Below are positions 1 to 64,000 of a stretch of DNA of 64,000 nt, piece by piece. Below the pieces are notes generated by a model. That model had not been told where the DNA came from. It worked only from the letters and a program-made list of their open reading frames with translations, and searched no databases. Numbering within the stretch: the stretch's first letter is position 1; each line of letters begins with the position of its first letter. The position numbers and the translations under genes are program-made. The stretch is from Halobacteriovoraceae bacterium (GTDB lineage Bacteria; Bdellovibrionota; Bacteriovoracia; Bacteriovoracales; Bacteriovoracaceae). The stretch is taken from NCBI GenBank assembly GCA_002707495.1, contig PAMZ01000006.1:62001-126000 (forward strand). Reading direction: 5' to 3'.

Positions 1-824
1 ATAGAGTCACAGGCCTTCCTGCCTCCGGTAATAGACGAGGACCCAATATTAATGCCTATGAACATCCAGATCTGGCAGTTTATGTTGAAAGACTTAGAGA
101 AATGGGTGTTGAACTTGTCATAGATTCAACGACACAAGCTGCGGGAATGGGTGCATACTTCTGGAGGCGAAGTGATAATGTTAAAATACTTTCACTTCCA
201 CCTCATTCGACTTGGCGAACTTTTTTACATGAATTTCAACATGCTGAGTTTGATAATTTAGTCATGCCCTTTTTTGACAGAATGAAAGCTGTAAGAGCTA
301 GTGGTACAAACCTAGCAGAAGCAGCAAGGCCTGACTGGGTACAAAGGGTGGGAGTCGAGCGGTTAAACAGAATTCAAGAACTAATGGATCAAGGTATGCC
401 AGTTAGGGGAATAAATGAAACCTTATCAGTTGAAGTAGAATTAGCGGCTTTAGGACTTAGAAGATACCTTCCCAACCAAGGATCTCGCACAAGTGCCTAT
501 GCGTATCGCCATCAGATTACAGCTCTAGAACAGATTCCAGAGGCATCTAGAACTTCTGCTCAAGCAGAAGCCTTAACTCAAGCTCACCGAAATCTTGAAG
601 CAGCTTTGAGACGACAAAGACTCGAAAGACAAATTGTCACAGCGGCTGGCTCAAGGGCTACAGGGGCAATCCTGTTGGGAAGTGCAATAGGGGGATCTGC
701 ACTAGAAGCTGCGGACACTTACTTAGATATCGATAGCTTCTACCAAATCCTCTTTGATGAAGATAATAAGCCGGTCATGGGACAGACATTTGAAGGGGAG
801 TGGTTCAATTTTTTAGATAATTGA
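1..824 (+). CDS. Partial protein with HExxH metallopeptidase-like motif (5' end outside window)
   Basis: The reading frame is open to the left edge (first complete codon at base 3), so only the C-terminal about 273 residues are seen. The ATG at 102 is internal, because the upstream codons in the same frame read as continuous coding sequence. A motif FLHEFQHAEF, coded around bases 225-254, fits the HExxH zinc-binding signature. The glutamate-rich stretch NETLSVEVELAAL further on could hold the third ligand. A hydrophobic Gly/Ala-rich segment (SRATGAILLGSAIGGSALEAA) lies near the C-terminus. It is followed by exported-protein genes on the same strand. A C-terminal toxin-like or processing peptidase domain of a larger exported protein is possible, but the family is not recognised. 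Confidence 0.6.
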   Translation, partial: RVTGLPASGNRRGPNINAYEHPDLAVYVERLREMGVELVIDSTTQAAGMGAYFWRRSDNVKILSLPPHSTWRTFLHEFQHAEFDNLVMPFFDRMKAVRASGTNLAEAARPDWVQRVGVERLNRIQELMDQGMPVRGINETLSVEVELAALGLRRYLPNQGSRTSAYAYRHQITALEQIPEASRTSAQAEALTQAHRNLEAALRRQRLERQIVTAAGSRATGAILLGSAIGGSALEAADTYLDIDSFYQILFDEDNKPVMGQTFEGEWFNFLDN

Positions 825-947
825 TCAGTAAATATTTCAAAATTTCCCCTATTTTTTCTCAGCATGCTACAAAGCACTCGCCAAGGATAAACCAAATATT
901 TATATCACCTTCAAATGAGAAGGCTTAGGAAGTTATTAGGTTTAGCT

Positions 948-1289
948 ATGAAAAAATCATTAATTATCGCTCTTGTTTTTATTTCTTTTAGTAGTTTTGC
1001 ATCCCAGTTAAGCTGTCAGGTTAACCAATATGGTATAGGTGTTAAAGAGACTATAGAGATCAATTTAAATCAGCACTTCTATAACGAATCAGGAGTTAAA
1101 AGCATAATTATTTCCAATATTGAAGGCCACGAATATACTATTCAAACAAGTATTGCTTCACCCAGTGAATTCACTGTTTCCGTTCAAGATATGAATAAAA
1201 GAGCTATCGAAGTCACAACAACTGCACCAGCTTTTGAGCCGACACTTATTCACACCAACAATAAAGTTTCTATTTCTTGTATTAACTAG
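948..1289 (+). CDS. Small exported protein, unknown function
   Basis: This is a 113-residue protein. The ATG at 948 is preferred over the in-frame ATG at 915 because it begins a standard Sec signal peptide (MKKSLIIALVFISFSSFAS) with likely cleavage after SSFA. The mature part is about 93 residues, rich in beta-prone residues. It has one cysteine near the start (LSCQVNQYG) and one at the end (VSISCIN), which could form a disulphide in the periplasm. No family is recognised. It sits between two other exported-protein genes on the same strand with about 100-base gaps, so co-transcription is uncertain. Confidence 0.65.
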   Translation: MKKSLIIALVFISFSSFASQLSCQVNQYGIGVKETIEINLNQHFYNESGVKSIIISNIEGHEYTIQTSIASPSEFTVSVQDMNKRAIEVTTTAPAFEPTLIHTNNKVSISCIN

Positions 1290-1388
1290 TTACCTATTTG
1301 CTACCAGCAATGTAAGTATCTGAAATTTCTATAGAATTATTTTAGGTTTATTAAGAAAAAAATCTTAGTTTTGTATTATAATAGTCAT

Positions 1389-1916
1389 ATGAAAAGACTT
1401 ATATTTTGGCTAATCACTTTGATGACTTTGTCTTTGAATTTTGCGGCATTTGCCTATGATTCAAATATTACTGTAGGACCCAGGGCAAATTTAGTAGAAA
1501 AAGGCAGTACCACTGACTTTATTAGTGATGATGGCAATTGCTATACAGTTACTAGAGACAGCAGTGGCGAGGATGCTTCCCAATTTGTTCCGCTAAAAAC
1601 AACTAACGAGGAAAGCATCAATAAAGGACCTTCCAGGCCAGGTGATGTCACTATCACTATGTGCTCAACTGCAGCTGGTTCAGGAGCCGGAGATTGTACC
1701 TGTAGTTTTCAATGCTATTCAGGTGCCGGAGACACGCGAACATGTACCGGCTCAGCACAGGGCGGGATACAAACGGGGTACACATTCAGAGCCAATAGTG
1801 AGCAGGCTTGTTTGCAAGTTCAATCAGCTTGTAGAACATATTCGAGTTTTGCCAATTTTCCACCTTCATGTACATCGGCAGTAATGATGTCATCTTGCGG
1901 CTTTGTGGCTGACTGA
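1389..1916 (+). CDS. Cysteine-rich exported protein, unknown function
   Basis: This is a 175-residue protein. The start at 1389 gives a clean signal peptide (MKRLIFWLITLMTLSLNFAAFA, probable cleavage before YDSN); the in-frame ATG at 1371 would add a short polar extension. The mature chain carries about ten cysteines, many in a tight cluster (CTCSFQCYSGAGDTRTC), plus Gly/Ser/Thr-rich turns. This suggests a compact disulphide-stabilised extracytoplasmic protein. The family is not recognised. The gene ends about 75 bases before a convergent gene, with an inverted repeat in between. Confidence 0.65.
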   Translation: MKRLIFWLITLMTLSLNFAAFAYDSNITVGPRANLVEKGSTTDFISDDGNCYTVTRDSSGEDASQFVPLKTTNEESINKGPSRPGDVTITMCSTAAGSGAGDCTCSFQCYSGAGDTRTCTGSAQGGIQTGYTFRANSEQACLQVQSACRTYSSFANFPPSCTSAVMMSSCGFVAD

Positions 1917-1930
1917 TTTGTGCAATAATT

Positions 1931-1952
1931 CACGATAATGTTTCTTATCGTG
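1931..1952. repeat. Perfect 8-bp inverted repeat between convergent genes
   Basis: CACGATAA and TTATCGTG are separated by six bases, between the converging gene ends at 1916 and 1991. The hairpin could act as a bidirectional terminator or a transcript-end stabiliser. Neither side has a convincing T tract, so I do not call it an intrinsic terminator. Confidence 0.45.
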
Positions 1953-1990
1953 CAGTGCATTATATAGCGAAAATTGTCTATAAATCTATT

Positions 1991-2401
1991 TTACTCAGCT
2001 CCATTTTCAATTCTCACTCGATATGAATCATACTCAAGTGTAATTCCAAGCTCTACCTCATCAGTCGAGCGACTATCAGGGTATCTTGCATAAAAGTTAA
2101 AATAATCTAAGTTAACTCCCTTTACTCCATTTTTCCCCAGGCATAATGAGCTTAGGTTAATTTTATATGAATTACTTATGATTCCATCTTGGATTTCATG
2201 ATAAAATTCTAGGTCTGCACAGCCTGTTACTCGTTCAATAAGTTCAGATATTCTACGAGTGCCATTCTCAATGCCACCTGGCATTCTTTCAAGGGAATAA
2301 TGCGCGCGACCATTCAGTTCGTAATTATGTGTTACTCCATCCCAAACTGCATGTACATTGGTTGCAAAGTTTATTAAAAGAACAATAGTAAATATCTTCA
2401 C
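1991..2401 (-). CDS. Small exported protein with GTG start, unknown function
   Basis: This is a 136-residue protein. An AAGGAG ribosome-binding site six bases upstream of a GTG at 2401 decides the start. The ATG 18 bases further out would place the ribosome-binding site inside the gene. From the GTG, a typical signal peptide follows (VKIFTIVLLINFATNVHA). The mature protein has two cysteines (VTGCADLE, SSLCLGK) and a beta-rich composition. No family is recognised. A 10-bp inverted repeat lies just upstream and may be an operator or the end of the preceding transcript. Confidence 0.65.
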   Translation of the reverse strand: MKIFTIVLLINFATNVHAVWDGVTHNYELNGRAHYSLERMPGGIENGTRRISELIERVTGCADLEFYHEIQDGIISNSYKINLSSLCLGKNGVKGVNLDYFNFYARYPDSRSTDEVELGITLEYDSYRVRIENGAE

Positions 2402-2419
2402 AAATTTCTCCTTACACAA

Positions 2420-2457
2420 TTATGATAACTTAAATAGGTTTTATACGGTTATCATAA
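2420..2457. repeat. 10-bp inverted repeat upstream of 1991-2401
   Basis: TTATGATAAC (2420-2429) and its exact complement GTTATCATAA (2448-2457) flank an 18-base AT-rich spacer. The element lies 19-56 bases upstream of the GTG-started gene and about 90 bases downstream of the large minus-strand gene. It could be a regulatory site or a transcript-end hairpin; there is no T tract. Confidence 0.45.
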
Positions 2458-2544
2458 GACTCTTAGGAGTTGTGTTCAACGTTGATACGTAAAGTTTTTA
2501 AGGGGTGTTATAATTCTAACAGGCTTAATGGGCTACGATTTAAG

Positions 2545-4644
2545 CTAACTACGAGGTTGTAAACAAGCCCCGAAATAACCAGGTCCCATATCTAATCTTC
2601 CTTCAAACTCAATCGGTGACATATTAGGAAGACCAGGCAATTCTCTTTCACTAGGAAGCATTTCGCTTAATTGTTTATTTATAGTTCTACGAACCATTCC
2701 GCTTAGTATACTCCGGTCCCTTAAGGCGAAACGCTCTGTCCCCGGAGTAACTGTCCAATCGTTTTCACCGTCCGTCAAACAAAGCTGATTATTTGAACAA
2801 ACATCTGGCGTGTAAGAGATTGAGAAATTTAAGTCACCACCAATTCGGCCGAGTCCTAAAATTTGAGCCCCTCTATAGCAACCTCGGGTATTTAAAATGA
2901 TATTATAACCACCCGTTTGAGAATTATATTCCAATTGTGGAGCACCATCGAGATAACAGCTCATTCCATCTTCTTTTTCTTCCATTCTCATAAGACAACC
3001 AGTTGCATTTGGACGCCCACGTCTCAAGGGAGGATTACCTAATTGGAACTCCCCTCTTCCGCTATGACAAAGTCTTCCACTTTCAAACATATTATCAAAA
3101 AGTCTATTAACCTCATCCAAGTCTATATAAGCCTGAATCGGACAATTATTCATCGATCGATTAGAATGAGGTGAAGGATTTAATTCGTCACATATATCAG
3201 GCGCAGCCACACTCAAAGAAGGTGTGAGATTATCTGCTCCTAGATTACCAAGTAATTGAATCCCACTTTGAAGTCCCATGCGTGTTTGATTATTTGAAAT
3301 TTGAGAGATTAAAGGGGCAATTTGAGAATTATAACGCCTTGACTCTCCTGCTTCTTGCATTCTCTCTCTAAAACCCTCAAGTCTTTCTCTTAGAGATTCA
3401 GACGTTATATTTTCATATAATTCAAATTGTTCTGAAAGTCTTTCTATCGCCCTTCGGATACTAGGAATCTCGCGATAGCTTAGTGAATCACCCCCGAAAG
3501 GATATACATCTTCTTTGAAACAAGGACTATCACCAGGAATTCTTACTTCTTGCTCTTTCATAATGGCACAGTCAAGTAGATCAACATACTTCCCTACCAT
3601 CATATTAGAAATACCAAGTTCTGAGATGAATGAATTTGAAGCCGTATCAATATCGACTGAACTTCCAGATGCCGGCCTAAAAGGCTCAAGCCCAAGCTGA
3701 ATCCAAGACTCAGTCGTTGTACCTAAAACATCTTCAATTGCAGCTTCTATAGTCGGTCTAAAATGTCTCAATAATGTAGGTAAAACCATAGTCTGCAAAG
3801 TAGCAATCACATCATCTGGATAACCTTCTAAGCCTATGACCTCGGCGCCTTCGGAAGTTTGATTGATCATTGCATTTGAAACAAATTCCTCTCCGTTTCT
3901 TCTTTCAACAGTAAAATCAGTTATGAGTTCAGGCGAATTTAAATCGATAGTTGCTGATACACAAATTTGTCTAGGAGAATTTAGTTCTACAACTAAATTC
4001 GTCAGACCAATATTGTCGAAATCGACAGATTCAATTGGTTCAAACTCAATTTGGACTCCGGTTTCAACTCTCATGCGATTAACGTTTAAGCAAGTTCTTA
4101 AAACATTGCCTGATAATGATTGAGTTCCCTCGACAATCGAAAGATCAATATCTTTAACCGCTACGGGTTCATAATGCATTAAGGTTGGCATCCCCATAGC
4201 ATCACTAGGTCTACAGTCTGCGATATCTGCCACTAAAAAAGTACAAGGAAATCTCGTACAGACTTCCGCTTTTACATCAGCAGAGATCTCAGGATCAGAA
4301 CAAAATTTAGGATTATGACAATCAACATTAGCAAATTTTGGATCACCTTGTTCTTTTTCAGCTTCACATAAGGCTAAGTTATGAGGAAATCCAATAGGCT
4401 CTTCGATAGGGTAATCTCTTAAAAAATTACTCATAAAACTAGGTGAGCGTAGTAATCCATCAACTGCAGGAGCAATAGTATTGTTTAAAAAATCAGGTGA
4501 ATCAAAAGTTTCATTTAGACTAGTTGTAGAAGCTTCGACCCTTAGGAGACGAGACTGACAATTAACACCAGGAATACAGTCTACTTGCTGAGCAAATACA
4601 CTATTGAAAATAGAATAAAGAAAAAGAATTAAAACGACTTTCAC
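2545..4644 (-). CDS. Large exported protein, possible TULIP/BPI-like fold, paralogue of 4641-6890
   Basis: This is a 699-residue protein. The start is a GTG that overlaps the TGA of the upstream gene (GTGA), after a GAGGGGAG ribosome-binding site. It gives the signal peptide VKVVLILFLYSIFNSVFA. Shared features with its upstream paralogue are an N-terminal CIPG..CQSRLL segment, GFPHNLALCEAE, a GDPKFANVDC segment, RFPCTF, GLEGYPDD followed by a long amphipathic helix, NCPIQAYIDLDEVNRLFDNMF, and a C-terminal helix followed by MGPGYFGACLQP. The alternating beta-rich and long-helix pattern, seen twice, is reminiscent of two-domain tubular lipid-binding proteins. That is inference from pattern only. 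Many cysteines suggest disulphides in the periplasm. Confidence 0.6.
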   Translation of the reverse strand: MKVVLILFLYSIFNSVFAQQVDCIPGVNCQSRLLRVEASTTSLNETFDSPDFLNNTIAPAVDGLLRSPSFMSNFLRDYPIEEPIGFPHNLALCEAEKEQGDPKFANVDCHNPKFCSDPEISADVKAEVCTRFPCTFLVADIADCRPSDAMGMPTLMHYEPVAVKDIDLSIVEGTQSLSGNVLRTCLNVNRMRVETGVQIEFEPIESVDFDNIGLTNLVVELNSPRQICVSATIDLNSPELITDFTVERRNGEEFVSNAMINQTSEGAEVIGLEGYPDDVIATLQTMVLPTLLRHFRPTIEAAIEDVLGTTTESWIQLGLEPFRPASGSSVDIDTASNSFISELGISNMMVGKYVDLLDCAIMKEQEVRIPGDSPCFKEDVYPFGGDSLSYREIPSIRRAIERLSEQFELYENITSESLRERLEGFRERMQEAGESRRYNSQIAPLISQISNNQTRMGLQSGIQLLGNLGADNLTPSLSVAAPDICDELNPSPHSNRSMNNCPIQAYIDLDEVNRLFDNMFESGRLCHSGRGEFQLGNPPLRRGRPNATGCLMRMEEKEDGMSCYLDGAPQLEYNSQTGGYNIILNTRGCYRGAQILGLGRIGGDLNFSISYTPDVCSNNQLCLTDGENDWTVTPGTERFALRDRSILSGMVRRTINKQLSEMLPSERELPGLPNMSPIEFEGRLDMGPGYFGACLQPRS

Positions 4645-6890
4645 TCTTCTACTCCCCTCGTTAATTCCATGCATACGCCAAAATACTCTGGGCCTTTATC
4701 TATTTGTCCGGTAGGCCTTATGGTAAAACCTCTTAAGGTTGGGATGGTTGAAGACATAGGGACTCTAATACTTGAGTTCACTGCATTTGCGATTGATTCT
4801 TCAAGTTGGCCTCGGATTTCACCTGGCACATCTACATCAAAAAGAAGTCCTAAAAGGCCTGAAGATCTAAGTCCTCCCGCTTCTGTACCTTCCACGATAG
4901 TATAGTCTACATCAACATCCTCAAGACAGAAGTCTCCACCATGACAAATAGTGGGATTACCTGTAGCGACCACATCAAAATCCATACCAAACCATGTTCC
5001 TGGAGCTTCTAAACCGAGGAAACTTTCGTTTGGCCTATGACAATGTTCCATATCAACACTAACTTTATAATTACCTGCCCTCGAGTCAAACTCAATCCGA
5101 GGAGCAGACTCTAAGTAACAACCTAATCTATTTTCTAAATACAAATAGCAACCATCATTACCGACAGGTCTATTTCCATTTTCACGATCTCTAACAACCC
5201 ATCTATTATCTCTAAGCTCAGGAATAAATCTCCCCGCTCCTCTAGTACAAAGCTCACCCGTCTGCCACATATGATCTAGGAGATTATTCATTTCTCCCAA
5301 ATCTGAGTAAATTTGAATGGGACAGCCCTCCATACTTCTTCCAGTAAAAGAAGAGGGATTTAATGTGTCACAACCTCCCGCCATAGCAGCGCCAACACTT
5401 AGCCCATCACCACTCAGAACTCTTTGGATTTCAACAAAATCCTCAACAGTTGTTGCTGCTTGGTTCATATTTAAATTAGCAATGACCTCATCGATATCTG
5501 CAATATCTCGAGCATTTCTTCGCTGCAGTCCTTCGGGCAAACTATTTCTAACAGCATCAGACATTCGCTCCATCGTTTCGGGGTCATTAGTCCCATTTAC
5601 TGTTCTCGCTCGGATAAGATCTTTAAGTCCCTCTAATCTTCTTTCTAAATAAGGTGAAGTTAGATTTTGCTCCCTCACTGCTCTAGCGATATCAGGCATA
5701 ACAAAAACCATCCGCTCCCATCTTTTTATGTAATTTCTTCTCTGTTCAGCATCGAACCCTTCTGTTCGCCAGCCTTCGTCTGGATGTCTTCGCATACAAG
5801 GATGATGATCGGGAACGACACCCTCACCTTCCATTATTAGTGCACACTCCAACATATCCATCTCTCTTCTCATATCAAGATTAGCACCTGCGATATCTGA
5901 GAGAACTTCGTTTCTATGAACGAAATAGGATTGACCAATTGGAGGAGCTAGCGTTTGAACTTTCTTGGTAATTTCCTCTTCAAAAACACTCGCTAGGGCA
6001 TCTTTTATCGAACCCTCAACTGATAATTGAACCGGCCTTACCAGTCTAGGAAGTGCTGAACGTACTCTTTCAAATGACCCTTCAGGATAACCTTCTAGTC
6101 CACTAAGCTCCACATTACGCGCACCATTTTGTAGCATGGGTATAGAAATAAAATGCTCAACTTCTGAGATAATTTGAAGGTTTGAAATCGGAGTTGGACT
6201 TGCTATGTTATAATCGGCACGAACACAGATATTTCTAGGTTCGTCTAATTCTGCAGCGATTTTTGAAAGATTAAATATATTTCCAGGAAGATCAGTGCCT
6301 TCAGTATCTAAGGTAATTTCAAGACTTGTACTTACCGCTAAATCTGTCACAGTAAAACACATCTCTAAATCAGTTTCTGAAACATTTAAACTAGTTGGGT
6401 TAAATTCTGCTCTTTCAACCACGACATCATCAGGTTTTAAATTCGTTGGGAAAATAGCTTTTACATCATTACAAGCACCCGCCAAAAGAGGGCCTTCCAA
6501 TATAGTACATGGAAAGTTAAAACAAATTCGATTTTTTACTCTATCAGGAAGCTGTGGTTGGCTACATAAATTTGGCTCTCTACAATCAATACCTGCAAAA
6601 TCAGGATCTCCCTCTTCTTGCTCTCTTAAACATGCAGTTAATAAAGGTGGAAATCCTAGGTTTGGTATTGGGAAACTTCCAATAATATTATTCTTAAGCT
6701 CTGGAGAACTTGCCAGCTCCTGCATAAGAGGAAGGAGTAATGAAGAGCTATTTCCTCCTAGCACATTTGGAGAGAGGGTCACTTGTAATAGCTGACTTTG
6801 ACACCTAGAGTCCCCTATACAGTTTTGGGCACTAGATTTATCAATAAAAAGAATCACGAATAAAATCGTGCATGCGAATTCCCATTTCAT
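4641..6890 (-). CDS. Large exported protein, possible TULIP/BPI-like fold, paralogue of 2545-4644
   Basis: This is a 749-residue protein with the signal peptide MKWEFACTILFVILFIDKSSA. It is the first gene of a tandem pair coupled by a 4-base GTGA overlap. Landmarks shared with the downstream copy are CIGDSRCQSQLLQV, GDPDFAGIDCREP, FNFPCTILEG, LSGLEGYPEGSFERVRSALP, the helix SIKDALASVFEEEI, GCPIQIYSDLGEMNNLLDHMW, and the C-terminal helix QLEESIANAVNSSI followed by KGPEYFGVCMEL. The two halves each read as beta strands followed by an amphipathic helix, which is how bactericidal/permeability-increasing-type lipid-binding proteins are built. The function is not established. Gene duplication is evident from the shared order of motifs and cysteines. 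Confidence 0.6.
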   Translation of the reverse strand: MKWEFACTILFVILFIDKSSAQNCIGDSRCQSQLLQVTLSPNVLGGNSSSLLLPLMQELASSPELKNNIIGSFPIPNLGFPPLLTACLREQEEGDPDFAGIDCREPNLCSQPQLPDRVKNRICFNFPCTILEGPLLAGACNDVKAIFPTNLKPDDVVVERAEFNPTSLNVSETDLEMCFTVTDLAVSTSLEITLDTEGTDLPGNIFNLSKIAAELDEPRNICVRADYNIASPTPISNLQIISEVEHFISIPMLQNGARNVELSGLEGYPEGSFERVRSALPRLVRPVQLSVEGSIKDALASVFEEEITKKVQTLAPPIGQSYFVHRNEVLSDIAGANLDMRREMDMLECALIMEGEGVVPDHHPCMRRHPDEGWRTEGFDAEQRRNYIKRWERMVFVMPDIARAVREQNLTSPYLERRLEGLKDLIRARTVNGTNDPETMERMSDAVRNSLPEGLQRRNARDIADIDEVIANLNMNQAATTVEDFVEIQRVLSGDGLSVGAAMAGGCDTLNPSSFTGRSMEGCPIQIYSDLGEMNNLLDHMWQTGELCTRGAGRFIPELRDNRWVVRDRENGNRPVGNDGCYLYLENRLGCYLESAPRIEFDSRAGNYKVSVDMEHCHRPNESFLGLEAPGTWFGMDFDVVATGNPTICHGGDFCLEDVDVDYTIVEGTEAGGLRSSGLLGLLFDVDVPGEIRGQLEESIANAVNSSIRVPMSSTIPTLRGFTIRPTGQIDKGPEYFGVCMELTRGVEE

Positions 6891-6996
6891 TTAATTTTTA
6901 TCGGACGACTTGGATAAAAAGTTTACTTAAATTATCAACTAAACAATCTAAGTGATTGAAAGTATTGAGAAATTTATTTTTTTGTACTCTGATTGA

Positions 6997-7021
6997 GGGA
7001 GACTATCTAACATAGCCTCCC
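6997..7021. terminator. Hairpin downstream of 7038-7418
   Basis: On the minus strand GGGAGGCTAT and ATAGTCTCCC form a 10-bp stem with one G-U pair and a 5-base loop, about 15 bases after the stop of the 126-residue gene. No clear U tract follows on the minus strand, so factor-independent termination is uncertain. Confidence 0.4.
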
Positions 7022-7037
7022 CTTTATAATTTGAGAT

Positions 7038-7418
7038 TTATTTACAGCTTACTGTGCTATATCCAGCAGTTTTAGTGACTCCAAGGATAGCATCTGTATT
7101 AATATCTCCTGCAATAGCGGTATCAACTCTTCCATCAAGTTCCACTACAAAGGTATTTCCATTAAGAAGTCCTAATTCATACTCGATAGTATCATTATCT
7201 GTTATAAGACCTCTATCGCTTCTCATAATTAACATACTAGCTGGCGCTGAACCTACGGCGTAATCAACAACTAATGATCCACCCTCTGTAATTTGAGCAC
7301 TAAGAATATGGCATTGCCCTTGTGCACGAGAAAGTTCAACAGTTCTTGGTGCTGTAAGGTCAGCGAAGACTTGGCCGCAAGCCAAACAGAGCAAAGAAGC
7401 AAAAATAAGCTTTTTCAT
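7038..7418 (-). CDS. Small exported protein, unknown function
   Basis: This is a 126-residue protein. The start at 7418 is chosen because GGAGGA lies just upstream and a signal peptide follows (MKKLIFASLLCLACGQVFA, cleavage before DLTA). The longer frame upstream has no signal peptide and no ribosome-binding site. The mature part has two cysteines, at GQCHIL near the start and VSCK at the very end, a likely disulphide closing a small beta-rich domain. The family is not recognised. Hairpins sit on both sides (6997-7021 and 7542-7568), so it is probably a single-gene transcript. Confidence 0.65.
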   Translation of the reverse strand: MKKLIFASLLCLACGQVFADLTAPRTVELSRAQGQCHILSAQITEGGSLVVDYAVGSAPASMLIMRSDRGLITDNDTIEYELGLLNGNTFVVELDGRVDTAIAGDINTDAILGVTKTAGYSTVSCK

Positions 7419-7541
7419 AAATCCTCCAGGATATCGTCTTGGTTTGGCGGTATCATAGCGACAAATTGGACTCAATGCATCATGCAATGTATTTATTACT
7501 TACTGGGCAGTATATAGGCTCGACTTTATGATTGTGATAAC

Positions 7542-7568
7542 AAAAAAACCCCCGAAAATCGGGGGTTT
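7542..7568 (-). terminator. Intrinsic terminator of the 10.5-7.6 kb minus-strand group
   Basis: Read on the minus strand, CCCCCGATTTTCGGGGG is followed by TTTTTTT: a GC-only stem, a short loop and a U tract, 27 bases after the stop of the 395-residue protein. This is the clearest factor-independent terminator in the left third of the window. Confidence 0.85.
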
Positions 7569-7594
7569 AATATTCACTTAATATAATTTTTTAT

Positions 7595-8782
7595 TTACTC
7601 CATAGGTAATTCGAAACCTGCATCAGTGAGATCTTCTAAAGATTCCATTGCCTGAAGAAGCATAACGACTTTAGGTGTTACAAGATTTCTCACATCAGGA
7701 CCTGCATTTACCAAGGTATCAAGTTCAGCTTGCCATGCAGAACTGTTCCAAGCATCTAAGAAGTCAAAGATCTCTCTTTGAGCACGCATATCTCCAGATC
7801 TTGAAGAATCTACCTTAGCTTTCAATTGAGCACTAATAGTCAAAAGTTGAGAGTAAACTGAAACATCTGCCCCAATAGACATTTTAATTCCACCAAGTTC
7901 TTGCAGCTCTAACCTAACAACTTCTAAAAGAGTTGAGGAAGCTCTAGAGACTTGACCACTAAGACTTCTGCCCCAGCCATAAGACTCTTTTAATTGAGCA
8001 ACTAACGTCCTCATAGCTCGGATTGAATATTGAAGTCGTTCGATATCATCATAGTCGGTTAATAACTCATCAAGGATTGAGCCAAAAGCCACAATCATTC
8101 GAGAGTTTTCTTGAACCTTCCAATGGACGATTCCATAAACTGGCTGATCATCATCGTCGAGCTCGGAAAGAATATCTATGCCATCTGTCAAAACACTTTT
8201 AAAACGAACTAAATGCCCTCTATGTGACCTTGCAATTTGTGATTCAAAGTCGTTTAAGTTTCTTAATACTCCTGAGTAGGCAAATCTTAGTGAATTTGAA
8301 GCGGCACTTAAATTATCAACGATATAAGTAGGAATCCCTGTATTTATATCAACGCTAATAAGCTCTGGGTTATCTTCACTATTACCATCAATCGTTATTT
8401 CATGAGTATTCTCAGGCAATCCTAAATAACCTTGTGATGCTGAAGTTGCAGCGTATGTTGTACCACGTCTGTGAGTAAGTATTGCTCCATTATCAATTCC
8501 CAACATGGGAGCTGAAGTTTTTATTGTCATATCTTCATACCCATCGCAGGCGATCATATTGGCATCTGTTCTAATACTACTCCCACTACAAGTGATTTCA
8601 ACAGTGAAACTACCTTGATAAATACAAGATCTTCCACTTCTGTTTGCTTGACAGTAAGATGCAATATTTATTCTTAATCTATCTTCAAATTCGGTTTCAT
8701 ATTGAGAATTCGCAAAGGCTGATTGGCTGAATACACCTACCGCAAATAAACCGATAGCTAAATTTTTAAATAAACTCTTCAT
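7595..8782 (-). CDS. Exported protein, unknown function
   Basis: This is a 395-residue protein with the signal peptide MKSLFKNLAIGLFAVGVFSQSAFA (cleavage before NSQY) and a GGAG site upstream. The first about 130 mature residues are beta-rich with paired cysteines (ASYCQANRSGRSCIYQ, ITCSGS, IACDGYE). The remainder is predicted mostly helical (FGSILDELLTDYDDIERLQ and onwards to the C-terminus). It is the last gene of a tight minus-strand set: four bases separate it from the next gene upstream and a strong terminator follows it. The helical half may have the same layout as the C-terminal halves of the two upstream genes. No family is recognised. Confidence 0.6.
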   Translation of the reverse strand: MKSLFKNLAIGLFAVGVFSQSAFANSQYETEFEDRLRINIASYCQANRSGRSCIYQGSFTVEITCSGSSIRTDANMIACDGYEDMTIKTSAPMLGIDNGAILTHRRGTTYAATSASQGYLGLPENTHEITIDGNSEDNPELISVDINTGIPTYIVDNLSAASNSLRFAYSGVLRNLNDFESQIARSHRGHLVRFKSVLTDGIDILSELDDDDQPVYGIVHWKVQENSRMIVAFGSILDELLTDYDDIERLQYSIRAMRTLVAQLKESYGWGRSLSGQVSRASSTLLEVVRLELQELGGIKMSIGADVSVYSQLLTISAQLKAKVDSSRSGDMRAQREIFDFLDAWNSSAWQAELDTLVNAGPDVRNLVTPKVVMLLQAMESLEDLTDAGFELPME

Positions 8783-8785
8783 TTT

Positions 8786-9541
8786 TTACTCCAACTCTTC
8801 TTTTAAAAATTCAATTGTCTCATCAAGGTCTCGCTCTCTAACATCAGTATGCTCAAGAATATCTTCTTTGATAGAGAGTAGATCTGAAATAATATACTCG
8901 TACTGAGTTAGATCAAGGCGATGAAACATATAGTCTTCATTATCTCTAATGATTTTTGCCATCTCTAAAGCTTTTAGGGACTTAATCAAACTTCTAATAT
9001 TTCTTTCATTCTCTGAAGCTCGCTCACTCATAGCTATTCGCTTAAGTGGTCTTAGAACTGATCCGTATAGTGGGTCGATATTTAGTGAATCACTTACTAG
9101 CGACTGATCAATATCATCTATCAAGGTCATTACCTCTGCTCCCCAAGAAGTATCTAGAGCTCTTTGCCTATTATAGCGTGTTCTAGGCGCAGACTCTTCA
9201 ATGGGAGAGAAAATTTTAAAATCAAAAATTCTTGAACATGTGCTTTCAAAAGTTAATCTAATTTCCTGAACATGTCTTCTTACCCTAAAAGTATAATCTG
9301 GATCATAACCTGGAACTCCAATTCTTTGAACCTTTACACCGTCGGCCCAGACATGAATCCATCCTGAGTTTCTTATTCCTTCAGCTGCAATAAAAATTCG
9401 TTCAATATATTTACCTTCTACATTTTTCACCACTTGATTGCGGGGACAGAATCTTCCGGTGTCACCTTGAATAACTTCTGCTTTTACTGTCGGTGCTAGA
9501 GCTACCAGTCCTAAAATCATTGTTGTCATTATCTTTTTCAT
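8786..9541 (-). CDS. Exported beta-sandwich-like protein, paralogue of 9568-10329
   Basis: This is a 251-residue protein. The ATG at 9541 is preferred over an upstream in-frame TTG, because GGAG precedes it and a signal peptide begins there (MKKIMTTMILGLVALAPTVKA). The N-terminal half carries VWADGVKVQRIGVPGYDPDY, closely matched by VYADGELISTLGVPGFDPDY in the neighbouring gene; both then continue to a DFKIF/DFQIF strand. The C-terminal half is helical and acidic. A small periplasmic beta-sandwich domain followed by a helical tail is likely. The function is unknown, and it is co-transcribed with its paralogue (26-base gap). Confidence 0.65.
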   Translation of the reverse strand: MKKIMTTMILGLVALAPTVKAEVIQGDTGRFCPRNQVVKNVEGKYIERIFIAAEGIRNSGWIHVWADGVKVQRIGVPGYDPDYTFRVRRHVQEIRLTFESTCSRIFDFKIFSPIEESAPRTRYNRQRALDTSWGAEVMTLIDDIDQSLVSDSLNIDPLYGSVLRPLKRIAMSERASENERNIRSLIKSLKALEMAKIIRDNEDYMFHRLDLTQYEYIISDLLSIKEDILEHTDVRERDLDETIEFLKEELE

Positions 9542-9567
9542 TTTTATATTCTCCAATTAATTAAATT

Positions 9568-10329
9568 CTACTCGATATCAAAGTCGTATTTTTCACTGAT
9601 GTCTTCCATAATGGTAAGAAGGTCAATAGACACCATATCCAGGTGTTGATCCATTACCATTAGAGTTCTTTCAAATAGTGGCTCAGCAGCTTTGATAGAC
9701 TCAGCAAGTTCTCTAGCTTTTCTATATGTACGAATAGATTCAGCATCTCTAGCGTCATCTGAAGCTTGGGTTCTGATAGCAAGTCTTCTCATTGGTTGAA
9801 TATAGGTAATATATTCGTCTTCTGTTATAAGACCTTTATCTCTCATTAAATAATAGAGCTCATATACACTATCAATAACGTGTTTGCCCCAATCGTCTAG
9901 GCTATAATCTGACCTAGCAGATCGTGGTAATCTTACATAAGAATTGTAAACCTTTGGAGTTGTAAAAATTTGAAAATCTCGTATAGCCACTCTGGAATTA
10001 GCTCGTGCCACGATTTCAATTTTTTGAACATTACCTCTCACAACGACTGGATAGTCGGGATCAAAACCAGGAACACCTAAAGTAGAAATTAACTCTCCAT
10101 CTGCATAAACATCAGCGAAAGAGAATCTTCTTTGTCTACCTTCAGCAAAGATCATCAGGTCTTCTACATATTGAGGTCTTAAGAAGTTAACTTCTATCCT
10201 TTCATTTGAGTCAAGAGTTCTAATAAAAGTTCTTGCAGGTTGACCGTTAAAACCATCTTTTAGATCGATATCGGCGTAGGCTGATAGCATACTTCCAAAT
10301 ATCATTGTAATTGCAAATAATTTTTTCAT
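9568..10329 (-). CDS. Exported beta-sandwich-like protein, paralogue of 8786-9541
   Basis: This is a 253-residue protein with the signal peptide MKKLFAITMIFGSMLSAYA and GGAG upstream. It shares with the downstream gene the segment ADG(x4)GVPG(F/Y)DPDY, the following VQKIEI strand and the DFQIF segment. The C-terminal region also keeps a common pattern (PMRRLAIRTQASDDARDAES here, a similar PLKRIAMSERASENERN there). This indicates a local duplication. It begins 13 bases after the stop of a 51-residue exported peptide gene. The function is unknown. Confidence 0.65.
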   Translation of the reverse strand: MKKLFAITMIFGSMLSAYADIDLKDGFNGQPARTFIRTLDSNERIEVNFLRPQYVEDLMIFAEGRQRRFSFADVYADGELISTLGVPGFDPDYPVVVRGNVQKIEIVARANSRVAIRDFQIFTTPKVYNSYVRLPRSARSDYSLDDWGKHVIDSVYELYYLMRDKGLITEDEYITYIQPMRRLAIRTQASDDARDAESIRTYRKARELAESIKAAEPLFERTLMVMDQHLDMVSIDLLTIMEDISEKYDFDIE

Positions 10330-10342
10330 ATATATCTCCGTA

Positions 10343-10498
10343 TTATTTATTAACTGAACAGGCTTGGTAGGCTTCTTCTAATGTTTTAGATTGATCTAAT
10401 TGAGATTTAATACAGTCTACTGAAGTCAAAGTTTGTGCACCTTCGGTAGCATAAGCAGATAACGATATTAAACAAAATAGAAAAATGATTCTCTTCAT
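10343..10498 (-). CDS. 51-residue exported peptide
   Basis: Read directly from the minus strand: an ATG at 10498 preceded by GGAGGG encodes MKRIIFLFCLISLSAYA followed by a 34-residue mature part that ends in SVNK and contains two cysteines (VDCIKSQ, YQACSVN). The strong ribosome-binding site, textbook signal peptide and placement at the head of a minus-strand exported-protein set support a real gene. The mature peptide is small enough to be a disulphide-closed microprotein. The function is unknown. Confidence 0.7.
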   Translation of the reverse strand: MKRIIFLFCLISLSAYATEGAQTLTSVDCIKSQLDQSKTLEEAYQACSVNK

Positions 10499-10752
10499 AG
10501 GCCCTCCTCGAATAGGTCTTTTTTGAAATTTTACTGCCTAAAAAAAATAACATTTAACTGAGGTGATTTCTTTGGATCCAAGGGATTAGAGAATTTTCTA
10601 CATGTAAAAACTATAGACAAACTACTGTAAAATCAATTACTTAAAGTTTTTAGGTGTCCCTATAATTTCTTCACACACAGGGCCATTTAGTTTTTATATT
10701 GCTAGTTAACTCAAGCTTTGCCTAACTTGGAAAAACGATTAAAGGGGAAAAT

Positions 10753-11319
10753 ATGAAAAAACTTCTGATCATGAGCTTAGTTCTAAGTACGTCCGTATTT
10801 GCACAAAGAGGCGTTATCACCTCAGAACAATTATCTGAGACTGAAATTAATAATTTAAAAGGGACCTATTCCAATATTAAAGGCTTCGATATCATCGTCG
10901 ATATAGAGAAACCTTCAGGACAAATAGATCTTTTTGAACCAACGAAATACGAAGTTTCTATTGAGTTAGATGATTACAGAGCAAACGATAGAGTCTATTT
11001 ATCCACGGGGTCTCCTCGAATTAATATAAAACAAGACGGTACTATCATTATGGGGCTTGCCCAAGATGACTGCGATAACCCAGGTTGTGACAATACTTAC
11101 ACGACAATGACTTTTAATAAAAAGAGAAGTGGAAGATATAACCTTGCAGTTGAGGTTGAGATTGAACAATATATTGATCCAGGTGATGGCTACGAAGAGG
11201 ACGAGTTAACGGACGCTCTTTGTCGAGATTATCTAGGCGATATATGGGTGAGAGATGCCTCGTATGAAGGTTATGGACTGTGTACTGCAAACGCCGTCTA
11301 TTATATGAGAAAAAACTAA
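10753..11319 (+). CDS. Exported protein, unknown function
   Basis: This is a 188-residue protein with the signal peptide MKKLLIMSLVLSTSVFA and an AAAGGGG ribosome-binding site. The mature part is beta-rich and acidic. It contains a cysteine pair in DDCDNPGCDNTY and two more near the C-terminus (DALCRDYLG, GLCTANAVYY). The DxDxxxxxD-like acidic turn could bind calcium, but this is only suggestive. It stands alone upstream, with 254 bases of intergenic DNA to the divergent small gene. Its stop abuts the stop of the convergent metalloprotease gene with no gap. Confidence 0.6.
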   Translation: MKKLLIMSLVLSTSVFAQRGVITSEQLSETEINNLKGTYSNIKGFDIIVDIEKPSGQIDLFEPTKYEVSIELDDYRANDRVYLSTGSPRINIKQDGTIIMGLAQDDCDNPGCDNTYTTMTFNKKRSGRYNLAVEVEIEQYIDPGDGYEEDELTDALCRDYLGDIWVRDASYEGYGLCTANAVYYMRKN

Positions 11320-12249
11320 TCACTTGTTTAAATGTTCGATTCTAGAAATGCTTGGATGCTCAAGTAGCGCTTCACATTGAGTAGGCTCAATTTTTGGGAG
11401 TGAATGATAAAGAGTTGGATTTAAATTTCCGCTCTCATCTCTTTGGTATTGAACTGTATCATTGGCACCTCCTGGTGCCATAAGAAACTCAGATTCACAA
11501 CTGTCTCCATAGTCTGGACAATAATGATCGATATAAATATCGTCCATATCAGGCTTTTGAGTTTCGAGTAGAATATGGCCCAACTCATGAGCTAGTAAGG
11601 CATCGTGAGACCTAAAAGTTATCAGAGGATTTATTGCTCTTCTTGCCATTTCTCTTCTATTTTTTTGCTCATCAGAGACGGCTTTCATCGCCATAAACAG
11701 AGAATTTCTTGAAAGTTTTGAAGGCTCAATATGGGATGGAGAGTAGTCTATCGCTCTAAAAAGCCAATCTTGAATATGTCCAATATAGGCCTTACCAAAA
11801 TTAAATGGAGCACGCCCCTCAGCTCTTGTACGGTCATTTTTTGAAATATAATCAAAAAGATGAATGTCGATTCTTCCTGGTTTATGACTTTGCATAAAAG
11901 GATAAAAGAAATCATAGTAATTTTGCGTTAAGTGAAAGGGAATCTCACGTATAATGGTCATATCCTCGTGCGTTTGAGTCGCAGGTCTTTTCAGTGTCTC
12001 ATCAACTGTAATTTTTAGATTCAGCTGAGGACATTGTGAGAAGATCACCTCGGCAGTTTGAAGCATTCTATTGAGTTTCTGTGGTTTATGAAAACCATAA
12101 TCAATCATCCGCAACTTTAGCTCATGAGTGAAAGAACTTGGATCCACAGGTCTTTGAAACGGATCTTCAACCTGCCAGCCAGCAAGTGAGTAGCTTGAAT
12201 AAAGTAGTGTAAAAATAAATCCTAAACGCATCGTGCTGCGATGTATCAT
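11320..12249 (-). CDS. Exported HELGH zinc metalloprotease-like protein
   Basis: This is a 309-residue protein. A hydrophobic signal segment (MRLGFIFTLLYSSYSLAG) begins at residue 7; either the ATG at 12249 or that ATG may be used, and neither has a strong ribosome-binding site. The motif LLAHELGHILLE supplies two zinc-ligand histidines and the catalytic glutamate. A nearby DDIYIDHYCPDYGDSCESEF segment may give the third ligand and a disulphide, and FLMAPGG could be a Met-turn-like segment. It is therefore likely a periplasmic or secreted metallopeptidase of the zincin type. The substrate is unknown. A role in prey or matrix degradation would be inference from the presumed lifestyle. Confidence 0.65.
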   Translation of the reverse strand: MIHRSTMRLGFIFTLLYSSYSLAGWQVEDPFQRPVDPSSFTHELKLRMIDYGFHKPQKLNRMLQTAEVIFSQCPQLNLKITVDETLKRPATQTHEDMTIIREIPFHLTQNYYDFFYPFMQSHKPGRIDIHLFDYISKNDRTRAEGRAPFNFGKAYIGHIQDWLFRAIDYSPSHIEPSKLSRNSLFMAMKAVSDEQKNRREMARRAINPLITFRSHDALLAHELGHILLETQKPDMDDIYIDHYCPDYGDSCESEFLMAPGGANDTVQYQRDESGNLNPTLYHSLPKIEPTQCEALLEHPSISRIEHLNK

Positions 12250-12364
12250 TTTCCATTTTTACTTTCAATAGGTTCAGTCAAAAATTGTAAATCCTACTCA
12301 AACTAAGATCCTAAATATTTAATATTTAATAAAACCTACTCTTTTCTAGCAACCTCCATTTCAC

Positions 12365-12370
12365 TATAAT
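12365..12370 (+). promoter_or_regulatory. Possible -10 element upstream of the radical SAM gene
   Basis: A perfect TATAAT lies seven bases before the GTG at 12377. No good -35 hexamer is present at the usual distance. If used, transcription would begin at or very near the GTG, implying a leaderless start there or use of the ATG at 12407. Confidence 0.3.
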
Positions 12371-12376
12371 AGTAGA

Positions 12377-14326
12377 GTGAATAGAAAGATAAACGCCTCA
12401 AAAGACATGGAGGAGTCAAAGCACTTCTGCATACTTCCCTGGATACATTCTCATATTCTGCCAGACTCAACAGTTCTACCCTGTTGTGTATCAGACTTTT
12501 CTGAACCATATGGATATTTAAATGAAAAATCCATGACTGAGATCTGGAACGATCAAAAATTCAATAATATGCGCTTAAAAATGCTGGAAGATAAGCCAGT
12601 TAAAAGCTGTAAAAACTGCTATCAACTTGAAGCAGGAGATATGTATTCGATGAGACGCCGTATGAATCGACTCTTTTCTCATCATATCTCAGACCTCGAT
12701 AAAACCAAAGCCGACGGAAGCTTTTCAGAGATTAAGATGCGCTATCTCGATATAAGGTTCTCAAATCTATGTAATTTTAAATGTCGTGGTTGTTCTCCAT
12801 TTTGCTCTAGCCAGTGGTTTGACGACTATCAAAGTCTTTGGGGTGAAAATATCAACTCAAAAAAACTTGTAAGTCTGAAGATGATCAAAGATAAAAACCT
12901 TACCGAATTAAATCAATTCCTAGAAACTCTCGAAATTGCTTATTTTGCAGGAGGGGAACCCCTCATGATGGATGAGCATTATTACTGTCTTCAAAAGCTT
13001 ATTGAATTAAAAAAAGATATTCCTCTCCACTACAATTCAAATCTCTCCGTTCTAAAATTTAAGAAGTATGACCTATTAGAATTATGGAAAAACTTCTCTT
13101 ATATAGACCTTAATATTTCTCTCGATGATATCGAGCAACGAGGTGAATATTTCAGACACGGACTTGATTGGGAGAAATTTAAAAAAAGTATTAAAAAAAT
13201 TAAAGACGAACTTCCCCATGTTACTTTTCAAGTTACATGTACAATTAGCATATTCAACATACATCGAATCCCTGAAATTCATCAAGAAATGATGAAGATG
13301 GGAATCATTGGGGAAAATGGTTTTACACTAAATCCTTTGCAAGATCCGATTTATTATCGGACACAACTTTTGCCTTCCTCTGATAAGAAAAAGGTAGAAA
13401 AAAAACTGACTAAATACTCTCAATCATTAAATGAAAAGTATCCCGGTTTTAATTGGGAATTCTTACAGAGCTCCATTAACGGCGTTATTAATCTGATGAA
13501 TCAAGCTGATCTAAGCCAGGAGCTATCAACCTTCAAAAAGACAACTTTGGAGTTAGACAAGCTTAGAGGAGAGTCTTTCAAAGAAGTTTTCCCAGAGCTT
13601 TCACATATTCTTGATAGCCGCTTTATGATATTTGTGCCCTTAAAAGATCAGGAAGCTAGAATTCAACCTCTCATGAGAGAACTTGAAAAAGAAATACTCT
13701 CTCATTGTGAGCTTATATTTTTTATAAATGAGTCGAGTCAAGATAGAACTAAACCTGTCCTTAACCTTGAACTCCCTCAATTAAAAACTGAACATAAGCT
13801 TCTTTCGTTAGACCAAGACAAAGGCAGAGGTTTTTCGTTTAAAATAGCTCTTGATTACGCAAGAGAGAATCATTTTGACTATATGCTCACCATCGAAGAG
13901 GGTTGGGAGGATTGTATAAATGAATTTAGCGAAATTGTAAGAAATAAGACTTTTTGCACCACAGACTTATTGATAGGTAGAAGAACCTCTCAAAGAAAGA
14001 ATCTCGGTGGCCATATCGATAAAATAAGTAACCTTTTAACGGGATTTATTGGAAGGCGCACAGTCTATGAAACTAAAGGTGACGGTATGAATTTTGTGCG
14101 TATCATGCCTGAAGAAAATTCAAATGAAATTTTTAATATCCCCCCCCACTCTAACTACTTTTATTCTCTTTTGTTAAATTACCTAGCCACCAATAAGAAG
14201 ATTGAATATACATCTATCGATAATGGATTAAATTATCGCACAAGGGTTAAGCTAAACAGCAAAAGATTACTCTTTATTCTTGCCAGTCTTCTTCAATACT
14301 CTTTTAAGAAATTACTTTCAAATTAG
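12377..14326 (+). CDS. Twitch-type radical SAM protein fused to a GT2-like domain
   Basis: This is 649 residues from a GTG; an ATG at 12407 is an alternative start. Residues 17-85 form the N-terminal iron-sulphur twitch-type segment (FCILPWIHSHILPDSTVLPCC, later SCKNCYQLE). Residues 132-139 hold the radical SAM cysteines (CNFKCRGC), and FAGGEPLMM is the usual glycine-rich SAM-binding segment. From about residue 414 the sequence changes to a family 2 glycosyltransferase pattern (FMIFVPLKDQEARIQPLM, DKGRGFSFKIALDYA, DYMLTIEEGW), although the expected DxD is replaced by an IEEG stretch. Such radical SAM proteins often act in surface polysaccharide loci. The fusion is unusual and no partner genes lie nearby. 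It ends with a 4-base overlap of a convergent gene. Confidence 0.75.
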   Translation: MNRKINASKDMEESKHFCILPWIHSHILPDSTVLPCCVSDFSEPYGYLNEKSMTEIWNDQKFNNMRLKMLEDKPVKSCKNCYQLEAGDMYSMRRRMNRLFSHHISDLDKTKADGSFSEIKMRYLDIRFSNLCNFKCRGCSPFCSSQWFDDYQSLWGENINSKKLVSLKMIKDKNLTELNQFLETLEIAYFAGGEPLMMDEHYYCLQKLIELKKDIPLHYNSNLSVLKFKKYDLLELWKNFSYIDLNISLDDIEQRGEYFRHGLDWEKFKKSIKKIKDELPHVTFQVTCTISIFNIHRIPEIHQEMMKMGIIGENGFTLNPLQDPIYYRTQLLPSSDKKKVEKKLTKYSQSLNEKYPGFNWEFLQSSINGVINLMNQADLSQELSTFKKTTLELDKLRGESFKEVFPELSHILDSRFMIFVPLKDQEARIQPLMRELEKEILSHCELIFFINESSQDRTKPVLNLELPQLKTEHKLLSLDQDKGRGFSFKIALDYARENHFDYMLTIEEGWEDCINEFSEIVRNKTFCTTDLLIGRRTSQRKNLGGHIDKISNLLTGFIGRRTVYETKGDGMNFVRIMPEENSNEIFNIPPHSNYFYSLLLNYLATNKKIEYTSIDNGLNYRTRVKLNSKRLLFILASLLQYSFKKLLSN

Positions 14327-14667
14327 TTTAGATACTTTGAGACAGCGAATGTTTCACACCCGACTTTTTGAGCTAGATTCTCACCACCACTGTATAAATA
14401 AGCTAAATTATAGGCCATACCATCTAAAAAGACAGAATATCCATTTTTAGTTTTCATAACTTTATAGGACTCAACAAGTAATGGCTTTGGGTAAGAATCA
14501 AGACAGGCCTCGCAATAAAGGTCAAGAATAGTGTATTCGTAAATATCTGTTGTTTTAATTAGGTTGAATGCTTTAAGCGCCTGCTGTTTTGACAGATTTT
14601 GACAATTATTAATACTCGCATGGGAGGTGTTTAAAAATATCACCGCCAAGAATAAAGCTATTCTCAT
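14323..14667 (-). CDS. Small exported cysteine-containing protein
   Basis: This is a 114-residue protein with the signal peptide MRIALFLAVIFLNTSHA and an AGAGGAATT ribosome-binding site directly upstream. The mature part has four cysteines (NNCQNL, LYCEACLDS, VGCETF), probably forming disulphides. No family is recognised. Its 3' end overlaps the convergent radical SAM gene by four bases. It lies apart from the next minus-strand gene upstream (61-base gap), so it may have its own promoter. Confidence 0.6.
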   Translation of the reverse strand: MRIALFLAVIFLNTSHASINNCQNLSKQQALKAFNLIKTTDIYEYTILDLYCEACLDSYPKPLLVESYKVMKTKNGYSVFLDGMAYNLAYLYSGGENLAQKVGCETFAVSKYLN

Positions 14668-14728
14668 AATTCCTCTTATCTCGACTTCATACTTGCTGTT
14701 ATTCCCTCATTCAATTTTTTTGAATTTT

Positions 14729-14962
14729 TTACATGGCACTGGTAGCTTGAGCAATGACAATCTTCAAAGTAAACAACCCATTAGATTGCCTTATAAGTTC
14801 GGAATTAAAAATTTTATACCTCTGCTGAATATAATCGTATTCTAAATCCTCTACCTGTTGCATTTCAATATCATTAATTGTGACTAAAAAGGCTTTATAA
14901 GCTTGATTTATACCATAGCTTTCGTAGTGATTTAAGTTTAGGGGTGTCTTTTGTACGTTCAT
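14729..14962 (-). CDS. Small cytoplasmic protein, unknown function
   Basis: This is a 77-residue protein. The ATG at 14962 is chosen because it lies ten bases after the stop of the small membrane-protein gene; an in-frame ATG at 15019 would overlap that gene extensively. The ribosome-binding site is weak. The chain is mixed alpha/beta (VQKTPLNLNHYESYGINQAY, FLVTINDIEMQQVEDLEYDY) with no signal peptide, membrane segment or cysteine. It is probably the third gene of an operon headed by the receiver-like/PilZ-like protein. The function is unknown. Confidence 0.5.
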   Translation of the reverse strand: MNVQKTPLNLNHYESYGINQAYKAFLVTINDIEMQQVEDLEYDYIQQRYKIFNSELIRQSNGLFTLKIVIAQATSAM

Positions 14963-14972
14963 TTCAGTTGAC

Positions 14973-15131
14973 TTATTTATCTTCGTCCACAACTTTATAT
15001 TCTGCTTCAACAGCATCATCGTGAGTCTGAGATCGACTTTGATGATCGACTTTATTAAACTTCGAAATATTTCTAAATAAAATTCTAAAGAGCCATACTA
15101 AGCCTACAACAAACAGGACCTTATAGATCAT
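14973..15131 (-). CDS. 52-residue single-span membrane protein
   Basis: Read directly from the minus strand: an ATG at 15131 overlaps the TGA of the upstream gene as ATGA. It encodes one hydrophobic N-terminal helix (KVLFVVGLVWLFRILF) and a polar tail ending AEYKVVDEDK. The coupling to the upstream signalling gene, the AGGATAAAG-like ribosome-binding site inside that gene's end and a sensible membrane-anchor topology support expression. Similar tiny proteins with one helix and an acidic VVDE tail are common in several phyla without known function. Confidence 0.65.
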   Translation of the reverse strand: MIYKVLFVVGLVWLFRILFRNISKFNKVDHQSRSQTHDDAVEAEYKVVDEDK

Positions 15132-16915
15132 TCTTTATCCTCTGGTTCGGATTCATCTTTTTCAACTTCTGTATCATTGCCCTTTTCAGCCTCTTCTTTA
15201 GCCTTGGCTTCTGCCTCTGCAGCTTCAGCGGCAAGCCTTGCAGCCTCTTCTTCCTCTTGTTTCTTTTTTTGAACGTAGGCTTCCTTTTGAGCTAGAACCT
15301 CATCCGCATCAGCTTTTCTTTGAGCTTCTAAATCTCTAAAGAAGATTTCATTAACAAATCTTCTTAGTTCCTGTCTTTCTTCCTCGCCAACACCATGAAT
15401 AATTCCATAGTATTCGCTTTGAGCTTTGGCGGACTCAGGAACGGGAGCTACTGTTATAAACACTGGTACTGTTAAACTTAATCTCAAAACAGTACCTATC
15501 GCTATTTCTTCATCACAATTGAAATATATGTCTTGTTCAGAACAGGCCAACATAACGATTTCACTTTCAATTTCCGCGTAACTAATATCTGCGGCTTTAT
15601 CTATATAGACATCTCCCTCGTTCGGTTGAGGAAGATTGGGTGTTATTTTTTGTTTAAACATCTCAGCCATTTTCATCACAAGGTCAACATTAATACCATC
15701 TTGTACGGCCATTATATTTTGATAATTATAGATTTTCTGCATATGAGCTGAGTCATACTCACCAGTATTAAAAACGATAATTATTGGTTTAAAATCAGTT
15801 AGAACTTCATTTACTGTCTTGATAAGATGCTGAAACATACGGGAATCATTAAAAGTATGGGCAATGTCACTGTTCATTTCCATATCTTCTTTACTAATGA
15901 CTTCCATATTATAAACAATCAATTGAGGCTTAATATTGGTTATTTCTTTTTTACAGTTCTCCATAAACGGCTGACAGCGATAGACAAATGAAAAAGAATC
16001 GGTTTGAGCCTGGTTATCGAAGAAGCTCCCCTCTTTATCTACAATATAGGCTTTCAGAAATTTAGGTCGTGAGTTATCAGAGTTATCTTTTAACCACTTA
16101 CCTAAAAGTCTTTTTGAATTTTCTAAAGTTTCGGCCCTTTCTGCTTGAGCCTTATCAAAATCAGCTTTAGTCATATTGTCTGTTTGTTCAACTGGATCAG
16201 CATGAGCTAATTGCATAGCTTGAGTATACTTATAATTATAGTAAACATTTTCCTGAGTCTGATCCGCACACATGGTAAGCGTTGATTTAACAATCTCACT
16301 TCTGCTCCAAAAATTATTAATCCGTAACATCTGCTTTGGAGACATCTGGTAATTCGATTCAATTCGAATAAAGTTTGAATTAATCATAGAAACTTTAGCT
16401 GGATAATATGCCTTTACGTGGTCGTTCATCTGAGCTGTCGCAAATCCGTGCTCGGCTACTTTTTCAGGAAAAGAAAGTATATTAATATCATAAATAAGTG
16501 ATTCAAATTCGGAGGACTTCACATGCATACAATCAACAGTTGTCATGATCCCTCTGAAAATATGAGTTTTCGCCTGCCTATATTCACATAAGCCAATGAT
16601 CTTGATAGGTCTTAATTTATTCTGCCGTGCTATAACTCTTGCCAAGTGAAGAAACGCTTTATCATTTTTTGAGAAATCAATTAAGATATGCTTAGGTTTT
16701 TCTTCTCGCACTTTTAAAACAAAAGATTGAATCTCAGCTTCCTCTTGCGCGAAAACTTGCTCAAAAACACATTCGGTGGAGGTTACAATTTCCCGATATT
16801 TTTGCTCTAAGTTTCCAAAAAAAGTTTTATCTTCACCTATATAAAGTATCTTAGGAACAATACTCTCTGAGTTTTCACCCTCTTTTTTTTTAGATGAACT
16901 AGCGCCTTCCGTCAT
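15128..16915 (-). CDS. Signalling protein with two receiver-like and PilZ-like segments and a charged tail
   Basis: This is a 595-residue protein. Residues 22-145 resemble a response-regulator receiver (ILYIGEDKTFF, HILIDFSKNDK with D80 at the expected phosphorylation place, IIGLC). Residues 165-215 have a PilZ-like beta pattern (YYPAKVSMINSNFIRIES). Residues about 285-415 look like a second receiver (LKAYIVDKEGSFF), but the expected aspartate is replaced in LIVYNMEV. Residues about 430-530 are again PilZ-like (YYGIIHGVGEEERQELRRFV). The last 60 residues are a Lys/Glu/Ala coiled-coil-like tail. It is cytoplasmic and probably integrates a phospho- or cyclic-di-GMP signal through protein contacts. 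The domain calls are by pattern only. AAGGAG lies 11 bases upstream of the ATG. Confidence 0.55.
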   Translation of the reverse strand: MTEGASSSKKKEGENSESIVPKILYIGEDKTFFGNLEQKYREIVTSTECVFEQVFAQEEAEIQSFVLKVREEKPKHILIDFSKNDKAFLHLARVIARQNKLRPIKIIGLCEYRQAKTHIFRGIMTTVDCMHVKSSEFESLIYDINILSFPEKVAEHGFATAQMNDHVKAYYPAKVSMINSNFIRIESNYQMSPKQMLRINNFWSRSEIVKSTLTMCADQTQENVYYNYKYTQAMQLAHADPVEQTDNMTKADFDKAQAERAETLENSKRLLGKWLKDNSDNSRPKFLKAYIVDKEGSFFDNQAQTDSFSFVYRCQPFMENCKKEITNIKPQLIVYNMEVISKEDMEMNSDIAHTFNDSRMFQHLIKTVNEVLTDFKPIIIVFNTGEYDSAHMQKIYNYQNIMAVQDGINVDLVMKMAEMFKQKITPNLPQPNEGDVYIDKAADISYAEIESEIVMLACSEQDIYFNCDEEIAIGTVLRLSLTVPVFITVAPVPESAKAQSEYYGIIHGVGEEERQELRRFVNEIFFRDLEAQRKADADEVLAQKEAYVQKKKQEEEEAARLAAEAAEAEAKAKEEAEKGNDTEVEKDESEPEDKE

Positions 16916-16972
16916 ATGGCCATAAACTCCTTACTACTTTAGTATAACTTATTGTAAACAAAGAAAAAGAGA

Positions 16973-17608
16973 TTAAAAACTTTTTAAGTAAGAAAGTCTT
17001 GCTTGGTAAAAGGATAACCATTTATATTGGTCGGGTTCATATTTAGACTTTAAAGTAAAGTAGTCGATTTGTTTATATAGAAAATCATCTTCTGTCTGTA
17101 GTGGTTCCCACTTTTTAAGAAATTTTAAACTATCAAAGTTCTTAGTGTAATCAACTGTAAGTTTAATAACTTCATAGTTTTTGCCCTGGTCGAAGAACCT
17201 ATCAAAGCTTATACCCTTTACGCTTTTCCTTTCTAAATACTCCCAAACGACTTCGTGATGAGAATGAGGCGATAAAATAATTTCTATCCCTTCTAACCCA
17301 GTAGCTAGAATATTCGCTAAAATCTTTGTGGCCAAGTGCCCACCTATACCAGCAATAATAAAACAATCTCGGGGTTTTGATTCAAATTGATAATTTGAGG
17401 CATCTGCGCACAATGAATGCACGTTGCAGGGAATATCCGTAGCTTTAAGCTTTTCTATTATCGTTGGTACCTGATCTATTAAAAAGACTTCAGCAATCCT
17501 ATCGGCACAGGCCAATCCGATTTTTCCATGATCACAACAAAGATCAAAAACTCTTAGGCGGTCAGGAGAAACTAAGTCTGATAGTTTTTTTATTCTCTTT
17601 GATAACAC
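16973..17608 (-). CDS. trmK: TrmK-type SAM-dependent methyltransferase (tRNA adenine-22 N1 candidate)
   Basis: This is a 211-residue protein, close to family length. Visible family features are the N-terminal RIKKLSDLVSP, the SAM-binding loop VFDLCCDHGKIGL, VFLIDQVP, the IIAGIGGHLATKIL segment that resembles the conserved GMGG motif, and ILSPH. Members methylate N1 of adenine 22 in some tRNAs. Activity in this organism is inferred. The start is a GTG directly after the TAA of the preceding helix-turn-helix gene (zero spacing), so the two are translationally coupled. Confidence 0.7.
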   Translation of the reverse strand: MLSKRIKKLSDLVSPDRLRVFDLCCDHGKIGLACADRIAEVFLIDQVPTIIEKLKATDIPCNVHSLCADASNYQFESKPRDCFIIAGIGGHLATKILANILATGLEGIEIILSPHSHHEVVWEYLERKSVKGISFDRFFDQGKNYEVIKLTVDYTKNFDSLKFLKKWEPLQTEDDFLYKQIDYFTLKSKYEPDQYKWLSFYQARLSYLKSF

Positions 17609-18031
17609 TTAGAGAAAATTATCATAACTTTGATTAAACTTCCTATCATTTTCTTCTGTGAAAAATTTCCGAACAAAGTATTGCCCTGAACGAATTGTTT
17701 CGATAAAGCTAAAACCTTCTAACCTATTAAGTGTTTGATGAAGAACATCTATAGTTATTTCTAAGGCCTCAGCAAATTCAGTATGAGAGATCATTGGTGT
17801 GATTCCATGCTTTTTATGGAGATTTGCACGACACCAAGTTGCACGATAGAGATACATTAAAACTAGAGTATCAACCCTATTAAGTTTATAACGAACTAAT
17901 ATCTCATCGAAAAAAAGATCAGGTATCTCTGCCAAGGATGCGATAGAGTCACTATTAGAAGCTTTTACCTTAGAATCTTTCTCATCAAGTTTTGAGTGAT
18001 GAGAAGATAAAATCATTCGTAAATCTTCCAT
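17609..18031 (-). CDS. Winged-helix DNA-binding-like protein
   Basis: This is a 140-residue protein with a strong AGGAGGG ribosome-binding site before the ATG. After a polar N-terminus, residues 45-125 read as a winged helix: VDTLVLMYLYRATWC, then a recognition-helix region SHTEFAEALEITIDVLHQTLNRLEG and a wing SFIETIRSGQYFVRKFF. This suggests a transcriptional regulator, or a replication-initiator-like winged-helix protein as often seen in Bdellovibrionota. The exact family is not recognised. It is directly coupled to the TrmK-type gene. Confidence 0.55.
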   Translation of the reverse strand: MEDLRMILSSHHSKLDEKDSKVKASNSDSIASLAEIPDLFFDEILVRYKLNRVDTLVLMYLYRATWCRANLHKKHGITPMISHTEFAEALEITIDVLHQTLNRLEGFSFIETIRSGQYFVRKFFTEENDRKFNQSYDNFL

Positions 18032-18083
18032 ATCGCCCTCCTAGTATAGGTTACGGACGCTCACAATTTATCTCAAGTGAATT

Positions 18084-18884
18084 TTATTTAAGGGAATTTA
18101 TTTCCGCTGCTAGTTCCTGATTTCTTTTATCAGCTGCTACCATTGCTTTTTCAAAAAACGACTGAAAGCTCTCATCTCGAAATACACGAATGGCCTCAAT
18201 AGTAACTCCGCCTTTACTGGTAACTTTGCTTATCATTTCAGCAAGATCCTCATCGCTTTCACGCATAAGGGTTGAGCTTCCCACAAAAAGTTGATTAACA
18301 ATTCGCCTTGATTGATCTTCTTCAATTCCTCTTTGGAGCATTAATTCATGAAGATATTGTGCAAATTGAAAAACATAGGCTGGACCGGAGCCTGAAAAGA
18401 TTGTGAGACCATCTAGTTGCTCTTCTGTTACCACTTCTACCAATCCACAGGCTTCGAAGACTTCAACAACTCTTGCTTGCAAATCAAAACCAGTGGGAAA
18501 GTTCATCAAGAGAACCCCCTCACCAATTTTACTTGGTGTATTAGGCATAAGCCTAACTATATTTTCCGTCTTAAGTGAACCAACCAGCCGCTCTCTAGAA
18601 ACTGCCGTTAAAAGTGATATTAAATTTCTGCCCTGAAACTTATCGCCATGATCTTTTACAAAACCATCCAAATGCTGAGGCTTCATACCTAGCATACTAA
18701 TATCACAATCCAAAAGATCATCAACAGAATCTACCGCTCTGCCATTAACTGCTTGCGCCAGTTCTTGCGATTTTTCCTTTGTTGGATCAAAGATAACAAA
18801 CTCAAGGTCAGGAAATTTAGTATGAATTCCCCGCACTAAGGCTTGTGCCATATTTCCACTACCAATAACTCCAAAATTTTTCAT
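18084..18884 (-). CDS. proC: Pyrroline-5-carboxylate reductase
   Basis: This is a 266-residue protein, the usual length. It reduces 1-pyrroline-5-carboxylate to proline with NAD(P)H in the cytoplasm. The N-terminal Rossmann motif is FGVIGSGNMAQALVRGI. The conserved segments VRLMPNTPSKIGEG, FSGSGPAYVFQFA and SKVTSKGGVTIEAI are present and include the active-site Ser/Thr cluster. The start overlaps the stop of putA by four bases (ATGA), so biosynthetic and catabolic enzymes are translationally coupled. That is unusual and suggests tight handling of the shared intermediate or a proline/P5C redox cycle. Confidence 0.9.
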   Translation of the reverse strand: MKNFGVIGSGNMAQALVRGIHTKFPDLEFVIFDPTKEKSQELAQAVNGRAVDSVDDLLDCDISMLGMKPQHLDGFVKDHGDKFQGRNLISLLTAVSRERLVGSLKTENIVRLMPNTPSKIGEGVLLMNFPTGFDLQARVVEVFEACGLVEVVTEEQLDGLTIFSGSGPAYVFQFAQYLHELMLQRGIEEDQSRRIVNQLFVGSSTLMRESDEDLAEMISKVTSKGGVTIEAIRVFRDESFQSFFEKAMVAADKRNQELAAEINSLK

Positions 18885-21800
18885 AATGTTAACTCCAAAG
18901 GTGCACCATGCCTCATTGTATTAATGGCAAATGAGCGCGTGTGTGTAAATGTATCGATTCCGTGATCCCAAGTGGCCCTAAAACCTGTGGTAAGTATTTT
19001 AACCAGACCGTTGTCTCCACCTTTTTGATAGATAAGCTCTTTAAGATCAGGATTTACAAATTTACCAGTGAAAATAACAAAGTGATAACGTTGTTTAGTG
19101 AGTAGAACCTTGAGACCTTTCTCGCTAACCTTTCCAAGAGAAAAGTTAAACTGAGAGATTCCTTTTAAATAACTAATCCTAGCAAACTCTTGCCATTTGG
19201 CATAGGCTTCCTCATTAGTAGCTAAAACGGTAAGTCCGTTACCTACGATGAGGTTTATAAGGATATCTAGCACTGCCTGAATCTCTAGGTTGTCTTTATC
19301 ATCAATCAGAAATCCCTGACCTATTGCCATGTCTTTTTTATTATAACTAATTTGCCCAGGTATATACCTATTGGGGAATTCCCTTTCATGCAAATTAAAT
19401 TCGCCGTTATCAATAGATTCTAAAAGATCGACTAGTTTTTGTTTCTCTTGATCAGCGATTATTCCAAAATAAACTTCAAATTGATTGATAAGTGAATGAA
19501 TCAAAAGCTTAATATTCTCAAGCCTTCTTTCCAGTGGTAATTTATTTGGATAGGCAATATTCTCAATTTCTGTGTCTACACTATCGTCGAAACGAATCTC
19601 TTGATTAGCATCTACTTCATTAAGTTTATTGAATTGATAAAGATATTCAACTCCTCCAGCTTTTGGACCAGTACCACTCATTTTAAAACCACCAAATGGC
19701 TCTATTGCCACTCTTGCACCAGTGTTAGGGCGGTTTATATATATATTCCCTGACTCCATTCGGGGAGTTAGATAGTCAATATCGTCTTGCGACTGACAAA
19801 AGACCCCTCCCGTTAAGGCATACTCCGTTGAGTTAAATATCTCAAGCGCTTGATCTAGATCGTCGTAGCCGATTATATGTATCACCGGTCCAAACACTTC
19901 TTCCGTGGCCACTGTTTTCTCTTTTAAGCTGACTTCAGCTGGAACCTCAAATAATGCAGGTGCCACACAATAAGAGTCGTATTCTTCGTGCGAGCGATCA
20001 ATATGAATCACACCGTTATACTTTCGACACTCTTCTGCAGATTTTCGGGCCATCGCCTTTACTCTAAGTGCGTCTTCTTTTGAGATTAAAGGATTTACCG
20101 TCGTTGAAAACTCAGTGGAAGGTCCGACTTTAATATCCTCTATCGCTTTAACAAACCTAGCTAAGAAGGCATCTTTTATCTGATTATCTACTATGATTCG
20201 AGAAGCTGCAGAACATTTTTGGCCAGCGTGTGCGAATGCCGAATAAATTATTCCACTCACCGTTTCGTCTAATTCACAATTATTCGTGACGATTATAGCG
20301 TTCTTTCCTCCCATCTCCGTGATAGCAAATTTATTTACAGGCTCAAATGAGTATCTCTTGCTCGTGCGCTGAGAACTAATCTTTCGATAAATCATTTCTC
20401 CAACTTGTCTTGAGCCTGTGAAAACGATACCCACAGTTAAATCGTGATCTACGATGCTTGCTCCCACTTTTCCTTCACCCAGACTGATTTGAACTACTTC
20501 TTCAGGAATGCCCGCCTCATGGCAAAGCTCTACCAATCTTTTAGCGATTAACATTGTCTGCTCTGCTGGCTTTAGAAGCGCACAATTCCCGGAAACTAAG
20601 GCAGCTACCGTCATTCCGCAGGGGATCGCCAAAGGAAAATTCCACGGGGCTATAACCCCTACAACTCCTCGAGGGGAGTATTCACCTATTTGTTCGATTT
20701 TCGCCTGCTCTCTTATATAGAAATTTACAAAATCAATCGCTTCATCCACATCTGCTGTAGCCTCGTCTATCGTTTTTCCGGCTTCAATCATAATAAGACT
20801 AGTTAACTCAATTCTATGATGAAGCATAAGATCTGCTAATTTGTGTAAGCAGCCAAATCGCATAACAGAGTTAGTGGACCATTGATTTTCATTGAAACCC
20901 TTAAAAAGCTTTTCTATCTTTTGATCTACTTTCTCTTCATTGTCATAGCTGATTTTACCTACAATAAGATCAGGGTGCGAACTGGATCTTACCTCTATAT
21001 CTCCCTCGTCAAAAAAGAGCTTCCCAGATTTGAGATCCGCTAAGTCAGAGTTTAATTGATCTTTCACCAAATTGAATTGAGGCATTAAATACGAACGTAC
21101 AGGATAAATATTTCGGAAATCTTTAGTTAAATTATTCAAAGCCTGATCATTGACATAGGAATTGTCTTTCTTTTTATCCTCTAAAAGTTCAATAGGAATA
21201 CGAAAAAGGCTCCCCTTTTTATGTGAGCGCATAATCGTTAGAACACCCACTTGTGAAGAGTTTTCCATGATTCTTCTTACCAAATACGCCATCCCCACAA
21301 GTAAATCACCTACGGGAATATAGTTTCGAGAAGGCCAATTCATTTTACTAAGTCCAATACTTAAAGCCTCGTAAGTCATATGGAGACATTGATGCTCTAT
21401 AACTGGAGCTTCAGGAAACATTTTCTCTCTCATGGCTTCTGAAAAACAATGATCTTGAATATTATGAGAAGCAATCGCCAAGATGATAGCGTCAGATGCC
21501 TCTAAGGATTTAAAAATAAGTTGTCTAAAATGTAGATCGGTCTCCTCCTTGTTGAGAAATTGAGGAGCGTTAAAATTATGTGCATCAGCTTCAATCGTTT
21601 CGGCATCCCAATAAGCACCTTTTACCAGTATTATTGGCATTCTAATTCCGCGCTTTCTTCCAAGCTCTATTACGTCATAAAGATGATCGATACCATCTCT
21701 TAAGTAAGCTTGCACGACGATACCAGTTTGCTCGTAGTCAAAAAACTCTTCTGTTTCAAGAAGAACCTTTTTATAAACTTCGAAAACGATATCCCTAAAA

Positions 21801-22954
21801 TGATAGTGTTCAGCATCGATATTAATGAAGACTTGTTCTTTTTTAGCCGTTGAAAGAATTTTTATTAATCTTGGAGCGACTTGATCATAGGTATAAGAAA
21901 AGTCCTGAGGCTTAAAATCGTGTGCCAATGCAGATACTTTAATAGAAACATGAGAACGTAGTAGGCCTGCCGCATTCTTCTCACCTTTTATATTATTGCG
22001 GTTCACACCATTGATAACTTCAAGGACTCGCTCCATATAAAGGTCAGCTTCAGCTGAAGAGACTACAAGTTCTCCAAGTTGGTCTATAGTAGCATCTCTT
22101 CCAGAACTTCGCAGAGATCCCAAAGATTTAGAAGCTTTTTGAATATTCTCCCCAGCGATAAATCTTTTTGCCATTTTAGAAACGAAGAATCTTAAACTTT
22201 TTGCCAAGATCTTAGGAGGTGTCCATATCGCGATCTTCTTCATTGCTGCCATGGCTAAAATATAGTGATTTGGCAGAGCTCTTTTTTGGCCTTTTAGGCC
22301 TTTTTGTTCAGCTAAATTTGAGTCATGAATAAGTCTTCTAAGTGTCTCTATAAAAATTCTTTTAACCTCGTCACCGGTTTTGTCGTGATCTAAGTTGGGT
22401 AAAATCGCTAAAAACTTTAAGAGGTGTATACGGATGAGCATATAATTTGCCGTAAGATCTAGCCCAAAGTCGGAGAATTTTTCAAATAATGATTGCTTGT
22501 AGGTTCGAAGTTTAGTGACCAGTTCTTTTGCCAACTCCTTTTCTCTTTCATGGACTTTTTGAAATTCAGGCTCGTCAAAAAGGGGCAATCCCCTAGTAGC
22601 AGAAATATATTCGATTACCATTGGTGACTCATCTAGAGGAAGTTCGGCAATCTTGGCAATATGACTCACTGTCTCTTCTTCATATTCACCTTCAAAAGAG
22701 AGCATATTTAGCTCATAGTTCAATTGCTTAGAACCAACTCTTATAAGTTTTTCATCTGGGAATACACCCACGATAAATTGAAGGCTTTTTACTTCAATAA
22801 CCCACTTGAACGGATGATTTGATTTTCTAGAATCTAGATAGGTAAAGAAATCTTTAAGATCTTCTACTCCAAATTCAAGGTGCTTTAAGGTTTCTGGATA
22901 AGCTTTAAATTCCCATCCGTTTAATGTTTTAGTTTCAATCTTATATAGAGTCAT
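18881..22954 (-). CDS. putA: Bifunctional proline dehydrogenase / glutamate-semialdehyde dehydrogenase
   Basis: This 1357-residue flavoprotein oxidises proline to P5C and then to glutamate. The proline dehydrogenase barrel covers about residues 250-620 (VFINIDAEHYHFRDI, VQAYLRDGIDHLYDVIELG, ILVKGAYWDAE). The aldehyde dehydrogenase domain covers about 720-1150, with PWNFPLAIPCGM, catalytic E880 (EMGGKN) and catalytic C914 (GQKCSAASR). About 180 further residues follow, as in long PutA forms. No N-terminal ribbon-helix-helix DNA-binding domain is seen, so it should not autoregulate. The promoter probably lies in the 77-base gap to the divergent gene at 23032. proC follows with a 4-base overlap. 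Confidence 0.92.
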   Translation of the reverse strand: MTLYKIETKTLNGWEFKAYPETLKHLEFGVEDLKDFFTYLDSRKSNHPFKWVIEVKSLQFIVGVFPDEKLIRVGSKQLNYELNMLSFEGEYEEETVSHIAKIAELPLDESPMVIEYISATRGLPLFDEPEFQKVHEREKELAKELVTKLRTYKQSLFEKFSDFGLDLTANYMLIRIHLLKFLAILPNLDHDKTGDEVKRIFIETLRRLIHDSNLAEQKGLKGQKRALPNHYILAMAAMKKIAIWTPPKILAKSLRFFVSKMAKRFIAGENIQKASKSLGSLRSSGRDATIDQLGELVVSSAEADLYMERVLEVINGVNRNNIKGEKNAAGLLRSHVSIKVSALAHDFKPQDFSYTYDQVAPRLIKILSTAKKEQVFINIDAEHYHFRDIVFEVYKKVLLETEEFFDYEQTGIVVQAYLRDGIDHLYDVIELGRKRGIRMPIILVKGAYWDAETIEADAHNFNAPQFLNKEETDLHFRQLIFKSLEASDAIILAIASHNIQDHCFSEAMREKMFPEAPVIEHQCLHMTYEALSIGLSKMNWPSRNYIPVGDLLVGMAYLVRRIMENSSQVGVLTIMRSHKKGSLFRIPIELLEDKKKDNSYVNDQALNNLTKDFRNIYPVRSYLMPQFNLVKDQLNSDLADLKSGKLFFDEGDIEVRSSSHPDLIVGKISYDNEEKVDQKIEKLFKGFNENQWSTNSVMRFGCLHKLADLMLHHRIELTSLIMIEAGKTIDEATADVDEAIDFVNFYIREQAKIEQIGEYSPRGVVGVIAPWNFPLAIPCGMTVAALVSGNCALLKPAEQTMLIAKRLVELCHEAGIPEEVVQISLGEGKVGASIVDHDLTVGIVFTGSRQVGEMIYRKISSQRTSKRYSFEPVNKFAITEMGGKNAIIVTNNCELDETVSGIIYSAFAHAGQKCSAASRIIVDNQIKDAFLARFVKAIEDIKVGPSTEFSTTVNPLISKEDALRVKAMARKSAEECRKYNGVIHIDRSHEEYDSYCVAPALFEVPAEVSLKEKTVATEEVFGPVIHIIGYDDLDQALEIFNSTEYALTGGVFCQSQDDIDYLTPRMESGNIYINRPNTGARVAIEPFGGFKMSGTGPKAGGVEYLYQFNKLNEVDANQEIRFDDSVDTEIENIAYPNKLPLERRLENIKLLIHSLINQFEVYFGIIADQEKQKLVDLLESIDNGEFNLHEREFPNRYIPGQISYNKKDMAIGQGFLIDDKDNLEIQAVLDILINLIVGNGLTVLATNEEAYAKWQEFARISYLKGISQFNFSLGKVSEKGLKVLLTKQRYHFVIFTGKFVNPDLKELIYQKGGDNGLVKILTTGFRATWDHGIDTFTHTRSFAINTMRHGAPLELTL

Positions 22955-23031
22955 GTGCCATATCTATCTAAAACTACACGTTAAATAAAGGATAATTTGA
23001 CGGTATTCGGGCGGCTAGATAAAATCTAAGC

Positions 23032-24129
23032 ATGTTTAAAACGCTGCTCGTTACTCTCACCTTGCTTAGCATTAACTTCACTGTTTTTGCTCAAAAAATT
23101 ATTTATTCGATAGAAGATCTTCGCGTACTACGTGGACAAGAAAGCTATCAAGAGTTTTTTGAACATGCCCATGATATTAAACCCTCTTTGCGAAATGATG
23201 AATGGCAAAAAATGACCGAGCAAATGGGTTTGAACTGGCTTGAAAACCTACTGCAAAAGCCTAAGCTTACCGAGGAAGATTATAATCTCGTAAAGAAAAT
23301 ATCTAGCTGGCCTATTTTTAAAAATGACGAGTTTTTTCGCGAAAAAAGAGATGCCTATTTTATTAGACAACTCTCTCAATGCGAGAGTTCCGAAACTCAC
23401 AATTGCCTCGAGAAAGCTAAAAGACTCTACCTTGATTATGAACATGCTATTAAGTTCAAAGCGGACTTTGTTAAAACTCTATACCCTGAAATTATTAACC
23501 TTAAACTTGCATGGGAGTTTACCAAGCCGATTGCAATGTCAAAGTATGGTGAGTTTTATTGTCACCACTCACCCTTAAATGACATTATAATTAGTCGCTT
23601 ATTAACCGTGCAGGATACTAAGGTTCACCCCGATTGCTTAAAATCACTTAAGCCTGCCATTATTGAAGGTTATCTATCTTCAGACCCTTCTCACTCTAAA
23701 GGTCTATACAAACTAATTGTTAAGTTTGGCTTCCAAGAAAAAGAGCTTGATCAATATGAAAAGACAGTCCAATTCCTCCAAGGTCACCTAAAAGACCTCA
23801 ATCATTTAAAAAACTTGTCCCTTCAAATAGAACAGAGAAATAATCTTGTTAAACAATTAAAGAAGTCTCCCTACCTGCCAGATGATATTTTTAAAAAGAC
23901 GAGAGACTCAAAAGCACAATCCTACGTAAGAATTGTAGAGCGGTATTTCCCTGAGTATTTGAAACTGTATAGCGAAACTTGTTTGGATTACCTGTCTGGC
24001 AATAAGACTTTTCCTAGAGGAAATCCAACACCTAATTGTCATGACCTTTTCAGCTTAAACGAAAAGCTTAATCTGCTCCCCCTTAATTCCAGACAAAGAT
24101 ACAAGAAATATACGAAATTCATGCAATAA
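23032..24129 (+). CDS. Exported protein, unknown function
   Basis: This is a 365-residue protein with the signal peptide MFKTLLVTLTLLSINFTVFA (cleavage before QKII). The mature chain is Lys/Leu-rich and largely helical. It has several cysteines: QLSQCESSETHNCLEKAK, FYCHHSP, HPDCLKS, ETCLDYL and PNCHDLF. No family is recognised. It is monocistronic by position, divergent from putA and ending at a bidirectional terminator. It is probably periplasmic; the lack of a C-terminal barrel pattern argues against an outer-membrane porin. Confidence 0.6.
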   Translation: MFKTLLVTLTLLSINFTVFAQKIIYSIEDLRVLRGQESYQEFFEHAHDIKPSLRNDEWQKMTEQMGLNWLENLLQKPKLTEEDYNLVKKISSWPIFKNDEFFREKRDAYFIRQLSQCESSETHNCLEKAKRLYLDYEHAIKFKADFVKTLYPEIINLKLAWEFTKPIAMSKYGEFYCHHSPLNDIIISRLLTVQDTKVHPDCLKSLKPAIIEGYLSSDPSHSKGLYKLIVKFGFQEKELDQYEKTVQFLQGHLKDLNHLKNLSLQIEQRNNLVKQLKKSPYLPDDIFKKTRDSKAQSYVRIVERYFPEYLKLYSETCLDYLSGNKTFPRGNPTPNCHDLFSLNEKLNLLPLNSRQRYKKYTKFMQ

Positions 24130-24155
24130 AAAAGGGCCTTTTAAAAAGGCCCCTT
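24128..24155. terminator. Bidirectional intrinsic terminator
   Basis: GGGCCTTTT pairs with AAAAAGGCCC. On the minus strand the stem is followed by TTTTTTATT, serving the H1-like/SWIB gene. On the plus strand the tail is weaker (CCTTCATCATTT), serving the 365-residue gene whose stop overlaps the A tract. Confidence 0.75.
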
Positions 24156-24179
24156 CATCATTTGTATTTAATCAATGAA

Positions 24180-24746
24180 TTAGCTTAAATGTTTTGAAAC
24201 TAGTTTGGTCATTTCAAACATTGATACTGTTTTCTTTCCACCAAAAACTGGCTTAAGTTTAGCATCAGCATTGATATTTCTTTTGTTTTTAGGGTCTTGA
24301 AGATTATTTTTCTTAATATATTCCCAAAGCTTCTTAACAACTTGTGTTCTCGGTAGTGGCTTTGATCCAACTACTTCAGCCAACTCTGCAGAAGGAGTTA
24401 AAGGCTTCATAAAAGCTGCATTAGGCTTTCTTTTCGTTTTTTTCTTAGTCGCTTTCTTAGCTACTTTTTTCGTTGCCTTCTTTTTAGCAACTTTTTTCTT
24501 AGCTACTTTTTTCGTTGCCTTCTTCTTAGCAACTTTTTTCTTTGTCGCCTTCTTCTTTGCAGCCTTTTTCTTAGTTGCTTTTTTCTTAGCTACTTTTTTA
24601 GTTGCCTTCTTTTTAGCAACTTTTTTCTTAGTTGCTTTTTTCTTAGCTACTTTTTTCGTTGCCTTCTTCTTAGCTACTTTTTTAGTTGCCTTCTTCTTAG
24701 CTACCTTCTTAGTTGCTTTCTTTTTTGTTGCTTTTTTCTTTGCCAT
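24180..24746 (-). CDS. Histone-H1-like protein with C-terminal SWIB/MDM2 domain
   Basis: This is a 188-residue protein with a GGGAGGA ribosome-binding site. Residues 1-108 are almost entirely lysine, alanine, threonine and valine in a repeating KKATKK / KKVAKK pattern, as in bacterial and eukaryotic linker-histone tails that bind DNA by charge. Residues 112-188 match the SWIB fold (FMKPLTPSAELAEVVGSKPL, TQVVKKLWEYIKKNNLQDP, MFEMTKLVSKHL). Such fusions occur in Chlamydia and some other bacteria and are thought to act on chromosome structure. A similar lysine-rich tail ends the topoisomerase B subunit at 34771-36891. Confidence 0.85.
   Translation of the reverse strand: MAKKKATKKKATKKVAKKKATKKVAKKKATKKVAKKKATKKKVAKKKATKKVAKKKATKKKAAKKKATKKKVAKKKATKKVAKKKVAKKKATKKVAKKATKKKTKRKPNAAFMKPLTPSAELAEVVGSKPLPRTQVVKKLWEYIKKNNLQDPKNKRNINADAKLKPVFGGKKTVSMFEMTKLVSKHLS
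24440..24743 (-). repeat. Degenerate coding repeats of the KKATKK/KKVAKK tail
   Basis: About 300 bases made of near-repeats of AAAAAAGTAGCTAAGAAG-like units on the minus strand, encoding the H1-like tail. Different codons for the same residues indicate selection on the protein rather than recent slippage alone. The tract length may vary between strains. Confidence 0.7.
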
Positions 24747-24783
24747 TTATTCCTCCCAGTGTGTTTAAATATCTAGCAATTAT

Positions 24784-25221
24784 TTATATTTTTTTTATCC
24801 ATTCAATCAAAGCACCATCATCCAAAGAATTCCCAGTCTTGGAGTAATCGTGACCTTCATTTAGTGAAATCATACGAAAGTTATCCCGAGGAGTATAGTT
24901 ATAAACTTCACTCAAGCCATTTTCCTTTGCATAAGTCTCATAGAAATCCTTAATCGCATGAGAGTAGCCATTGCCTTGGTGATTGATTTTTATCGGAGTA
25001 TTCTTGGTTAAAAGTGAGGGTCCATTCTTTTTAATAAAAAGGGCGCAAATAATCTCCTCTCCACTTTTTACGGAGACCAATTGCCAACCAGCTTTAATTT
25101 GACCTTCTATACTTTGTTGTGACCACTCTTTGAGCTCTGTGAAAGCTTCAGTATTAAAATTATAAACGTCTTTAATTTCATCTTTTGTTTGACTTGGAAC
25201 GAACTTGAGGTCTTTGGACAT
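24784..25221 (-). CDS. GNAT-family acetyltransferase-like protein
   Basis: This is a 145-residue protein. The central segment INHQGNGYSHAIKDFYETYA fits the acetyl-CoA pyrophosphate loop plus helix of GNAT enzymes. The region KENGLSEVYNYTPRDNFRMISLNEGHDYSKTG matches the following strand and the usual NxxxxxLxxxxGF region. The preceding beta strands (WQLVSVKSGEEIICALFI) also fit. The substrate is unknown. It lies 37 bases upstream of the H1-like/SWIB gene on the same strand, so it could share a transcript; acetylation of that lysine-rich protein is a testable but unproven idea. Confidence 0.6.
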   Translation of the reverse strand: MSKDLKFVPSQTKDEIKDVYNFNTEAFTELKEWSQQSIEGQIKAGWQLVSVKSGEEIICALFIKKNGPSLLTKNTPIKINHQGNGYSHAIKDFYETYAKENGLSEVYNYTPRDNFRMISLNEGHDYSKTGNSLDDGALIEWIKKI

Positions 25222-25414
25222 TAAACTACCTTTTTGCTACGACAATTTTACTCAGAAGTTTAAGTGAAATCAAATAATTACTTGGAATTTTTCTAAATTT
25301 AATATTTCGCAATGGAATATCCGCAGTTTTAGCTGTGTCGAACTTCTCATATAGTTCATAGCCTAACTCCTTGTATTAAGTTATTATCTGAGCTTTAAAG
25401 ATGGGAATCGCTTA

Positions 25415-27046
25415 ATGGAAAAAATCCTAAAAATTTACAAACAAGTAGAGGCAACCCTCGCAAATGTTAAATTCGCAGTTGTTATCATATCACTTTTCAC
25501 TATTGCCCTTATTTATGGAACTTTTATGGAGAGTTATCATGGCACGGACTACGCTAACCGTTTAGTCTACAAAGCATGGTGGTTTATGCTGATTCAACTC
25601 GGGATGTTTCTCAGTATTTTTATGGCCACCGTAGTTAGACTTCCTATGAAAAAACGGCTCCATGGGTTCTATGTGATACATGCGGGACTTTTAATTTTAT
25701 TTATGGGTTCATTTTTTACCTATATTAACGGAGTAGATGGAATCCTTCAGCTTTTACCCAATACACCTGCCTCCTCGGTTTCCCTAAGTGAAGATATCCT
25801 TAAAGTCGATTTTCAAAATCTTCAAAAATCTTTTCAAATGCCTCTTCCCTACAAACCAGGCAAAACAAAGTTAGACACCACGATAGAAAAAGTTGTCAAA
25901 GTGAAATCATTTATCCCATTTGCTGAAAGACAAATAAAATGGGTTTCTGATCCAAAACATTTCGATCAACAGCATTCTAGTCAATACCTACTCTTTAACG
26001 AAACGGTCTCTCAAGAGTTAACCCTCTCCCTAAGCCCTAGATCCGATTACAAATCCTCCGAACGCCTAGGTCCTCTCAGTGTCCATTATATGCCACAGTT
26101 TTTACAAAAATGTTTCGCCAATCAAGGTGAAAGCGGTTTTTTGGTCTGGAATCTTGTGACGAGTGAATGTTTTACACCTGAATCTAAAAACTACCCCATT
26201 ACAAAAACAGACAAAGGCGCTAGATTTGTGTCCTTTACTCATGGGAAAAACCTCTTAAAATTCTTTCCTGACTTTTCTCCGGTAGCAGTAAATGATGACC
26301 TTACAAAGAATGAAAACTCTCCTTTTAGAGTTCTCTCCACCAGTTTATTTGTTGGCAAACCTCATCTATTTCTCTTTGGAGAGTCTGTAGCTTTTTACAA
26401 AAGCGTAAGAAAGTCTTGGGTTGTAAAGAAGTTTGGAAACGACCAGATCATCAAGCTTCCCTGGATGAATTTTAAGGTAAGATTATTAAAACACAGTGCT
26501 CACCAATACCCTATTCAAATTCCCATGCCAGTTGTTCCTATTCAAGATAATGGCAATATTATAAAGGGAAATATTAAAGCTGTAGAAGTAGAGGTTGGTG
26601 GCAAAAGCTATTTTGTAAGATCTGATGGCCCTTTAGAACTTTCAAACTCAACTTTGAACGTAAAATTGCAAATCACCTCCAAACAGATAAGACTTCCCTA
26701 TCAAATCACTTTAGAACGTTTCAAAATGAACACAAATCCGGGGACTTCAGATCCTGCTTCTTACGAGAGTTTTGTTCAGCTTCTTGATGGAAGAGAGAGT
26801 ACGGGAGTAGAAAAACACCATGTTTTTATGAATAATCCACTTAAATATGATGACTTCACTTTTTATCAAGCTTCTTACTTTCCTGTTGGCAAAGATGCCC
26901 AGGGGCAGGAACAATTTGGATCTGCTTTAAGTGTAAATTATGATCCCGGTAGATTCTTTAAATATCTAGGATCACTTTTAATCGTCCTAGGTAGTATCTG
27001 GCATTTTATTATAAATAGAAAAAAAACGAAAAAGGTTCCAGCATGA
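25415..27046 (+). CDS. ccsB: ResB/Ccs1-like cytochrome c biogenesis protein
   Basis: This is a 543-residue protein. It has three N-terminal membrane helices (about residues 17-38, 53-75 and 83-106), a large extracytoplasmic domain, and a fourth helix near the C-terminus (YLGSLLIVLGSIWHFII). That is the standard ResB topology. A late motif MNNPLKYDDFTFYQASYFP matches the conserved family segment. With CcsA it forms the system II haem lyase that carries haem across the membrane and attaches it to apocytochrome c. The ccsA start overlaps its stop by four bases. Confidence 0.85.
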   Translation: MEKILKIYKQVEATLANVKFAVVIISLFTIALIYGTFMESYHGTDYANRLVYKAWWFMLIQLGMFLSIFMATVVRLPMKKRLHGFYVIHAGLLILFMGSFFTYINGVDGILQLLPNTPASSVSLSEDILKVDFQNLQKSFQMPLPYKPGKTKLDTTIEKVVKVKSFIPFAERQIKWVSDPKHFDQQHSSQYLLFNETVSQELTLSLSPRSDYKSSERLGPLSVHYMPQFLQKCFANQGESGFLVWNLVTSECFTPESKNYPITKTDKGARFVSFTHGKNLLKFFPDFSPVAVNDDLTKNENSPFRVLSTSLFVGKPHLFLFGESVAFYKSVRKSWVVKKFGNDQIIKLPWMNFKVRLLKHSAHQYPIQIPMPVVPIQDNGNIIKGNIKAVEVEVGGKSYFVRSDGPLELSNSTLNVKLQITSKQIRLPYQITLERFKMNTNPGTSDPASYESFVQLLDGRESTGVEKHHVFMNNPLKYDDFTFYQASYFPVGKDAQGQEQFGSALSVNYDPGRFFKYLGSLLIVLGSIWHFIINRKKTKKVPA

Positions 27047-28575
27047 AAACTCTCTCTTTTATTTTACTCATTTTTTCAAGCCTGACGGTTTTCGCCAACG
27101 ATTGCAGCTTATTAAAAGAAGATTATCCTGTTCTAGCTGGAGGTCGTGTAAAGCCTTTTTATGTCCTTGCAAAAGAAAGTATAAAATTTCTCACAGGAAA
27201 ATCTAAATTTCAGGACGAGTCCCCAAACAAAACCTTTTGTCGACTTTTACAACAATCACAAACCGGCACCACCTTAAGTTTGCCACTTCTTGTAGAGCAT
27301 ATTGAAAGCAAAAAGTTGTTAGGTGTCGTAGAAGCGCAAAATTCTGCCCCTGTGAGAGAGTTAGTCACCAAAAAAGACCTTGTAAGATCTGAAATCTTTA
27401 AACAAAAAGAAAATAATTCCTATAAAAAAGATCTAAATAAAATCTGGGCCAGAATTGATATGTATGAAAAAATCGTAGCGGGGACTGCCTTTAAAATCTA
27501 TAATGGTCCAGCGAGTTTGACTGCGACTCTTCCTCCTGGCGAGAAAGATATTATCGACTCCTCTGAGTGGATTACCTATTCTGAAATTCCTACCGAAAGC
27601 ATAGATGAAACTCTCAAAAATGCCGAAAAAAACTATTTAAGTCGATACGATGATGACCATCAATTAGAACTTAGTTTTACGAAATCACATATTTTTTCCT
27701 ATGCTATGTTTACAGCCTTAATAGGTATTTTTTTGACTGTTTTATCCAAAAATATGATTTGGGGAATTGCTCTCGCCCTTATTACTGTTGGGATTGAAAT
27801 TGCTGGGCTTACGATGAGAGTTCTTATTTCCGGCAGGGCCCCCATAACTAATATGTATGAAACTGTACTCTTTTCAGGGTTTGGAGCGCTCGTTATTAGT
27901 TTACTGGTTCTCTTCTTTAAAAAAGACAAAATGTTTTTATTGGCTGGACTTGGATATAATATTCTTTGTCTTTTTATGATGATGTTTGCGAACAATATGC
28001 TAGATAGCTCAATTTCTCCTCTCGTACCAGTTTTAAGAGATAATTTTTGGCTCTCCACCCATGTCACAACAATAATATTAAGCTATGCCGCTCTTGCCCT
28101 CAGTTGGATGGTGGCGAATATTACTCTCATTCGAATGCGCTTTGGAACATTATCAAAAGCTGATTATAGGTACTATCAAGATCTAACCTATACTTGTATT
28201 AAAATCGGTATCGTCTTATTAGCGGCGGGAATCATTCTTGGAGGTGTCTGGGCCGATTATTCTTGGGGACGTTTCTGGGGATGGGACCCAAAAGAGACTT
28301 GGTCATTAATCGTGCTTTTATTTTATATGGTTATTGTGCATGGACGTTACTCGAGTTGGATTGATACTCATAGGTTTATTGTTCTCTCCGCTGCTGGATT
28401 CATGAGTGTAATGATGGCGTGGTTTGGAGTGAACTATATACTCGCCTCAGGTCTTCATTCATATGGATTTTCGGAGGGTGGGGCCATTTTTCTTGGAAGC
28501 TTTTTTCTCGTGCAAACTATCATCATTCTTATTTGTGGTTCGAAAAAAACCTTTAAAAAGGTCGCAACTCCATGA
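27043..28575 (+). CDS. ccsA: CcsA/ResC-like haem export and ligation protein
   Basis: This is a 510-residue protein. A signal peptide or anchor (MKTLSFILLIFSSLTVFA) and a periplasmic region of about 190 residues (VLAGGRVKPFYVLAKESIKF) come before about eight membrane helices. The tryptophan-rich haem-handling WWD motif is at about residues 402-424 (WADYSWGRFWGWDPKETW). Flanking conserved histidines lie in STHVTTIILSYAA, DTHRFIV and SGLHSYGF. This layout matches the long CcsA form found together with ResB in some bacteria. Its ATG overlaps ccsB and its TGA overlaps the following lipoprotein gene. Confidence 0.9.
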   Translation: MKTLSFILLIFSSLTVFANDCSLLKEDYPVLAGGRVKPFYVLAKESIKFLTGKSKFQDESPNKTFCRLLQQSQTGTTLSLPLLVEHIESKKLLGVVEAQNSAPVRELVTKKDLVRSEIFKQKENNSYKKDLNKIWARIDMYEKIVAGTAFKIYNGPASLTATLPPGEKDIIDSSEWITYSEIPTESIDETLKNAEKNYLSRYDDDHQLELSFTKSHIFSYAMFTALIGIFLTVLSKNMIWGIALALITVGIEIAGLTMRVLISGRAPITNMYETVLFSGFGALVISLLVLFFKKDKMFLLAGLGYNILCLFMMMFANNMLDSSISPLVPVLRDNFWLSTHVTTIILSYAALALSWMVANITLIRMRFGTLSKADYRYYQDLTYTCIKIGIVLLAAGIILGGVWADYSWGRFWGWDPKETWSLIVLLFYMVIVHGRYSSWIDTHRFIVLSAAGFMSVMMAWFGVNYILASGLHSYGFSEGGAIFLGSFFLVQTIIILICGSKKTFKKVATP

Positions 28576-28832
28576 TGAAAATTTTATACCCATTGCTTTT
28601 TCTCTTTCTTTTCAGTTGTGCCAGCACCCCTGAGGAAAAGCTGCGCTCAGATCTTTTAGAAGAAAATATTTCCCTGGGAGCTGTATTAAATCTTGGGGCC
28701 ACAAGTTTTATCAAAGGATGTCTCTTTGGAACACAAACCCATGCTTTTGAAAAAGTAAAACCTTCAAAATTTGAGTATTGCAAGGCTGCCGCTGGCGCCC
28801 ATCAAGAAGAGCTAAAAACTTTATTAGAATAA
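28572..28832 (+). CDS. Small lipoprotein coupled to ccsBA
   Basis: This is an 86-residue protein. The signal sequence ends in a lipobox (FLFLFSC), so it is probably lipidated at that cysteine. The mature part is about 70 residues, helical, with two more cysteines (KGCLFGT, YCKAAAG). The start overlaps the ccsA stop by four bases, implying co-translation and possibly a role in cytochrome maturation or respiration. No family is recognised. A hairpin follows immediately. Confidence 0.65.
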   Translation: MMKILYPLLFLFLFSCASTPEEKLRSDLLEENISLGAVLNLGATSFIKGCLFGTQTHAFEKVKPSKFEYCKAAAGAHQEELKTLLE

Positions 28833-28858
28833 AAAAAGCCTCCCCTGAGGGAGGCCTT
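28831..28858. terminator. Bidirectional intrinsic terminator
   Basis: GCCTCCC and GGGAGGC form a perfect 7-bp stem around a CTGA loop. The minus strand has a TTTTTTT tail (for the 398-residue gene), while the plus-strand tail is CTTACCTTT. It separates the convergent ccsBA and 28863-30059 transcripts. Confidence 0.8.
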
Positions 28859-28862
28859 ACCT

Positions 28863-30059
28863 TTACTCAATCAGTATATAAGGATTAATTAACTGTCTTT
28901 TAATTTCTCGTCTCATATTTTGATCACCTGTCATATCAAAATACGCCATCAAGGCCCCTTCCGATCTTCTTTGTTCAACATAATATGACTCAATAAAGTT
29001 ATCGACTTGGTTTTTAAGCCATCCTGGGATGGGAAGAAATCCAAGACCTAGCTGACCTAAATTGAGAAGTGATCTAAAACGACGCACTTTATCTGGCTTT
29101 TCATAATAATAAGCAGTTGCCATCTGTGAAGAGAAACTATGCTTATTAATCATTAGATTCTTGATGACTTTTTCTCCATCTTCAACTGCCTTAAAAAAGC
29201 TATAACTAAGTCTTTGACCCACTTCTTCAAAATCTCCTGAAGATCTTCTCAAACGATTATTCCCTTGTCTTACAGCTCCATAGAAAGTGCTCCAACCATA
29301 AGAATCCCAGTTCTCTGCAATTCGATTACTCTCCAAAATATTAAGCCCAATACGAGACTCATAAATAGAAGAGAAAATATGATCCGCTTGTGCTTTTGTC
29401 AGCCCAAGCTCTGCCTCTGGAACCTGATCAAGATAATGGAGAAGCATATTTTGATAAAATAATCTTTGCTCTAAAACTTGCTCATGCACTTGAACAATAA
29501 TTGTTGAAACCAAGTTTAAAACAGGAATATTGTCAAAGCGCTCTTTTGCAAAATTTAAGGCCCTAGTAACTACTTCGTAGGTCACATTTCTCTTGAAGAA
29601 GTAACGTGGGTCTTCTGTAGATGCAATAACCCTCAAGTCGAGAACTTTGAGCGCTTTCTTTAATTCCTCTTCAAACTTTCCTAGAACGCCCCGGCTCTCA
29701 ACTTGTGTGAAAACCTCGTCTACTTTGATATTTTTTAAGTTTTTTAATGAGTCTCTTACCGCCCAGATACTTTCTTGACTCTCTTGAGACTTATCAGAAC
29801 TCTCTTCCAATTCTTCGATAAATGCTTCAATTTCGGCGTCGTAGCCCTTTTGTTGCATTCTTCTAATCTCGGATTTTAAATCTTGTTTTACTTGCTCTAA
29901 GTAAGGTCTCAGCGAGAAGCTTGAAACCATATTCATTTGAATATAAGTCACATCCCCACTGCTATTCTTATCTAATTTAAAGTGCTTTTTAAAACCATTA
30001 AGCTGAGCAAAACACGAAAAGCTCAGCAGCATCCCTGCTACAATCAGCCATCTTACCAT
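28863..30059 (-). CDS. Exported helical protein, unknown function
   Basis: This is a 398-residue protein with an AAGGAG site six bases before the ATG and the signal peptide MVRWLIVAGMLLSFSCFA (cleavage before QLNG). If the cysteine in FSCFA were a lipobox residue it would sit oddly, so an ordinary signal peptidase I site is preferred. The mature protein is mostly helical, with Glu/Gln-rich coiled-coil-like parts (residues 50-110) and a hydrophobic turn LGQLGLGFLPIPGWLKNQV near the C-terminus. The family is not recognised. It forms a single-gene unit ending at the terminator at 28831-28858. Confidence 0.6.
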   Translation of the reverse strand: MVRWLIVAGMLLSFSCFAQLNGFKKHFKLDKNSSGDVTYIQMNMVSSFSLRPYLEQVKQDLKSEIRRMQQKGYDAEIEAFIEELEESSDKSQESQESIWAVRDSLKNLKNIKVDEVFTQVESRGVLGKFEEELKKALKVLDLRVIASTEDPRYFFKRNVTYEVVTRALNFAKERFDNIPVLNLVSTIIVQVHEQVLEQRLFYQNMLLHYLDQVPEAELGLTKAQADHIFSSIYESRIGLNILESNRIAENWDSYGWSTFYGAVRQGNNRLRRSSGDFEEVGQRLSYSFFKAVEDGEKVIKNLMINKHSFSSQMATAYYYEKPDKVRRFRSLLNLGQLGLGFLPIPGWLKNQVDNFIESYYVEQRRSEGALMAYFDMTGDQNMRREIKRQLINPYILIE

Positions 30060-30141
30060 CTGAAACTCCTTTTCAATTTGGTTAATTCTATTTTAAGGCC
30101 CAACCCGATTTGCCCAAAGTAATGTAAGAAAATGAAATGAA

Positions 30142-30612
30142 TTATTTTATAACTGCGGGAATATTGAACTCTAATTGTAATTCTTTTTGTCCGGTACTTT
30201 GCGGAATGGCAGGAAACTTATCTATTTGACTTAGGTAATTTTCCATTTTTAGCACAAGCTTTTGGTCAGAAGATCGAATATTGAGAATATCAAAATGACC
30301 TGATTTTTGAATTTGAAAACGAAATATCAAATTCTGACTAATCTCTGGTATAGTGGACATGATTTCACTATTGAGCTTATCAATGATCAATTTTGTATAA
30401 GCTTGCAAGGCTTCATTGCCATCCACAGGTTTAGTACTTATAAGTTCATTTTGTTCAGATTTTAATACTTTTCCATGAAAGGATTTTCGAACTATAGTAT
30501 TTTGAACTTTGTTTCTTTTAGGAGCAATAATTCGTACATGTTCCATTTTTAACTCAATTGCAAAAACAGAAGCCACCGAGAGATAAACCAAAAGGCTCGC
30601 TATAAGTTTCAT
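30142..30612 (-). CDS. Periplasmic protein with TonB-type C-terminal domain
   Basis: This is a 156-residue protein with the cleavable signal MKLIASLLVYLSVASVFA rather than an inner-membrane anchor. Residues about 70-156 match the TonB C-terminal pattern: two helices, then FRFQIQKSGHFDILNIRSSD, a helix KMENYLSQIDKFPAIPQ, and a final strand QLEFNIP. Classical TonB has an N-terminal transmembrane anchor and a proline-rich spanner, both absent here. It may therefore bind partners in the periplasm without energising transport. Its ATG overlaps the TAA of the upstream gene by one base. Confidence 0.6.
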   Translation of the reverse strand: MKLIASLLVYLSVASVFAIELKMEHVRIIAPKRNKVQNTIVRKSFHGKVLKSEQNELISTKPVDGNEALQAYTKLIIDKLNSEIMSTIPEISQNLIFRFQIQKSGHFDILNIRSSDQKLVLKMENYLSQIDKFPAIPQSTGQKELQLEFNIPAVIK

Positions 30613-31394
30613 TAATAGCTTTTTTCTTCCATGGGTCGTCTTCCCACCGGTAAATCAAGGTCCTGATCCATCGCCCAGCGATCCTCGAGATATTCTTGTC
30701 TTTCAATTTTATAATGGTCAAGAGATTCATCTAAAGACTTTAATTTTGCTTTGAGCTCAGTTTGTAATAGAAGATTTTCTTGTTTTTTCTGTATCAGATT
30801 ATCAATGGCCAATTGTTTCTCGCGAAGTAACTCATTTACTCTTCTATCGTAATCTGCTGCGACTTTTAATCTTTGCTGATCGAATGTCCATAAGAACCGA
30901 TTGATACCCGAAAGTTGTTTTAAAAAACCCTCTTTTCTAAGGATAAGAATTTCCCGGTACTTACTAGCTTCAAAAACTCGATCAGCTAGCTTCCTAGAAA
31001 AGAAATTTAATTGCAACCCCCTTGGAATATAGGCCCTACCTTCCCAACAAGGATTGAAGTCTTTTATATGCACACTAAAATAATTATCTTCTACTGTCCT
31101 GATTGAAGCCCGACAATATCGACCTGTATCTTGATTGTTTATTTTAAAATAAACAATATCTCCTGCTTTAAAAAATTTTGAATTGTCGTTTTCTACGTGG
31201 ATTTTAAAGATATCGCCGTCTGAGTTTCTATCCGTAATTCTTCCCATGAAATTTGAATAATCGATCCTTCTATCGATAAAATTATTATTATCAGAAACCA
31301 CGACTCCTTCAGCAGGAAGCTCAGGAACAGCAACCACGGCTAGAGCAGGTGCACAAAAAATCAAAAATAAGAATGTAGAGACAAAAGACCTCAT
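30612..31394 (-). CDS. Exported protein with beta-rich domain and C-terminal coiled coil
   Basis: This is a 260-residue protein. The ATG at 31394 is preferred because it starts a signal peptide (MRSFVSTFLFLIFCAPALA) and clears the divergent aldolase gene; the longer frame would overlap it. Residues about 45-140 are beta-rich with a small KOW- or SH3-like pattern (GDIVYFKINNQDTGRYCRASI) and a cysteine pair. Residues about 150-250 form a long coiled coil (RLKVAADYDRRVNELLREKQ). The layout suits an envelope-spanning or flagellum-associated protein, but no family is recognised. It is coupled to the TonB-like gene. Confidence 0.55.
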   Translation of the reverse strand: MRSFVSTFLFLIFCAPALAVVAVPELPAEGVVVSDNNNFIDRRIDYSNFMGRITDRNSDGDIFKIHVENDNSKFFKAGDIVYFKINNQDTGRYCRASIRTVEDNYFSVHIKDFNPCWEGRAYIPRGLQLNFFSRKLADRVFEASKYREILILRKEGFLKQLSGINRFLWTFDQQRLKVAADYDRRVNELLREKQLAIDNLIQKKQENLLLQTELKAKLKSLDESLDHYKIERQEYLEDRWAMDQDLDLPVGRRPMEEKSY

Positions 31395-31440
31395 TACTTC
31401 TATTATGAGGGAAAATCTTAAAAAATATAAGGGGTAAGTG

Positions 31441-32085
31441 ATGGAATTTTTTATTGATACGGGAGATATCGAGGAAATCAAAGAAAGCTATAGCTGGGGA
31501 GTCATCGACGGTGTCACAACAAACCCTAGCCTCGTTGCCAAAACAGGTGTTGACCAAAAAACTCTGATAAAAAATATTGCTGAAATCGTAGACGGACCTA
31601 TCTCAGCGGAAGTCATCTCTACTGATTCAGAGGGGATGTTAAAAGAAGCTTATGATCTCGCTAAAATCCATGACAATGTTGTCATTAAGCTTCCTATGAC
31701 AATCGAAGGTATGAAAGCCTGCCATCGCTTGTCAGCAGATAAAATTAAAACTAACGTCACTTTAATTTTTAGCGCTAATCAAGCTCTTTTAGCAGCTAAA
31801 AATGGAGCCACCTATGTTTCTCCTTTCATCGGAAGACTAGATGATATTGGACAGACTGGTAATTATCTCATTCAAGAAATCAGAACCGTTTTTGATAATT
31901 ACGGCATGGAGACCAAGATTCTTGCCGCCTCCATTAGACACACAGATCATGTAAAGGCTTCAGCACTGATGGGCTCAGATGTTGCGACTATCCCCTTTAA
32001 GGTCTTAAAACAGCTCTTTCACCACCCGCTTACAGTAAGTGGTTTAGAGCAATTTCTTGCAGATCACGCTAAGTCCCAGAAATAA
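31441..32085 (+). CDS. Transaldolase / fructose-6-phosphate aldolase-like enzyme
   Basis: This is a 214-residue protein. The ATG at 31441 lies six bases after AGGGG. The length and motifs fit the short transaldolase family: [19 protein letters not shown], Schiff-base lysine K83 in [39 protein letters not shown] and ILAASIRH. Members transfer dihydroxyacetone units between sugar phosphates in the pentose phosphate pathway or cleave fructose 6-phosphate. Sequence alone does not separate the two activities. It is transcribed divergently from the coiled-coil gene, with a 46-base gap. Confidence 0.88.
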
Positions 32086-32158
32086 CATGTAAACCAAGTC
32101 TTTTACTCAAGTAAATTCTCATATTCCCGATATGTTTTGTAGGGAATATGAGGATAAT

Positions 32159-32911
32159 TTGAAGCCATTATTAATCTTAATTACCATTATTTTTACCAGC
32201 TGCCAGCCAACTGAACAAGCGCCTCTAAGTGGCGATGTTTCAAGTAAATCACAGGCGAATACAGCGGCAAGTAAGTGGCCAGATTCCACTTTTCCTATCA
32301 CGATAAAATTTGGATCAGATTTTGATTCAGCTGAAAAGCAAGCTCTCACAAATGCTACGGAATCATGGAATCAAACCAATAATAATCAGATTACCTACTT
32401 TCAAACAGGACTTAGTGAGTTTTCAGCTCGAAATACTTTAGATGAATTTCGCGACGGGGAGCTTGGCATTTACAAGTTATTCAACTGGCCTGCAGAAATG
32501 CCAAAGACCGCCTTAGCGGTCACACAAATTTTTGGCACTCGTTCATCTAACGGGCAAATCCGAATCGACCACGCTGACGTTTTATTGAACTATGATTATT
32601 TTGATTTTTCTGCAGATGATAGCTGGGGCTATGATCTAGAAACCGTAGTATTGCATGAGCTCGGTCATTTTCTAGGTCTCTACCATGAAGATAGCTCTGC
32701 CGATGAGTCAGTTATGTATCCGACAATTAGCCGGTATAGACTCAATCGATCTCCTCATATCCATGACCAAGATAATCTAGCGATAAAGTACCCATCAATT
32801 GTCAGCCGCTCCATTGCGAGTGTAGACGTAATGAACGGCGAAGAACAAACCCCTGTTGTCATGATATTAGAATTACATAAAGACGGATCAGAAATAAGGA
32901 GAGTTAAATGA
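32159..32911 (+). CDS. Lipoprotein matrixin-type metalloprotease
   Basis: This is a 250-residue protein. A TTG at 32159, after GAGGATAAT, starts a lipoprotein signal (LKPLLILITIIFTSC, lipobox cysteine 15); the in-frame ATG at 32132 would add nine polar residues. The active site is complete: H166, E167, H170 and H176 in VLHELGHFLGLYH, followed by the Met-turn M186 in VMYP. This is the metzincin/matrixin (M10-like) pattern. The conserved zinc- and calcium-site region (GQIRIDHADVLLN) precedes it. It is probably anchored at the outer membrane and acts on proteins outside the cell or in the periplasm. A short exported protein gene overlaps its stop. Confidence 0.85.
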   Translation: MKPLLILITIIFTSCQPTEQAPLSGDVSSKSQANTAASKWPDSTFPITIKFGSDFDSAEKQALTNATESWNQTNNNQITYFQTGLSEFSARNTLDEFRDGELGIYKLFNWPAEMPKTALAVTQIFGTRSSNGQIRIDHADVLLNYDYFDFSADDSWGYDLETVVLHELGHFLGLYHEDSSADESVMYPTISRYRLNRSPHIHDQDNLAIKYPSIVSRSIASVDVMNGEEQTPVVMILELHKDGSEIRRVK

Positions 32912-33138
32912 AAACATTAATCCTTGGGCTTTTAGTTAGTAGTTCTGCGTTTGCCCTGACTGGAGATGTTAGCCGCCCATACGAAGTGGATCGCCAATTA
33001 GAATCTAGCTTCGATAGAGAGCCTCAGTCCAGTGAATTTCATCAAGAATTTGTAGGGCCGAAGCTTCCTCACCAAAAGTCACAATTTCATAAAAAACAAT
33101 TTGAACCTGAGGGAACAAATCAGGGGAATGAACAATAA
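32908..33138 (+). CDS. Small exported protein coupled to the matrixin
   Basis: This is a 76-residue protein with the signal peptide MKTLILGLLVSSSAFA and a GGAG ribosome-binding site inside the end of the matrixin gene; its ATG overlaps the matrixin TGA. The mature chain of about 60 residues is polar, His/Gln/Phe-rich and without cysteines (FHQEFVGPKLPHQKSQFHKK), probably disordered. The coupling suggests it works with the protease, for example as an inhibitor, chaperone or substrate, but there is no direct evidence. A terminator follows. Confidence 0.6.
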   Translation: MKTLILGLLVSSSAFALTGDVSRPYEVDRQLESSFDREPQSSEFHQEFVGPKLPHQKSQFHKKQFEPEGTNQGNEQ

Positions 33139-33147
33139 GAAAGATCT

Positions 33148-33187
33148 AAAAACCTTGGAGCTGCAATGGCTTCAAGGTTTTATTTTT
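33148..33187 (+). terminator. Intrinsic terminator after the matrixin operon
   Basis: AAAACCTTG(G)AGC and GCT(T)CAAGGTTTT form a long stem with a short loop, followed by ATTTTT on the plus strand, ten bases after the stop of the 76-residue gene. Confidence 0.75.
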
Positions 33188-33299
33188 GGTTCATCTCAAC
33201 AGTCTCACTAGCAACAGTCCTCAAAGACTCGTCTTGCTCCCCAGCAAATTTGGCGATAAAGATCATATTAAGAAGAATAATCAGAACAACTAATTTCAT
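33180..33299 (-). CDS. Possible 39-residue membrane or exported peptide
   Basis: A minus-strand ATG at 33299 opens a short frame with a hydrophobic N-terminus (MKLVVLIILLNMIFIAKFAG) and an acidic tail (EQDESLRTVASETVEMNQK) to a TAA at 33180. It lies 37 bases downstream of the topoisomerase A gene, on the same strand. The composition is typical of small membrane proteins, but no good ribosome-binding site is seen at the normal distance and the end overlaps the opposite-strand terminator. The call is tentative. Confidence 0.4.
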   Translation of the reverse strand: MKLVVLIILLNMIFIAKFAGEQDESLRTVASETVEMNQK

Positions 33300-33335
33300 A
33301 TCAATAATATCGTTTTAATTCCCTGACAGCTTTAA

Positions 33336-34760
33336 TTATTTTCTTCGCTTTCGAGAAGTTTTATTGAGCTTTCTATATACCTGTCTTTTATGGTCGCCTT
33401 TAGCTTTCATTATTTTATCTATTTGCTCTGAAACCTCATTCAATTCTTTGATCAATTCTTTTTTTACCATTGCATGGCTTTTAACGATCTTTTCATACTC
33501 TTTGATTTTCTTTTTATCTTCAGTAATCAATAGTTGTCGCTTATTTACCTCTTCTTTCGTCATGCGATAGATGGCCATGTCCGCGAGATATTCAGAAAAA
33601 ATGAATTTTTTTGAACCAAGATATTCTACAAAAGCCTTTCTATTAGCCTTCTTCTCAGCTTGTGCATAATGGCGCTCTTTAATAAAACGTATAATCTCAT
33701 TATTTTTATTCAGGCGTTCTTTCGCGTCCGCTATCAAGAGTTCGTATCTTCTTTTCACAACCTCTAGTCTTTTGGCCGTAAAAATCTCGATAATATCTTC
33801 TGGCCCATCTAGGACTTTAACCCCCCTCTCGGATATCAAAGTATAGTTAGGACTAAGAGAAGTGGAGACTCCCATCGTTTTTTCCACTTCTTCTAAGGTT
33901 GGTTTTTGACCACGTTTAAAGACAAGTTCAATCATTATTTCGTTATCAACAGAGGAGTCTATATAGTCTTTTATAAAATCATTATCTATGTGCTTATTTA
34001 AATGTTTATAAATCTTTTTAGCGTCATATCCTCTTGGTAATTCAACGATATAAATTTTCTCATCTATTTCTTTAAAGCCCATTCGAAAATGAACTTTACC
34101 TGACTTCTCGAACTGTGGTTTTTCAGAGTAGTTTCGAACCCAAGGCTTAATTTTTTTAGCTTTCCCAGTTTCAATACATTGAATCATTGAAGAGACTATA
34201 TCTTTATGACTAAAACTTGGAATGACTGAGGAAAAACCAGTCCCTATCCCCTCGGCACCGTTTAATAACATAATAGGTAATTTCGGTAGAAGACCCAATG
34301 GCTCCATAACCTTCTCATCATAGTTTGGAACCATTTCTACTTGATTCATATCATCAAAGAGTAAAAGCTTAGCAACCTCTCCCAGTTTACACTCAATATA
34401 CCTACCAGCAGCTGCTTGAGTTTCCATTCTCTCTCCAAAATATCCTTTCTTATCAATCAAAGGGTAATTATTAGAGAAGGTGAAATCTTGTGCAAGATTT
34501 ACAATAGAACTTTCAATCGATGCCGGACCATGGGGATGTAAAGTGAGCACCAGACCTGTCAGACCTGTGACTTTCATAAGCCCTTTGTTTTGATTTCTCC
34601 AGAGAGTAAATAAAATCCTTCTTTGAGATGGCTTAAGTCCATCTTGCAGATAAGGAATGGCCCGATCCATTAGAGTATAAATTTGGTAATTGCGATACTC
34701 ATCTTTAACTATTTCTGTGAGGGATATTTCTTCAAGATCGTGTAGGTATAAATCTTCCAT
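33336..34760 (-). CDS. Type IIA topoisomerase A subunit lacking the C-terminal domain
   Basis: This is a 474-residue protein, against about 750-880 for GyrA/ParC. The catalytic tyrosine is Y121, preceded by R120 (TQAAAGRYIECKL). The breakage-reunion features LKPSQRRILFTL, HPHGPASIESSIVNLAQDF and PNYDEKVMEPLGLLPKLPIMLLNGAEGIGTGFSS are present. The segment after the coiled coil ends in a basic tail (HKRQVYRKLNKTSRKRRK) with no beta-pinwheel DNA-wrapping domain. The sequence has features reminiscent of eukaryotic and T4-type enzymes. It lies ten bases downstream of its B-subunit gene. It is likely a decatenating or relaxing enzyme rather than a supercoiling gyrase, by inference from the missing wrapping domain. 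Confidence 0.85.
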   Translation of the reverse strand: MEDLYLHDLEEISLTEIVKDEYRNYQIYTLMDRAIPYLQDGLKPSQRRILFTLWRNQNKGLMKVTGLTGLVLTLHPHGPASIESSIVNLAQDFTFSNNYPLIDKKGYFGERMETQAAAGRYIECKLGEVAKLLLFDDMNQVEMVPNYDEKVMEPLGLLPKLPIMLLNGAEGIGTGFSSVIPSFSHKDIVSSMIQCIETGKAKKIKPWVRNYSEKPQFEKSGKVHFRMGFKEIDEKIYIVELPRGYDAKKIYKHLNKHIDNDFIKDYIDSSVDNEIMIELVFKRGQKPTLEEVEKTMGVSTSLSPNYTLISERGVKVLDGPEDIIEIFTAKRLEVVKRRYELLIADAKERLNKNNEIIRFIKERHYAQAEKKANRKAFVEYLGSKKFIFSEYLADMAIYRMTKEEVNKRQLLITEDKKKIKEYEKIVKSHAMVKKELIKELNEVSEQIDKIMKAKGDHKRQVYRKLNKTSRKRRK

Positions 34761-34770
34761 ATTTTATCTC

Positions 34771-36891
34771 TTATTTCTTTTTCGCTGCTTTTGACGTCTT
34801 CTTTTTTGAAGGCTTTTTCGCCACTTTTTTAGTCACTTTCTTTTTAGTTACTTTCTTTTTAGCTGCCTTCTTTTTTGCAATTTTCTTCTTAGCAACTTTT
34901 TTCGAAGCAACCTTCTTTTTACTGCCTTTAAGCTTATCCCCAGTATAATCCTCGTGATCGATCAAAAGATCCTTCCTGAGCTGAGTATCCTTTCCAAAGC
35001 AGGTATGCATTGTAAGCTTAGCGTCTTTTTCATCTTCAATAACAATTTTTGTATAGGAGTCTCTCCCCAAAACATATTTAAAAGCTTCGGGACTCATCTC
35101 CCCTAGACCTTTGTTTCGCTGGATTTCCTTTATTTTAACTCCCGGCTTTTTCTTAATTTGCTCCAACTCACTTTCACTCTCCGCATAAATAGGGTCCTTA
35201 TCTGTGATCACCTCAAACAAGGGAGCTTTAGCAATTTGAATGGCTCCATAATCAAATAATTCAGGCCAAAAGGTATAAAAGAAATTAGTTAGCAAAGTAT
35301 TTATATGACCACCATCTACATCTGAATCAGCTAAAAATACGACTCTGGGATAGCGAAGATCACTTGGGTCTTCCACTTTTTGGCCTATAACCAGACCAAC
35401 TGAGGCCATAATATCTGAGAATTCCTGATTGTTGAGAACATCTTTTATAGAAGCCTGAGTTACATTCATAGGCTTACCACGCAGAGCGATCCCACCTTGA
35501 AATAGTTTATCCCTTGCTGAGCGAAGGCCCCCAATTGCAGAATCCCCTTCGCAAATGAATAGAGTACAATTCTCACGGTTTCTTCTCTCGTTAGCATCTA
35601 GAAGCTTTTCTACTCTCTGCTTTTTTTGTTTTCGCCCTTTTTTACTAGCATCTTTGAGAGCTGCAAATTTTTGCCGACTTTTCGCTCGGTCAATAATGAG
35701 CTCTAAATAATCCTTATTATTACGCATAAACTTAGTCATATACTTCGTCATATGCTTTTCAATAGCTTTTTCAAGGTGATTATCTCGAACTAATTTTCTT
35801 TTTGTCTGAGATTCAAATCTAGGGTTAGGCATGATGATCCCAATGACAAAGGTCATACCACCTAAAATATCATTATCAGTCAGGGTCACTTTCGCTTTTT
35901 TGGCTTCACGCTCTAATTTATCTTTAAGAATATTGATAAAATACCGCTTAACTCTGTCGTGGTGATATCCTCCATCATAAGTAGGTGTCGAGTTCACAAA
36001 AGAAATAAATTTCTCTCTTTCTTCAGAGGTTTTATCCAGAACCACCGCCACACTCATATCAATCAGAGCTTTATATTTTTTCTTTTTAATATTAACGCCC
36101 TCATAGACGAATTTATCCTCCACCAGAAGCTGCGCATTTTTCTCATCTATTCTTTGCGCTAATTCAAAGAGTCCTTTTTTATAGTGAAAGGTCTCTCCGT
36201 TAAAAACGAATTTTAGACCCGGATTATTGTAAGCAAGATCAATGATTCTCTTTCGAAGCAACTCTGAATCGATCTTATTATTTTTATAAACTTCTTTTGC
36301 CAAAACCACTTCTATCTTAACTCCAGAGTTACCTTTAAAAGGTTTCGGTCGAGATTTTGACGTCTTCAAGGCCCCATCTGTAAATTTAAAAGTTTGTTCT
36401 TTTTTAGAGTTGTAATGCTTTACTGTAACATTGAATTCATCACTGGTAAGACAAGTCGCAGCTGCTCCTAACCCATTTTGACCTAGAGTTCTATGTAAAT
36501 AACCTTTGGAGTCAACTTCTTGATCTTTGAATTTCGAGCCCGTCCTAAACTCTGTATAGACCATTGGTACTTTATTTAATGGAAATCCGATCCCATTATC
36601 TGAAATCGTCACTCGGGTTCCATCTTCAGACAAAGTGGTTTTCACCTCTGTAACATGTCCTCGGTAGAACTCATCGATACAATTATCTAATATTTCTTCA
36701 ATCGCTTTTGATTTAGCTTGGTGAAATTTTACTGTTTTAAATTCTAGAGAATCTTTTGTATAAACATAGGTGTCTAGCTCTTCAATATCATTGGAGCCGA
36801 AAACCAAAGTGACTCGGTTTCGACAGTGCCAGCGTTGATCCTTAGCTTCAATCTCAGCCTCTTTTACCTTAGCGCCTGTTCTTTTCGCCAT
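34771..36891 (-). CDS. Type IIA topoisomerase B subunit with histone-H1-like tail
   Basis: This is a 706-residue protein. The GHKL ATPase domain has E65/N70 in AIEEILDNCIDEF, D98 in ISDNGIGFP and the lid LGQNGLGAAATCL. The transducer covers about residues 240-400. The TOPRIM metal site has E448 in FICEGDSAIGG and D522-x-D524-x-D526 in FLADSDVDGGHI. From about residue 655 the protein ends in a lysine-rich KKVAKKKIAKKK-type tail similar to that of the SWIB protein at 24180-24746. Such a tail is not part of normal GyrB or ParE and should raise DNA affinity. It pairs with the A-subunit gene 10 bases downstream. Confidence 0.88.
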   Translation of the reverse strand: MAKRTGAKVKEAEIEAKDQRWHCRNRVTLVFGSNDIEELDTYVYTKDSLEFKTVKFHQAKSKAIEEILDNCIDEFYRGHVTEVKTTLSEDGTRVTISDNGIGFPLNKVPMVYTEFRTGSKFKDQEVDSKGYLHRTLGQNGLGAAATCLTSDEFNVTVKHYNSKKEQTFKFTDGALKTSKSRPKPFKGNSGVKIEVVLAKEVYKNNKIDSELLRKRIIDLAYNNPGLKFVFNGETFHYKKGLFELAQRIDEKNAQLLVEDKFVYEGVNIKKKKYKALIDMSVAVVLDKTSEEREKFISFVNSTPTYDGGYHHDRVKRYFINILKDKLEREAKKAKVTLTDNDILGGMTFVIGIIMPNPRFESQTKRKLVRDNHLEKAIEKHMTKYMTKFMRNNKDYLELIIDRAKSRQKFAALKDASKKGRKQKKQRVEKLLDANERRNRENCTLFICEGDSAIGGLRSARDKLFQGGIALRGKPMNVTQASIKDVLNNQEFSDIMASVGLVIGQKVEDPSDLRYPRVVFLADSDVDGGHINTLLTNFFYTFWPELFDYGAIQIAKAPLFEVITDKDPIYAESESELEQIKKKPGVKIKEIQRNKGLGEMSPEAFKYVLGRDSYTKIVIEDEKDAKLTMHTCFGKDTQLRKDLLIDHEDYTGDKLKGSKKKVASKKVAKKKIAKKKAAKKKVTKKKVTKKVAKKPSKKKTSKAAKKK

Positions 36892-36997
36892 TTGAGTAAA
36901 TCCTTAGCTTTAATGTTTTCAGTAATTTAGGTTAATTTGCGTGAAGCATTGTGAAAAGTCTTATTGCGTTATTCTCTAAATCGAGGATACTAAAAGC

Positions 36998-37597
36998 ATG
37001 CGCTTGATTGGTTTTCTACTGGTTTTATCATTCTATTCGGCTTCTTTATACGCCATACCGAAGGATTTAAAACAATACCTAAAGAGTCGCTGGAAACTCT
37101 CCTACACTGAGGAAAAATATCTCGACCAAGGGAAAATCCTTACTGATGCCAACGTCACAGATCAACAAGGACTTCAAAGCTTTGATATGCAAGCTACAGC
37201 TTGGCATCAAAAGAAATGCCGCAAAGTGATTCGCAAGCTCTCGCAGTTTGAACTCTATCCCGAGTGGATTTCTTTTATAAAAAAACTTCGCTACAACGAC
37301 CAAACCAAACTAATGACTATGCACGCTGATCACCCTCTTCTTCCTTTTCCCATGATTGTAAATATTGTGGTGGAAAGACCTAAAAAACCAGGACATTATA
37401 AGTTTCGTTTTCCCACTGGTATTTTTAAAGGCCTAACAGGTTATTTTGATATCGCTCAATACAATAATAGATGCCATCTCTACGTTGAATCACATTGGAC
37501 AGGTAAAAAATCTAAAATTCCCAATCTCGTTATAGAACTCTTCTCTGAAACTCTAGCCCGAATAGGAGGGGAGATTTTAATGCGACAATCTCGCTAG
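36998..37597 (+). CDS. Exported SRPBCC (START-like) lipid-binding-fold protein
   Basis: This is a 199-residue protein with the signal peptide MRLIGFLLVLSFYSASLYA. The rest follows the SRPBCC/START pattern: an early helix and strand (FDMQATAWHQKKCRKVIRKL), PEWISFIKKLRYNDQTKLMTMHADHPLLPFPMIVNIVVERP, GHYKFRFPTGIFKGLTGYFDI, and a long C-terminal helix (NLVIELFSETLARIGGEIL). The fold makes a hydrophobic cavity, so a periplasmic lipid carrier is plausible. The specific ligand is unknown. The 3' end overlaps the convergent protease gene by four bases. Confidence 0.6.
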   Translation: MRLIGFLLVLSFYSASLYAIPKDLKQYLKSRWKLSYTEEKYLDQGKILTDANVTDQQGLQSFDMQATAWHQKKCRKVIRKLSQFELYPEWISFIKKLRYNDQTKLMTMHADHPLLPFPMIVNIVVERPKKPGHYKFRFPTGIFKGLTGYFDIAQYNNRCHLYVESHWTGKKSKIPNLVIELFSETLARIGGEILMRQSR

Positions 37598-38931
37598 TTT
37601 GGGCCAGGCCCTGAGCACTGTCTAAAAATCGCACTTAACATGAAACGAGAAGTTGAGATCTCTACATCCCTTCTTACTCCACAGTACTCATTCGCTTCAG
37701 GAATAAAATCGCTACATTGAATATAAAGGTTTCCCATAGGCCTTCCGTCATCAGTCATCTCAAGAACTTCTAAAATGACGTCATTTCGATCCCCAATTTC
37801 ATAGCTATATGATTGACCATTTTCTCTGAAACTTAAAATAGAGCTTGGAGAGTAAGCGCAATAGGACCCGGCAAACGGAGTATTAGGCTTTTCAAGACCG
37901 TCGTAAACAGGCTTAAGAATATTCATACACACAAGATTTAGCTCATTCATAACTTCAAAATTTTCAAAACGTATATTTGCCAACTCTGCAGCCGTGCTTT
38001 CTTCTTCCTCACTAATTCGCTCTAGCATTACTGTATTTAGAGCTTCCACTATCGAGTCAACATCATTTATAAAATCAGTAAGATCTTTGAGATAGTTTGC
38101 ACAGCCGTTTAAGCCACGACATGATGAACTGAGGAGAGAAACTGTATCCAATTCTTCACTAAAACCCTGAATGGCAAATTGCGCCCACGGATCTTCCATT
38201 GTAAGCGTTGATAAAAAACCAACAGTGGTTACACCCGCAGTATTGGAAGCAATACGAATATTCTCTCCAGATTCACTTCTACAATAAGCTCCACCACCTG
38301 AGTCACCGGCACCAATAGTATTATCAGGTCCGATTCTTATTTCATCTGTTCTAGGCTCACCAAATATCAATTCTGGAAAAACCAAATCTTCGGCATCCAC
38401 TTCCTCTAACCTGACACCTAGATGGGCCATACCTTGAACTTCTTGGCAAACATCTTGATGTTCTAAACAATTTTCCAATCTGGTTTGTCCATACCCTGTT
38501 ACGATACAATCTCTGCGCTCAAGTAAGCTTTCAACTTGTGATTGATTTTCTGGGATTGAAATTGGGCTGGTCTCTGTAAAATCAGCTTCTACAATAAGAA
38601 CAGCATGGTCATTTTCCATTGTTATGGGGTCATAGGCTGGATGAATAGAAATATCTTCTACCCGCTTACCCTTTTCTTGAGGGCAAAATACCTCCAGCTT
38701 AAACTCATCATGGGTCATGGTACTCATTCCTAGTCCCAAACAATGCGCAGCAGTTAAGACCTGCCTTTCTCCGACAATTGTCCCAGAACACTTAGATAAA
38801 GGCTGATCTCCAACCGAGGCAAGCACAAGGCAACTTTGACTAGGCAGACTCTCCACCGAGATAAAATCTCCCTCAATGCCATAAGCAGAGCCTATAAACC
38901 CTATAGCCAACAGATTTAATAAGTTTTTCAC
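37594..38931 (-). CDS. Exported trypsin-like serine protease with C-terminal extension
   Basis: This is a 445-residue protein with the signal peptide MKNLLNLLAIGFIGSAYG. The S1 catalytic triad is visible: H63 in TAAHC, D108 in ENDHAVLIV and S211 in GAGDSGGGAYC. The usual trypsin about-230-residue domain ends near residue 265. About 180 extra residues follow, first helical (DFINDVDSIVEALNTVM) and then a small beta-rich part with several cysteines (GSYCAYSP, IQCSDFI, EYCGVRR). The extension may bind substrate or restrain activity. It is a likely secreted or periplasmic digestive enzyme. Confidence 0.85.
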   Translation of the reverse strand: MKNLLNLLAIGFIGSAYGIEGDFISVESLPSQSCLVLASVGDQPLSKCSGTIVGERQVLTAAHCLGLGMSTMTHDEFKLEVFCPQEKGKRVEDISIHPAYDPITMENDHAVLIVEADFTETSPISIPENQSQVESLLERRDCIVTGYGQTRLENCLEHQDVCQEVQGMAHLGVRLEEVDAEDLVFPELIFGEPRTDEIRIGPDNTIGAGDSGGGAYCRSESGENIRIASNTAGVTTVGFLSTLTMEDPWAQFAIQGFSEELDTVSLLSSSCRGLNGCANYLKDLTDFINDVDSIVEALNTVMLERISEEEESTAAELANIRFENFEVMNELNLVCMNILKPVYDGLEKPNTPFAGSYCAYSPSSILSFRENGQSYSYEIGDRNDVILEVLEMTDDGRPMGNLYIQCSDFIPEANEYCGVRRDVEISTSRFMLSAIFRQCSGPGPN

Positions 38932-39009
38932 AACTTCTTATCGACTCCCAGCTTAGGAACTTTACGCAACATTTCTTTTATTTCCTCCAAAACCCTGTAT
39001 ATTCTGCCA

Positions 39010-39447
39010 ATGGAAGTAAAACAAATCGATCCCAAGGATACCTACCCCATCCGCCATGCGGTGCTGCGTCAAGGACTTCCCATTGAAACCTGCCATTTTG
39101 AAGGTGATTCTGATGAGCTCACATTCCACCTTGGCGCTTTTATAAATGACAAATTGGCTTCAGTAGCTTCATTTTATTTTAAAAACCATCCTAATTTTAT
39201 GGAGCAATACCAATTTCAACTCAGAGGAATGGCCACACTTGAAGAGTTTCAAAAACAAGGCTTAAGTGCAGCTCTTCTTCAAACGGCTTTTCCTATCATT
39301 AAGCGAAACCACGTGAACCTCCTCTGGTGTAATGCCAAAGAAGCTGCTGTGGGATTCTATGAAAAAATGGGCTTTGAGAAAAATTCAGATACCTTCGAGA
39401 TTGAAGGTGTGGGTCCACATATTCTCATGCATAAAACAATTCAATAA
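39010..39447 (+). CDS. GNAT-family N-acetyltransferase
   Basis: This is a 145-residue protein with the full GNAT layout: QLRGMATLEEFQKQGLSAALLQTA is the acetyl-CoA-binding strand, loop and helix, followed by VNLLWCNAKEAAVGFYEKMGFEKN. The C-terminal strand VGPHILMHKTI completes the fold. The substrate is unknown. It is monocistronic, divergent from the serine protease gene (78-base gap) and overlapping the convergent gene by seven bases. Confidence 0.75.
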   Translation: MEVKQIDPKDTYPIRHAVLRQGLPIETCHFEGDSDELTFHLGAFINDKLASVASFYFKNHPNFMEQYQFQLRGMATLEEFQKQGLSAALLQTAFPIIKRNHVNLLWCNAKEAAVGFYEKMGFEKNSDTFEIEGVGPHILMHKTIQ

Positions 39448-39830
39448 ACAATTTCAGAAATTCTTCTATCCGGATGCAAACAGAATCGATTTTCAGTGGC
39501 GGCATTTACTAGGCTTGCCTGATGTGCCACGCAATCATCTTCGCTAACAAACGTTCTTACTGGAGCGCAGGGAAGCTTGACCTTCCTCTCTTTGATCGCC
39601 TCATTACGAGTCTCTTTGCAAGAGTTAAACTCTGCCTTTCCACTACAAACCCAATGCCCGTCGATACAATTATAGATTAAATAGGCACCTCTTTGATAAA
39701 GAACAGATAAGTAGGGATCGCTTAGTAAGATATCTTCGTTCTTATCGGAGCTATTTGAAGGCGTCTGCGCCATTGAACTATTCATTTGCATAAAAATCAA
39801 AAGAGTAAAAATTGATGATAAAAGCCTCAT
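39441..39830 (-). CDS. Small exported cysteine-containing protein
   Basis: This is a 129-residue protein. The start at 39830 gives a signal peptide (MRLLSSIFTLLIFMQMNSSMA, cleavage before QTPS) and leaves 39 bases to the divergent argS; the longer frame would run into argS. The mature protein has six cysteines (YNCIDGHWVCSGK, NSCKETR, LPCAPV, DDCVAHQ, RFCLHPD), probably in disulphides. No family is recognised, and the ribosome-binding site is weak. Confidence 0.6.
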   Translation of the reverse strand: MRLLSSIFTLLIFMQMNSSMAQTPSNSSDKNEDILLSDPYLSVLYQRGAYLIYNCIDGHWVCSGKAEFNSCKETRNEAIKERKVKLPCAPVRTFVSEDDCVAHQASLVNAATENRFCLHPDRRISEIVY

Positions 39831-39869
39831 AATAATGTAATATCGACATATTAAGCCAAGGACTTGAAT

Positions 39870-41618
39870 ATGCAGTTTAATTTTCACAACACTCTTTATG
39901 CCTCACTCGCTGAAGCCATATTAGGCAAAATTCAAAATCAATTTGGAGTTAAACTAGAACTGGGAGATGTCTATAACTTATTGGTCCTTCCCCCTAACCC
40001 AAAGCAAGGTGATCTGGCCTTTGGTTGTTTTAAACTAGCTAAAGACTTAAAGAAATCTCCTGCGCAAATTGCCACTGAATTGGCCCAAGATTTTTCTCAC
40101 TTTTTAATTAAGTCTTCCCAGGCAGCAGGACCCTATTTAAATTTTTTCTGGGAACCTTCTAAAGTTAATGAACTCATTATAAATGAATTTTTAAGCGAAG
40201 AAGTTTTTAAAAAGACCCTCGTCTCTCACGCACCTAAAACTATTATTGAATACTCACAACCAAATACCCATAAGGAACTACACGTAGGGCATATGCGAAA
40301 CCTTTGCTATGGGAATGCGTTAGTTCGAATCTATCGTTACGCCGGTGTGGATACTATGTCCACAACTTTTCCGGGGGATATGGGAACCCATGTAGCAAAA
40401 TGTCTTTGGTATTATAAAAAACATAATACTGAAAAGCCCCCAAAAGAGCGTAAGGGTGCTTGGCTTGGAACACTTTATACCGCCGCCAATAATCTTTTAG
40501 AAGAGCAAAGAGGTAGTGATAAAGAAGAAAAAAACAGAGCAGAATTAACCGAAATTTTGCATCAACTTTTAAGTGAAAAAGGTGAATACTTTGATCTTTG
40601 GAAAGAGACTCGCACTTGGTCAGTGGAGCTTATGGAGTCTGTATATGATTGGGCCGGTGTAAAATTTGATAAATGGTATTGGGAAAGTGATGTGGATGCT
40701 GCCTCGGTTGATCTAGTCAAAAAATACTATGATAAAGGTGTTTTTATAAAAGATGACGGTGCTATCGGAATTGATTTAACTGATGAGAAGCTTGGTTTTT
40801 GTCTTCTGTTAAAAAGTGATGGGACCGGCCTATATGCCACTAAAGATGTTGAGCTTGCCAGACGTAAATTTGAAGACTTCAAGGCACAGAGAAGTCTTTA
40901 TGTGGTAGATAATCGCCAAAGTTTACATTTTAAACAAGTTTTTAAAACATTAGAAAAAATTGGCTTCGAACAGGCAAAAGACTGCCATCACCTTCAGTAC
41001 GAGATGGTTGAGCTTACAGATGGCGCCATGAGTTCAAGAAAAGGAAATATCGTTGCCCTACAAGCGCTCATTGATCGCATGCAAGAAACCATTAAACTCG
41101 AATATCTTAATAAGTATAAAAGTGAATGGAGTGATGATGAAATTGAGCAAACGGCTCATATCATCGCCGCAGGTGCTATCAAATATGGAATGAATCGAAC
41201 TGATGCCAATAAAAAAATCATTTTTGATATGGGAGAATGGCTCAAGCTGGATGGAGAATCTGGACCGTATATTCAATATGTTTATGCTCGAATAAATTCG
41301 ATGCTTAACAAAATGGACTCAGTCTCCCCAGGTAGTTTTGAAAAGCTCATCGATCCAAAAGAGTCGGCACTTATTAATCACCTGGCTAAATTCAATCAAG
41401 TTGTCCAAACCGCTTTGGAAAAACACGCAACTCATGTTTTGTGCCAATACACCTATCAATTAGCAAAGCTTTACAACTCTTTTTATGCGGAATGCTCGGT
41501 AGCAAATGCAGAAACACAAGAACTCAAAGCAGCTAGAAAAGGTTTAAGCATCGCTGTATCACAAGCAATAAAAAATGCAATGTGTTTATTAGGAATAGAA
41601 GTTCCAACCAAGATGTAA
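39870..41618 (+). CDS. argS: Arginyl-tRNA synthetase
   Basis: This is a 582-residue class I aminoacyl-tRNA synthetase. The ATG at 39870, seven bases after AAGGA, is preferred over the TTG six bases earlier. The HIGH-type motif is H138-V-G-H141 (SQPNTHKELHVGHMRN). The second signature is MSSRKGN at 387-393, in the position of KMSKS. The N-terminal ArgRS-specific domain is at about residues 1-100, and the DALR-type anticodon-binding helical domain is at the C-terminus (CQYTYQLAKLYNSFYAECSV). It charges tRNA-Arg in the cytoplasm and is essential. Confidence 0.95.
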   Translation: MQFNFHNTLYASLAEAILGKIQNQFGVKLELGDVYNLLVLPPNPKQGDLAFGCFKLAKDLKKSPAQIATELAQDFSHFLIKSSQAAGPYLNFFWEPSKVNELIINEFLSEEVFKKTLVSHAPKTIIEYSQPNTHKELHVGHMRNLCYGNALVRIYRYAGVDTMSTTFPGDMGTHVAKCLWYYKKHNTEKPPKERKGAWLGTLYTAANNLLEEQRGSDKEEKNRAELTEILHQLLSEKGEYFDLWKETRTWSVELMESVYDWAGVKFDKWYWESDVDAASVDLVKKYYDKGVFIKDDGAIGIDLTDEKLGFCLLLKSDGTGLYATKDVELARRKFEDFKAQRSLYVVDNRQSLHFKQVFKTLEKIGFEQAKDCHHLQYEMVELTDGAMSSRKGNIVALQALIDRMQETIKLEYLNKYKSEWSDDEIEQTAHIIAAGAIKYGMNRTDANKKIIFDMGEWLKLDGESGPYIQYVYARINSMLNKMDSVSPGSFEKLIDPKESALINHLAKFNQVVQTALEKHATHVLCQYTYQLAKLYNSFYAECSVANAETQELKAARKGLSIAVSQAIKNAMCLLGIEVPTKM

Positions 41619-41622
41619 TGGT

Positions 41623-42300
41623 TTAGGATTGATCAGCAAATCCTGCCACAACAAATTTTTTAAGCTGGCTATTTAAACTAAAGCCAGCTCTATTTGCCAC
41701 AACTTTTCTCCCTCTCAATTTGAAAGAGAATGGTTTCATATACACATTTTCTATTCTGATAGGCTTTGGCAAAGGTATTTTACCTAGGTGAGTTAATTCA
41801 AGGTACGCGGAGTTTCTAACAAATTCGCGGTTTTTATGAGTCACGCATATGGCCATACCGTTTTGAGAAAGATCAATAAGCGGACATTTTAATTCCTGGG
41901 ACGAGTTTTTCATGAACTCCGACTCAAACTTTATTGTGACAAATTTTTCGTCGGCAGGTTTAAATTTAAAACGAGGCATCAACCTTGTATCAAGAGTTTT
42001 AACATTTTCTGGAATCATGACTGATAAATGTTTTTCATGATGAGCGATATAGCGTGCTTTTGAGATAGTTTTTCTAAAGGGGTGATAAATATAAATAAAA
42101 TTTTGACCGTCGTATTGAAACTCATCTTCTAAGACAAGATAAAGCATTTCACTGTGCAGGTTTAACTCCATTGCCTCTATGGGTAGTGTAACACGCCTCT
42201 CACCTCGCATGAGCCATACGAACGCACCCTCACAATTATCGCGATTAAATAAGGAGTATAGTTCTTTTTTACTCTCAGGTTCTCGGTATGTTGCTGTCAT
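41623..42300 (-). CDS. PilZ-domain protein
   Basis: This is a 225-residue protein. The C-terminal half has PilZ features: MPRFKFKPADEKFVTIKFES, then CPLIDLSQNGMAICVTH, corresponding to the D/NxSxxG part of the cyclic-di-GMP site. The usual upstream RxxxR is not clear (LMPRFKFK), so ligand binding is uncertain. The N-terminal half (LYLVLEDEFQYDGQNFIYIYHP) may be a YcgR-N-like beta domain. It is cytoplasmic, divergent from the suf operon, and convergent with argS with a four-base gap. Confidence 0.65.
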   Translation of the reverse strand: MTATYREPESKKELYSLFNRDNCEGAFVWLMRGERRVTLPIEAMELNLHSEMLYLVLEDEFQYDGQNFIYIYHPFRKTISKARYIAHHEKHLSVMIPENVKTLDTRLMPRFKFKPADEKFVTIKFESEFMKNSSQELKCPLIDLSQNGMAICVTHKNREFVRNSAYLELTHLGKIPLPKPIRIENVYMKPFSFKLRGRKVVANRAGFSLNSQLKKFVVAGFADQS

Positions 42301-42369
42301 AATCTTTTCCGCGTTTAAAGCTTGATTAAACTTAGATAGCTATTGCTAAGAGTATAGCATCATGTTAGG

Positions 42370-42381
42370 TATGATATCATA
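42370..42381. promoter_or_regulatory. 12-bp perfect palindrome in the rrf2-suf promoter region
   Basis: TATGATATCATA lies 48 bases before the Rrf2 start, in the 128-base gap between two divergent genes. TATGAT could itself serve as a -10 element. A palindrome in this place is a reasonable operator for the neighbouring regulator, but no known Rrf2/IscR consensus is matched. Confidence 0.35.
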
Positions 42382-42428
42382 TAAGTTAAAAATATCCTTA
42401 TTTAATAACTATTTGAAATTAGGTCAAG

Positions 42429-42866
42429 ATGTTTAAAATTAATAAGAAAATTGAGTATTCCTTAATGGTCTTAAAACATTTTTATCAGGAAATTCCTGCA
42501 GAGATAGCCTCTGCTCGACAGATTTGTGATGCCTACCATACTCCTTTTGACTCCACTTCAAAAGTCATGCAAATCATGAGTTCAGCTGGAATATTAAAAT
42601 CAGAGCAAGGAGTTAGTGGCGGATATAAACTCAATACAGATCTCTCGAAACTGACATACCTAAGCCTGGCAGAACTAATCGAGGGACGAAGCTTTTCTCA
42701 TAGTTGTCAGGAATTGAGATGTAGTCTGATCGAAAGCTGTAATATAACCGGACCTGTCTCTAAGTTGAATAGCTATCTTAATACATTTTTTAAAACATTA
42801 ACCATCAAAGAATTATTAGAAGACTCCCCCATGGAGATTATTCAAAAAAGTGTGAGCGAAGCATGA
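42429..42866 (+). CDS. Rrf2-family iron-sulphur-type regulator of the suf operon
   Basis: This is a 145-residue protein. The N-terminal winged helix ([46 protein letters not shown] wing) is typical of Rrf2 proteins. Cysteines C93, C98 and C104 match the [Fe-S] ligand region of IscR-like members, with x4 and x5 spacing instead of IscR's x5-x5. It probably senses cluster status and regulates this operon. Its stop overlaps the sufB start by four bases, so regulator and assembly genes are co-transcribed and autoregulation is likely. Confidence 0.88.
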
Positions 42867-44302
42867 GCGAAGAATTAGATCAAAAACTAAAAGAAGAATA
42901 CAAATGGGGATTTGAATCTAAAATTGAAATGGAAGAATTTCCCAAAGGTTTAAATGAAGATATTATTCGTTTAATTTCCAAGAAAAAAAATGAACCAGAC
43001 TGGCTTCTTAGGTATAGACTTGAAGCTTTTTCTAAGTGGAAAGAGATGTCACTTCCTAAGTGGGCAGCATTTGATGTGCCTGAAATAAACTTCCAAGATC
43101 TCTACTATTACGCAAAACCAAAAACTAAGAGTGAAGCTCCAAAAAGTCTAGATGACCTTGACCCAGAGCTTTTAGCAACTTTTGAAAAACTTGGAATACC
43201 TTTGCAAGAACAAAAGCGAATTTCCGGAGTAGCAGTTGATGCTGTTTTTGATTCAGTAAGTCTTGGAACCACGTGGAAAGAAGACCTTGAAAAAGTGGGA
43301 GTGGTTTTTTGTAGCATTAGTGAAGCGGTTGAAAAATATCCCGACTTGGTAAAGAAATATCTTGGAACGGTTGTTCCCACTACCGATAATTTTTATGCCG
43401 CTCTCAACTCAGCGGTATTTACCGATGGCTCTTTTGTCTACATCCCAAAAGGTGTGACTTGCCCAATGGATCTTTCGACCTATTTTAGAATAAATGCCAA
43501 AGAAACGGGTCAGTTTGAAAGAACTTTAATTATTGCTGACGAAGGTAGTTATGTGAACTACTTGGAAGGTTGTACTGCGCCTCAAAGGGACGAAAATCAA
43601 CTTCATGCGGCAATCGTCGAGCTTATCACACTTGATAATGCCGAGATCAAGTATTCAACCGTTCAAAATTGGTATGCCGGAGATAAAGACGGCAAGGGTG
43701 GAATCTATAATTTTGTTACCAAACGAGGGCTTTGCAAGGGTGTGAATTCCAAAATTTCTTGGACTCAAGTCGAAGCAGGCTCCGCTATTACATGGAAATA
43801 TCCCAGTTGTATTTTACAAGGTGATAATTCTCAAGGAGCTTTTTACTCAGTGGCCCTCACCAATAATAAGATGCTTGCAGACACTGGGACAAAAATGATT
43901 CATATTGGGAAAAACACCAAGTCTACGATTATCTCCAAGGGTATTTCAGCCGATCTTTCCCAAAATGTTTACCGAGGGGAAGTTAAAGTCATGCCTGGAG
44001 CTGAGAATGCTCGAAATTTTTCTCAATGTGACTCCATGTTGATTGGCCAGACGAGTAAAGCTGACACCTTTCCCTATATTGATGTAAAAAACCCAACCGC
44101 AACAGTGGAACACGAAGCCTCCACCTCTAAGATAAGCGAAGACCAACTCTTTTATCTTCAATCGAGAGGCGTTGATGCTGAAAAAGCTATCTCGCTTATT
44201 GTAAATGGCTTTTGTAAAGACGTGTTTAAAACACTTCCTCTCGAATTTTCGGTTGAAGCGGTCAAACTAATAGAAATGAAATTAGAAAACTCAGTAGGAT
44301 AA
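42863..44302 (+). CDS. sufB: Fe-S cluster assembly scaffold SufB
   Basis: This is a 479-residue protein of normal length. Conserved segments include [71 protein letters not shown] and the C-terminal beta-helix [24 protein letters not shown]. SufB with SufC and SufD forms the SufBC2D scaffold where the [4Fe-4S] cluster is built in the cytoplasm. ATGA overlap with the regulator and a three-base gap to sufC indicate a single operon. Confidence 0.95.
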
Positions 44303-44305
44303 AAA

Positions 44306-45067
44306 ATGCTTAAAGTCACAAATTTACATGCACAAGTTGAAACAAACCCCATCATTAAGGGAATTAATTTCGAAGTCAAACCAGGAGAAGTCCACGCAAT
44401 CATGGGCCCAAATGGATCAGGAAAATCCACATTTTCAAAGCTGATTTCTGGACACCCAGATTATGAACTAACTGATGGCTCAATTGAATTTGATATCAAT
44501 GGAAAGATGACTAATATTTCTGAACTAGAAGCATCAGATCGTGCCAAGGAGGGAATTTTTCTCGGTTTCCAATACCCCGTAGAAATTCCAGGAGTGACGA
44601 ATATAACTTTTATGCATGAAGCTTTCAATGCTCTTTGTGAACACCAAGGGGCTGAAAAAATGAATGAGTCCGACTTTCGCGAATACGTAAAATCAAAGCT
44701 TCCCATTCTAGAGATGAATGAAGCCTTTCTAGATCGAGCTGTTAATGAAGGTTTCTCTGGTGGTGAGAAAAAGAAAAACGAAATTCTGCAAATGCTTCTC
44801 CTTAATCCAAGATTAGCTCTTCTGGATGAGACTGATTCAGGTCTTGATATAGACGCACTAAAAACTGTGGCGAAGGGGGTAAATACTCTGCGATCCAAAT
44901 ACAATGCCATTGTCCTGGTGACTCATTATCAAAGACTGCTTGATTATATCCAACCTGACTTTGTTCATGTCCTCTACCAAGGACAGATTATAAAATCAGG
45001 AGATAAGACTTTAGCCTTAGAATTGGAAGAGAAAGGATATGACTGGCTTACGGCGGGAATTCAGTGA
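44306..45067 (+). CDS. sufC: Fe-S assembly ATPase SufC
   Basis: This is a 253-residue ABC-type ATPase. It has Walker A GPNGSGKST at about residues 34-42, the long SufC insertion (IFLGFQYPVEIPGVTNITF), the signature FSGGEKKKNEILQM and Walker B LALLDETDSGLD. It drives conformational changes in the SufBC2D complex. The stop TGA overlaps the ATG of sufD by one base (TGATG). Confidence 0.95.
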   Translation: MLKVTNLHAQVETNPIIKGINFEVKPGEVHAIMGPNGSGKSTFSKLISGHPDYELTDGSIEFDINGKMTNISELEASDRAKEGIFLGFQYPVEIPGVTNITFMHEAFNALCEHQGAEKMNESDFREYVKSKLPILEMNEAFLDRAVNEGFSGGEKKKNEILQMLLLNPRLALLDETDSGLDIDALKTVAKGVNTLRSKYNAIVLVTHYQRLLDYIQPDFVHVLYQGQIIKSGDKTLALELEEKGYDWLTAGIQ

Positions 45068-46218
45068 TGAGTTTTCTTGAAAAAACCAAATCGTTTTCAG
45101 GTTATGATCAAGCTAAATTAAACTCACTTGTCATTCCTAATATGAAAAACGAACAGTGGAAATATACCAACCTGGAAAGACTTTACTCAACCCCCTGGAG
45201 CCCCAGTTCGTCTCAATCACCTAGTGAAAGAAGCAAAATAGATGATCTTGAAATACTTAAGATCAATGGTGCAAGTTTTTCTAGTGAAGAAACTATAGCA
45301 TCTATAAAAGTCAGGAAATCAACTGAACAAGAAATAGAAATGTTTTTAAGCCGTGAGCATTTTTATTCAAAGGGTTTTCTCTCGCAACTTATTAATGCCT
45401 CTCCTACTCTTTACCTTACGACCGAACAAGTAGGAAAAAACACTCCCGTAGAAATACAATTCTCTAATTCTTCAGAAGAACAAATTAATATTGTTCTTCT
45501 TGGAGTGGTTAAGGACAAACAAGCCATTAGTTTGCGTTTTACAGGCAAAGGTCAATACCATGTTCATGTATGGGGAAACTTAAAACCCAATCAATGCCTC
45601 GAGCATGTTATTTACCAAGAACTGGATCACACTTCTTCGTTTTTGTTTGAATCTCATTATAATATTCCAAGAGACGCCCATTACAGACAAATTTTAGTTC
45701 AAAATGGCGCTTTATTTTCTCGTCACAATATCTCTGCAAGTTTGACGGGAGAAAATGCCGAGACTGACCTTCATGGTTTATACAAGCCTACGGAAAAATC
45801 TCACGTAGACAATAGCGCCTATATTGAGCATGGCGCTTCTCATACTTTCTCAAGGCAAGTCTATAAAGGAATCATTGGAGACGAGGCAAAAGGTATCTTT
45901 GCCGGTATAGTAAAAGTCAATAAAGACTGTCTTTTAATAGAAGCAGAACAATTGAATAAAAATCTTCTTTTAAATAAAAAAGCACAAGCTTATTCAAGAC
46001 CACAAATGGAAATTGACGCCGATGATGTGAAGTGCGCTCACGGATCTACTATTGGTCAATTATCTGAAGCCGAACTTTTCTATTTTCAATCGCGCGGGAT
46101 ACCAAAGGAACGCGCACGCGCCATGCTTGCAGAAGGGTTTGCGATGGATGTCTTACTAAAAATAGACAACGAAGTTATTCGTGAATTGACAATTAAAAGG
46201 CTGAGAGGCTTATGCTAG
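45067..46218 (+). CDS. sufD: Fe-S assembly protein SufD
   Basis: This is a 383-residue protein from the ATG at 45067; an in-frame GTG three bases earlier is possible but less likely. It begins PNMKNEQWKYTNLERLYSTPW, typical of SufD. The core is the beta-helix (HVHVWGNLKPNQCLEHVIYQEL, GAETDLHGLY-type segments), and the C-terminus GSTIGQLSEAELFYFQSRGIPKERARAMLAEGF pairs with SufB. It is a structural partner of SufB in the scaffold. It overlaps sufS by seven bases. Confidence 0.92.
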   Translation: MSFLEKTKSFSGYDQAKLNSLVIPNMKNEQWKYTNLERLYSTPWSPSSSQSPSERSKIDDLEILKINGASFSSEETIASIKVRKSTEQEIEMFLSREHFYSKGFLSQLINASPTLYLTTEQVGKNTPVEIQFSNSSEEQINIVLLGVVKDKQAISLRFTGKGQYHVHVWGNLKPNQCLEHVIYQELDHTSSFLFESHYNIPRDAHYRQILVQNGALFSRHNISASLTGENAETDLHGLYKPTEKSHVDNSAYIEHGASHTFSRQVYKGIIGDEAKGIFAGIVKVNKDCLLIEAEQLNKNLLLNKKAQAYSRPQMEIDADDVKCAHGSTIGQLSEAELFYFQSRGIPKERARAMLAEGFAMDVLLKIDNEVIRELTIKRLRGLC

Positions 46219-47414
46219 AGTCGGTTTCAGAGAACTTTCCCCAGATACACCAATCGCAAATCACTTATCTTGACTCGGCTGCATCTACGCTTAAATGCAA
46301 AGCCATGATAGAAGCTGTCACGAAATACTATCGAGAAGAAACGGCAAATATTCACCGTGGAATTCATGATCTATCTGAAATTAATACCACAAGATATGAG
46401 AGTACCCGCGATATCATTCATAATTTTCTAAATTCCAAGGCTCGTGAAGAGATTATTTTTACCAAAGGAACGACTGAGTCGATAAACTTAGTTGCGAGAA
46501 CCTGGGGTGAGGCCAATATAAAATCGGGAGATGAGATACTCATCTCTGCCATGGAACATCACTCAAACTTGGTTCCCTGGCAGATGTTAGCTGAAAAATC
46601 TGGTGCCACGCTCAAGATAATTCCTATCAACGACAAAGGTGAGATTCTTCTCGATTCATATGAAAAGCTTTTAAGCGATAAAACTAAAATCATCAGCGTC
46701 GTCTCGATCTCAAATTCGCTAGGAACAATCAATCCGATCAAAGATATGATTAAGCTTGCTCGAAAGAATTCCCCCGCCCTTTTCATGGTGGACGCCGCCC
46801 AAGCGGTTGCCCATAAGAGAGTTGACGTACAAGAACTTGATTGCGACTTTCTCGCTTTTTCTGGGCATAAAATATTTGGACCCACTGGAACCGGAATCCT
46901 CTATGGAAAAAAAGAGCTTCTTGAGGCCATGCCACCTTTTCATGGAGGCGGCGATATGATTGATGTGGTTACCTACAAGAAAACCACCTATAATCATCTC
47001 CCTCATAAACTTGAAGCGGGAACCCCCCATATTGCTGGCTTCTTAGGTCTTGGTCCGGCGATAGAGTATGTGCAAAGAATAGGACTTAATAATATTTTTG
47101 AATACGAAAATGAATTATTAAACTACGGACATGAGAAGCTTACCACTGTACCAGGATTAAAATTTATAGGAACGGCCGAAGCAAAAGCCTCTATTCTGTC
47201 TTTTGTCATAAAAGATATCCACCCCCATGATATAGCCACTCTTGCCAATAAATATAAAATTGCTATTAGAACTGGACATCATTGTACCCAGCCCCTAATG
47301 GATTTTTTTAAAGTTCCAGCCACTGCGAGGGCCTCAATAAGCCTTTACAATACAAAAGAAGATATAGATAAATTAACAGAGACTCTTATCAAGATTACGG
47401 AGTTATTTGGATAA
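46212..47414 (+). CDS. sufS: Cysteine desulfurase SufS
   Basis: This is a 400-residue pyridoxal-phosphate enzyme of the NifS class II (SufS/CsdA) type. The PLP lysine is K220 in FSGHKIFGPTG. The persulphide cysteine is C358 in RTGHHCTQPLM. It takes sulphur from cysteine for cluster assembly. The class normally needs a SufE or SufU partner for activity; none is encoded in this window. It overlaps sufD by seven bases and is followed three bases later by nfu. Confidence 0.93.
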   Translation: MLESVSENFPQIHQSQITYLDSAASTLKCKAMIEAVTKYYREETANIHRGIHDLSEINTTRYESTRDIIHNFLNSKAREEIIFTKGTTESINLVARTWGEANIKSGDEILISAMEHHSNLVPWQMLAEKSGATLKIIPINDKGEILLDSYEKLLSDKTKIISVVSISNSLGTINPIKDMIKLARKNSPALFMVDAAQAVAHKRVDVQELDCDFLAFSGHKIFGPTGTGILYGKKELLEAMPPFHGGGDMIDVVTYKKTTYNHLPHKLEAGTPHIAGFLGLGPAIEYVQRIGLNNIFEYENELLNYGHEKLTTVPGLKFIGTAEAKASILSFVIKDIHPHDIATLANKYKIAIRTGHHCTQPLMDFFKVPATARASISLYNTKEDIDKLTETLIKITELFG

Positions 47415-47417
47415 ATT

Positions 47418-47969
47418 ATGATTTCAGTTCAGCCTACCCCCAACCCTAATGCACTTAAATTTATATTAGAAAAAGAAGTAAAAGTATCTGGCAAAACTTC
47501 TTTTAAAAATCCTTTGCAAGCAAAAGATGTTCCTCTTGCCGCTGCAATCTTTGACCTCAGAGGCGTTGATCAAGTTCATTTTTTTGAAAATGTCATTACT
47601 GTATCTAAATTTACTTTTGAACCTTGGGATAATTTAGAGCCGGCGGTTATGACAACAGTAGAAAATTTAATTGATGACCATGATCCTGAATTTATCGATC
47701 ATGATCCAGAAGTAGAAAGACGCAAAAACCTACCTGCAGACCTACTAAAGATAGAAGAGATACTAGATCATAGAATAAGACCGGGATTGCAGGGAGACGG
47801 TGGAGACCTTAAAACCGTAAGCTTTGCCAATAATATCCTTCTCGTCCAATACCAAGGGGCATGTGGCACGTGCCCAAGCTCTACAACAGGCACACTTGAG
47901 GCCATAAGAGCGATACTCAGAGATGAATATGATCCTGAAATAGAAGTGTATATAGCCCCTGAAATATAA
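47418..47969 (+). CDS. Nfu-type Fe-S carrier protein
   Basis: This is a 183-residue protein with two domains. The N-terminal Nfu-N scaffold domain (VQPTPNPNALKFILEKEV, FDLRGVDQVHFFENVITVSKF) covers residues 1-90. The C-terminal NifU-like domain (IRPGLQGDGGDLKTVSF) has the cluster-binding cysteines C149 and C152 in ACGTCPSST. It transfers assembled clusters to target enzymes. Its TAA overlaps the ATG of the downstream barrel-like gene by one base. Confidence 0.9.
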   Translation: MISVQPTPNPNALKFILEKEVKVSGKTSFKNPLQAKDVPLAAAIFDLRGVDQVHFFENVITVSKFTFEPWDNLEPAVMTTVENLIDDHDPEFIDHDPEVERRKNLPADLLKIEEILDHRIRPGLQGDGGDLKTVSFANNILLVQYQGACGTCPSSTTGTLEAIRAILRDEYDPEIEVYIAPEI

Positions 47970-48877
47970 TGATTTTAGCTGTTTTTGCGCTCGCACTATT
48001 AATTGACATCAGTCCCCACAAACCTGATTGGTTTAAAACTCAGAGTATTTATGTAGAACTTCCTTCAATTGATTATGAACTGTATACAGAAGATGAAAAC
48101 GGAAATGAGCTTGATACCTTAACTTACTCTCCGATTGTTTCAAGCTTTTACGGAATTGCGGTTGATACCAAATGGGCCGGATTCGCTCTTTCAATCCAAA
48201 ACCCTGAAAGTGAATATGAACTGTTTGAAGAATCTAAGCTATTCGACCTTCAATTTTTTGGAGTTTTTAAGAAATTTGAATGGGAACTCTATTATCAAAA
48301 ATATGAAGGTCTCTATATCTCTCAAGAAGAGGAAGTCCCCGTAGGTTCAAGACCAGCTGCCAATGCGAGATCTTTTGGCTTTGAATTAAGGTATTTTTTA
48401 AAAGATGAATTTAACCCGAAGGCATCTTTCGGCTCTAGTCAGCCTGAAAAGCAAACCAATGGATCTTGGATTCTTGGACTGTATGGAAACAGACAAACCC
48501 TGAAGGCAAATACTGGTCTCATTCCAACTGAGTTTGAATCAAATTTTGATCAACTCGCAGGTCTGCGAGAATTTGAAACATCAAGCCTAGGTGTTGATGC
48601 TGGTTATGGAGGAATGTATCTGGGTGACTGGTATTATTTAACTGGCTTTTTCACCTTAGGATTTCAATTGCAAGAACAAGCATTTAAAGGGATTGATCAG
48701 GAAGATAGAATTGTGTCTGGTGCATCCAATAATCTTCATCTTGAATTCGGATATCCTTTTAAAAATGGTGCTGCGGGCTTAAGGGCAAAAAGCTCAAACC
48801 TAGAAATCCCGATTAAAAATGCCAAATTTAGTCAGTCCAGAAACCAAGTTCGAATTTTCTACAAACATTATTACTAG
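47969..48877 (+). CDS. Probable outer-membrane beta-barrel protein (DUF4421-like)
   Basis: This is a 302-residue protein. The N-terminus MILAVFALALLIDI is a short signal-like hydrophobic run. The rest is dominated by alternating aromatic/hydrophobic strands (FYGIAVDTKWAGFALSIQ, YYLTGFFTLGFQLQEQ, RNQVRIFYKHYY) ending in an aromatic C-terminal strand, as in outer-membrane barrels. The overall look is that of the DUF4421 family; the assignment is by pattern. It is translationally coupled to nfu by a TAATG overlap, which is an unexpected partner for an iron-sulphur operon. Confidence 0.55.
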   Translation: MILAVFALALLIDISPHKPDWFKTQSIYVELPSIDYELYTEDENGNELDTLTYSPIVSSFYGIAVDTKWAGFALSIQNPESEYELFEESKLFDLQFFGVFKKFEWELYYQKYEGLYISQEEEVPVGSRPAANARSFGFELRYFLKDEFNPKASFGSSQPEKQTNGSWILGLYGNRQTLKANTGLIPTEFESNFDQLAGLREFETSSLGVDAGYGGMYLGDWYYLTGFFTLGFQLQEQAFKGIDQEDRIVSGASNNLHLEFGYPFKNGAAGLRAKSSNLEIPIKNAKFSQSRNQVRIFYKHYY

Positions 48878-48881
48878 ACTC

Positions 48882-49772
48882 TTACCAATTTTTTGGAAAA
48901 TAATATTCCATCATTTTAGCATGGGGTGAGTTTTCTTTAGGTGAAAATTTGTAGGTATATTTACACCGTGCCGGTAGCGAAATTAAAATTGAATCTGTCC
49001 TGCCATTAGTGCGTAGTCCAAATAAAGTTCCTCTATCATGCAAAAGATTAAACTCCACATAACGTCCTCTTCTGTGCAGTTGAAATTCTTCATCTTCTTT
49101 GTCGAAAGCTTCATTGATTCTTTTTTCTACGATAGGGAAATAGGATTCAATAAAATGATTGGATAAATCTGTTACCATATTAAAATCAGCTTCTAAATCT
49201 CCTGAATTATAATGATCAAAGAATATACCTCCAATCCCGCGCATTTCACCACCTCGGTGATGATTAACAAAATACTTATCGCATTCTTCTTTCATCCAAT
49301 CATAGCATTCGTAAGGCTTACATGCCTTCTTCCAAACCTGATGAAAGTATTCAAAATCCTCTTCATGAGGATAAAAAGGAGTTAGATCAGCGCCTCCGCC
49401 AAACCAAAACTTTTCACCTTGCTGAATCATACGAAAATTAGCATGAACGGTGGGAACTTTAGGATTTCGAGGATGAATAATTAGTGAAATACCAGTTGCC
49501 CATAAATCATCGCCTGTGCCATTTAGTTTTTTTGCAAAATCAGGATTAATGGCCCCGAAAACTTCGGAGGTATTTACTCCAGCATTCTCAAAGGTCTGGC
49601 CTTGAAAGGCTCTCGTTATACCTCCTCCTCCAGGACTTCCCTGATGATCGGTTCGGCTCCAACGATCTTCTAGCAGCTCGATTTCAATATCTAAGTCTTG
49701 CATTTTTTCTGTAATTTGATTTTGTAGGTGTTTTACGTGGGAGCTAAATCTGATTTTATAGTCATCGAGCAT
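48882..49772 (-). CDS. hemF: Oxygen-dependent coproporphyrinogen III oxidase
   Basis: This is a 296-residue protein, the normal length. Conserved segments are EDRWSRTDHQGSPGGGGITRAF, PTVHANFRMIQQGEKFWFGGGADLTPFYP, HHRGGEMRGIGGIFFDHYNSGD and the C-terminal RRGRYVEFNLLHDRGTLFGLRTNGRTDSILIS. It decarboxylates coproporphyrinogen III to protoporphyrinogen IX with molecular oxygen, supplying haem for the cytochromes matured by CcsBA. This implies an aerobic lifestyle. It is a single gene, convergent with the barrel gene. Confidence 0.95.
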   Translation of the reverse strand: MLDDYKIRFSSHVKHLQNQITEKMQDLDIEIELLEDRWSRTDHQGSPGGGGITRAFQGQTFENAGVNTSEVFGAINPDFAKKLNGTGDDLWATGISLIIHPRNPKVPTVHANFRMIQQGEKFWFGGGADLTPFYPHEEDFEYFHQVWKKACKPYECYDWMKEECDKYFVNHHRGGEMRGIGGIFFDHYNSGDLEADFNMVTDLSNHFIESYFPIVEKRINEAFDKEDEEFQLHRRGRYVEFNLLHDRGTLFGLRTNGRTDSILISLPARCKYTYKFSPKENSPHAKMMEYYFPKNW

Positions 49773-49855
49773 GGAAAAATCCTTTTAATTCTAACATTTT
49801 ATACCGATAGGAGGTATCATTAAATAAAAAATTAGACAAGCAAGGACCTTAAAAC

Positions 49856-52312
49856 ATGGAACGGTTTTTTACACTTCTCGCCAAGTATATCCCAGCCTTT
49901 ATGAGGATTACAGGCGTCATCCTCATCACTCTAACTTGTGCGATGGCAGTTTATCTTTCTAATAATATCGCTAAATCCTATAGTCATAGAGATCATAAAA
50001 ACTGGCTTAGACAAATTGTTTTTACCTTAGAGAGTTGGGAAGAAAGTTTTCATGATATGCGAATGAAGCATTATCTTGACTCAGAAAACCTAGAACCAAT
50101 TGATGGTCCAGTACTATTAGCGATAGATGATAGTTCACTAAATGAAATTGGAACTTTTCCCATACCTAGAAGGTATTGGGCGCAAATGATGGGACGACTA
50201 GGTCAAGAGGATGCTAAAGTCGTTGCTTTCGATGTTCTCTTTCCTGAGAAGTCTCTTACATGTGGGGATGGAGAAAACAGCCAAGATGAACTCTTTGTGC
50301 AATCTATTTTAGATTTTAAGGCAATAAGCCCGGAAAAAGAGGTTGTCCTTGCTTACACTGTTGACAAATACCCTGGTAAAGAAATAGAGCCTCCTTTTGA
50401 GCTCATTACCACCATGCAAACGGTAAAAAACTTGCGAGAAAAATTTAATCCAGAAACAGGCAAAATGGAGTTTGTTCCAGGCATGACTGATATGCCTTTT
50501 TATAAAATGGATAAAAATAACTTCGTTCATCAAATGTTTTTAGATGCAGAAGTTGATCTCGCTTATATTAACAACGAAGAAGATTACGATGGAGTCTATC
50601 GTCATTATACAATCTACTCCCGCGTCCTATCTAAAGATCTTGAAGGATCGATGTTTCTTCCCTCCCTTGGTTTGAGTGCCTACAAAGCTTCTAAAAAATC
50701 AGTCAACTTTTTCTTTGAAGTAGATAACTCCGATAGCTCCTCCATTTTGAAATCTGAAAATGGAAACTTAACTTCAGAAGTCCCTATTAATCCCCAAGGG
50801 GGAATCAAAATTAAATGGAAAAAAGACAGGGGCTATTTTCCTGCCATTAGTCTAAGTGAGCTTTTAAACCCAACTGAACCGGGAAAACTGAGGGACCTCC
50901 ATATTTACCCTGAGGTTCAATCAGCTAAGGCAAAACTCGCTGTTTTGAAAAAAACGGATCCTAATTACGAAGAGAATAAAAATGAATTAGAAAATTTCAT
51001 TAAAATTAATGAACCACATCAGTATGTAGATTTAAAAGATCGTATCGTATTTGTAGGTTCGACTGCAGCAGGCTGGCATGATCTAAGAAACAGCCCTATA
51101 AACCCCATAATGCCTGGGGTATATGCACATATGACCATTACGAGAATGCTAATGGAAAATAGTTTTTATAAGGACCCGGACGTAACGATCAAATACAATC
51201 TCTACTTATTATTAATAAGTGTACTGATCCTAAGCTTTATCATGATATTTAATAATGCCATTATGGATATCATAGGACTGGTGGGGATTATGGCCGGACT
51301 CTACTTGGTAGATCGATTTTATTTTCACCCTCAAAACTATGACTTAAAACTCCTTTTCGTGGTCATTGCTAATGTGAGTAGTTACTCATTTATTACTATT
51401 TTAAATTTTTCCAAGGCCTCTGCTGAGAAAAAGCAAATCAAAGGAGCCTTCTCTAGATATGTTGCCCCCGCGATTGTTGATGATATGTTGGAAAATCCAG
51501 ATAAGCTAAAAGTCGGTGGGGAAAGAAAAGATATCACTTGTCTTTTTTCCGATGTAAGAGATTTTACTTCGATATCTGAACAATTAACTCCAACAGAGCT
51601 GGCAAGTGCATTGAATCGCTATATGGGAGAGATGACTGATATTGTTTTTGAAACTAATGGAACACTTGATAAGTATATTGGTGATGCTATTGTCGCATTT
51701 TGGGGTGCGCCGGTTGATATTGGAGATCATGTCAACCAAGCCATGGACGGCGCAGTTAGAATGCTAGAGGCCCTACCTGCCATCAACCAAGAATTCGAAG
51801 AAAAAAATCTTCCTGAGTTTAAAATTGGTCTTGGACTTAATTCTGGTGAGTGCTCCGTTGGTAATATGGGATCCGATGCAATTTTCGCCTACACTGCTCT
51901 TGGAGATAATATGAACCTTGGAGCAAGACTTGAGTCCCTTTGTAAGCACTATGGGGCGCAAATACTGGTCTCTGAATTTACTTTTGAGAGAATGGATCAA
52001 AATCGATTTACTTCGAGATGTATTGATAAAGTCCGTGTTAAAGGTAAAACTGAACCTGTCGGGGTCTATGAAGTCCTATACTCCTACCACCCGCTCATGG
52101 TGCATCAAAACGCTCTGCGTGATTTTAAAAATGCCTATGAGCTCTATCTAGAAGGTAAATTTGGCAAAGCAAAAGAGCTTTTTGAGTTGGTACTCACGGT
52201 AGTTCCAGAAGATAAAGCATCTCTAAGACTAAAAGAGAGTTGTGAATACTGGATGTCTAACCCACCACAAGAAGGTGACGATTGGACAATTACCACCATG
52301 ACGACAAAATAA
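49856..52312 (+). CDS. CHASE2-type membrane adenylate cyclase
   Basis: This is an 818-residue protein with an AAGGACC ribosome-binding site. It has an N-terminal membrane helix (about 17-38), an extracytoplasmic CHASE2 sensor (about 60-430; [26 protein letters not shown]), then about three helices (445-520). A class III cyclase domain at about 530-730 has the metal-binding aspartates D566 (FSDVRDF) and D610 ([15 protein letters not shown]). The last 75 residues ([31 protein letters not shown]) are TPR-like. It should make cyclic AMP in response to an envelope signal, which is unidentified. Confidence 0.9.
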
Positions 52313-52349
52313 TTATTCAAGGGCCCTCGTTTTTGTTAAACTTGCGCCC

Positions 52350-53780
52350 ATGTTATTTAAGGCAAAAGATAAGATCACCAAATCCTATGACGTGATAGTT
52401 ATAGGTTCTGGGTTGGCAGGGATGACGGCGGCAAATCGTTTAGCCAAATTGGGCAGATCCGTGCTTTTACTTGAGGCCCATAATAAACTTGGAGGCTTTG
52501 CCACCTGGTTTTATCGAGCAAATAAAAAACATGTATTTGATATTTCCCTACACGGTTTCCCATTCGGAATGAAAAAAACTTGTCGCAAGTATTGGAATAA
52601 AGAAATTGCCGATCATATTGTACAGCTCAAGGGAGTTAAATTTCTTAACCCACAATATGAACTTGAATCAGTTTTTACCAGAGAAGATTTTACGAAAAAA
52701 CTAGTTAACCACTTTAAAGTAGATGTTTCCAGTGTCGAAAATTTCTATAATTATGTAGAAGGCATGAACTTCTATGATGATCAACAAATGACCAATGCCG
52801 AACTTTTTGAAAAATTTTTCCCCGGCCGAAACGATATTGTACGTTTTTTAATGGAACCTATCGTCTATGCCAACGGTTCTACTTTGGACGATCCCGCTAT
52901 CACTTATGGAATCGTTTTTTCAAATTTCATGAAAAAAGGAGTTTATACTTTTAAAGGTGGGACAGATCATCTTATTAAAATGATGCAAGATGAGCTTCTC
53001 TCAAATAATGTTGACATTAAAAAACATGCAAAGATTGACCAGGTAGTTATTGAAGATGGAATTGTTAAGGGTGTGCTCTACAAGGGTGAACTCATTCAGT
53101 CAAAAGCAGTTCTTTCCAACGCCAACTTAAAAAACACAGTCCTAAATATGGTTGGCGAAGAACATCTGCCAAAAGAATATATAGAATCAGCGAAAAAAGT
53201 GCGTCTGAATTCATCATCTTGCCAAGTTTATATGGGAATAAAGCCCGGAGAAAGTATCCCTTATATCGGAGATTTAATCTTTACCTCCACACACCCAACT
53301 TTTGATACAGATGCCCTCATGGCAAAAAACATCACTTCAAGAACCTTTAGCGTCTATTATCCAGATGGAAGACCCTATGACAGCGAACATAAGTATGCCA
53401 TAGTCTCATCTACTAATGCGAGATGGGAAGACTGGGCTTCTTTGTCAGAAGAAGAGTATGAATTTGAAAAGAAGAAAATGATTGAAGAGACTCTTGAATG
53501 TCTTGGACAATATATCCCTGAAATTAGAGAAAAAATTGATTTCATCGAAGCTGCCACACCCAGGACAATTAAAAAATTTACTCATCATGAGCAAGGTTCT
53601 TCATTCGGAACGAAGTTCGAAGGTCTAGATGTCAGTATGAAATTGCATGAAAAAATTCCTGGAATGTTTCATGCGGGCTCAGTGGGGATAATTATGTCAG
53701 GCTGGTTAGGAGCTGCAAACTATGGGGTTATTCAAGCCAACGAAGTCGAAAGTTATTTATACAAAAGGTCAGAAGTATGA
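52350..53780 (+). CDS. CrtI-like FAD-dependent oxidoreductase (desaturase/isomerase type)
   Basis: This is a 476-residue protein. The N-terminal dinucleotide motif is [22 protein letters not shown], followed by [15 protein letters not shown], the typical CrtI/carotenoid-isomerase start. The C-terminal FAD segment is [23 protein letters not shown]. It probably acts on a hydrophobic polyene or acyl substrate; carotenoid genes are absent from the window. It is the first gene of the plus-strand operon leading to FabG-, FabZ- and FabI-like enzymes and overlaps the next gene by four bases. A second such enzyme lies in the opposing ole operon. Confidence 0.8.
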
Positions 53781-54511
53781 ATTTTAAAGATCAAACTGTT
53801 GTGGTTACAGGTGGAACTCGTGGCATTGGACGCGGAATAACGGAAAGTTTTTTAAAAGAAGGAGCCACCGTCATAGCCACCTTTGCTGGCAATACAACTG
53901 CGGCTGAATCTTTTAGAGAAACCTCTGAGTTTAGAGATCGTTTATTTATTGAGAAGTTTGATGTTTCAAAGTCAAATGAATGCGCACAATTTTTTGAAAA
54001 GGTAGTCGAAAATTATAGTCAGATCCATGTGCTAGTTAATAATGCAGGTATTAGGCAAGATGCTCTTGGCGCCTCCATGTCCGAGGAACAATGGGACTCA
54101 GTCATTGATATTAATCTAAAAGGTACTTTCAATATGACTCAGCAAGCGATTCTTCATATGATGAAAAAGCGTTATGGTCGCATTATAAATATTTCCTCCA
54201 TTGGTGGAAAACTAGGTCTGCCTGGCCAGGCAAATTACGCTGCCTCCAAAGCAGGACAAATTGCTATTTCCAAGGCAATGAGTAAAGAAGTCGCCAAAAG
54301 AAATATAACAATAAATAATGTCCTTCCTGGTTTTATAGAAACCGAACTCATTTCTGACCTTCCAGAAGACCTCGTTAAACAGTATAAGTCTGAGGTTCCA
54401 ATGAAAAGATTTGGGAGTACAAAAGAAGTAGCTGCCGCAGTCCTTTTTCTTGCTTCAGATAATGCAAGTTATATAACAGGTTCAAGCTTAGAAGTTTCTG
54501 GAGGGCTATAA
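53777..54511 (+). CDS. FabG-like 3-ketoacyl-ACP reductase
   Basis: This is a 244-residue short-chain dehydrogenase. It has cofactor motif [14 protein letters not shown] at 88-91, catalytic S141 (NISSIGG), Y154 and K158 (YAASK), and the C-terminal [12 protein letters not shown], all as in FabG. It would reduce 3-ketoacyl-ACP to 3-hydroxyacyl-ACP with NADPH. The ATGA overlap with the upstream CrtI-like gene and the following dehydratase and enoyl reductase make it part of a dedicated elongation module, not necessarily the housekeeping FabG. Confidence 0.85.
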
Positions 54512-54513
54512 CC

Positions 54514-54933
54514 ATGATAGAAAAGCTCATTCCACAAAGAGACCCGTTTCTTTTTGTTGCTGATGAATACGAAGTATTTGAAAACGAAATTAAAACAAGC
54601 TACACCTTTTCCAAAGAGCTTGATTTTTTCAAAGGACATTTCCCTTCAAACCCGATAGTCCCGGGTGTCATTTTATCTGAACATTGCTTTCAATCAGCGG
54701 CGGCTTTAATGGGGTATATAGCAAAAGAAGGGCTTAAAAGCCTCGCCGTGGTCAGCCGCATCCAATCTGCAAAATTTAAGAAAATGGTTAAAGTTGATGA
54801 AACAATTCATACAAAGACGACTCTCATTGAAGAAATGGGAAACGCGGCTTTTTTTAAATCTATTGTCACTAGCTCTGAAGGCCTAAAAGTCCTCATCATT
54901 GAATTTGCCTGCACAATCGTCACAGAAGAATAA
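54514..54933 (+). CDS. FabZ-like 3-hydroxyacyl-ACP dehydratase
   Basis: This is a 139-residue hotdog-fold protein. It has PQRDPFLFVADEYEV, catalytic H42 in FKGHFPSNPIVPGVI and the acidic residue E56 in ILSEHCFQ at the expected place. It removes water from 3-hydroxyacyl-ACP. The FabA-type isomerase signature is not obvious. It is two bases from each neighbour in the operon, so it serves the same acyl chain as the FabG-like and FabI-like enzymes. Confidence 0.85.
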   Translation: MIEKLIPQRDPFLFVADEYEVFENEIKTSYTFSKELDFFKGHFPSNPIVPGVILSEHCFQSAAALMGYIAKEGLKSLAVVSRIQSAKFKKMVKVDETIHTKTTLIEEMGNAAFFKSIVTSSEGLKVLIIEFACTIVTEE

Positions 54934-54935
54934 CT

Positions 54936-55718
54936 ATGTTTGATTTTAGAGAAAAGAATTATTTAATTACTGGGATTGCAAATAAAAAGAGTGTAGCTTT
55001 TTACGTAGCAAAGGCGCTTAAGGAACAAGGTGCCCATTTAGTTTTAACCGGACAAACTGAAGAGCACCTCGGTTCAATCAAAAAGCTATTCCCAAATGAG
55101 GAAGCATATAAATTAGATGTTGAGTCTAAGGAGGATCTAGAAAATTTGTCCAAAACAATAAAAGCTCCAAAAATAGATGGACTCCTTCACTCTATTGCCT
55201 TTGCAAATTTTACGACACCTAATTTTCTTGCGACCCCGAGAGAAGACTTCCTTCAAGCAACCCAAATCAGTGCGTTTTCATTTGTAGAACTTGCCCATGC
55301 ATTGAGGCCTAAACTTTCAAATAATGCTTCTCTAGTATCAATTTCTATTTCTAATACAAAAGCGACTAGTTATGGCTATTTAGGTCCTATCAAAGCAATG
55401 CTCAATAGTCTTGCAGGTTATATGGCGAAAAGTTTTAGCGAATATAGCCAAATCAGAGTCAATACAATTGCAGCAGGACCTCTCAAAACCTCCGCCTCTG
55501 CTGGTATTCCTGATTATTTAGAAAATTATCTCTTTGCCGAAGCCTTAACTTTAAGAAAAGAAGCTTTAAAAACCGACGAAGTGGCCAAGACTGCACTATA
55601 TTTATTTTCAGATCTTTCAAGCGGACTCAATGGAGAAACAATTACGCTAGATGCAGGTATGAATTTAAACTATTTTGATCAAGACGTAGTCAGAACATAT
55701 ACTAAAGCGAAATTTTAG
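54936..55718 (+). CDS. FabI-like enoyl-ACP reductase
   Basis: This is a 260-residue protein. The cofactor motif ITGIANKKSVAFYVAKAL and the segment GLLHSIAFAN are FabI-like. The active-site pair fits Y146 and K153 (YGYLGPIKA) in the Y-x6-K spacing. The aromatic residue normally ten positions before the tyrosine is replaced in VSISISN, so substrate preference may differ. It reduces the trans-2 enoyl chain to saturation. It is the last gene of the plus-strand operon, and its stop overlaps the convergent oleD by four bases. Confidence 0.8.
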   Translation: MFDFREKNYLITGIANKKSVAFYVAKALKEQGAHLVLTGQTEEHLGSIKKLFPNEEAYKLDVESKEDLENLSKTIKAPKIDGLLHSIAFANFTTPNFLATPREDFLQATQISAFSFVELAHALRPKLSNNASLVSISISNTKATSYGYLGPIKAMLNSLAGYMAKSFSEYSQIRVNTIAAGPLKTSASAGIPDYLENYLFAEALTLRKEALKTDEVAKTALYLFSDLSSGLNGETITLDAGMNLNYFDQDVVRTYTKAKF

Positions 55719-56704
55719 TCAGCAAAAGTTTCTTTAAGGCCATTTTCTATACTAACTATTGGTTCATAACCAAAATCTTCTCTAGCTTTATTATGAGAAA
55801 AATAATGGGACTTTGCCAATTGCATAGCTACAAATCTAGTCATAGGAGGTTCTGGCTTATAGATTCCTAAAGCTTTGTATATCAGCTCCATGGCCCAACC
55901 TATTCTATATGCCATATTATAAGAAATATAACCTGATACCGGCCTCACCTTTTTTAATCCAAGAATCTGATTAATAAAATCCCATAAATTAACTGGCCTT
56001 TCTTGCCCTATAAAATAGCAATTCCCAGAAAGGCTCGGATTATCTTTTAAGGCCATCCAGGCCTGAATATGTGCCATTGCCGCATTTTTAACATAGATAA
56101 TATCAACAAGGTTTTCACCTTCACCTACCATCTTAAGCCTACCTTGCTTTGCCTTATTGATAATTCTTGGAATTAAATGAGGATCCCCTGGTCCCCAAAT
56201 TAAATGAGGCCTTAAACAGACAGCTTTGAAACTCGAGCTACTTTGTTCTTTGACATATTTTTCTGCCAACGATTTCGTATAGGCATAGTCAGTGTAATAT
56301 TTTTTAGGATAATCCAGTTTCTCGTCTCCTAAAACAATATCTTTATCTCCGAAGACAACTGAAGGTGTTGAAGTGTAGATAAAATTTGGCACGTTTGACT
56401 CTTTGGCATGGTTGACTAGATTCACGGTTCCAAGGTAGTTCACCTGATAAAATTGATCTTTACGTCCCCATACACCTGCGATGGCAGCAACATGAAAAAT
56501 GACTTCAACGTCTTTTAAATCAATGGAATTAACTTCCTCTTTTTTCGAAATATCACACTCAATTGTTTGAATGCCTAATTGATCTAATTCTACATGATGA
56601 TTTCTCGAAATATTTACAATAGTATGATCATTATTCTGTGATAAAAGTTTAGCAATATGTAGTCCAAGAAAGCCACCACAGCCTGTTATAACAATCTTAC
56701 CCAT
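55715..56704 (-). CDS. oleD: OleD: 2-alkyl-3-ketoalkanoate reductase
   Basis: This is a 329-residue extended short-chain dehydrogenase. The ATG at 56704, overlapping the oleC stop by eight bases, is preferred over a frame start 33 bases further in. It has the cofactor motif VITGCGGFLGLHIAKLL, catalytic Y140/K144 (YAYTK) and the OleD-typical LRPHLIWGPGDPHLIPRI and VDIIYVKNAAMAHIQA. It reduces the keto group of the OleA condensation product to the 2-alkyl-3-hydroxy acid with NADPH, before lactonisation by OleC. It is last of the minus-strand ole operon. Confidence 0.88.
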   Translation of the reverse strand: MGKIVITGCGGFLGLHIAKLLSQNNDHTIVNISRNHHVELDQLGIQTIECDISKKEEVNSIDLKDVEVIFHVAAIAGVWGRKDQFYQVNYLGTVNLVNHAKESNVPNFIYTSTPSVVFGDKDIVLGDEKLDYPKKYYTDYAYTKSLAEKYVKEQSSSSFKAVCLRPHLIWGPGDPHLIPRIINKAKQGRLKMVGEGENLVDIIYVKNAAMAHIQAWMALKDNPSLSGNCYFIGQERPVNLWDFINQILGLKKVRPVSGYISYNMAYRIGWAMELIYKALGIYKPEPPMTRFVAMQLAKSHYFSHNKAREDFGYEPIVSIENGLKETFAD

Positions 56705-58286
56705 AGCTAATATCTTTTGATAACTGCTCTCTATCAATTTTTATATTATGTCTTACATCTACGGGAAGGTCCGTTTTAACCACAAACTGTCCAATTTTCT
56801 TGGTAACCTGATGAGTCTGAGCAAGATTTTTAAGATCCATAAGAAACATTGAATCAAGTTCCTCTTTTCTATCTCTTCTTTGGACTATCACAAGCGGTTT
56901 TTTCGTCTCTAAGTTTTGAACCAATGCTGACCTTAAAACCTTTGGGTGCTGATTAAAAACTGACTCTATTTGCGCCGGGAAAAAATAATCTTTTCCGTCA
57001 AATACAACATGCTTTTGACGACCACAAAACCAAAGTCTACCTTGGGAATCGAGATATCCAACGTCCCCCATACGATGCCAAATACGCTGTCCATCAAAGA
57101 TCTTAGCTCTACTCGTAGCATCTACATTTTTATAATAGTTTTTTGTGACATTTTTTGAACTCACAACAATCTCGCCAATTTCTCCGGAGTTCAGCTCTTC
57201 CCAATCATCAAAATTATCAACTGCATTAGGATTCATTCTCATAATTTTTAAATCAACACCTCTCAGCGGAGCCCCAACACAAATGCCCTCTCCCTCAAGA
57301 AAGGCTGACTTATGCTGCTTTAAGATTTCTTCACCGCTGATACAACTAACTGGCAGCGCTTCGGTAGCACCATAAGGAGTATAGGTTGTTCCTTTTGAAA
57401 GCAACTGAGAAAATTTAAGATGCAATTTTATATCTACAGGTGCCCCAAACATAACAACATGCTTCACTGTAGGAAGCTTAAGCTTTTTCTCTAAACAATA
57501 ATCAGCAAGTTTACTCCAGATCGCAGGTGATCCTGCTAAAAAACTCGCTTGTGAAGACTGAATATCCTCATAAAGCTCTTCTGGATTAACTGCAGAAGGC
57601 TTACTTGCATCAAGCCTTGGTACATGACTTCTCATACCTATGGCCAAAGAAAAAAACGAAAACAATGGAAACCCAGGAATATCTATATCCTCGGGGGACA
57701 AGTGAAAGGCATCTCTCAACATTTTTGTTTGATTTATAAAAATGTCATGAGAGTACTCAACTCCTTTTGGTGAGCCCGTCCCTCCAGAAGTATACAAAAT
57801 CGCCGCGAGATCAGATTCATCGGGTCTATAGGTTTCAAATTCAGTAGAAGCCGTTTTAAAAGCACTATACAATCTAGAGCCTAGTCCAGGAAAAAAACCG
57901 GTCTGAATAGACAACCTAATATTTTTAAAATACTTAGGTTTTAGAAGCTTTAATATATGTACCTTTGGTATACCTACTAAAACATCTGGATCAACCTCTT
58001 CTATCGCTTTAAGAAAATATTCTCTTTTCATGCCAGGATCAATGAAAACTGAAACGGCTCCCATTCTAAAAAGAGCAAAAGTAATAGCAGCAAAATCGAG
58101 ATTGGGTTTGACAAAAAAGAGGACTTTATCTTTCGGTTTCACTCCAAGCTCTGTTAGGCTGTGACAAAATTTATTTATTCTTTGATTTAATTCTAAAAAA
58201 TTTATTTGCTTATTTTTAAAGGAAACGGCAGTCTTCTCTGGCATATTCTTAGCATGACGAGTGATATATTCCGTAACATTTTTCAT
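56697..58286 (-). CDS. oleC: OleC: beta-lactone synthetase (AMP-dependent)
   Basis: This is a 529-residue ANL-superfamily enzyme. It has FRMGAVSVFIDPGM, P-loop LYTSGGTGSPKGVEYSHDIF, YGATEALPVSC, GICVGAPLRGV, the hinge region GRQKHVVFDGKDYF and the OleC-typical C-terminal DLPVDVRHNIKIDREQL. OleC converts the 2-alkyl-3-hydroxy acid to a beta-lactone using ATP. The start overlaps the oleB stop by four bases (ATGA). Confidence 0.9.
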   Translation of the reverse strand: MKNVTEYITRHAKNMPEKTAVSFKNKQINFLELNQRINKFCHSLTELGVKPKDKVLFFVKPNLDFAAITFALFRMGAVSVFIDPGMKREYFLKAIEEVDPDVLVGIPKVHILKLLKPKYFKNIRLSIQTGFFPGLGSRLYSAFKTASTEFETYRPDESDLAAILYTSGGTGSPKGVEYSHDIFINQTKMLRDAFHLSPEDIDIPGFPLFSFFSLAIGMRSHVPRLDASKPSAVNPEELYEDIQSSQASFLAGSPAIWSKLADYCLEKKLKLPTVKHVVMFGAPVDIKLHLKFSQLLSKGTTYTPYGATEALPVSCISGEEILKQHKSAFLEGEGICVGAPLRGVDLKIMRMNPNAVDNFDDWEELNSGEIGEIVVSSKNVTKNYYKNVDATSRAKIFDGQRIWHRMGDVGYLDSQGRLWFCGRQKHVVFDGKDYFFPAQIESVFNQHPKVLRSALVQNLETKKPLVIVQRRDRKEELDSMFLMDLKNLAQTHQVTKKIGQFVVKTDLPVDVRHNIKIDREQLSKDISYG

Positions 58287-59137
58287 GAGTTAAAAAACCT
58301 GTCCATTTCTTCTAAAGTTTCATTGGCCTTATCCTCGAAGAGATAATGTCCCGCATTTGAGTACTCTACAACAGGAGTTTTAGGATAAATCTCTTTCCAC
58401 CTATTGAGAAAATAATTATTAAAACAAAAATCTTTCATCCCCCAAAGAATAATTTTATCACAATCGAGTTTCTCCAGCCTATCTTCAATCTGTTTTAAAG
58501 TATTAAAAGTTTTATGAGTTTTATTAATGGGTATGTCTTGCACAAATTGATTGATGGCCACTCTGTCCTTCAACGCTTTATAGGGCATCAAATAGGCTTT
58601 TTTAACCATAGTAGGTAGAGTTTTTACCGTAGTCATAAACGTAGCAGGCCAACAAAATGCATTTAAATACTTAACCATTAAAGGCCCTAGAGGTCTTTTC
58701 TTAACTAGATTTATCTGCCATGGAATATAACTTGATGTAAATGCAGCTGTATTAGTTATAACGAGTTTATTTACTTGGATATCCGTCAAAGTGGCAAGTC
58801 CAAGACCGATGGCCCCCCCCCAATCATGAACAACCAAGCTTACCCTATCAATTGAGAGGAATTTTAAAAGAGCTTCGATATCATATACCCGTCTTTGTAG
58901 AGAATAATCATAGTCCTGGGGTTTATCAGAGAAACCACAGCCCATATGATCAGGAACAATAACTCGATAAGAACGAGAGTAATGAGAAACTAAATTTCTA
59001 AAGTAAAACGACCAAGTAGGATTCCCATGTAACATAAGAATAACTTCCCCTGAGCCTTCATCCAAATAATGAAGATTGTGCCCTTGGATATTAAAATAAT
59101 TGGATTGAAAATCATAACCTAAAAGCGCTAAATCCAT
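58283..59137 (-). CDS. oleB: OleB: beta-lactone decarboxylase (alpha/beta hydrolase)
   Basis: This is a 284-residue hydrolase of the haloalkane dehalogenase group. The nucleophile is D105 in VVHDWGGAIGL. Other markers are LMLHGNPTWSFYFRN, VPDHMGCGFSDKPQ, ILWGMKDFCFNNYFLNRW and the histidine region NAGHYLFED. OleB removes CO2 from the beta-lactone to leave a cis-olefin. It overlaps oleA by ten bases and oleC by four, so A, B and C should be made in fixed ratio; OleB and OleC are known to assemble with OleD in other bacteria. Confidence 0.88.
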   Translation of the reverse strand: MDLALLGYDFQSNYFNIQGHNLHYLDEGSGEVILMLHGNPTWSFYFRNLVSHYSRSYRVIVPDHMGCGFSDKPQDYDYSLQRRVYDIEALLKFLSIDRVSLVVHDWGGAIGLGLATLTDIQVNKLVITNTAAFTSSYIPWQINLVKKRPLGPLMVKYLNAFCWPATFMTTVKTLPTMVKKAYLMPYKALKDRVAINQFVQDIPINKTHKTFNTLKQIEDRLEKLDCDKIILWGMKDFCFNNYFLNRWKEIYPKTPVVEYSNAGHYLFEDKANETLEEMDRFFNS

Positions 59138-60129
59138 CGAAGCTCCATAATAGTCGAATGAAGTCCACTTCCTATGCCTAAAAGAGCAAGATTCTGCTCA
59201 GCTTTGATTTTGGGAATTGCCTTATAGAGAGTTAACGGTAAAGCAGCCGACCCCGTGTTACCATATCTATCGAAGGTAGTTGTGTCTTTGGAAAGATCTA
59301 ATCCAAGTTGATCAAATAAATAGTTTCTATGATGAATGCCTACTTGATGACAAATATAATGATCAAATACTGAACGAGAAAACTGCCCCCAACAATCTTT
59401 AGCAAGATTTATACCTTCCCTCATAAGGGTCTCACTATCAGTTTCCATACTAAGACCCTCAGGACCGCCCTCGCCTTGGCAAAGTTGGTACGTCGAAGTT
59501 TTAGATAAAGAATTTTCCCTCAAAATTTTTGCTATTCCTTTTTCTCTTGAGACGACTAATGCAACGCCTGCACTACCGATTGTAAAGTTTGCAAAATATT
59601 TTTTGATCGATTTTCGTGTTAAAGTCATATCTTTCTTCAGGAATTCAAGCATTTTTGAAACGAGTGGATAAGAGTTTTCTCCCGTAACTAACATTATATT
59701 TTTATACCTACCAGCTTCTACTAGCTTCGAGGCTAAACTCATCCCGTTCACTACGCCAAGGCAAGCATTGCTTAAGTCAAAAGACTCACAATCTGCCCGT
59801 AAACCTAGATGATGATGAATAGAACTAGCAGTCGATGGTTCTAGATAATCTCGACAGACTCCGCAATAAATCAATAAATCTATCTCAGAAGCTTTAATGT
59901 CTGAGTCTTTAAATAGGTTTTTGCCAGCCCTAATTGCTATCTGGCTTGGAAGTTGGTCCGGGAAAAATCCTCTAGAAATAACTCCTGTTTGCATCTCAAT
60001 TCTACCAAAAGGAAGTTTGAGGCGATCATAAATGGAGCTTAAGTCTTGTTCGATATCTGCGGAACTTAAAAACATATCAGGCTCGGTAATTGCAATAGAA
60101 TGGAGATAAATATTATTAAACTCTTGCAT
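59128..60129 (-). CDS. oleA: OleA: head-to-head acyl condensing thiolase
   Basis: This is a 333-residue thiolase-fold enzyme. The catalytic cysteine is C123 (LSNACLGV). The neighbouring Glu characteristic of OleA is E97 in VCRDYLEPSTASS. H261 (ICHQVGIHH) and N291 (YGNTGSAALP) complete the site, and the ending LLGIGSGLHSTI is typical. OleA joins two fatty acyl thioesters by a non-decarboxylative Claisen reaction. Known OleA uses acyl-CoA; here an ACP gene is two genes upstream, so an acyl-ACP donor is possible. The ATG begins one base after the TAA of the CrtI-like gene, with GGA upstream. Confidence 0.9.
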   Translation of the reverse strand: MQEFNNIYLHSIAITEPDMFLSSADIEQDLSSIYDRLKLPFGRIEMQTGVISRGFFPDQLPSQIAIRAGKNLFKDSDIKASEIDLLIYCGVCRDYLEPSTASSIHHHLGLRADCESFDLSNACLGVVNGMSLASKLVEAGRYKNIMLVTGENSYPLVSKMLEFLKKDMTLTRKSIKKYFANFTIGSAGVALVVSREKGIAKILRENSLSKTSTYQLCQGEGGPEGLSMETDSETLMREGINLAKDCWGQFSRSVFDHYICHQVGIHHRNYLFDQLGLDLSKDTTTFDRYGNTGSAALPLTLYKAIPKIKAEQNLALLGIGSGLHSTIMELRWI

Positions 60130-60130
60130 C

Positions 60131-61516
60131 TTATCCTTCCATTAAACCATGTAAGTTCGCCATGGAAATCCCACTCAACATCGAACCAACTATTCCTAAA
60201 AATCCTTGATCAGTCCCCATAACATATAGGCCATCAACGGATGTTCTCCCATCTTTATTTTTTTGGGTTGATCCATAGACCGTTCCTTCAATATGCCCGG
60301 TATATTTTTTAACAGTTCTAGGAGTAAATACATCTTTAAGGAGGATGGTTGGCTCTGACTGCATAAGTCTCTTTGAAAGCTCCCATGCCTCCTCTGACAT
60401 TTTATTTTTCAGCTTTTTATAGACTTCTTCTTCTTTTGAAACCCAATGATCAAAATTTGCCATATAGGTCACCCGAATCGTTCCATGCCCTTCTCTTTGC
60501 TTCCTCTCATAATTATCTGGCAAACAAAAAACAGCAGAACTACTATCATAAATAGATTCAGGCTTTCGATAGAGATATTTATCGGAGTCATTATAAAAGA
60601 TAATAGTATCTTCAATATTATCCAAAAACGACTTATTCTCTGTGATAAATAAACTTTCACAAAATGATAGTTTTCCTACTGGCGCACTAAATTCGCCATC
60701 AATAGCTTGCATAGTCTCAGGTAACCCCATAGATGAGAAAACTTTATCTGCAGCGATAAACTCTCCCTTTGTTGTCGTCACTCCTGATACTTTTTTATCA
60801 ACTTCTATTGAAGACGCACCTGTTCGATAGCGAATCTCTCCTCCAAGTTCTTTATATCGACTTTCCAGAAGATTTAAAATTGTACGGACTCCGCCCTCCG
60901 GTCTTGAAAAGCCTTCCACGTAAAGGGCCTTATACATAATAACAAATTGAGAAAAGTCCATATCATGCTCCCAAGCTGAGCCATATATAAGAAGTGGTGC
61001 AATCAGCATTTCTTTTAATAATTCTTCTTTAAAATATTGATCCAAGACTGCTCTAGCAGACACGTAACCTGCACTAAGATCTGTTTCATTGTACTCCATT
61101 GTCATTTGATGAAATGAATGAAAAGAATCGCGCTCACTTGGGAAGGTCTCTTCAATTTGAGAGATGAAATAATCTACTTCATTGCTGAATCTAAAACTTG
61201 CGGAGGAGAACTGAACTTTAGAGGTTGTTTGCTCTTTGAGATTAAATTCCTCATAGGGTATCCGAAGTTGTTTTAAGAGTTTAGTAAAAGGCCTGCCCCG
61301 CTCACCTTTTTTTGCAAAATTTGTAAGCGCGTGTAAGCCTACATCAAATTTAAATAACTCTTTAGTTGAAGGTATTCTTCTTTGATAATATGAATTCAAG
61401 CCACCCGAGATTGAATGTTTTTCTAAAATGACAACTTTTTTATCAAACATCGCCAAACGGATTCCAGCTGCCAATCCAGACATGCCTGCACCGATGACGA
61501 TTGCATCATATTTCAT
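60131..61516 (-). CDS. CrtI/CrtO-like FAD-dependent oxidoreductase within the ole operon
   Basis: This is a 461-residue protein. It has dinucleotide motif YDAIVIGAGMSGLAAGIRLAMF, EKHSISGGLNSYY, a C-terminal FAD segment VDGLYVMGTDQGFLGIVGSMLSG and a Pro/Arg segment SRPEGGVRTILNLLESRYKELGG typical of the phytoene-desaturase superfamily. Its place between the ACP and oleA genes suggests it desaturates or isomerises the acyl chain or the hydrocarbon. It shares only the superfamily motifs with the 52350 protein, so they are probably not recent duplicates. Confidence 0.8.
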   Translation of the reverse strand: MKYDAIVIGAGMSGLAAGIRLAMFDKKVVILEKHSISGGLNSYYQRRIPSTKELFKFDVGLHALTNFAKKGERGRPFTKLLKQLRIPYEEFNLKEQTTSKVQFSSASFRFSNEVDYFISQIEETFPSERDSFHSFHQMTMEYNETDLSAGYVSARAVLDQYFKEELLKEMLIAPLLIYGSAWEHDMDFSQFVIMYKALYVEGFSRPEGGVRTILNLLESRYKELGGEIRYRTGASSIEVDKKVSGVTTTKGEFIAADKVFSSMGLPETMQAIDGEFSAPVGKLSFCESLFITENKSFLDNIEDTIIFYNDSDKYLYRKPESIYDSSSAVFCLPDNYERKQREGHGTIRVTYMANFDHWVSKEEEVYKKLKNKMSEEAWELSKRLMQSEPTILLKDVFTPRTVKKYTGHIEGTVYGSTQKNKDGRTSVDGLYVMGTDQGFLGIVGSMLSGISMANLHGLMEG

Positions 61517-61761
61517 TAGGCGAATTTAGGGCTTAAATACTCTACGCAGCTATTAAGTGTCGCCAATTGAGGATAGTCTTCAGAAGGAACCTCAACTTTA
61601 TGCCTTTTTCTCAATTCCATGACGATATCTAGAAAGTCCATTGAATCTAAGTCAAGTTGATCTCTTAGGCTCACACCTCCATCTAGATCGCCTAAATCTT
61701 CGTCCGGTGCTACATCTGCGATTATGTCTAAAACGATTTGTTTAACGTCTTGTTCACTCAT
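61516..61761 (-). CDS. Acyl carrier protein of the ole/FAS cluster
   Basis: This is an 81-residue protein. The phosphopantetheine serine is S40 in DLDSMDFLDIV, and the surrounding helices fit the carrier fold (VKQIVLDIIADVAPDEDLG, VPSEDYPQLATLNSCVEYL). It differs from the usual housekeeping DSLD motif (DLDSMDF), as in specialised carriers. It lies between the ketosynthase and the CrtI-like gene; its stop overlaps the CrtI-like ATG by one base. It presumably carries the chain extended by the cluster's own enzymes. Confidence 0.88.
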   Translation of the reverse strand: MSEQDVKQIVLDIIADVAPDEDLGDLDGGVSLRDQLDLDSMDFLDIVMELRKRHKVEVPSEDYPQLATLNSCVEYLSPKFA

Positions 61762-61783
61762 CTTTTACTTCCTTACTACTTCC

Positions 61784-63010
61784 TTAATATTTTTTTATAA
61801 TGACACTAGAGTTTATACCTAGCATTCCAAACGAGTTATTTAATATCGTTTGAACGTTAGGGTTTTCTTTTGGTTTGTTAATAACAAGGTTTTCCATATG
61901 ACATTCAGGATCCAACTCTTCTACATTGATTCCAGCATGAATCATTCCATCTTCAAAACTTAAAAGATTTCCTGCAAGCTCCAACGCACCCGCAGCTCCC
62001 ATGCAATGACCTATATGTCCCTTGGTAAAATTAATAGAAGTTTTCCCACTATTTCCGAAAACCTCTCTAACAGCCGCGACCTCGTTAACATCCCCCATCA
62101 CCGTTCCCGTGGCATGTAAGTTTACAATATCGATTTCGGTCACATCCATTTGTGCTCGATCAAGTGTCTTTTTCATGCATTCTATTTGCCTTTCAGTGTT
62201 GGGTAAAACAAAGTCTGACGCATCAGAATTATAAGCATAGGCAATAACTTCACCATAAATCTTGGCGTTTCTCTTTTCGGCACTCTCCAAAGTCTCAATA
62301 TGGAAAATGCACCCTCCCTCACTAATGGCTATTCCATTTCTCGTTTTGCAAAGAGGTCTTGAAGCACGAGACACATCTTCATGTGACCCCAGCGCTCCTT
62401 GAGCGTTAAAAGCTGCAAAAATTCCAAAAGTCTGAGATGACTCGGAAATTCCTCCGCATAAAGCAGAGTCAACTTCACCCAATAGAATCTGTTGGACTCC
62501 ATTTATAAGCCCCATATTCCCGCCGGCACATGCCGACCCTACTGTATAATGAGGACCTGTAATTCCTAAATTGAGCGTCACTTCACCGGCACAAGAATTT
62601 GCCACAGTTCTAGGATTATGATGAATTGACCAAAGATTATAATCCAAATCGTTTTGATGCATTTGATAGACTTCTTCTTCAGTCTCGACATTTCCATGTT
62701 CAGTGATTCCAAGAAAAACTCCATATCTAGATTTATCTACATCGGCCCAATTAACTTTTGCATCCAGGAGTGCTTCATTGGCACAATAAATTGAAATAGA
62801 CCCAGCTCTAGTTCCACGTCTTCGGGCTTTTTTCTTTTGATGTTTTGTTTCATCGAAATCACAAAACCCAGCAGGTCTTTTTCCCATATAACGAATTTCA
62901 TTTTCAGTGATCCCGCTCTTACCTTCTAAAAGACTTTTGCGCATGGTGGATATATCGTTTCCAACTGGAGACGTTAAACCAACACCGGTAATGACTATTC
63001 TTCTATGCAT
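61784..63010 (-). CDS. FabF/FabB-like beta-ketoacyl-ACP synthase
   Basis: This is 408 residues from the ATG at 63010, four bases after AGAGGG; the frame extends 33 bases upstream without support. The ketosynthase triad is visible: C161 (VGSACAGGN), H299 (NLHATGT) and H335 (KGHIGHCMGAAG), with K330. It condenses malonyl-ACP onto the growing acyl chain with loss of CO2. It heads the minus-strand operon and gives the cluster its own elongation step. A FabD-type malonyl transferase is not present and would come from the housekeeping set. Confidence 0.9.
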   Translation of the reverse strand: MHRRIVITGVGLTSPVGNDISTMRKSLLEGKSGITENEIRYMGKRPAGFCDFDETKHQKKKARRRGTRAGSISIYCANEALLDAKVNWADVDKSRYGVFLGITEHGNVETEEEVYQMHQNDLDYNLWSIHHNPRTVANSCAGEVTLNLGITGPHYTVGSACAGGNMGLINGVQQILLGEVDSALCGGISESSQTFGIFAAFNAQGALGSHEDVSRASRPLCKTRNGIAISEGGCIFHIETLESAEKRNAKIYGEVIAYAYNSDASDFVLPNTERQIECMKKTLDRAQMDVTEIDIVNLHATGTVMGDVNEVAAVREVFGNSGKTSINFTKGHIGHCMGAAGALELAGNLLSFEDGMIHAGINVEELDPECHMENLVINKPKENPNVQTILNNSFGMLGINSSVIIKKY

Positions 63011-63093
63011 AAAACCCTCTAAATAAGTTGGTCTATTAAACAATAAACTTAATAAAAGTTAAATAGGTTTTTCGACCGAGAAGCCCTCTATTA

Positions 63094-64000
63094 CTAAGAT
63101 TTTTTTGCAATACGATACAAATATGAGGCAATTGCCAAAAATGCTGCTACGGATAATACTTCTTGTAGCATTGGGTTAATTTTCATCACCAAGGCGTCAC
63201 CAGCTGTATAGATGACGATAGCAATAACAACCCCCATTATCGCTTCACCAGCAATAAACCCAGAGCCCAATAATACACCTTTATCTTTACTTTCGTCTTC
63301 AACGACCCTCGACTTCTCTACAACCCATCGGATTATTCCTCCAAGAAAAATGGGGACTGCAAGAGTAACGGGAAGATATATTCCAACTGCAAGCGGCATA
63401 AGGTGCAACCTAAAAGATTTACCTCTTAAAAATAAACTATCAATTAATATAACTGCCACGCCTAACATAGCACCATATAAAACCATATTTACCGGAAGCT
63501 CTCCTTCACCGAAAAGTCCTTTAGTGATGGAAGCAAATAAGACGGCCTGAGGAGCTTTAAGACCCTCCCCGATGACATAAGCTTCATGTAGCAAGGTCAA
63601 TACTGGAGCAATAACAAAGGCCGGTATTATGACTCCAATAATCTGAGCCAATTGCTGATATTTTGGAGTCGCACCGATTAAATAACCTGTCTTTAAATCC
63701 TGAGAACAATCACCCGCAGTACATGCTGCACAACAAACTACAGCGGCCACTCCTAAGGTCGCAAGGATAGCTGAGTCACCTTTATAGCCAAGAGCAAGAA
63801 ATAATGCTGCTGAAACAAGTAGAGCTGAAATAGTCATACCTGAAACTGGGTTATTCGATGAACCAACAAGACCAACGATATAACTAGAGACTGCTACAAA
63901 TAAAAATGCGCAAACGATCATGAGGATTGTGGTAAAAACGGTAATTCCCCAGTCATTAATCATTTGAAAATAAAGACCAAGCATTAGTGCAAAACAAGTT
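63094..64000 (-). CDS. OPT-family transporter, partial (5' end outside window)
   Basis: The frame stays open to the right edge, so only the C-terminal about 302 residues of a usual 600-plus are seen. Family features are a run of membrane helices, VSSYIVGLVGSSNNPVSGMTI, GDCSQDLKTGYLIGATPKYQQ and YLPVTLAVPIFLGGIIRWVV, all typical of the prokaryotic OPT group. These move oligopeptides or metal-siderophore complexes across the inner membrane. It lies 83 bases upstream of the ketosynthase gene on the same strand; whether it shares a promoter is unclear. Uptake of peptides would fit a proteolytic lifestyle. Confidence 0.85.
   Translation of the reverse strand, partial: TCFALMLGLYFQMINDWGITVFTTILMIVCAFLFVAVSSYIVGLVGSSNNPVSGMTISALLVSAALFLALGYKGDSAILATLGVAAVVCCAACTAGDCSQDLKTGYLIGATPKYQQLAQIIGVIIPAFVIAPVLTLLHEAYVIGEGLKAPQAVLFASITKGLFGEGELPVNMVLYGAMLGVAVILIDSLFLRGKSFRLHLMPLAVGIYLPVTLAVPIFLGGIIRWVVEKSRVVEDESKDKGVLLGSGFIAGEAIMGVVIAIVIYTAGDALVMKINPMLQEVLSVAAFLAIASYLYRIAKKS

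Follow-up and report, generated by a model that had tools for sequence, protein, structure and literature searches.

A phage/eukaryote-type topoisomerase II with a histone-H1-like lysine-rich tail as the probable decatenase of Bacteriovoracia

The Gene Pair and Its Products

The window considered here is a stretch of 64,000 nucleotides from the genome of a Halobacteriovoraceae bacterium, in which two adjacent reverse-strand genes encode the subunits of a type IIA topoisomerase. The B (ATPase/TOPRIM) subunit, assigned to the phage/eukaryote type from its ORF, Pfam domains, motifs and trees, is encoded at 34771..36891 (-), which are exactly the boundaries of an open reading frame of 706 aa with an ATG start codon. 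Pfam matches above the cut-off were obtained for HATPase_c (residues 63-166), DNA_gyraseB (255-411) and Toprim (443-544), together with a weak match to gyraseB_C (589-641). All catalytic motifs are intact (N-box EEILDNCIDE, G1 DNGIGFP, G3 GQNGLGA, FESQTKRKL, EGDSA and DSDVDG), and these domains and motifs confirm the complete GHKL and TOPRIM domains described in an earlier note on this DNA. The G3 box is of the NG type (GQNGLGA) and not LHG, a trait that is weakly diagnostic, as it is also found in Bacteroidetes ParE and some plasmid proteins.

Two further measures of kinship were dropped. The AlphaFold2 model of the B subunit is middling (pLDDT 72, pTM 0.57) and, when compared with PDB by Foldseek, matches GyrB, ParE and T6 topoisomerase II alike, so that fold does not discriminate among them; in PDB searches by sequence and by fold, gyrase stands approximately level with or above T6 and eukaryotic topoisomerase II. 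The 478-bit match to PHROG 543, the family of the T4 large subunit, was set aside as evidence of phage kinship, since GyrB reaches about 500 bits with the same profile.

The gene of the A (cleavage) subunit (33336..34760, -) starts 10 bp downstream of the B stop codon. Its product of 474 aa is recognized by conserved motifs, with the catalytic Tyr121 in GRYIECKL, and has no C-terminal beta-propeller. PF00521 (residues 33-440) was the only Pfam family matched; PF03989, which E. coli ParC does show, was absent, and no DNA-wrapping C-terminal domain (CTD) of the GyrA type, a criterion for DNA gyrase, was found with Pfam. The observation in the earlier note that the A subunit is missing its wrapping domain was thus correct. 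The top PDB sequence match of this subunit is eukaryotic topoisomerase 2, and the motif GIGTG[FY]SSxIP is common to both. The protein ends in a short basic, K/R-rich tail (KGDHKRQVYRKLNKTSRKRRK; 33336..33401, -). Every relative scored has a positive net charge over its last 30 residues (mean +8.8, range +1 to +17), against a mean of +0.2 in 39 phage A subunits, for which the last residue of the profile match was taken as the C-terminus, as it almost always is.

The genome that contains the window (3.36 Mb, 89% complete) carries a separate GyrB/GyrA pair on contig 22, and no further type IIA gene was found in it. At the positions equivalent to GyrA Ser83/Asp87, the A subunit described here has A80/S84 (HPHGPASIES). 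From these residues the phage/eukaryote-type enzyme is predicted to be quinolone-insensitive, and gyrase should then be the sole quinolone target in these cells.

Position Among Type IIA Topoisomerases

In B-subunit trees, this protein and its relatives are united in a single clade (100/100), which falls on the phage and eukaryotic topoisomerase II side and apart from GyrB/ParE. The same split is recovered at 100/100 in the A tree and in the joint B+A tree; in the latter the family branches as the sister group (96/95) of every phage and eukaryotic sequence included, the eukaryotes contributing a single sequence for each subunit (human for the B part and Plasmodium for the A part, from PDB alignments). 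The split still stands at 100/99 in the widest tree, to which Bacteroidetes ParE, archaeal, cyanobacterial and plasmid sequences were added and from which the Mycoplasma B subunit, not usable when translated with table 11, was left out, in a sampling that holds no Chlamydia topoisomerase IV, lacks most phyla and draws its cellular extras mostly from plasmid-collection records. In AU tests, grouping the family with ParE was rejected (p=0.00025), as was grouping it with Bacteroidetes ParE (p=0.0017) and, on the joint data, with the gyrase/ParE set. Scores against the NCBIfam gyrB, parE, gyrA and parC models are far below every cut-off (224/723 and 232/900 bits for B, 135/629 and 117/813 bits for A).

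The enzyme resembles bacterial topoisomerase IV (ParE/ParC) in being a second type IIA enzyme beside gyrase and a presumed decatenase. The trees and AU tests nevertheless overturn the identification as a ParE-like protein that the earlier note implied, and a topoisomerase IV identity was rejected on the AU tests, the NCBIfam scores and the absence of the ParC beta-propeller CTD. Judged by its sequence relationships, the enzyme is assigned to the supergroup of phage and eukaryotic topoisomerase II, of the T4 and jumbo-phage type, and not to ParE/ParC.

The branch of Bacteriovoracia is deep and, at ~1.05 changes per site, also long; in the trees, which are unrooted, the family joins between the cellular half and the viral half, closer to the latter. 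It could be argued that a fast-evolving topoisomerase IV has lost its CTD and been grouped with phages and eukaryotes by long-branch attraction. The point at which the B branch joins, between the two halves, would fit this origin, as would a chromosomal gene that is universal in the class and holds the same functional slot as topoisomerase IV; gyrases are also the top PDB matches by bit score. We consider it improbable, however, as the AU tests reject the ParE, Bacteroidetes ParE and gyrase groupings, the A and B subunits independently give the same placement, branch lengths within the family are modest, and the NG-type G3 box and eukaryote-like A-subunit motifs point away from ParE/ParC.

The enzymes of the gp39/gp52 type from phages T4 and T6 and from jumbo phages (Asteriusvirus) are likewise encoded by adjacent genes, with B subunits of ~610-660 aa and A subunits of about 430-490 aa; in the Asteriusvirus jumbo phage SD-2_S15, the B-A order is the same and the sizes are 654/470 aa. 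They share with the enzyme described here an A subunit without CTD, the NG-type G3 box and the same side of the tree. Identity is ~28-33%, and the phage proteins end at an RKxW/RKxL core without basic tails. Unlike the T4 and jumbo-phage enzymes, the present one is encoded on the chromosome throughout a bacterial class. The ancestor of Bacteriovoracia may have taken the enzyme from a jumbo phage, displacing topoisomerase VI or IV in a non-orthologous manner, which would be a more specific version of the explanation that we prefer below. Gene order and sizes agree with such a transfer, the enzyme is absent from the rest of the phylum, the first B tree joins the family to jumbo phages at 81/55, and the AU test allows a clade of this kind (p=0.38). 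In the better-sampled trees, however, the family is sister to all phage and eukaryotic sequences, the best trees placing it outside all phage sequences, and no closer phage donor was found in 2.9 million viral contigs (best ~32-33% identity); viral scans that used only the A subunit or a single phage protein as the query gave nothing new. Transfer from a jumbo phage is in our estimation a serious candidate whose chance falls somewhat short of even.

Among the viral sequences, one contig (L227:2956-6183) encodes a single-chain B-A fusion of ~1075 aa on the phage/eukaryote side, an arrangement like that of eukaryotic topoisomerase II, and the topoisomerases of viral contigs L180, L181 and L232 are sister to the eukaryotic topoisomerase II row (100/97).

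Distribution in Bdellovibrionota

The phylum was surveyed in 104 Bdellovibrionota genomes, which were at least 90% complete apart from the window's own (89%). Two PF00204 genes, namely GyrB and the phage/eukaryote-type B subunit, are present in each of the 26 Bacteriovoracia. The other 78 Bdellovibrionota have GyrB only, with the exception of G148, which carries a canonical ParE, and two genomes without any match. Topoisomerase VI-B is distributed in a complementary manner, being present in 73 of the 78 (absent in G131, G139, G165, G146 and G168) and in none of the 26 Bacteriovoracia, where the best matches are cross-matches to the GHKL domain of at most ~37 bits. The five genomes named have no ParE, topoisomerase VI-B or phage-type enzyme and may rely on gyrase alone. 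The sole canonical ParE outside Bacteriovoracia (G148:C83, L143) comes from a genome with 5% contamination and may lie on a contaminant contig.

Topoisomerase VI is thought to stand in for topoisomerase IV in bacteria that lack the latter, as an alternative decatenase (PMC11302465). It is a type IIB enzyme, with a cleavage subunit unrelated to that of the type IIA enzyme described here. Another review lists Bdellovibrio as having topoisomerase VI and also names Bd0005 as Top IV (PMC11318664), a naming that our gene count does not bear out for relatives of Bdellovibrio. Given the complementary distribution and the presence of a second type IIA enzyme in 26 of 26 genomes, we infer that the phage/eukaryote-type enzyme probably fills the decatenase slot in Bacteriovoracia, as topoisomerase VI does elsewhere in the phylum.

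In a survey of 2024, topoisomerase II is found only in eukaryotes and topoisomerase IV only in bacteria (PMC11302465). Our literature search found no description of this enzyme, and the sole detailed paper on a Bacteriovorax topoisomerase that it returned concerns gyrA (PMC12642874).

The Lysine-Rich Tail of the B Subunit

Residues 658-706 of the B subunit (34771..34920, -) form a histone-H1-like C-terminal tail, KKKVASKKVAKKKIAKKKAAKKKVTKKKVTKKVAKKPSKKKTSKAAKKK, in which 28 of 49 residues are lysine, against 12% in the core, a difference far beyond chance. The tail of about 50 residues with lysine-rich repeats reported in the earlier note is therefore real. Its degenerate KKxA repeats are as in H1-like tails of the TopA type, and it is predicted to be disordered, with AlphaFold2 pLDDT below 50 for residues 635-706. 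The lysine codons are mixed (16 AAA and 12 AAG), alanine is encoded by three codons, and Tandem Repeats Finder (TRF) detected only a weak 15-bp array with 75% matches in the tail DNA. The mixed codons and weak array argue for maintenance of the repeat at the level of the protein and against a recent origin by DNA slippage.

The earlier note had raised a frameshift in relatives as a possible artefact behind the tail. This was not what we found, since a long basic tail continues in frame in 28 of the 56 complete homologues and is followed by an intact A gene, and the relatives' B reading frames run normally on into that gene. An origin of the tail by slippage or frameshift was rejected on the in-frame relatives, the mixed codons and the weak tandem array.

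A scan of 84,980 prokaryote genomes yielded 63 loci, all from genomes labelled as Bacteriovoracaceae, Halobacteriovoraceae or Bdellovibrionota or from MAGs with vague names. Across the family, the B tail ranges from 3 to 132 aa; it is at least 40 aa long with at least 30% lysine in 24 of 57 members and shorter than 10 aa in nine. The core tree of 56 rows contains 28 long-tail and 28 short-tail sequences, and the tail state changes on it at least nine times, with at least five changes forced by well-supported branches. The lineage of Bacteriovoracia has repeatedly gained and lost lysine tails, and the basic composition of the tails is retained through complete turnover of their sequence.

More than 50 phage B subunits have no tail, the proteins stopping at the catalytic core. 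An exception is the B subunit of Burkholderia phage BcepSauron, which also ends in ...AKKVAVKKEAATAKPAAKKVASKKAK. The earlier statement that ordinary GyrB and ParE lack such a tail stands for all GyrB and ParE included here, and extends to the tail-less phage homologues, but not to this phage protein. In the first B tree, the BcepSauron subunit groups with GyrB/ParE on a very long branch, and its AKKVA-type tail is for this reason probably of independent origin. Residues 582-699 of the same protein (L151:3498-6089) give a weak, intein-like match that stays below the cut-off.

Histone-H1-Like Proteins of the Same Genome

The window also contains a histone-H1-like KKxAKK-repeat protein with a SWIB/MDM2 domain (24180..24746, -; ORF, PF02201, E=2.5e-33), which belongs to the context and not to the enzyme. 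It has the motif of the B tail, and its match to chlamydial HC2 is sub-threshold. Besides the B subunit, the genome encodes five or more proteins with KKxAKK arrays, this one included, and the recurring module is therefore probably a nucleoid-binding element of the organism. Lysine-repeat proteins were also noted at L071 (C9 ~98598), L247 (C5 38341), L261/L262 (C6 173911-174225) and L265 (C7 245462-245923); among them are a pure H1-like protein of 116 aa, one of 169 aa with a globular N-part, one of 290 aa with an acidic C-terminus and one of 379 aa with a cysteine-containing C-part. The genome's own TopA is tail-less, and the tail was accordingly rejected as a general trait of its topoisomerases.

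With lengths from 3 to 132 aa, many losses, and an AT-rich genome that favors AAA/AAG runs, the B tail might be regarded as a functionless, neutral low-complexity extension that arose by codon slippage. This seems to us unlikely: the basic character survives full turnover of the sequence with mixed synonymous codons, A subunits always have a basic end, and the same module is carried by several other H1-like proteins of the genome, though not by TopA.

A Possible Role in DNA Tethering

In the type IIA architecture, the C-terminus of the B subunit lies beside the DNA gate, so that a flexible polycation at this position can hold flanking DNA. The closest parallel to the tail is provided by the H1-like lysine repeats of TopA from Streptomyces and other actinobacteria, which are also a C-terminal extension of a topoisomerase. 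According to a 2019 review, Streptomyces coelicolor TopA without these repeats still binds DNA but dissociates more readily, and its processivity is lost with velocity unchanged; the repeats stabilize the enzyme-DNA complex and raise processivity (PMC7398561). Ku and HupB carry similar lysine repeats, which they need in order to interact with DNA (PMC7398561). TopA differs in being a type IA enzyme of GC-rich bacteria, whereas the tail described here belongs to the B subunit of a type IIA enzyme from an AT-rich genome. By analogy with the TopA repeats, the B tail is probably a nonspecific DNA tether, and tethering of the enzyme to DNA, which the earlier note had proposed, would be its most likely role. 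The note's other suggestion, that the tail may compete with H1-like proteins, concerns proteins that the genome does encode.

The same note also proposed that the tail replaces the missing wrapping domain. This idea is not supported, given the phage relatives that have neither CTD nor tail and the nine of 57 family members with tails of less than 10 aa. Such members and the tail-less phages indicate that the enzyme works without the tail, which makes it accessory, and with so many members lacking it, its function cannot be essential.

Eukaryotic topoisomerase II, of the same supergroup, has a disordered C-terminal extension, which in human topoisomerase II alpha is a chromatin tether that pulls down histone H3 (PMC5713405). 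The eukaryotic enzyme is a single chain whose A-equivalent part ends in the tether; in the enzyme described here, it is the B subunit that bears the long tail, which places it at the B/A junction. The human example is in favor of another proposal, in which the tail would link the enzyme to a partner, to H1-like/SWIB nucleoid proteins or to RNA, and not directly to DNA, and H1-like proteins of the genome do have the same repeat. Two polycationic chains should repel each other, however, and the lysine repeats of Ku and HupB act through DNA (PMC7398561); we consider a partner tether improbable.

The explanation that we favor, with a probability of roughly 70%, is that a phage/eukaryote-type topoisomerase II serves as a cellular decatenase and that its disordered lysine tail, an optional feature, tethers it to DNA nonspecifically. 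The gene pair would encode a heterotetramer of the phage/eukaryotic supergroup, which in Bacteriovoracia is the second type IIA topoisomerase and has taken the slot held by topoisomerase VI in the rest of the phylum. To a core without tail or CTD, disordered lysine-rich extensions would have been added repeatedly, a short one always on A and a long H1-like KKxAKK extension often on B. Leaving the TOPRIM end near the DNA gate, the B tail would most likely bind DNA nonspecifically and so give the enzyme a lower off-rate and a higher processivity on a chromosome crowded with H1-like proteins. It would act as an optional enhancer and not as a substitute for the gyrase wrapping domain.

Conclusions

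A wider form of this explanation is more tentative, and we hold it to be rather unlikely as a whole. It states that the Bacteriovoracia enzyme is a deep cellular lineage of a type IIA family known otherwise from phages and eukaryotes, being either the relic of a cellular source of viral and eukaryotic topoisomerase II or a class-wide viral replacement, and that the lysine tails on both subunits are an adaptation to a bacterial chromosome covered by H1-like proteins, convergent with the human topoisomerase II chromatin tether.

With lysine tails gained and lost many times over, the family offers a natural experiment on DNA tethering. If the placement of the enzyme holds, a whole, mostly predatory, bacterial class decatenates its chromosomes by means of an enzyme from the phage/eukaryote branch, and the debate over the viral origin of eukaryotic topoisomerase II would gain a new branch. 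The cultivable Bacteriovorax and Halobacteriovorax would in that case be models for a viral-type topoisomerase working in cells.
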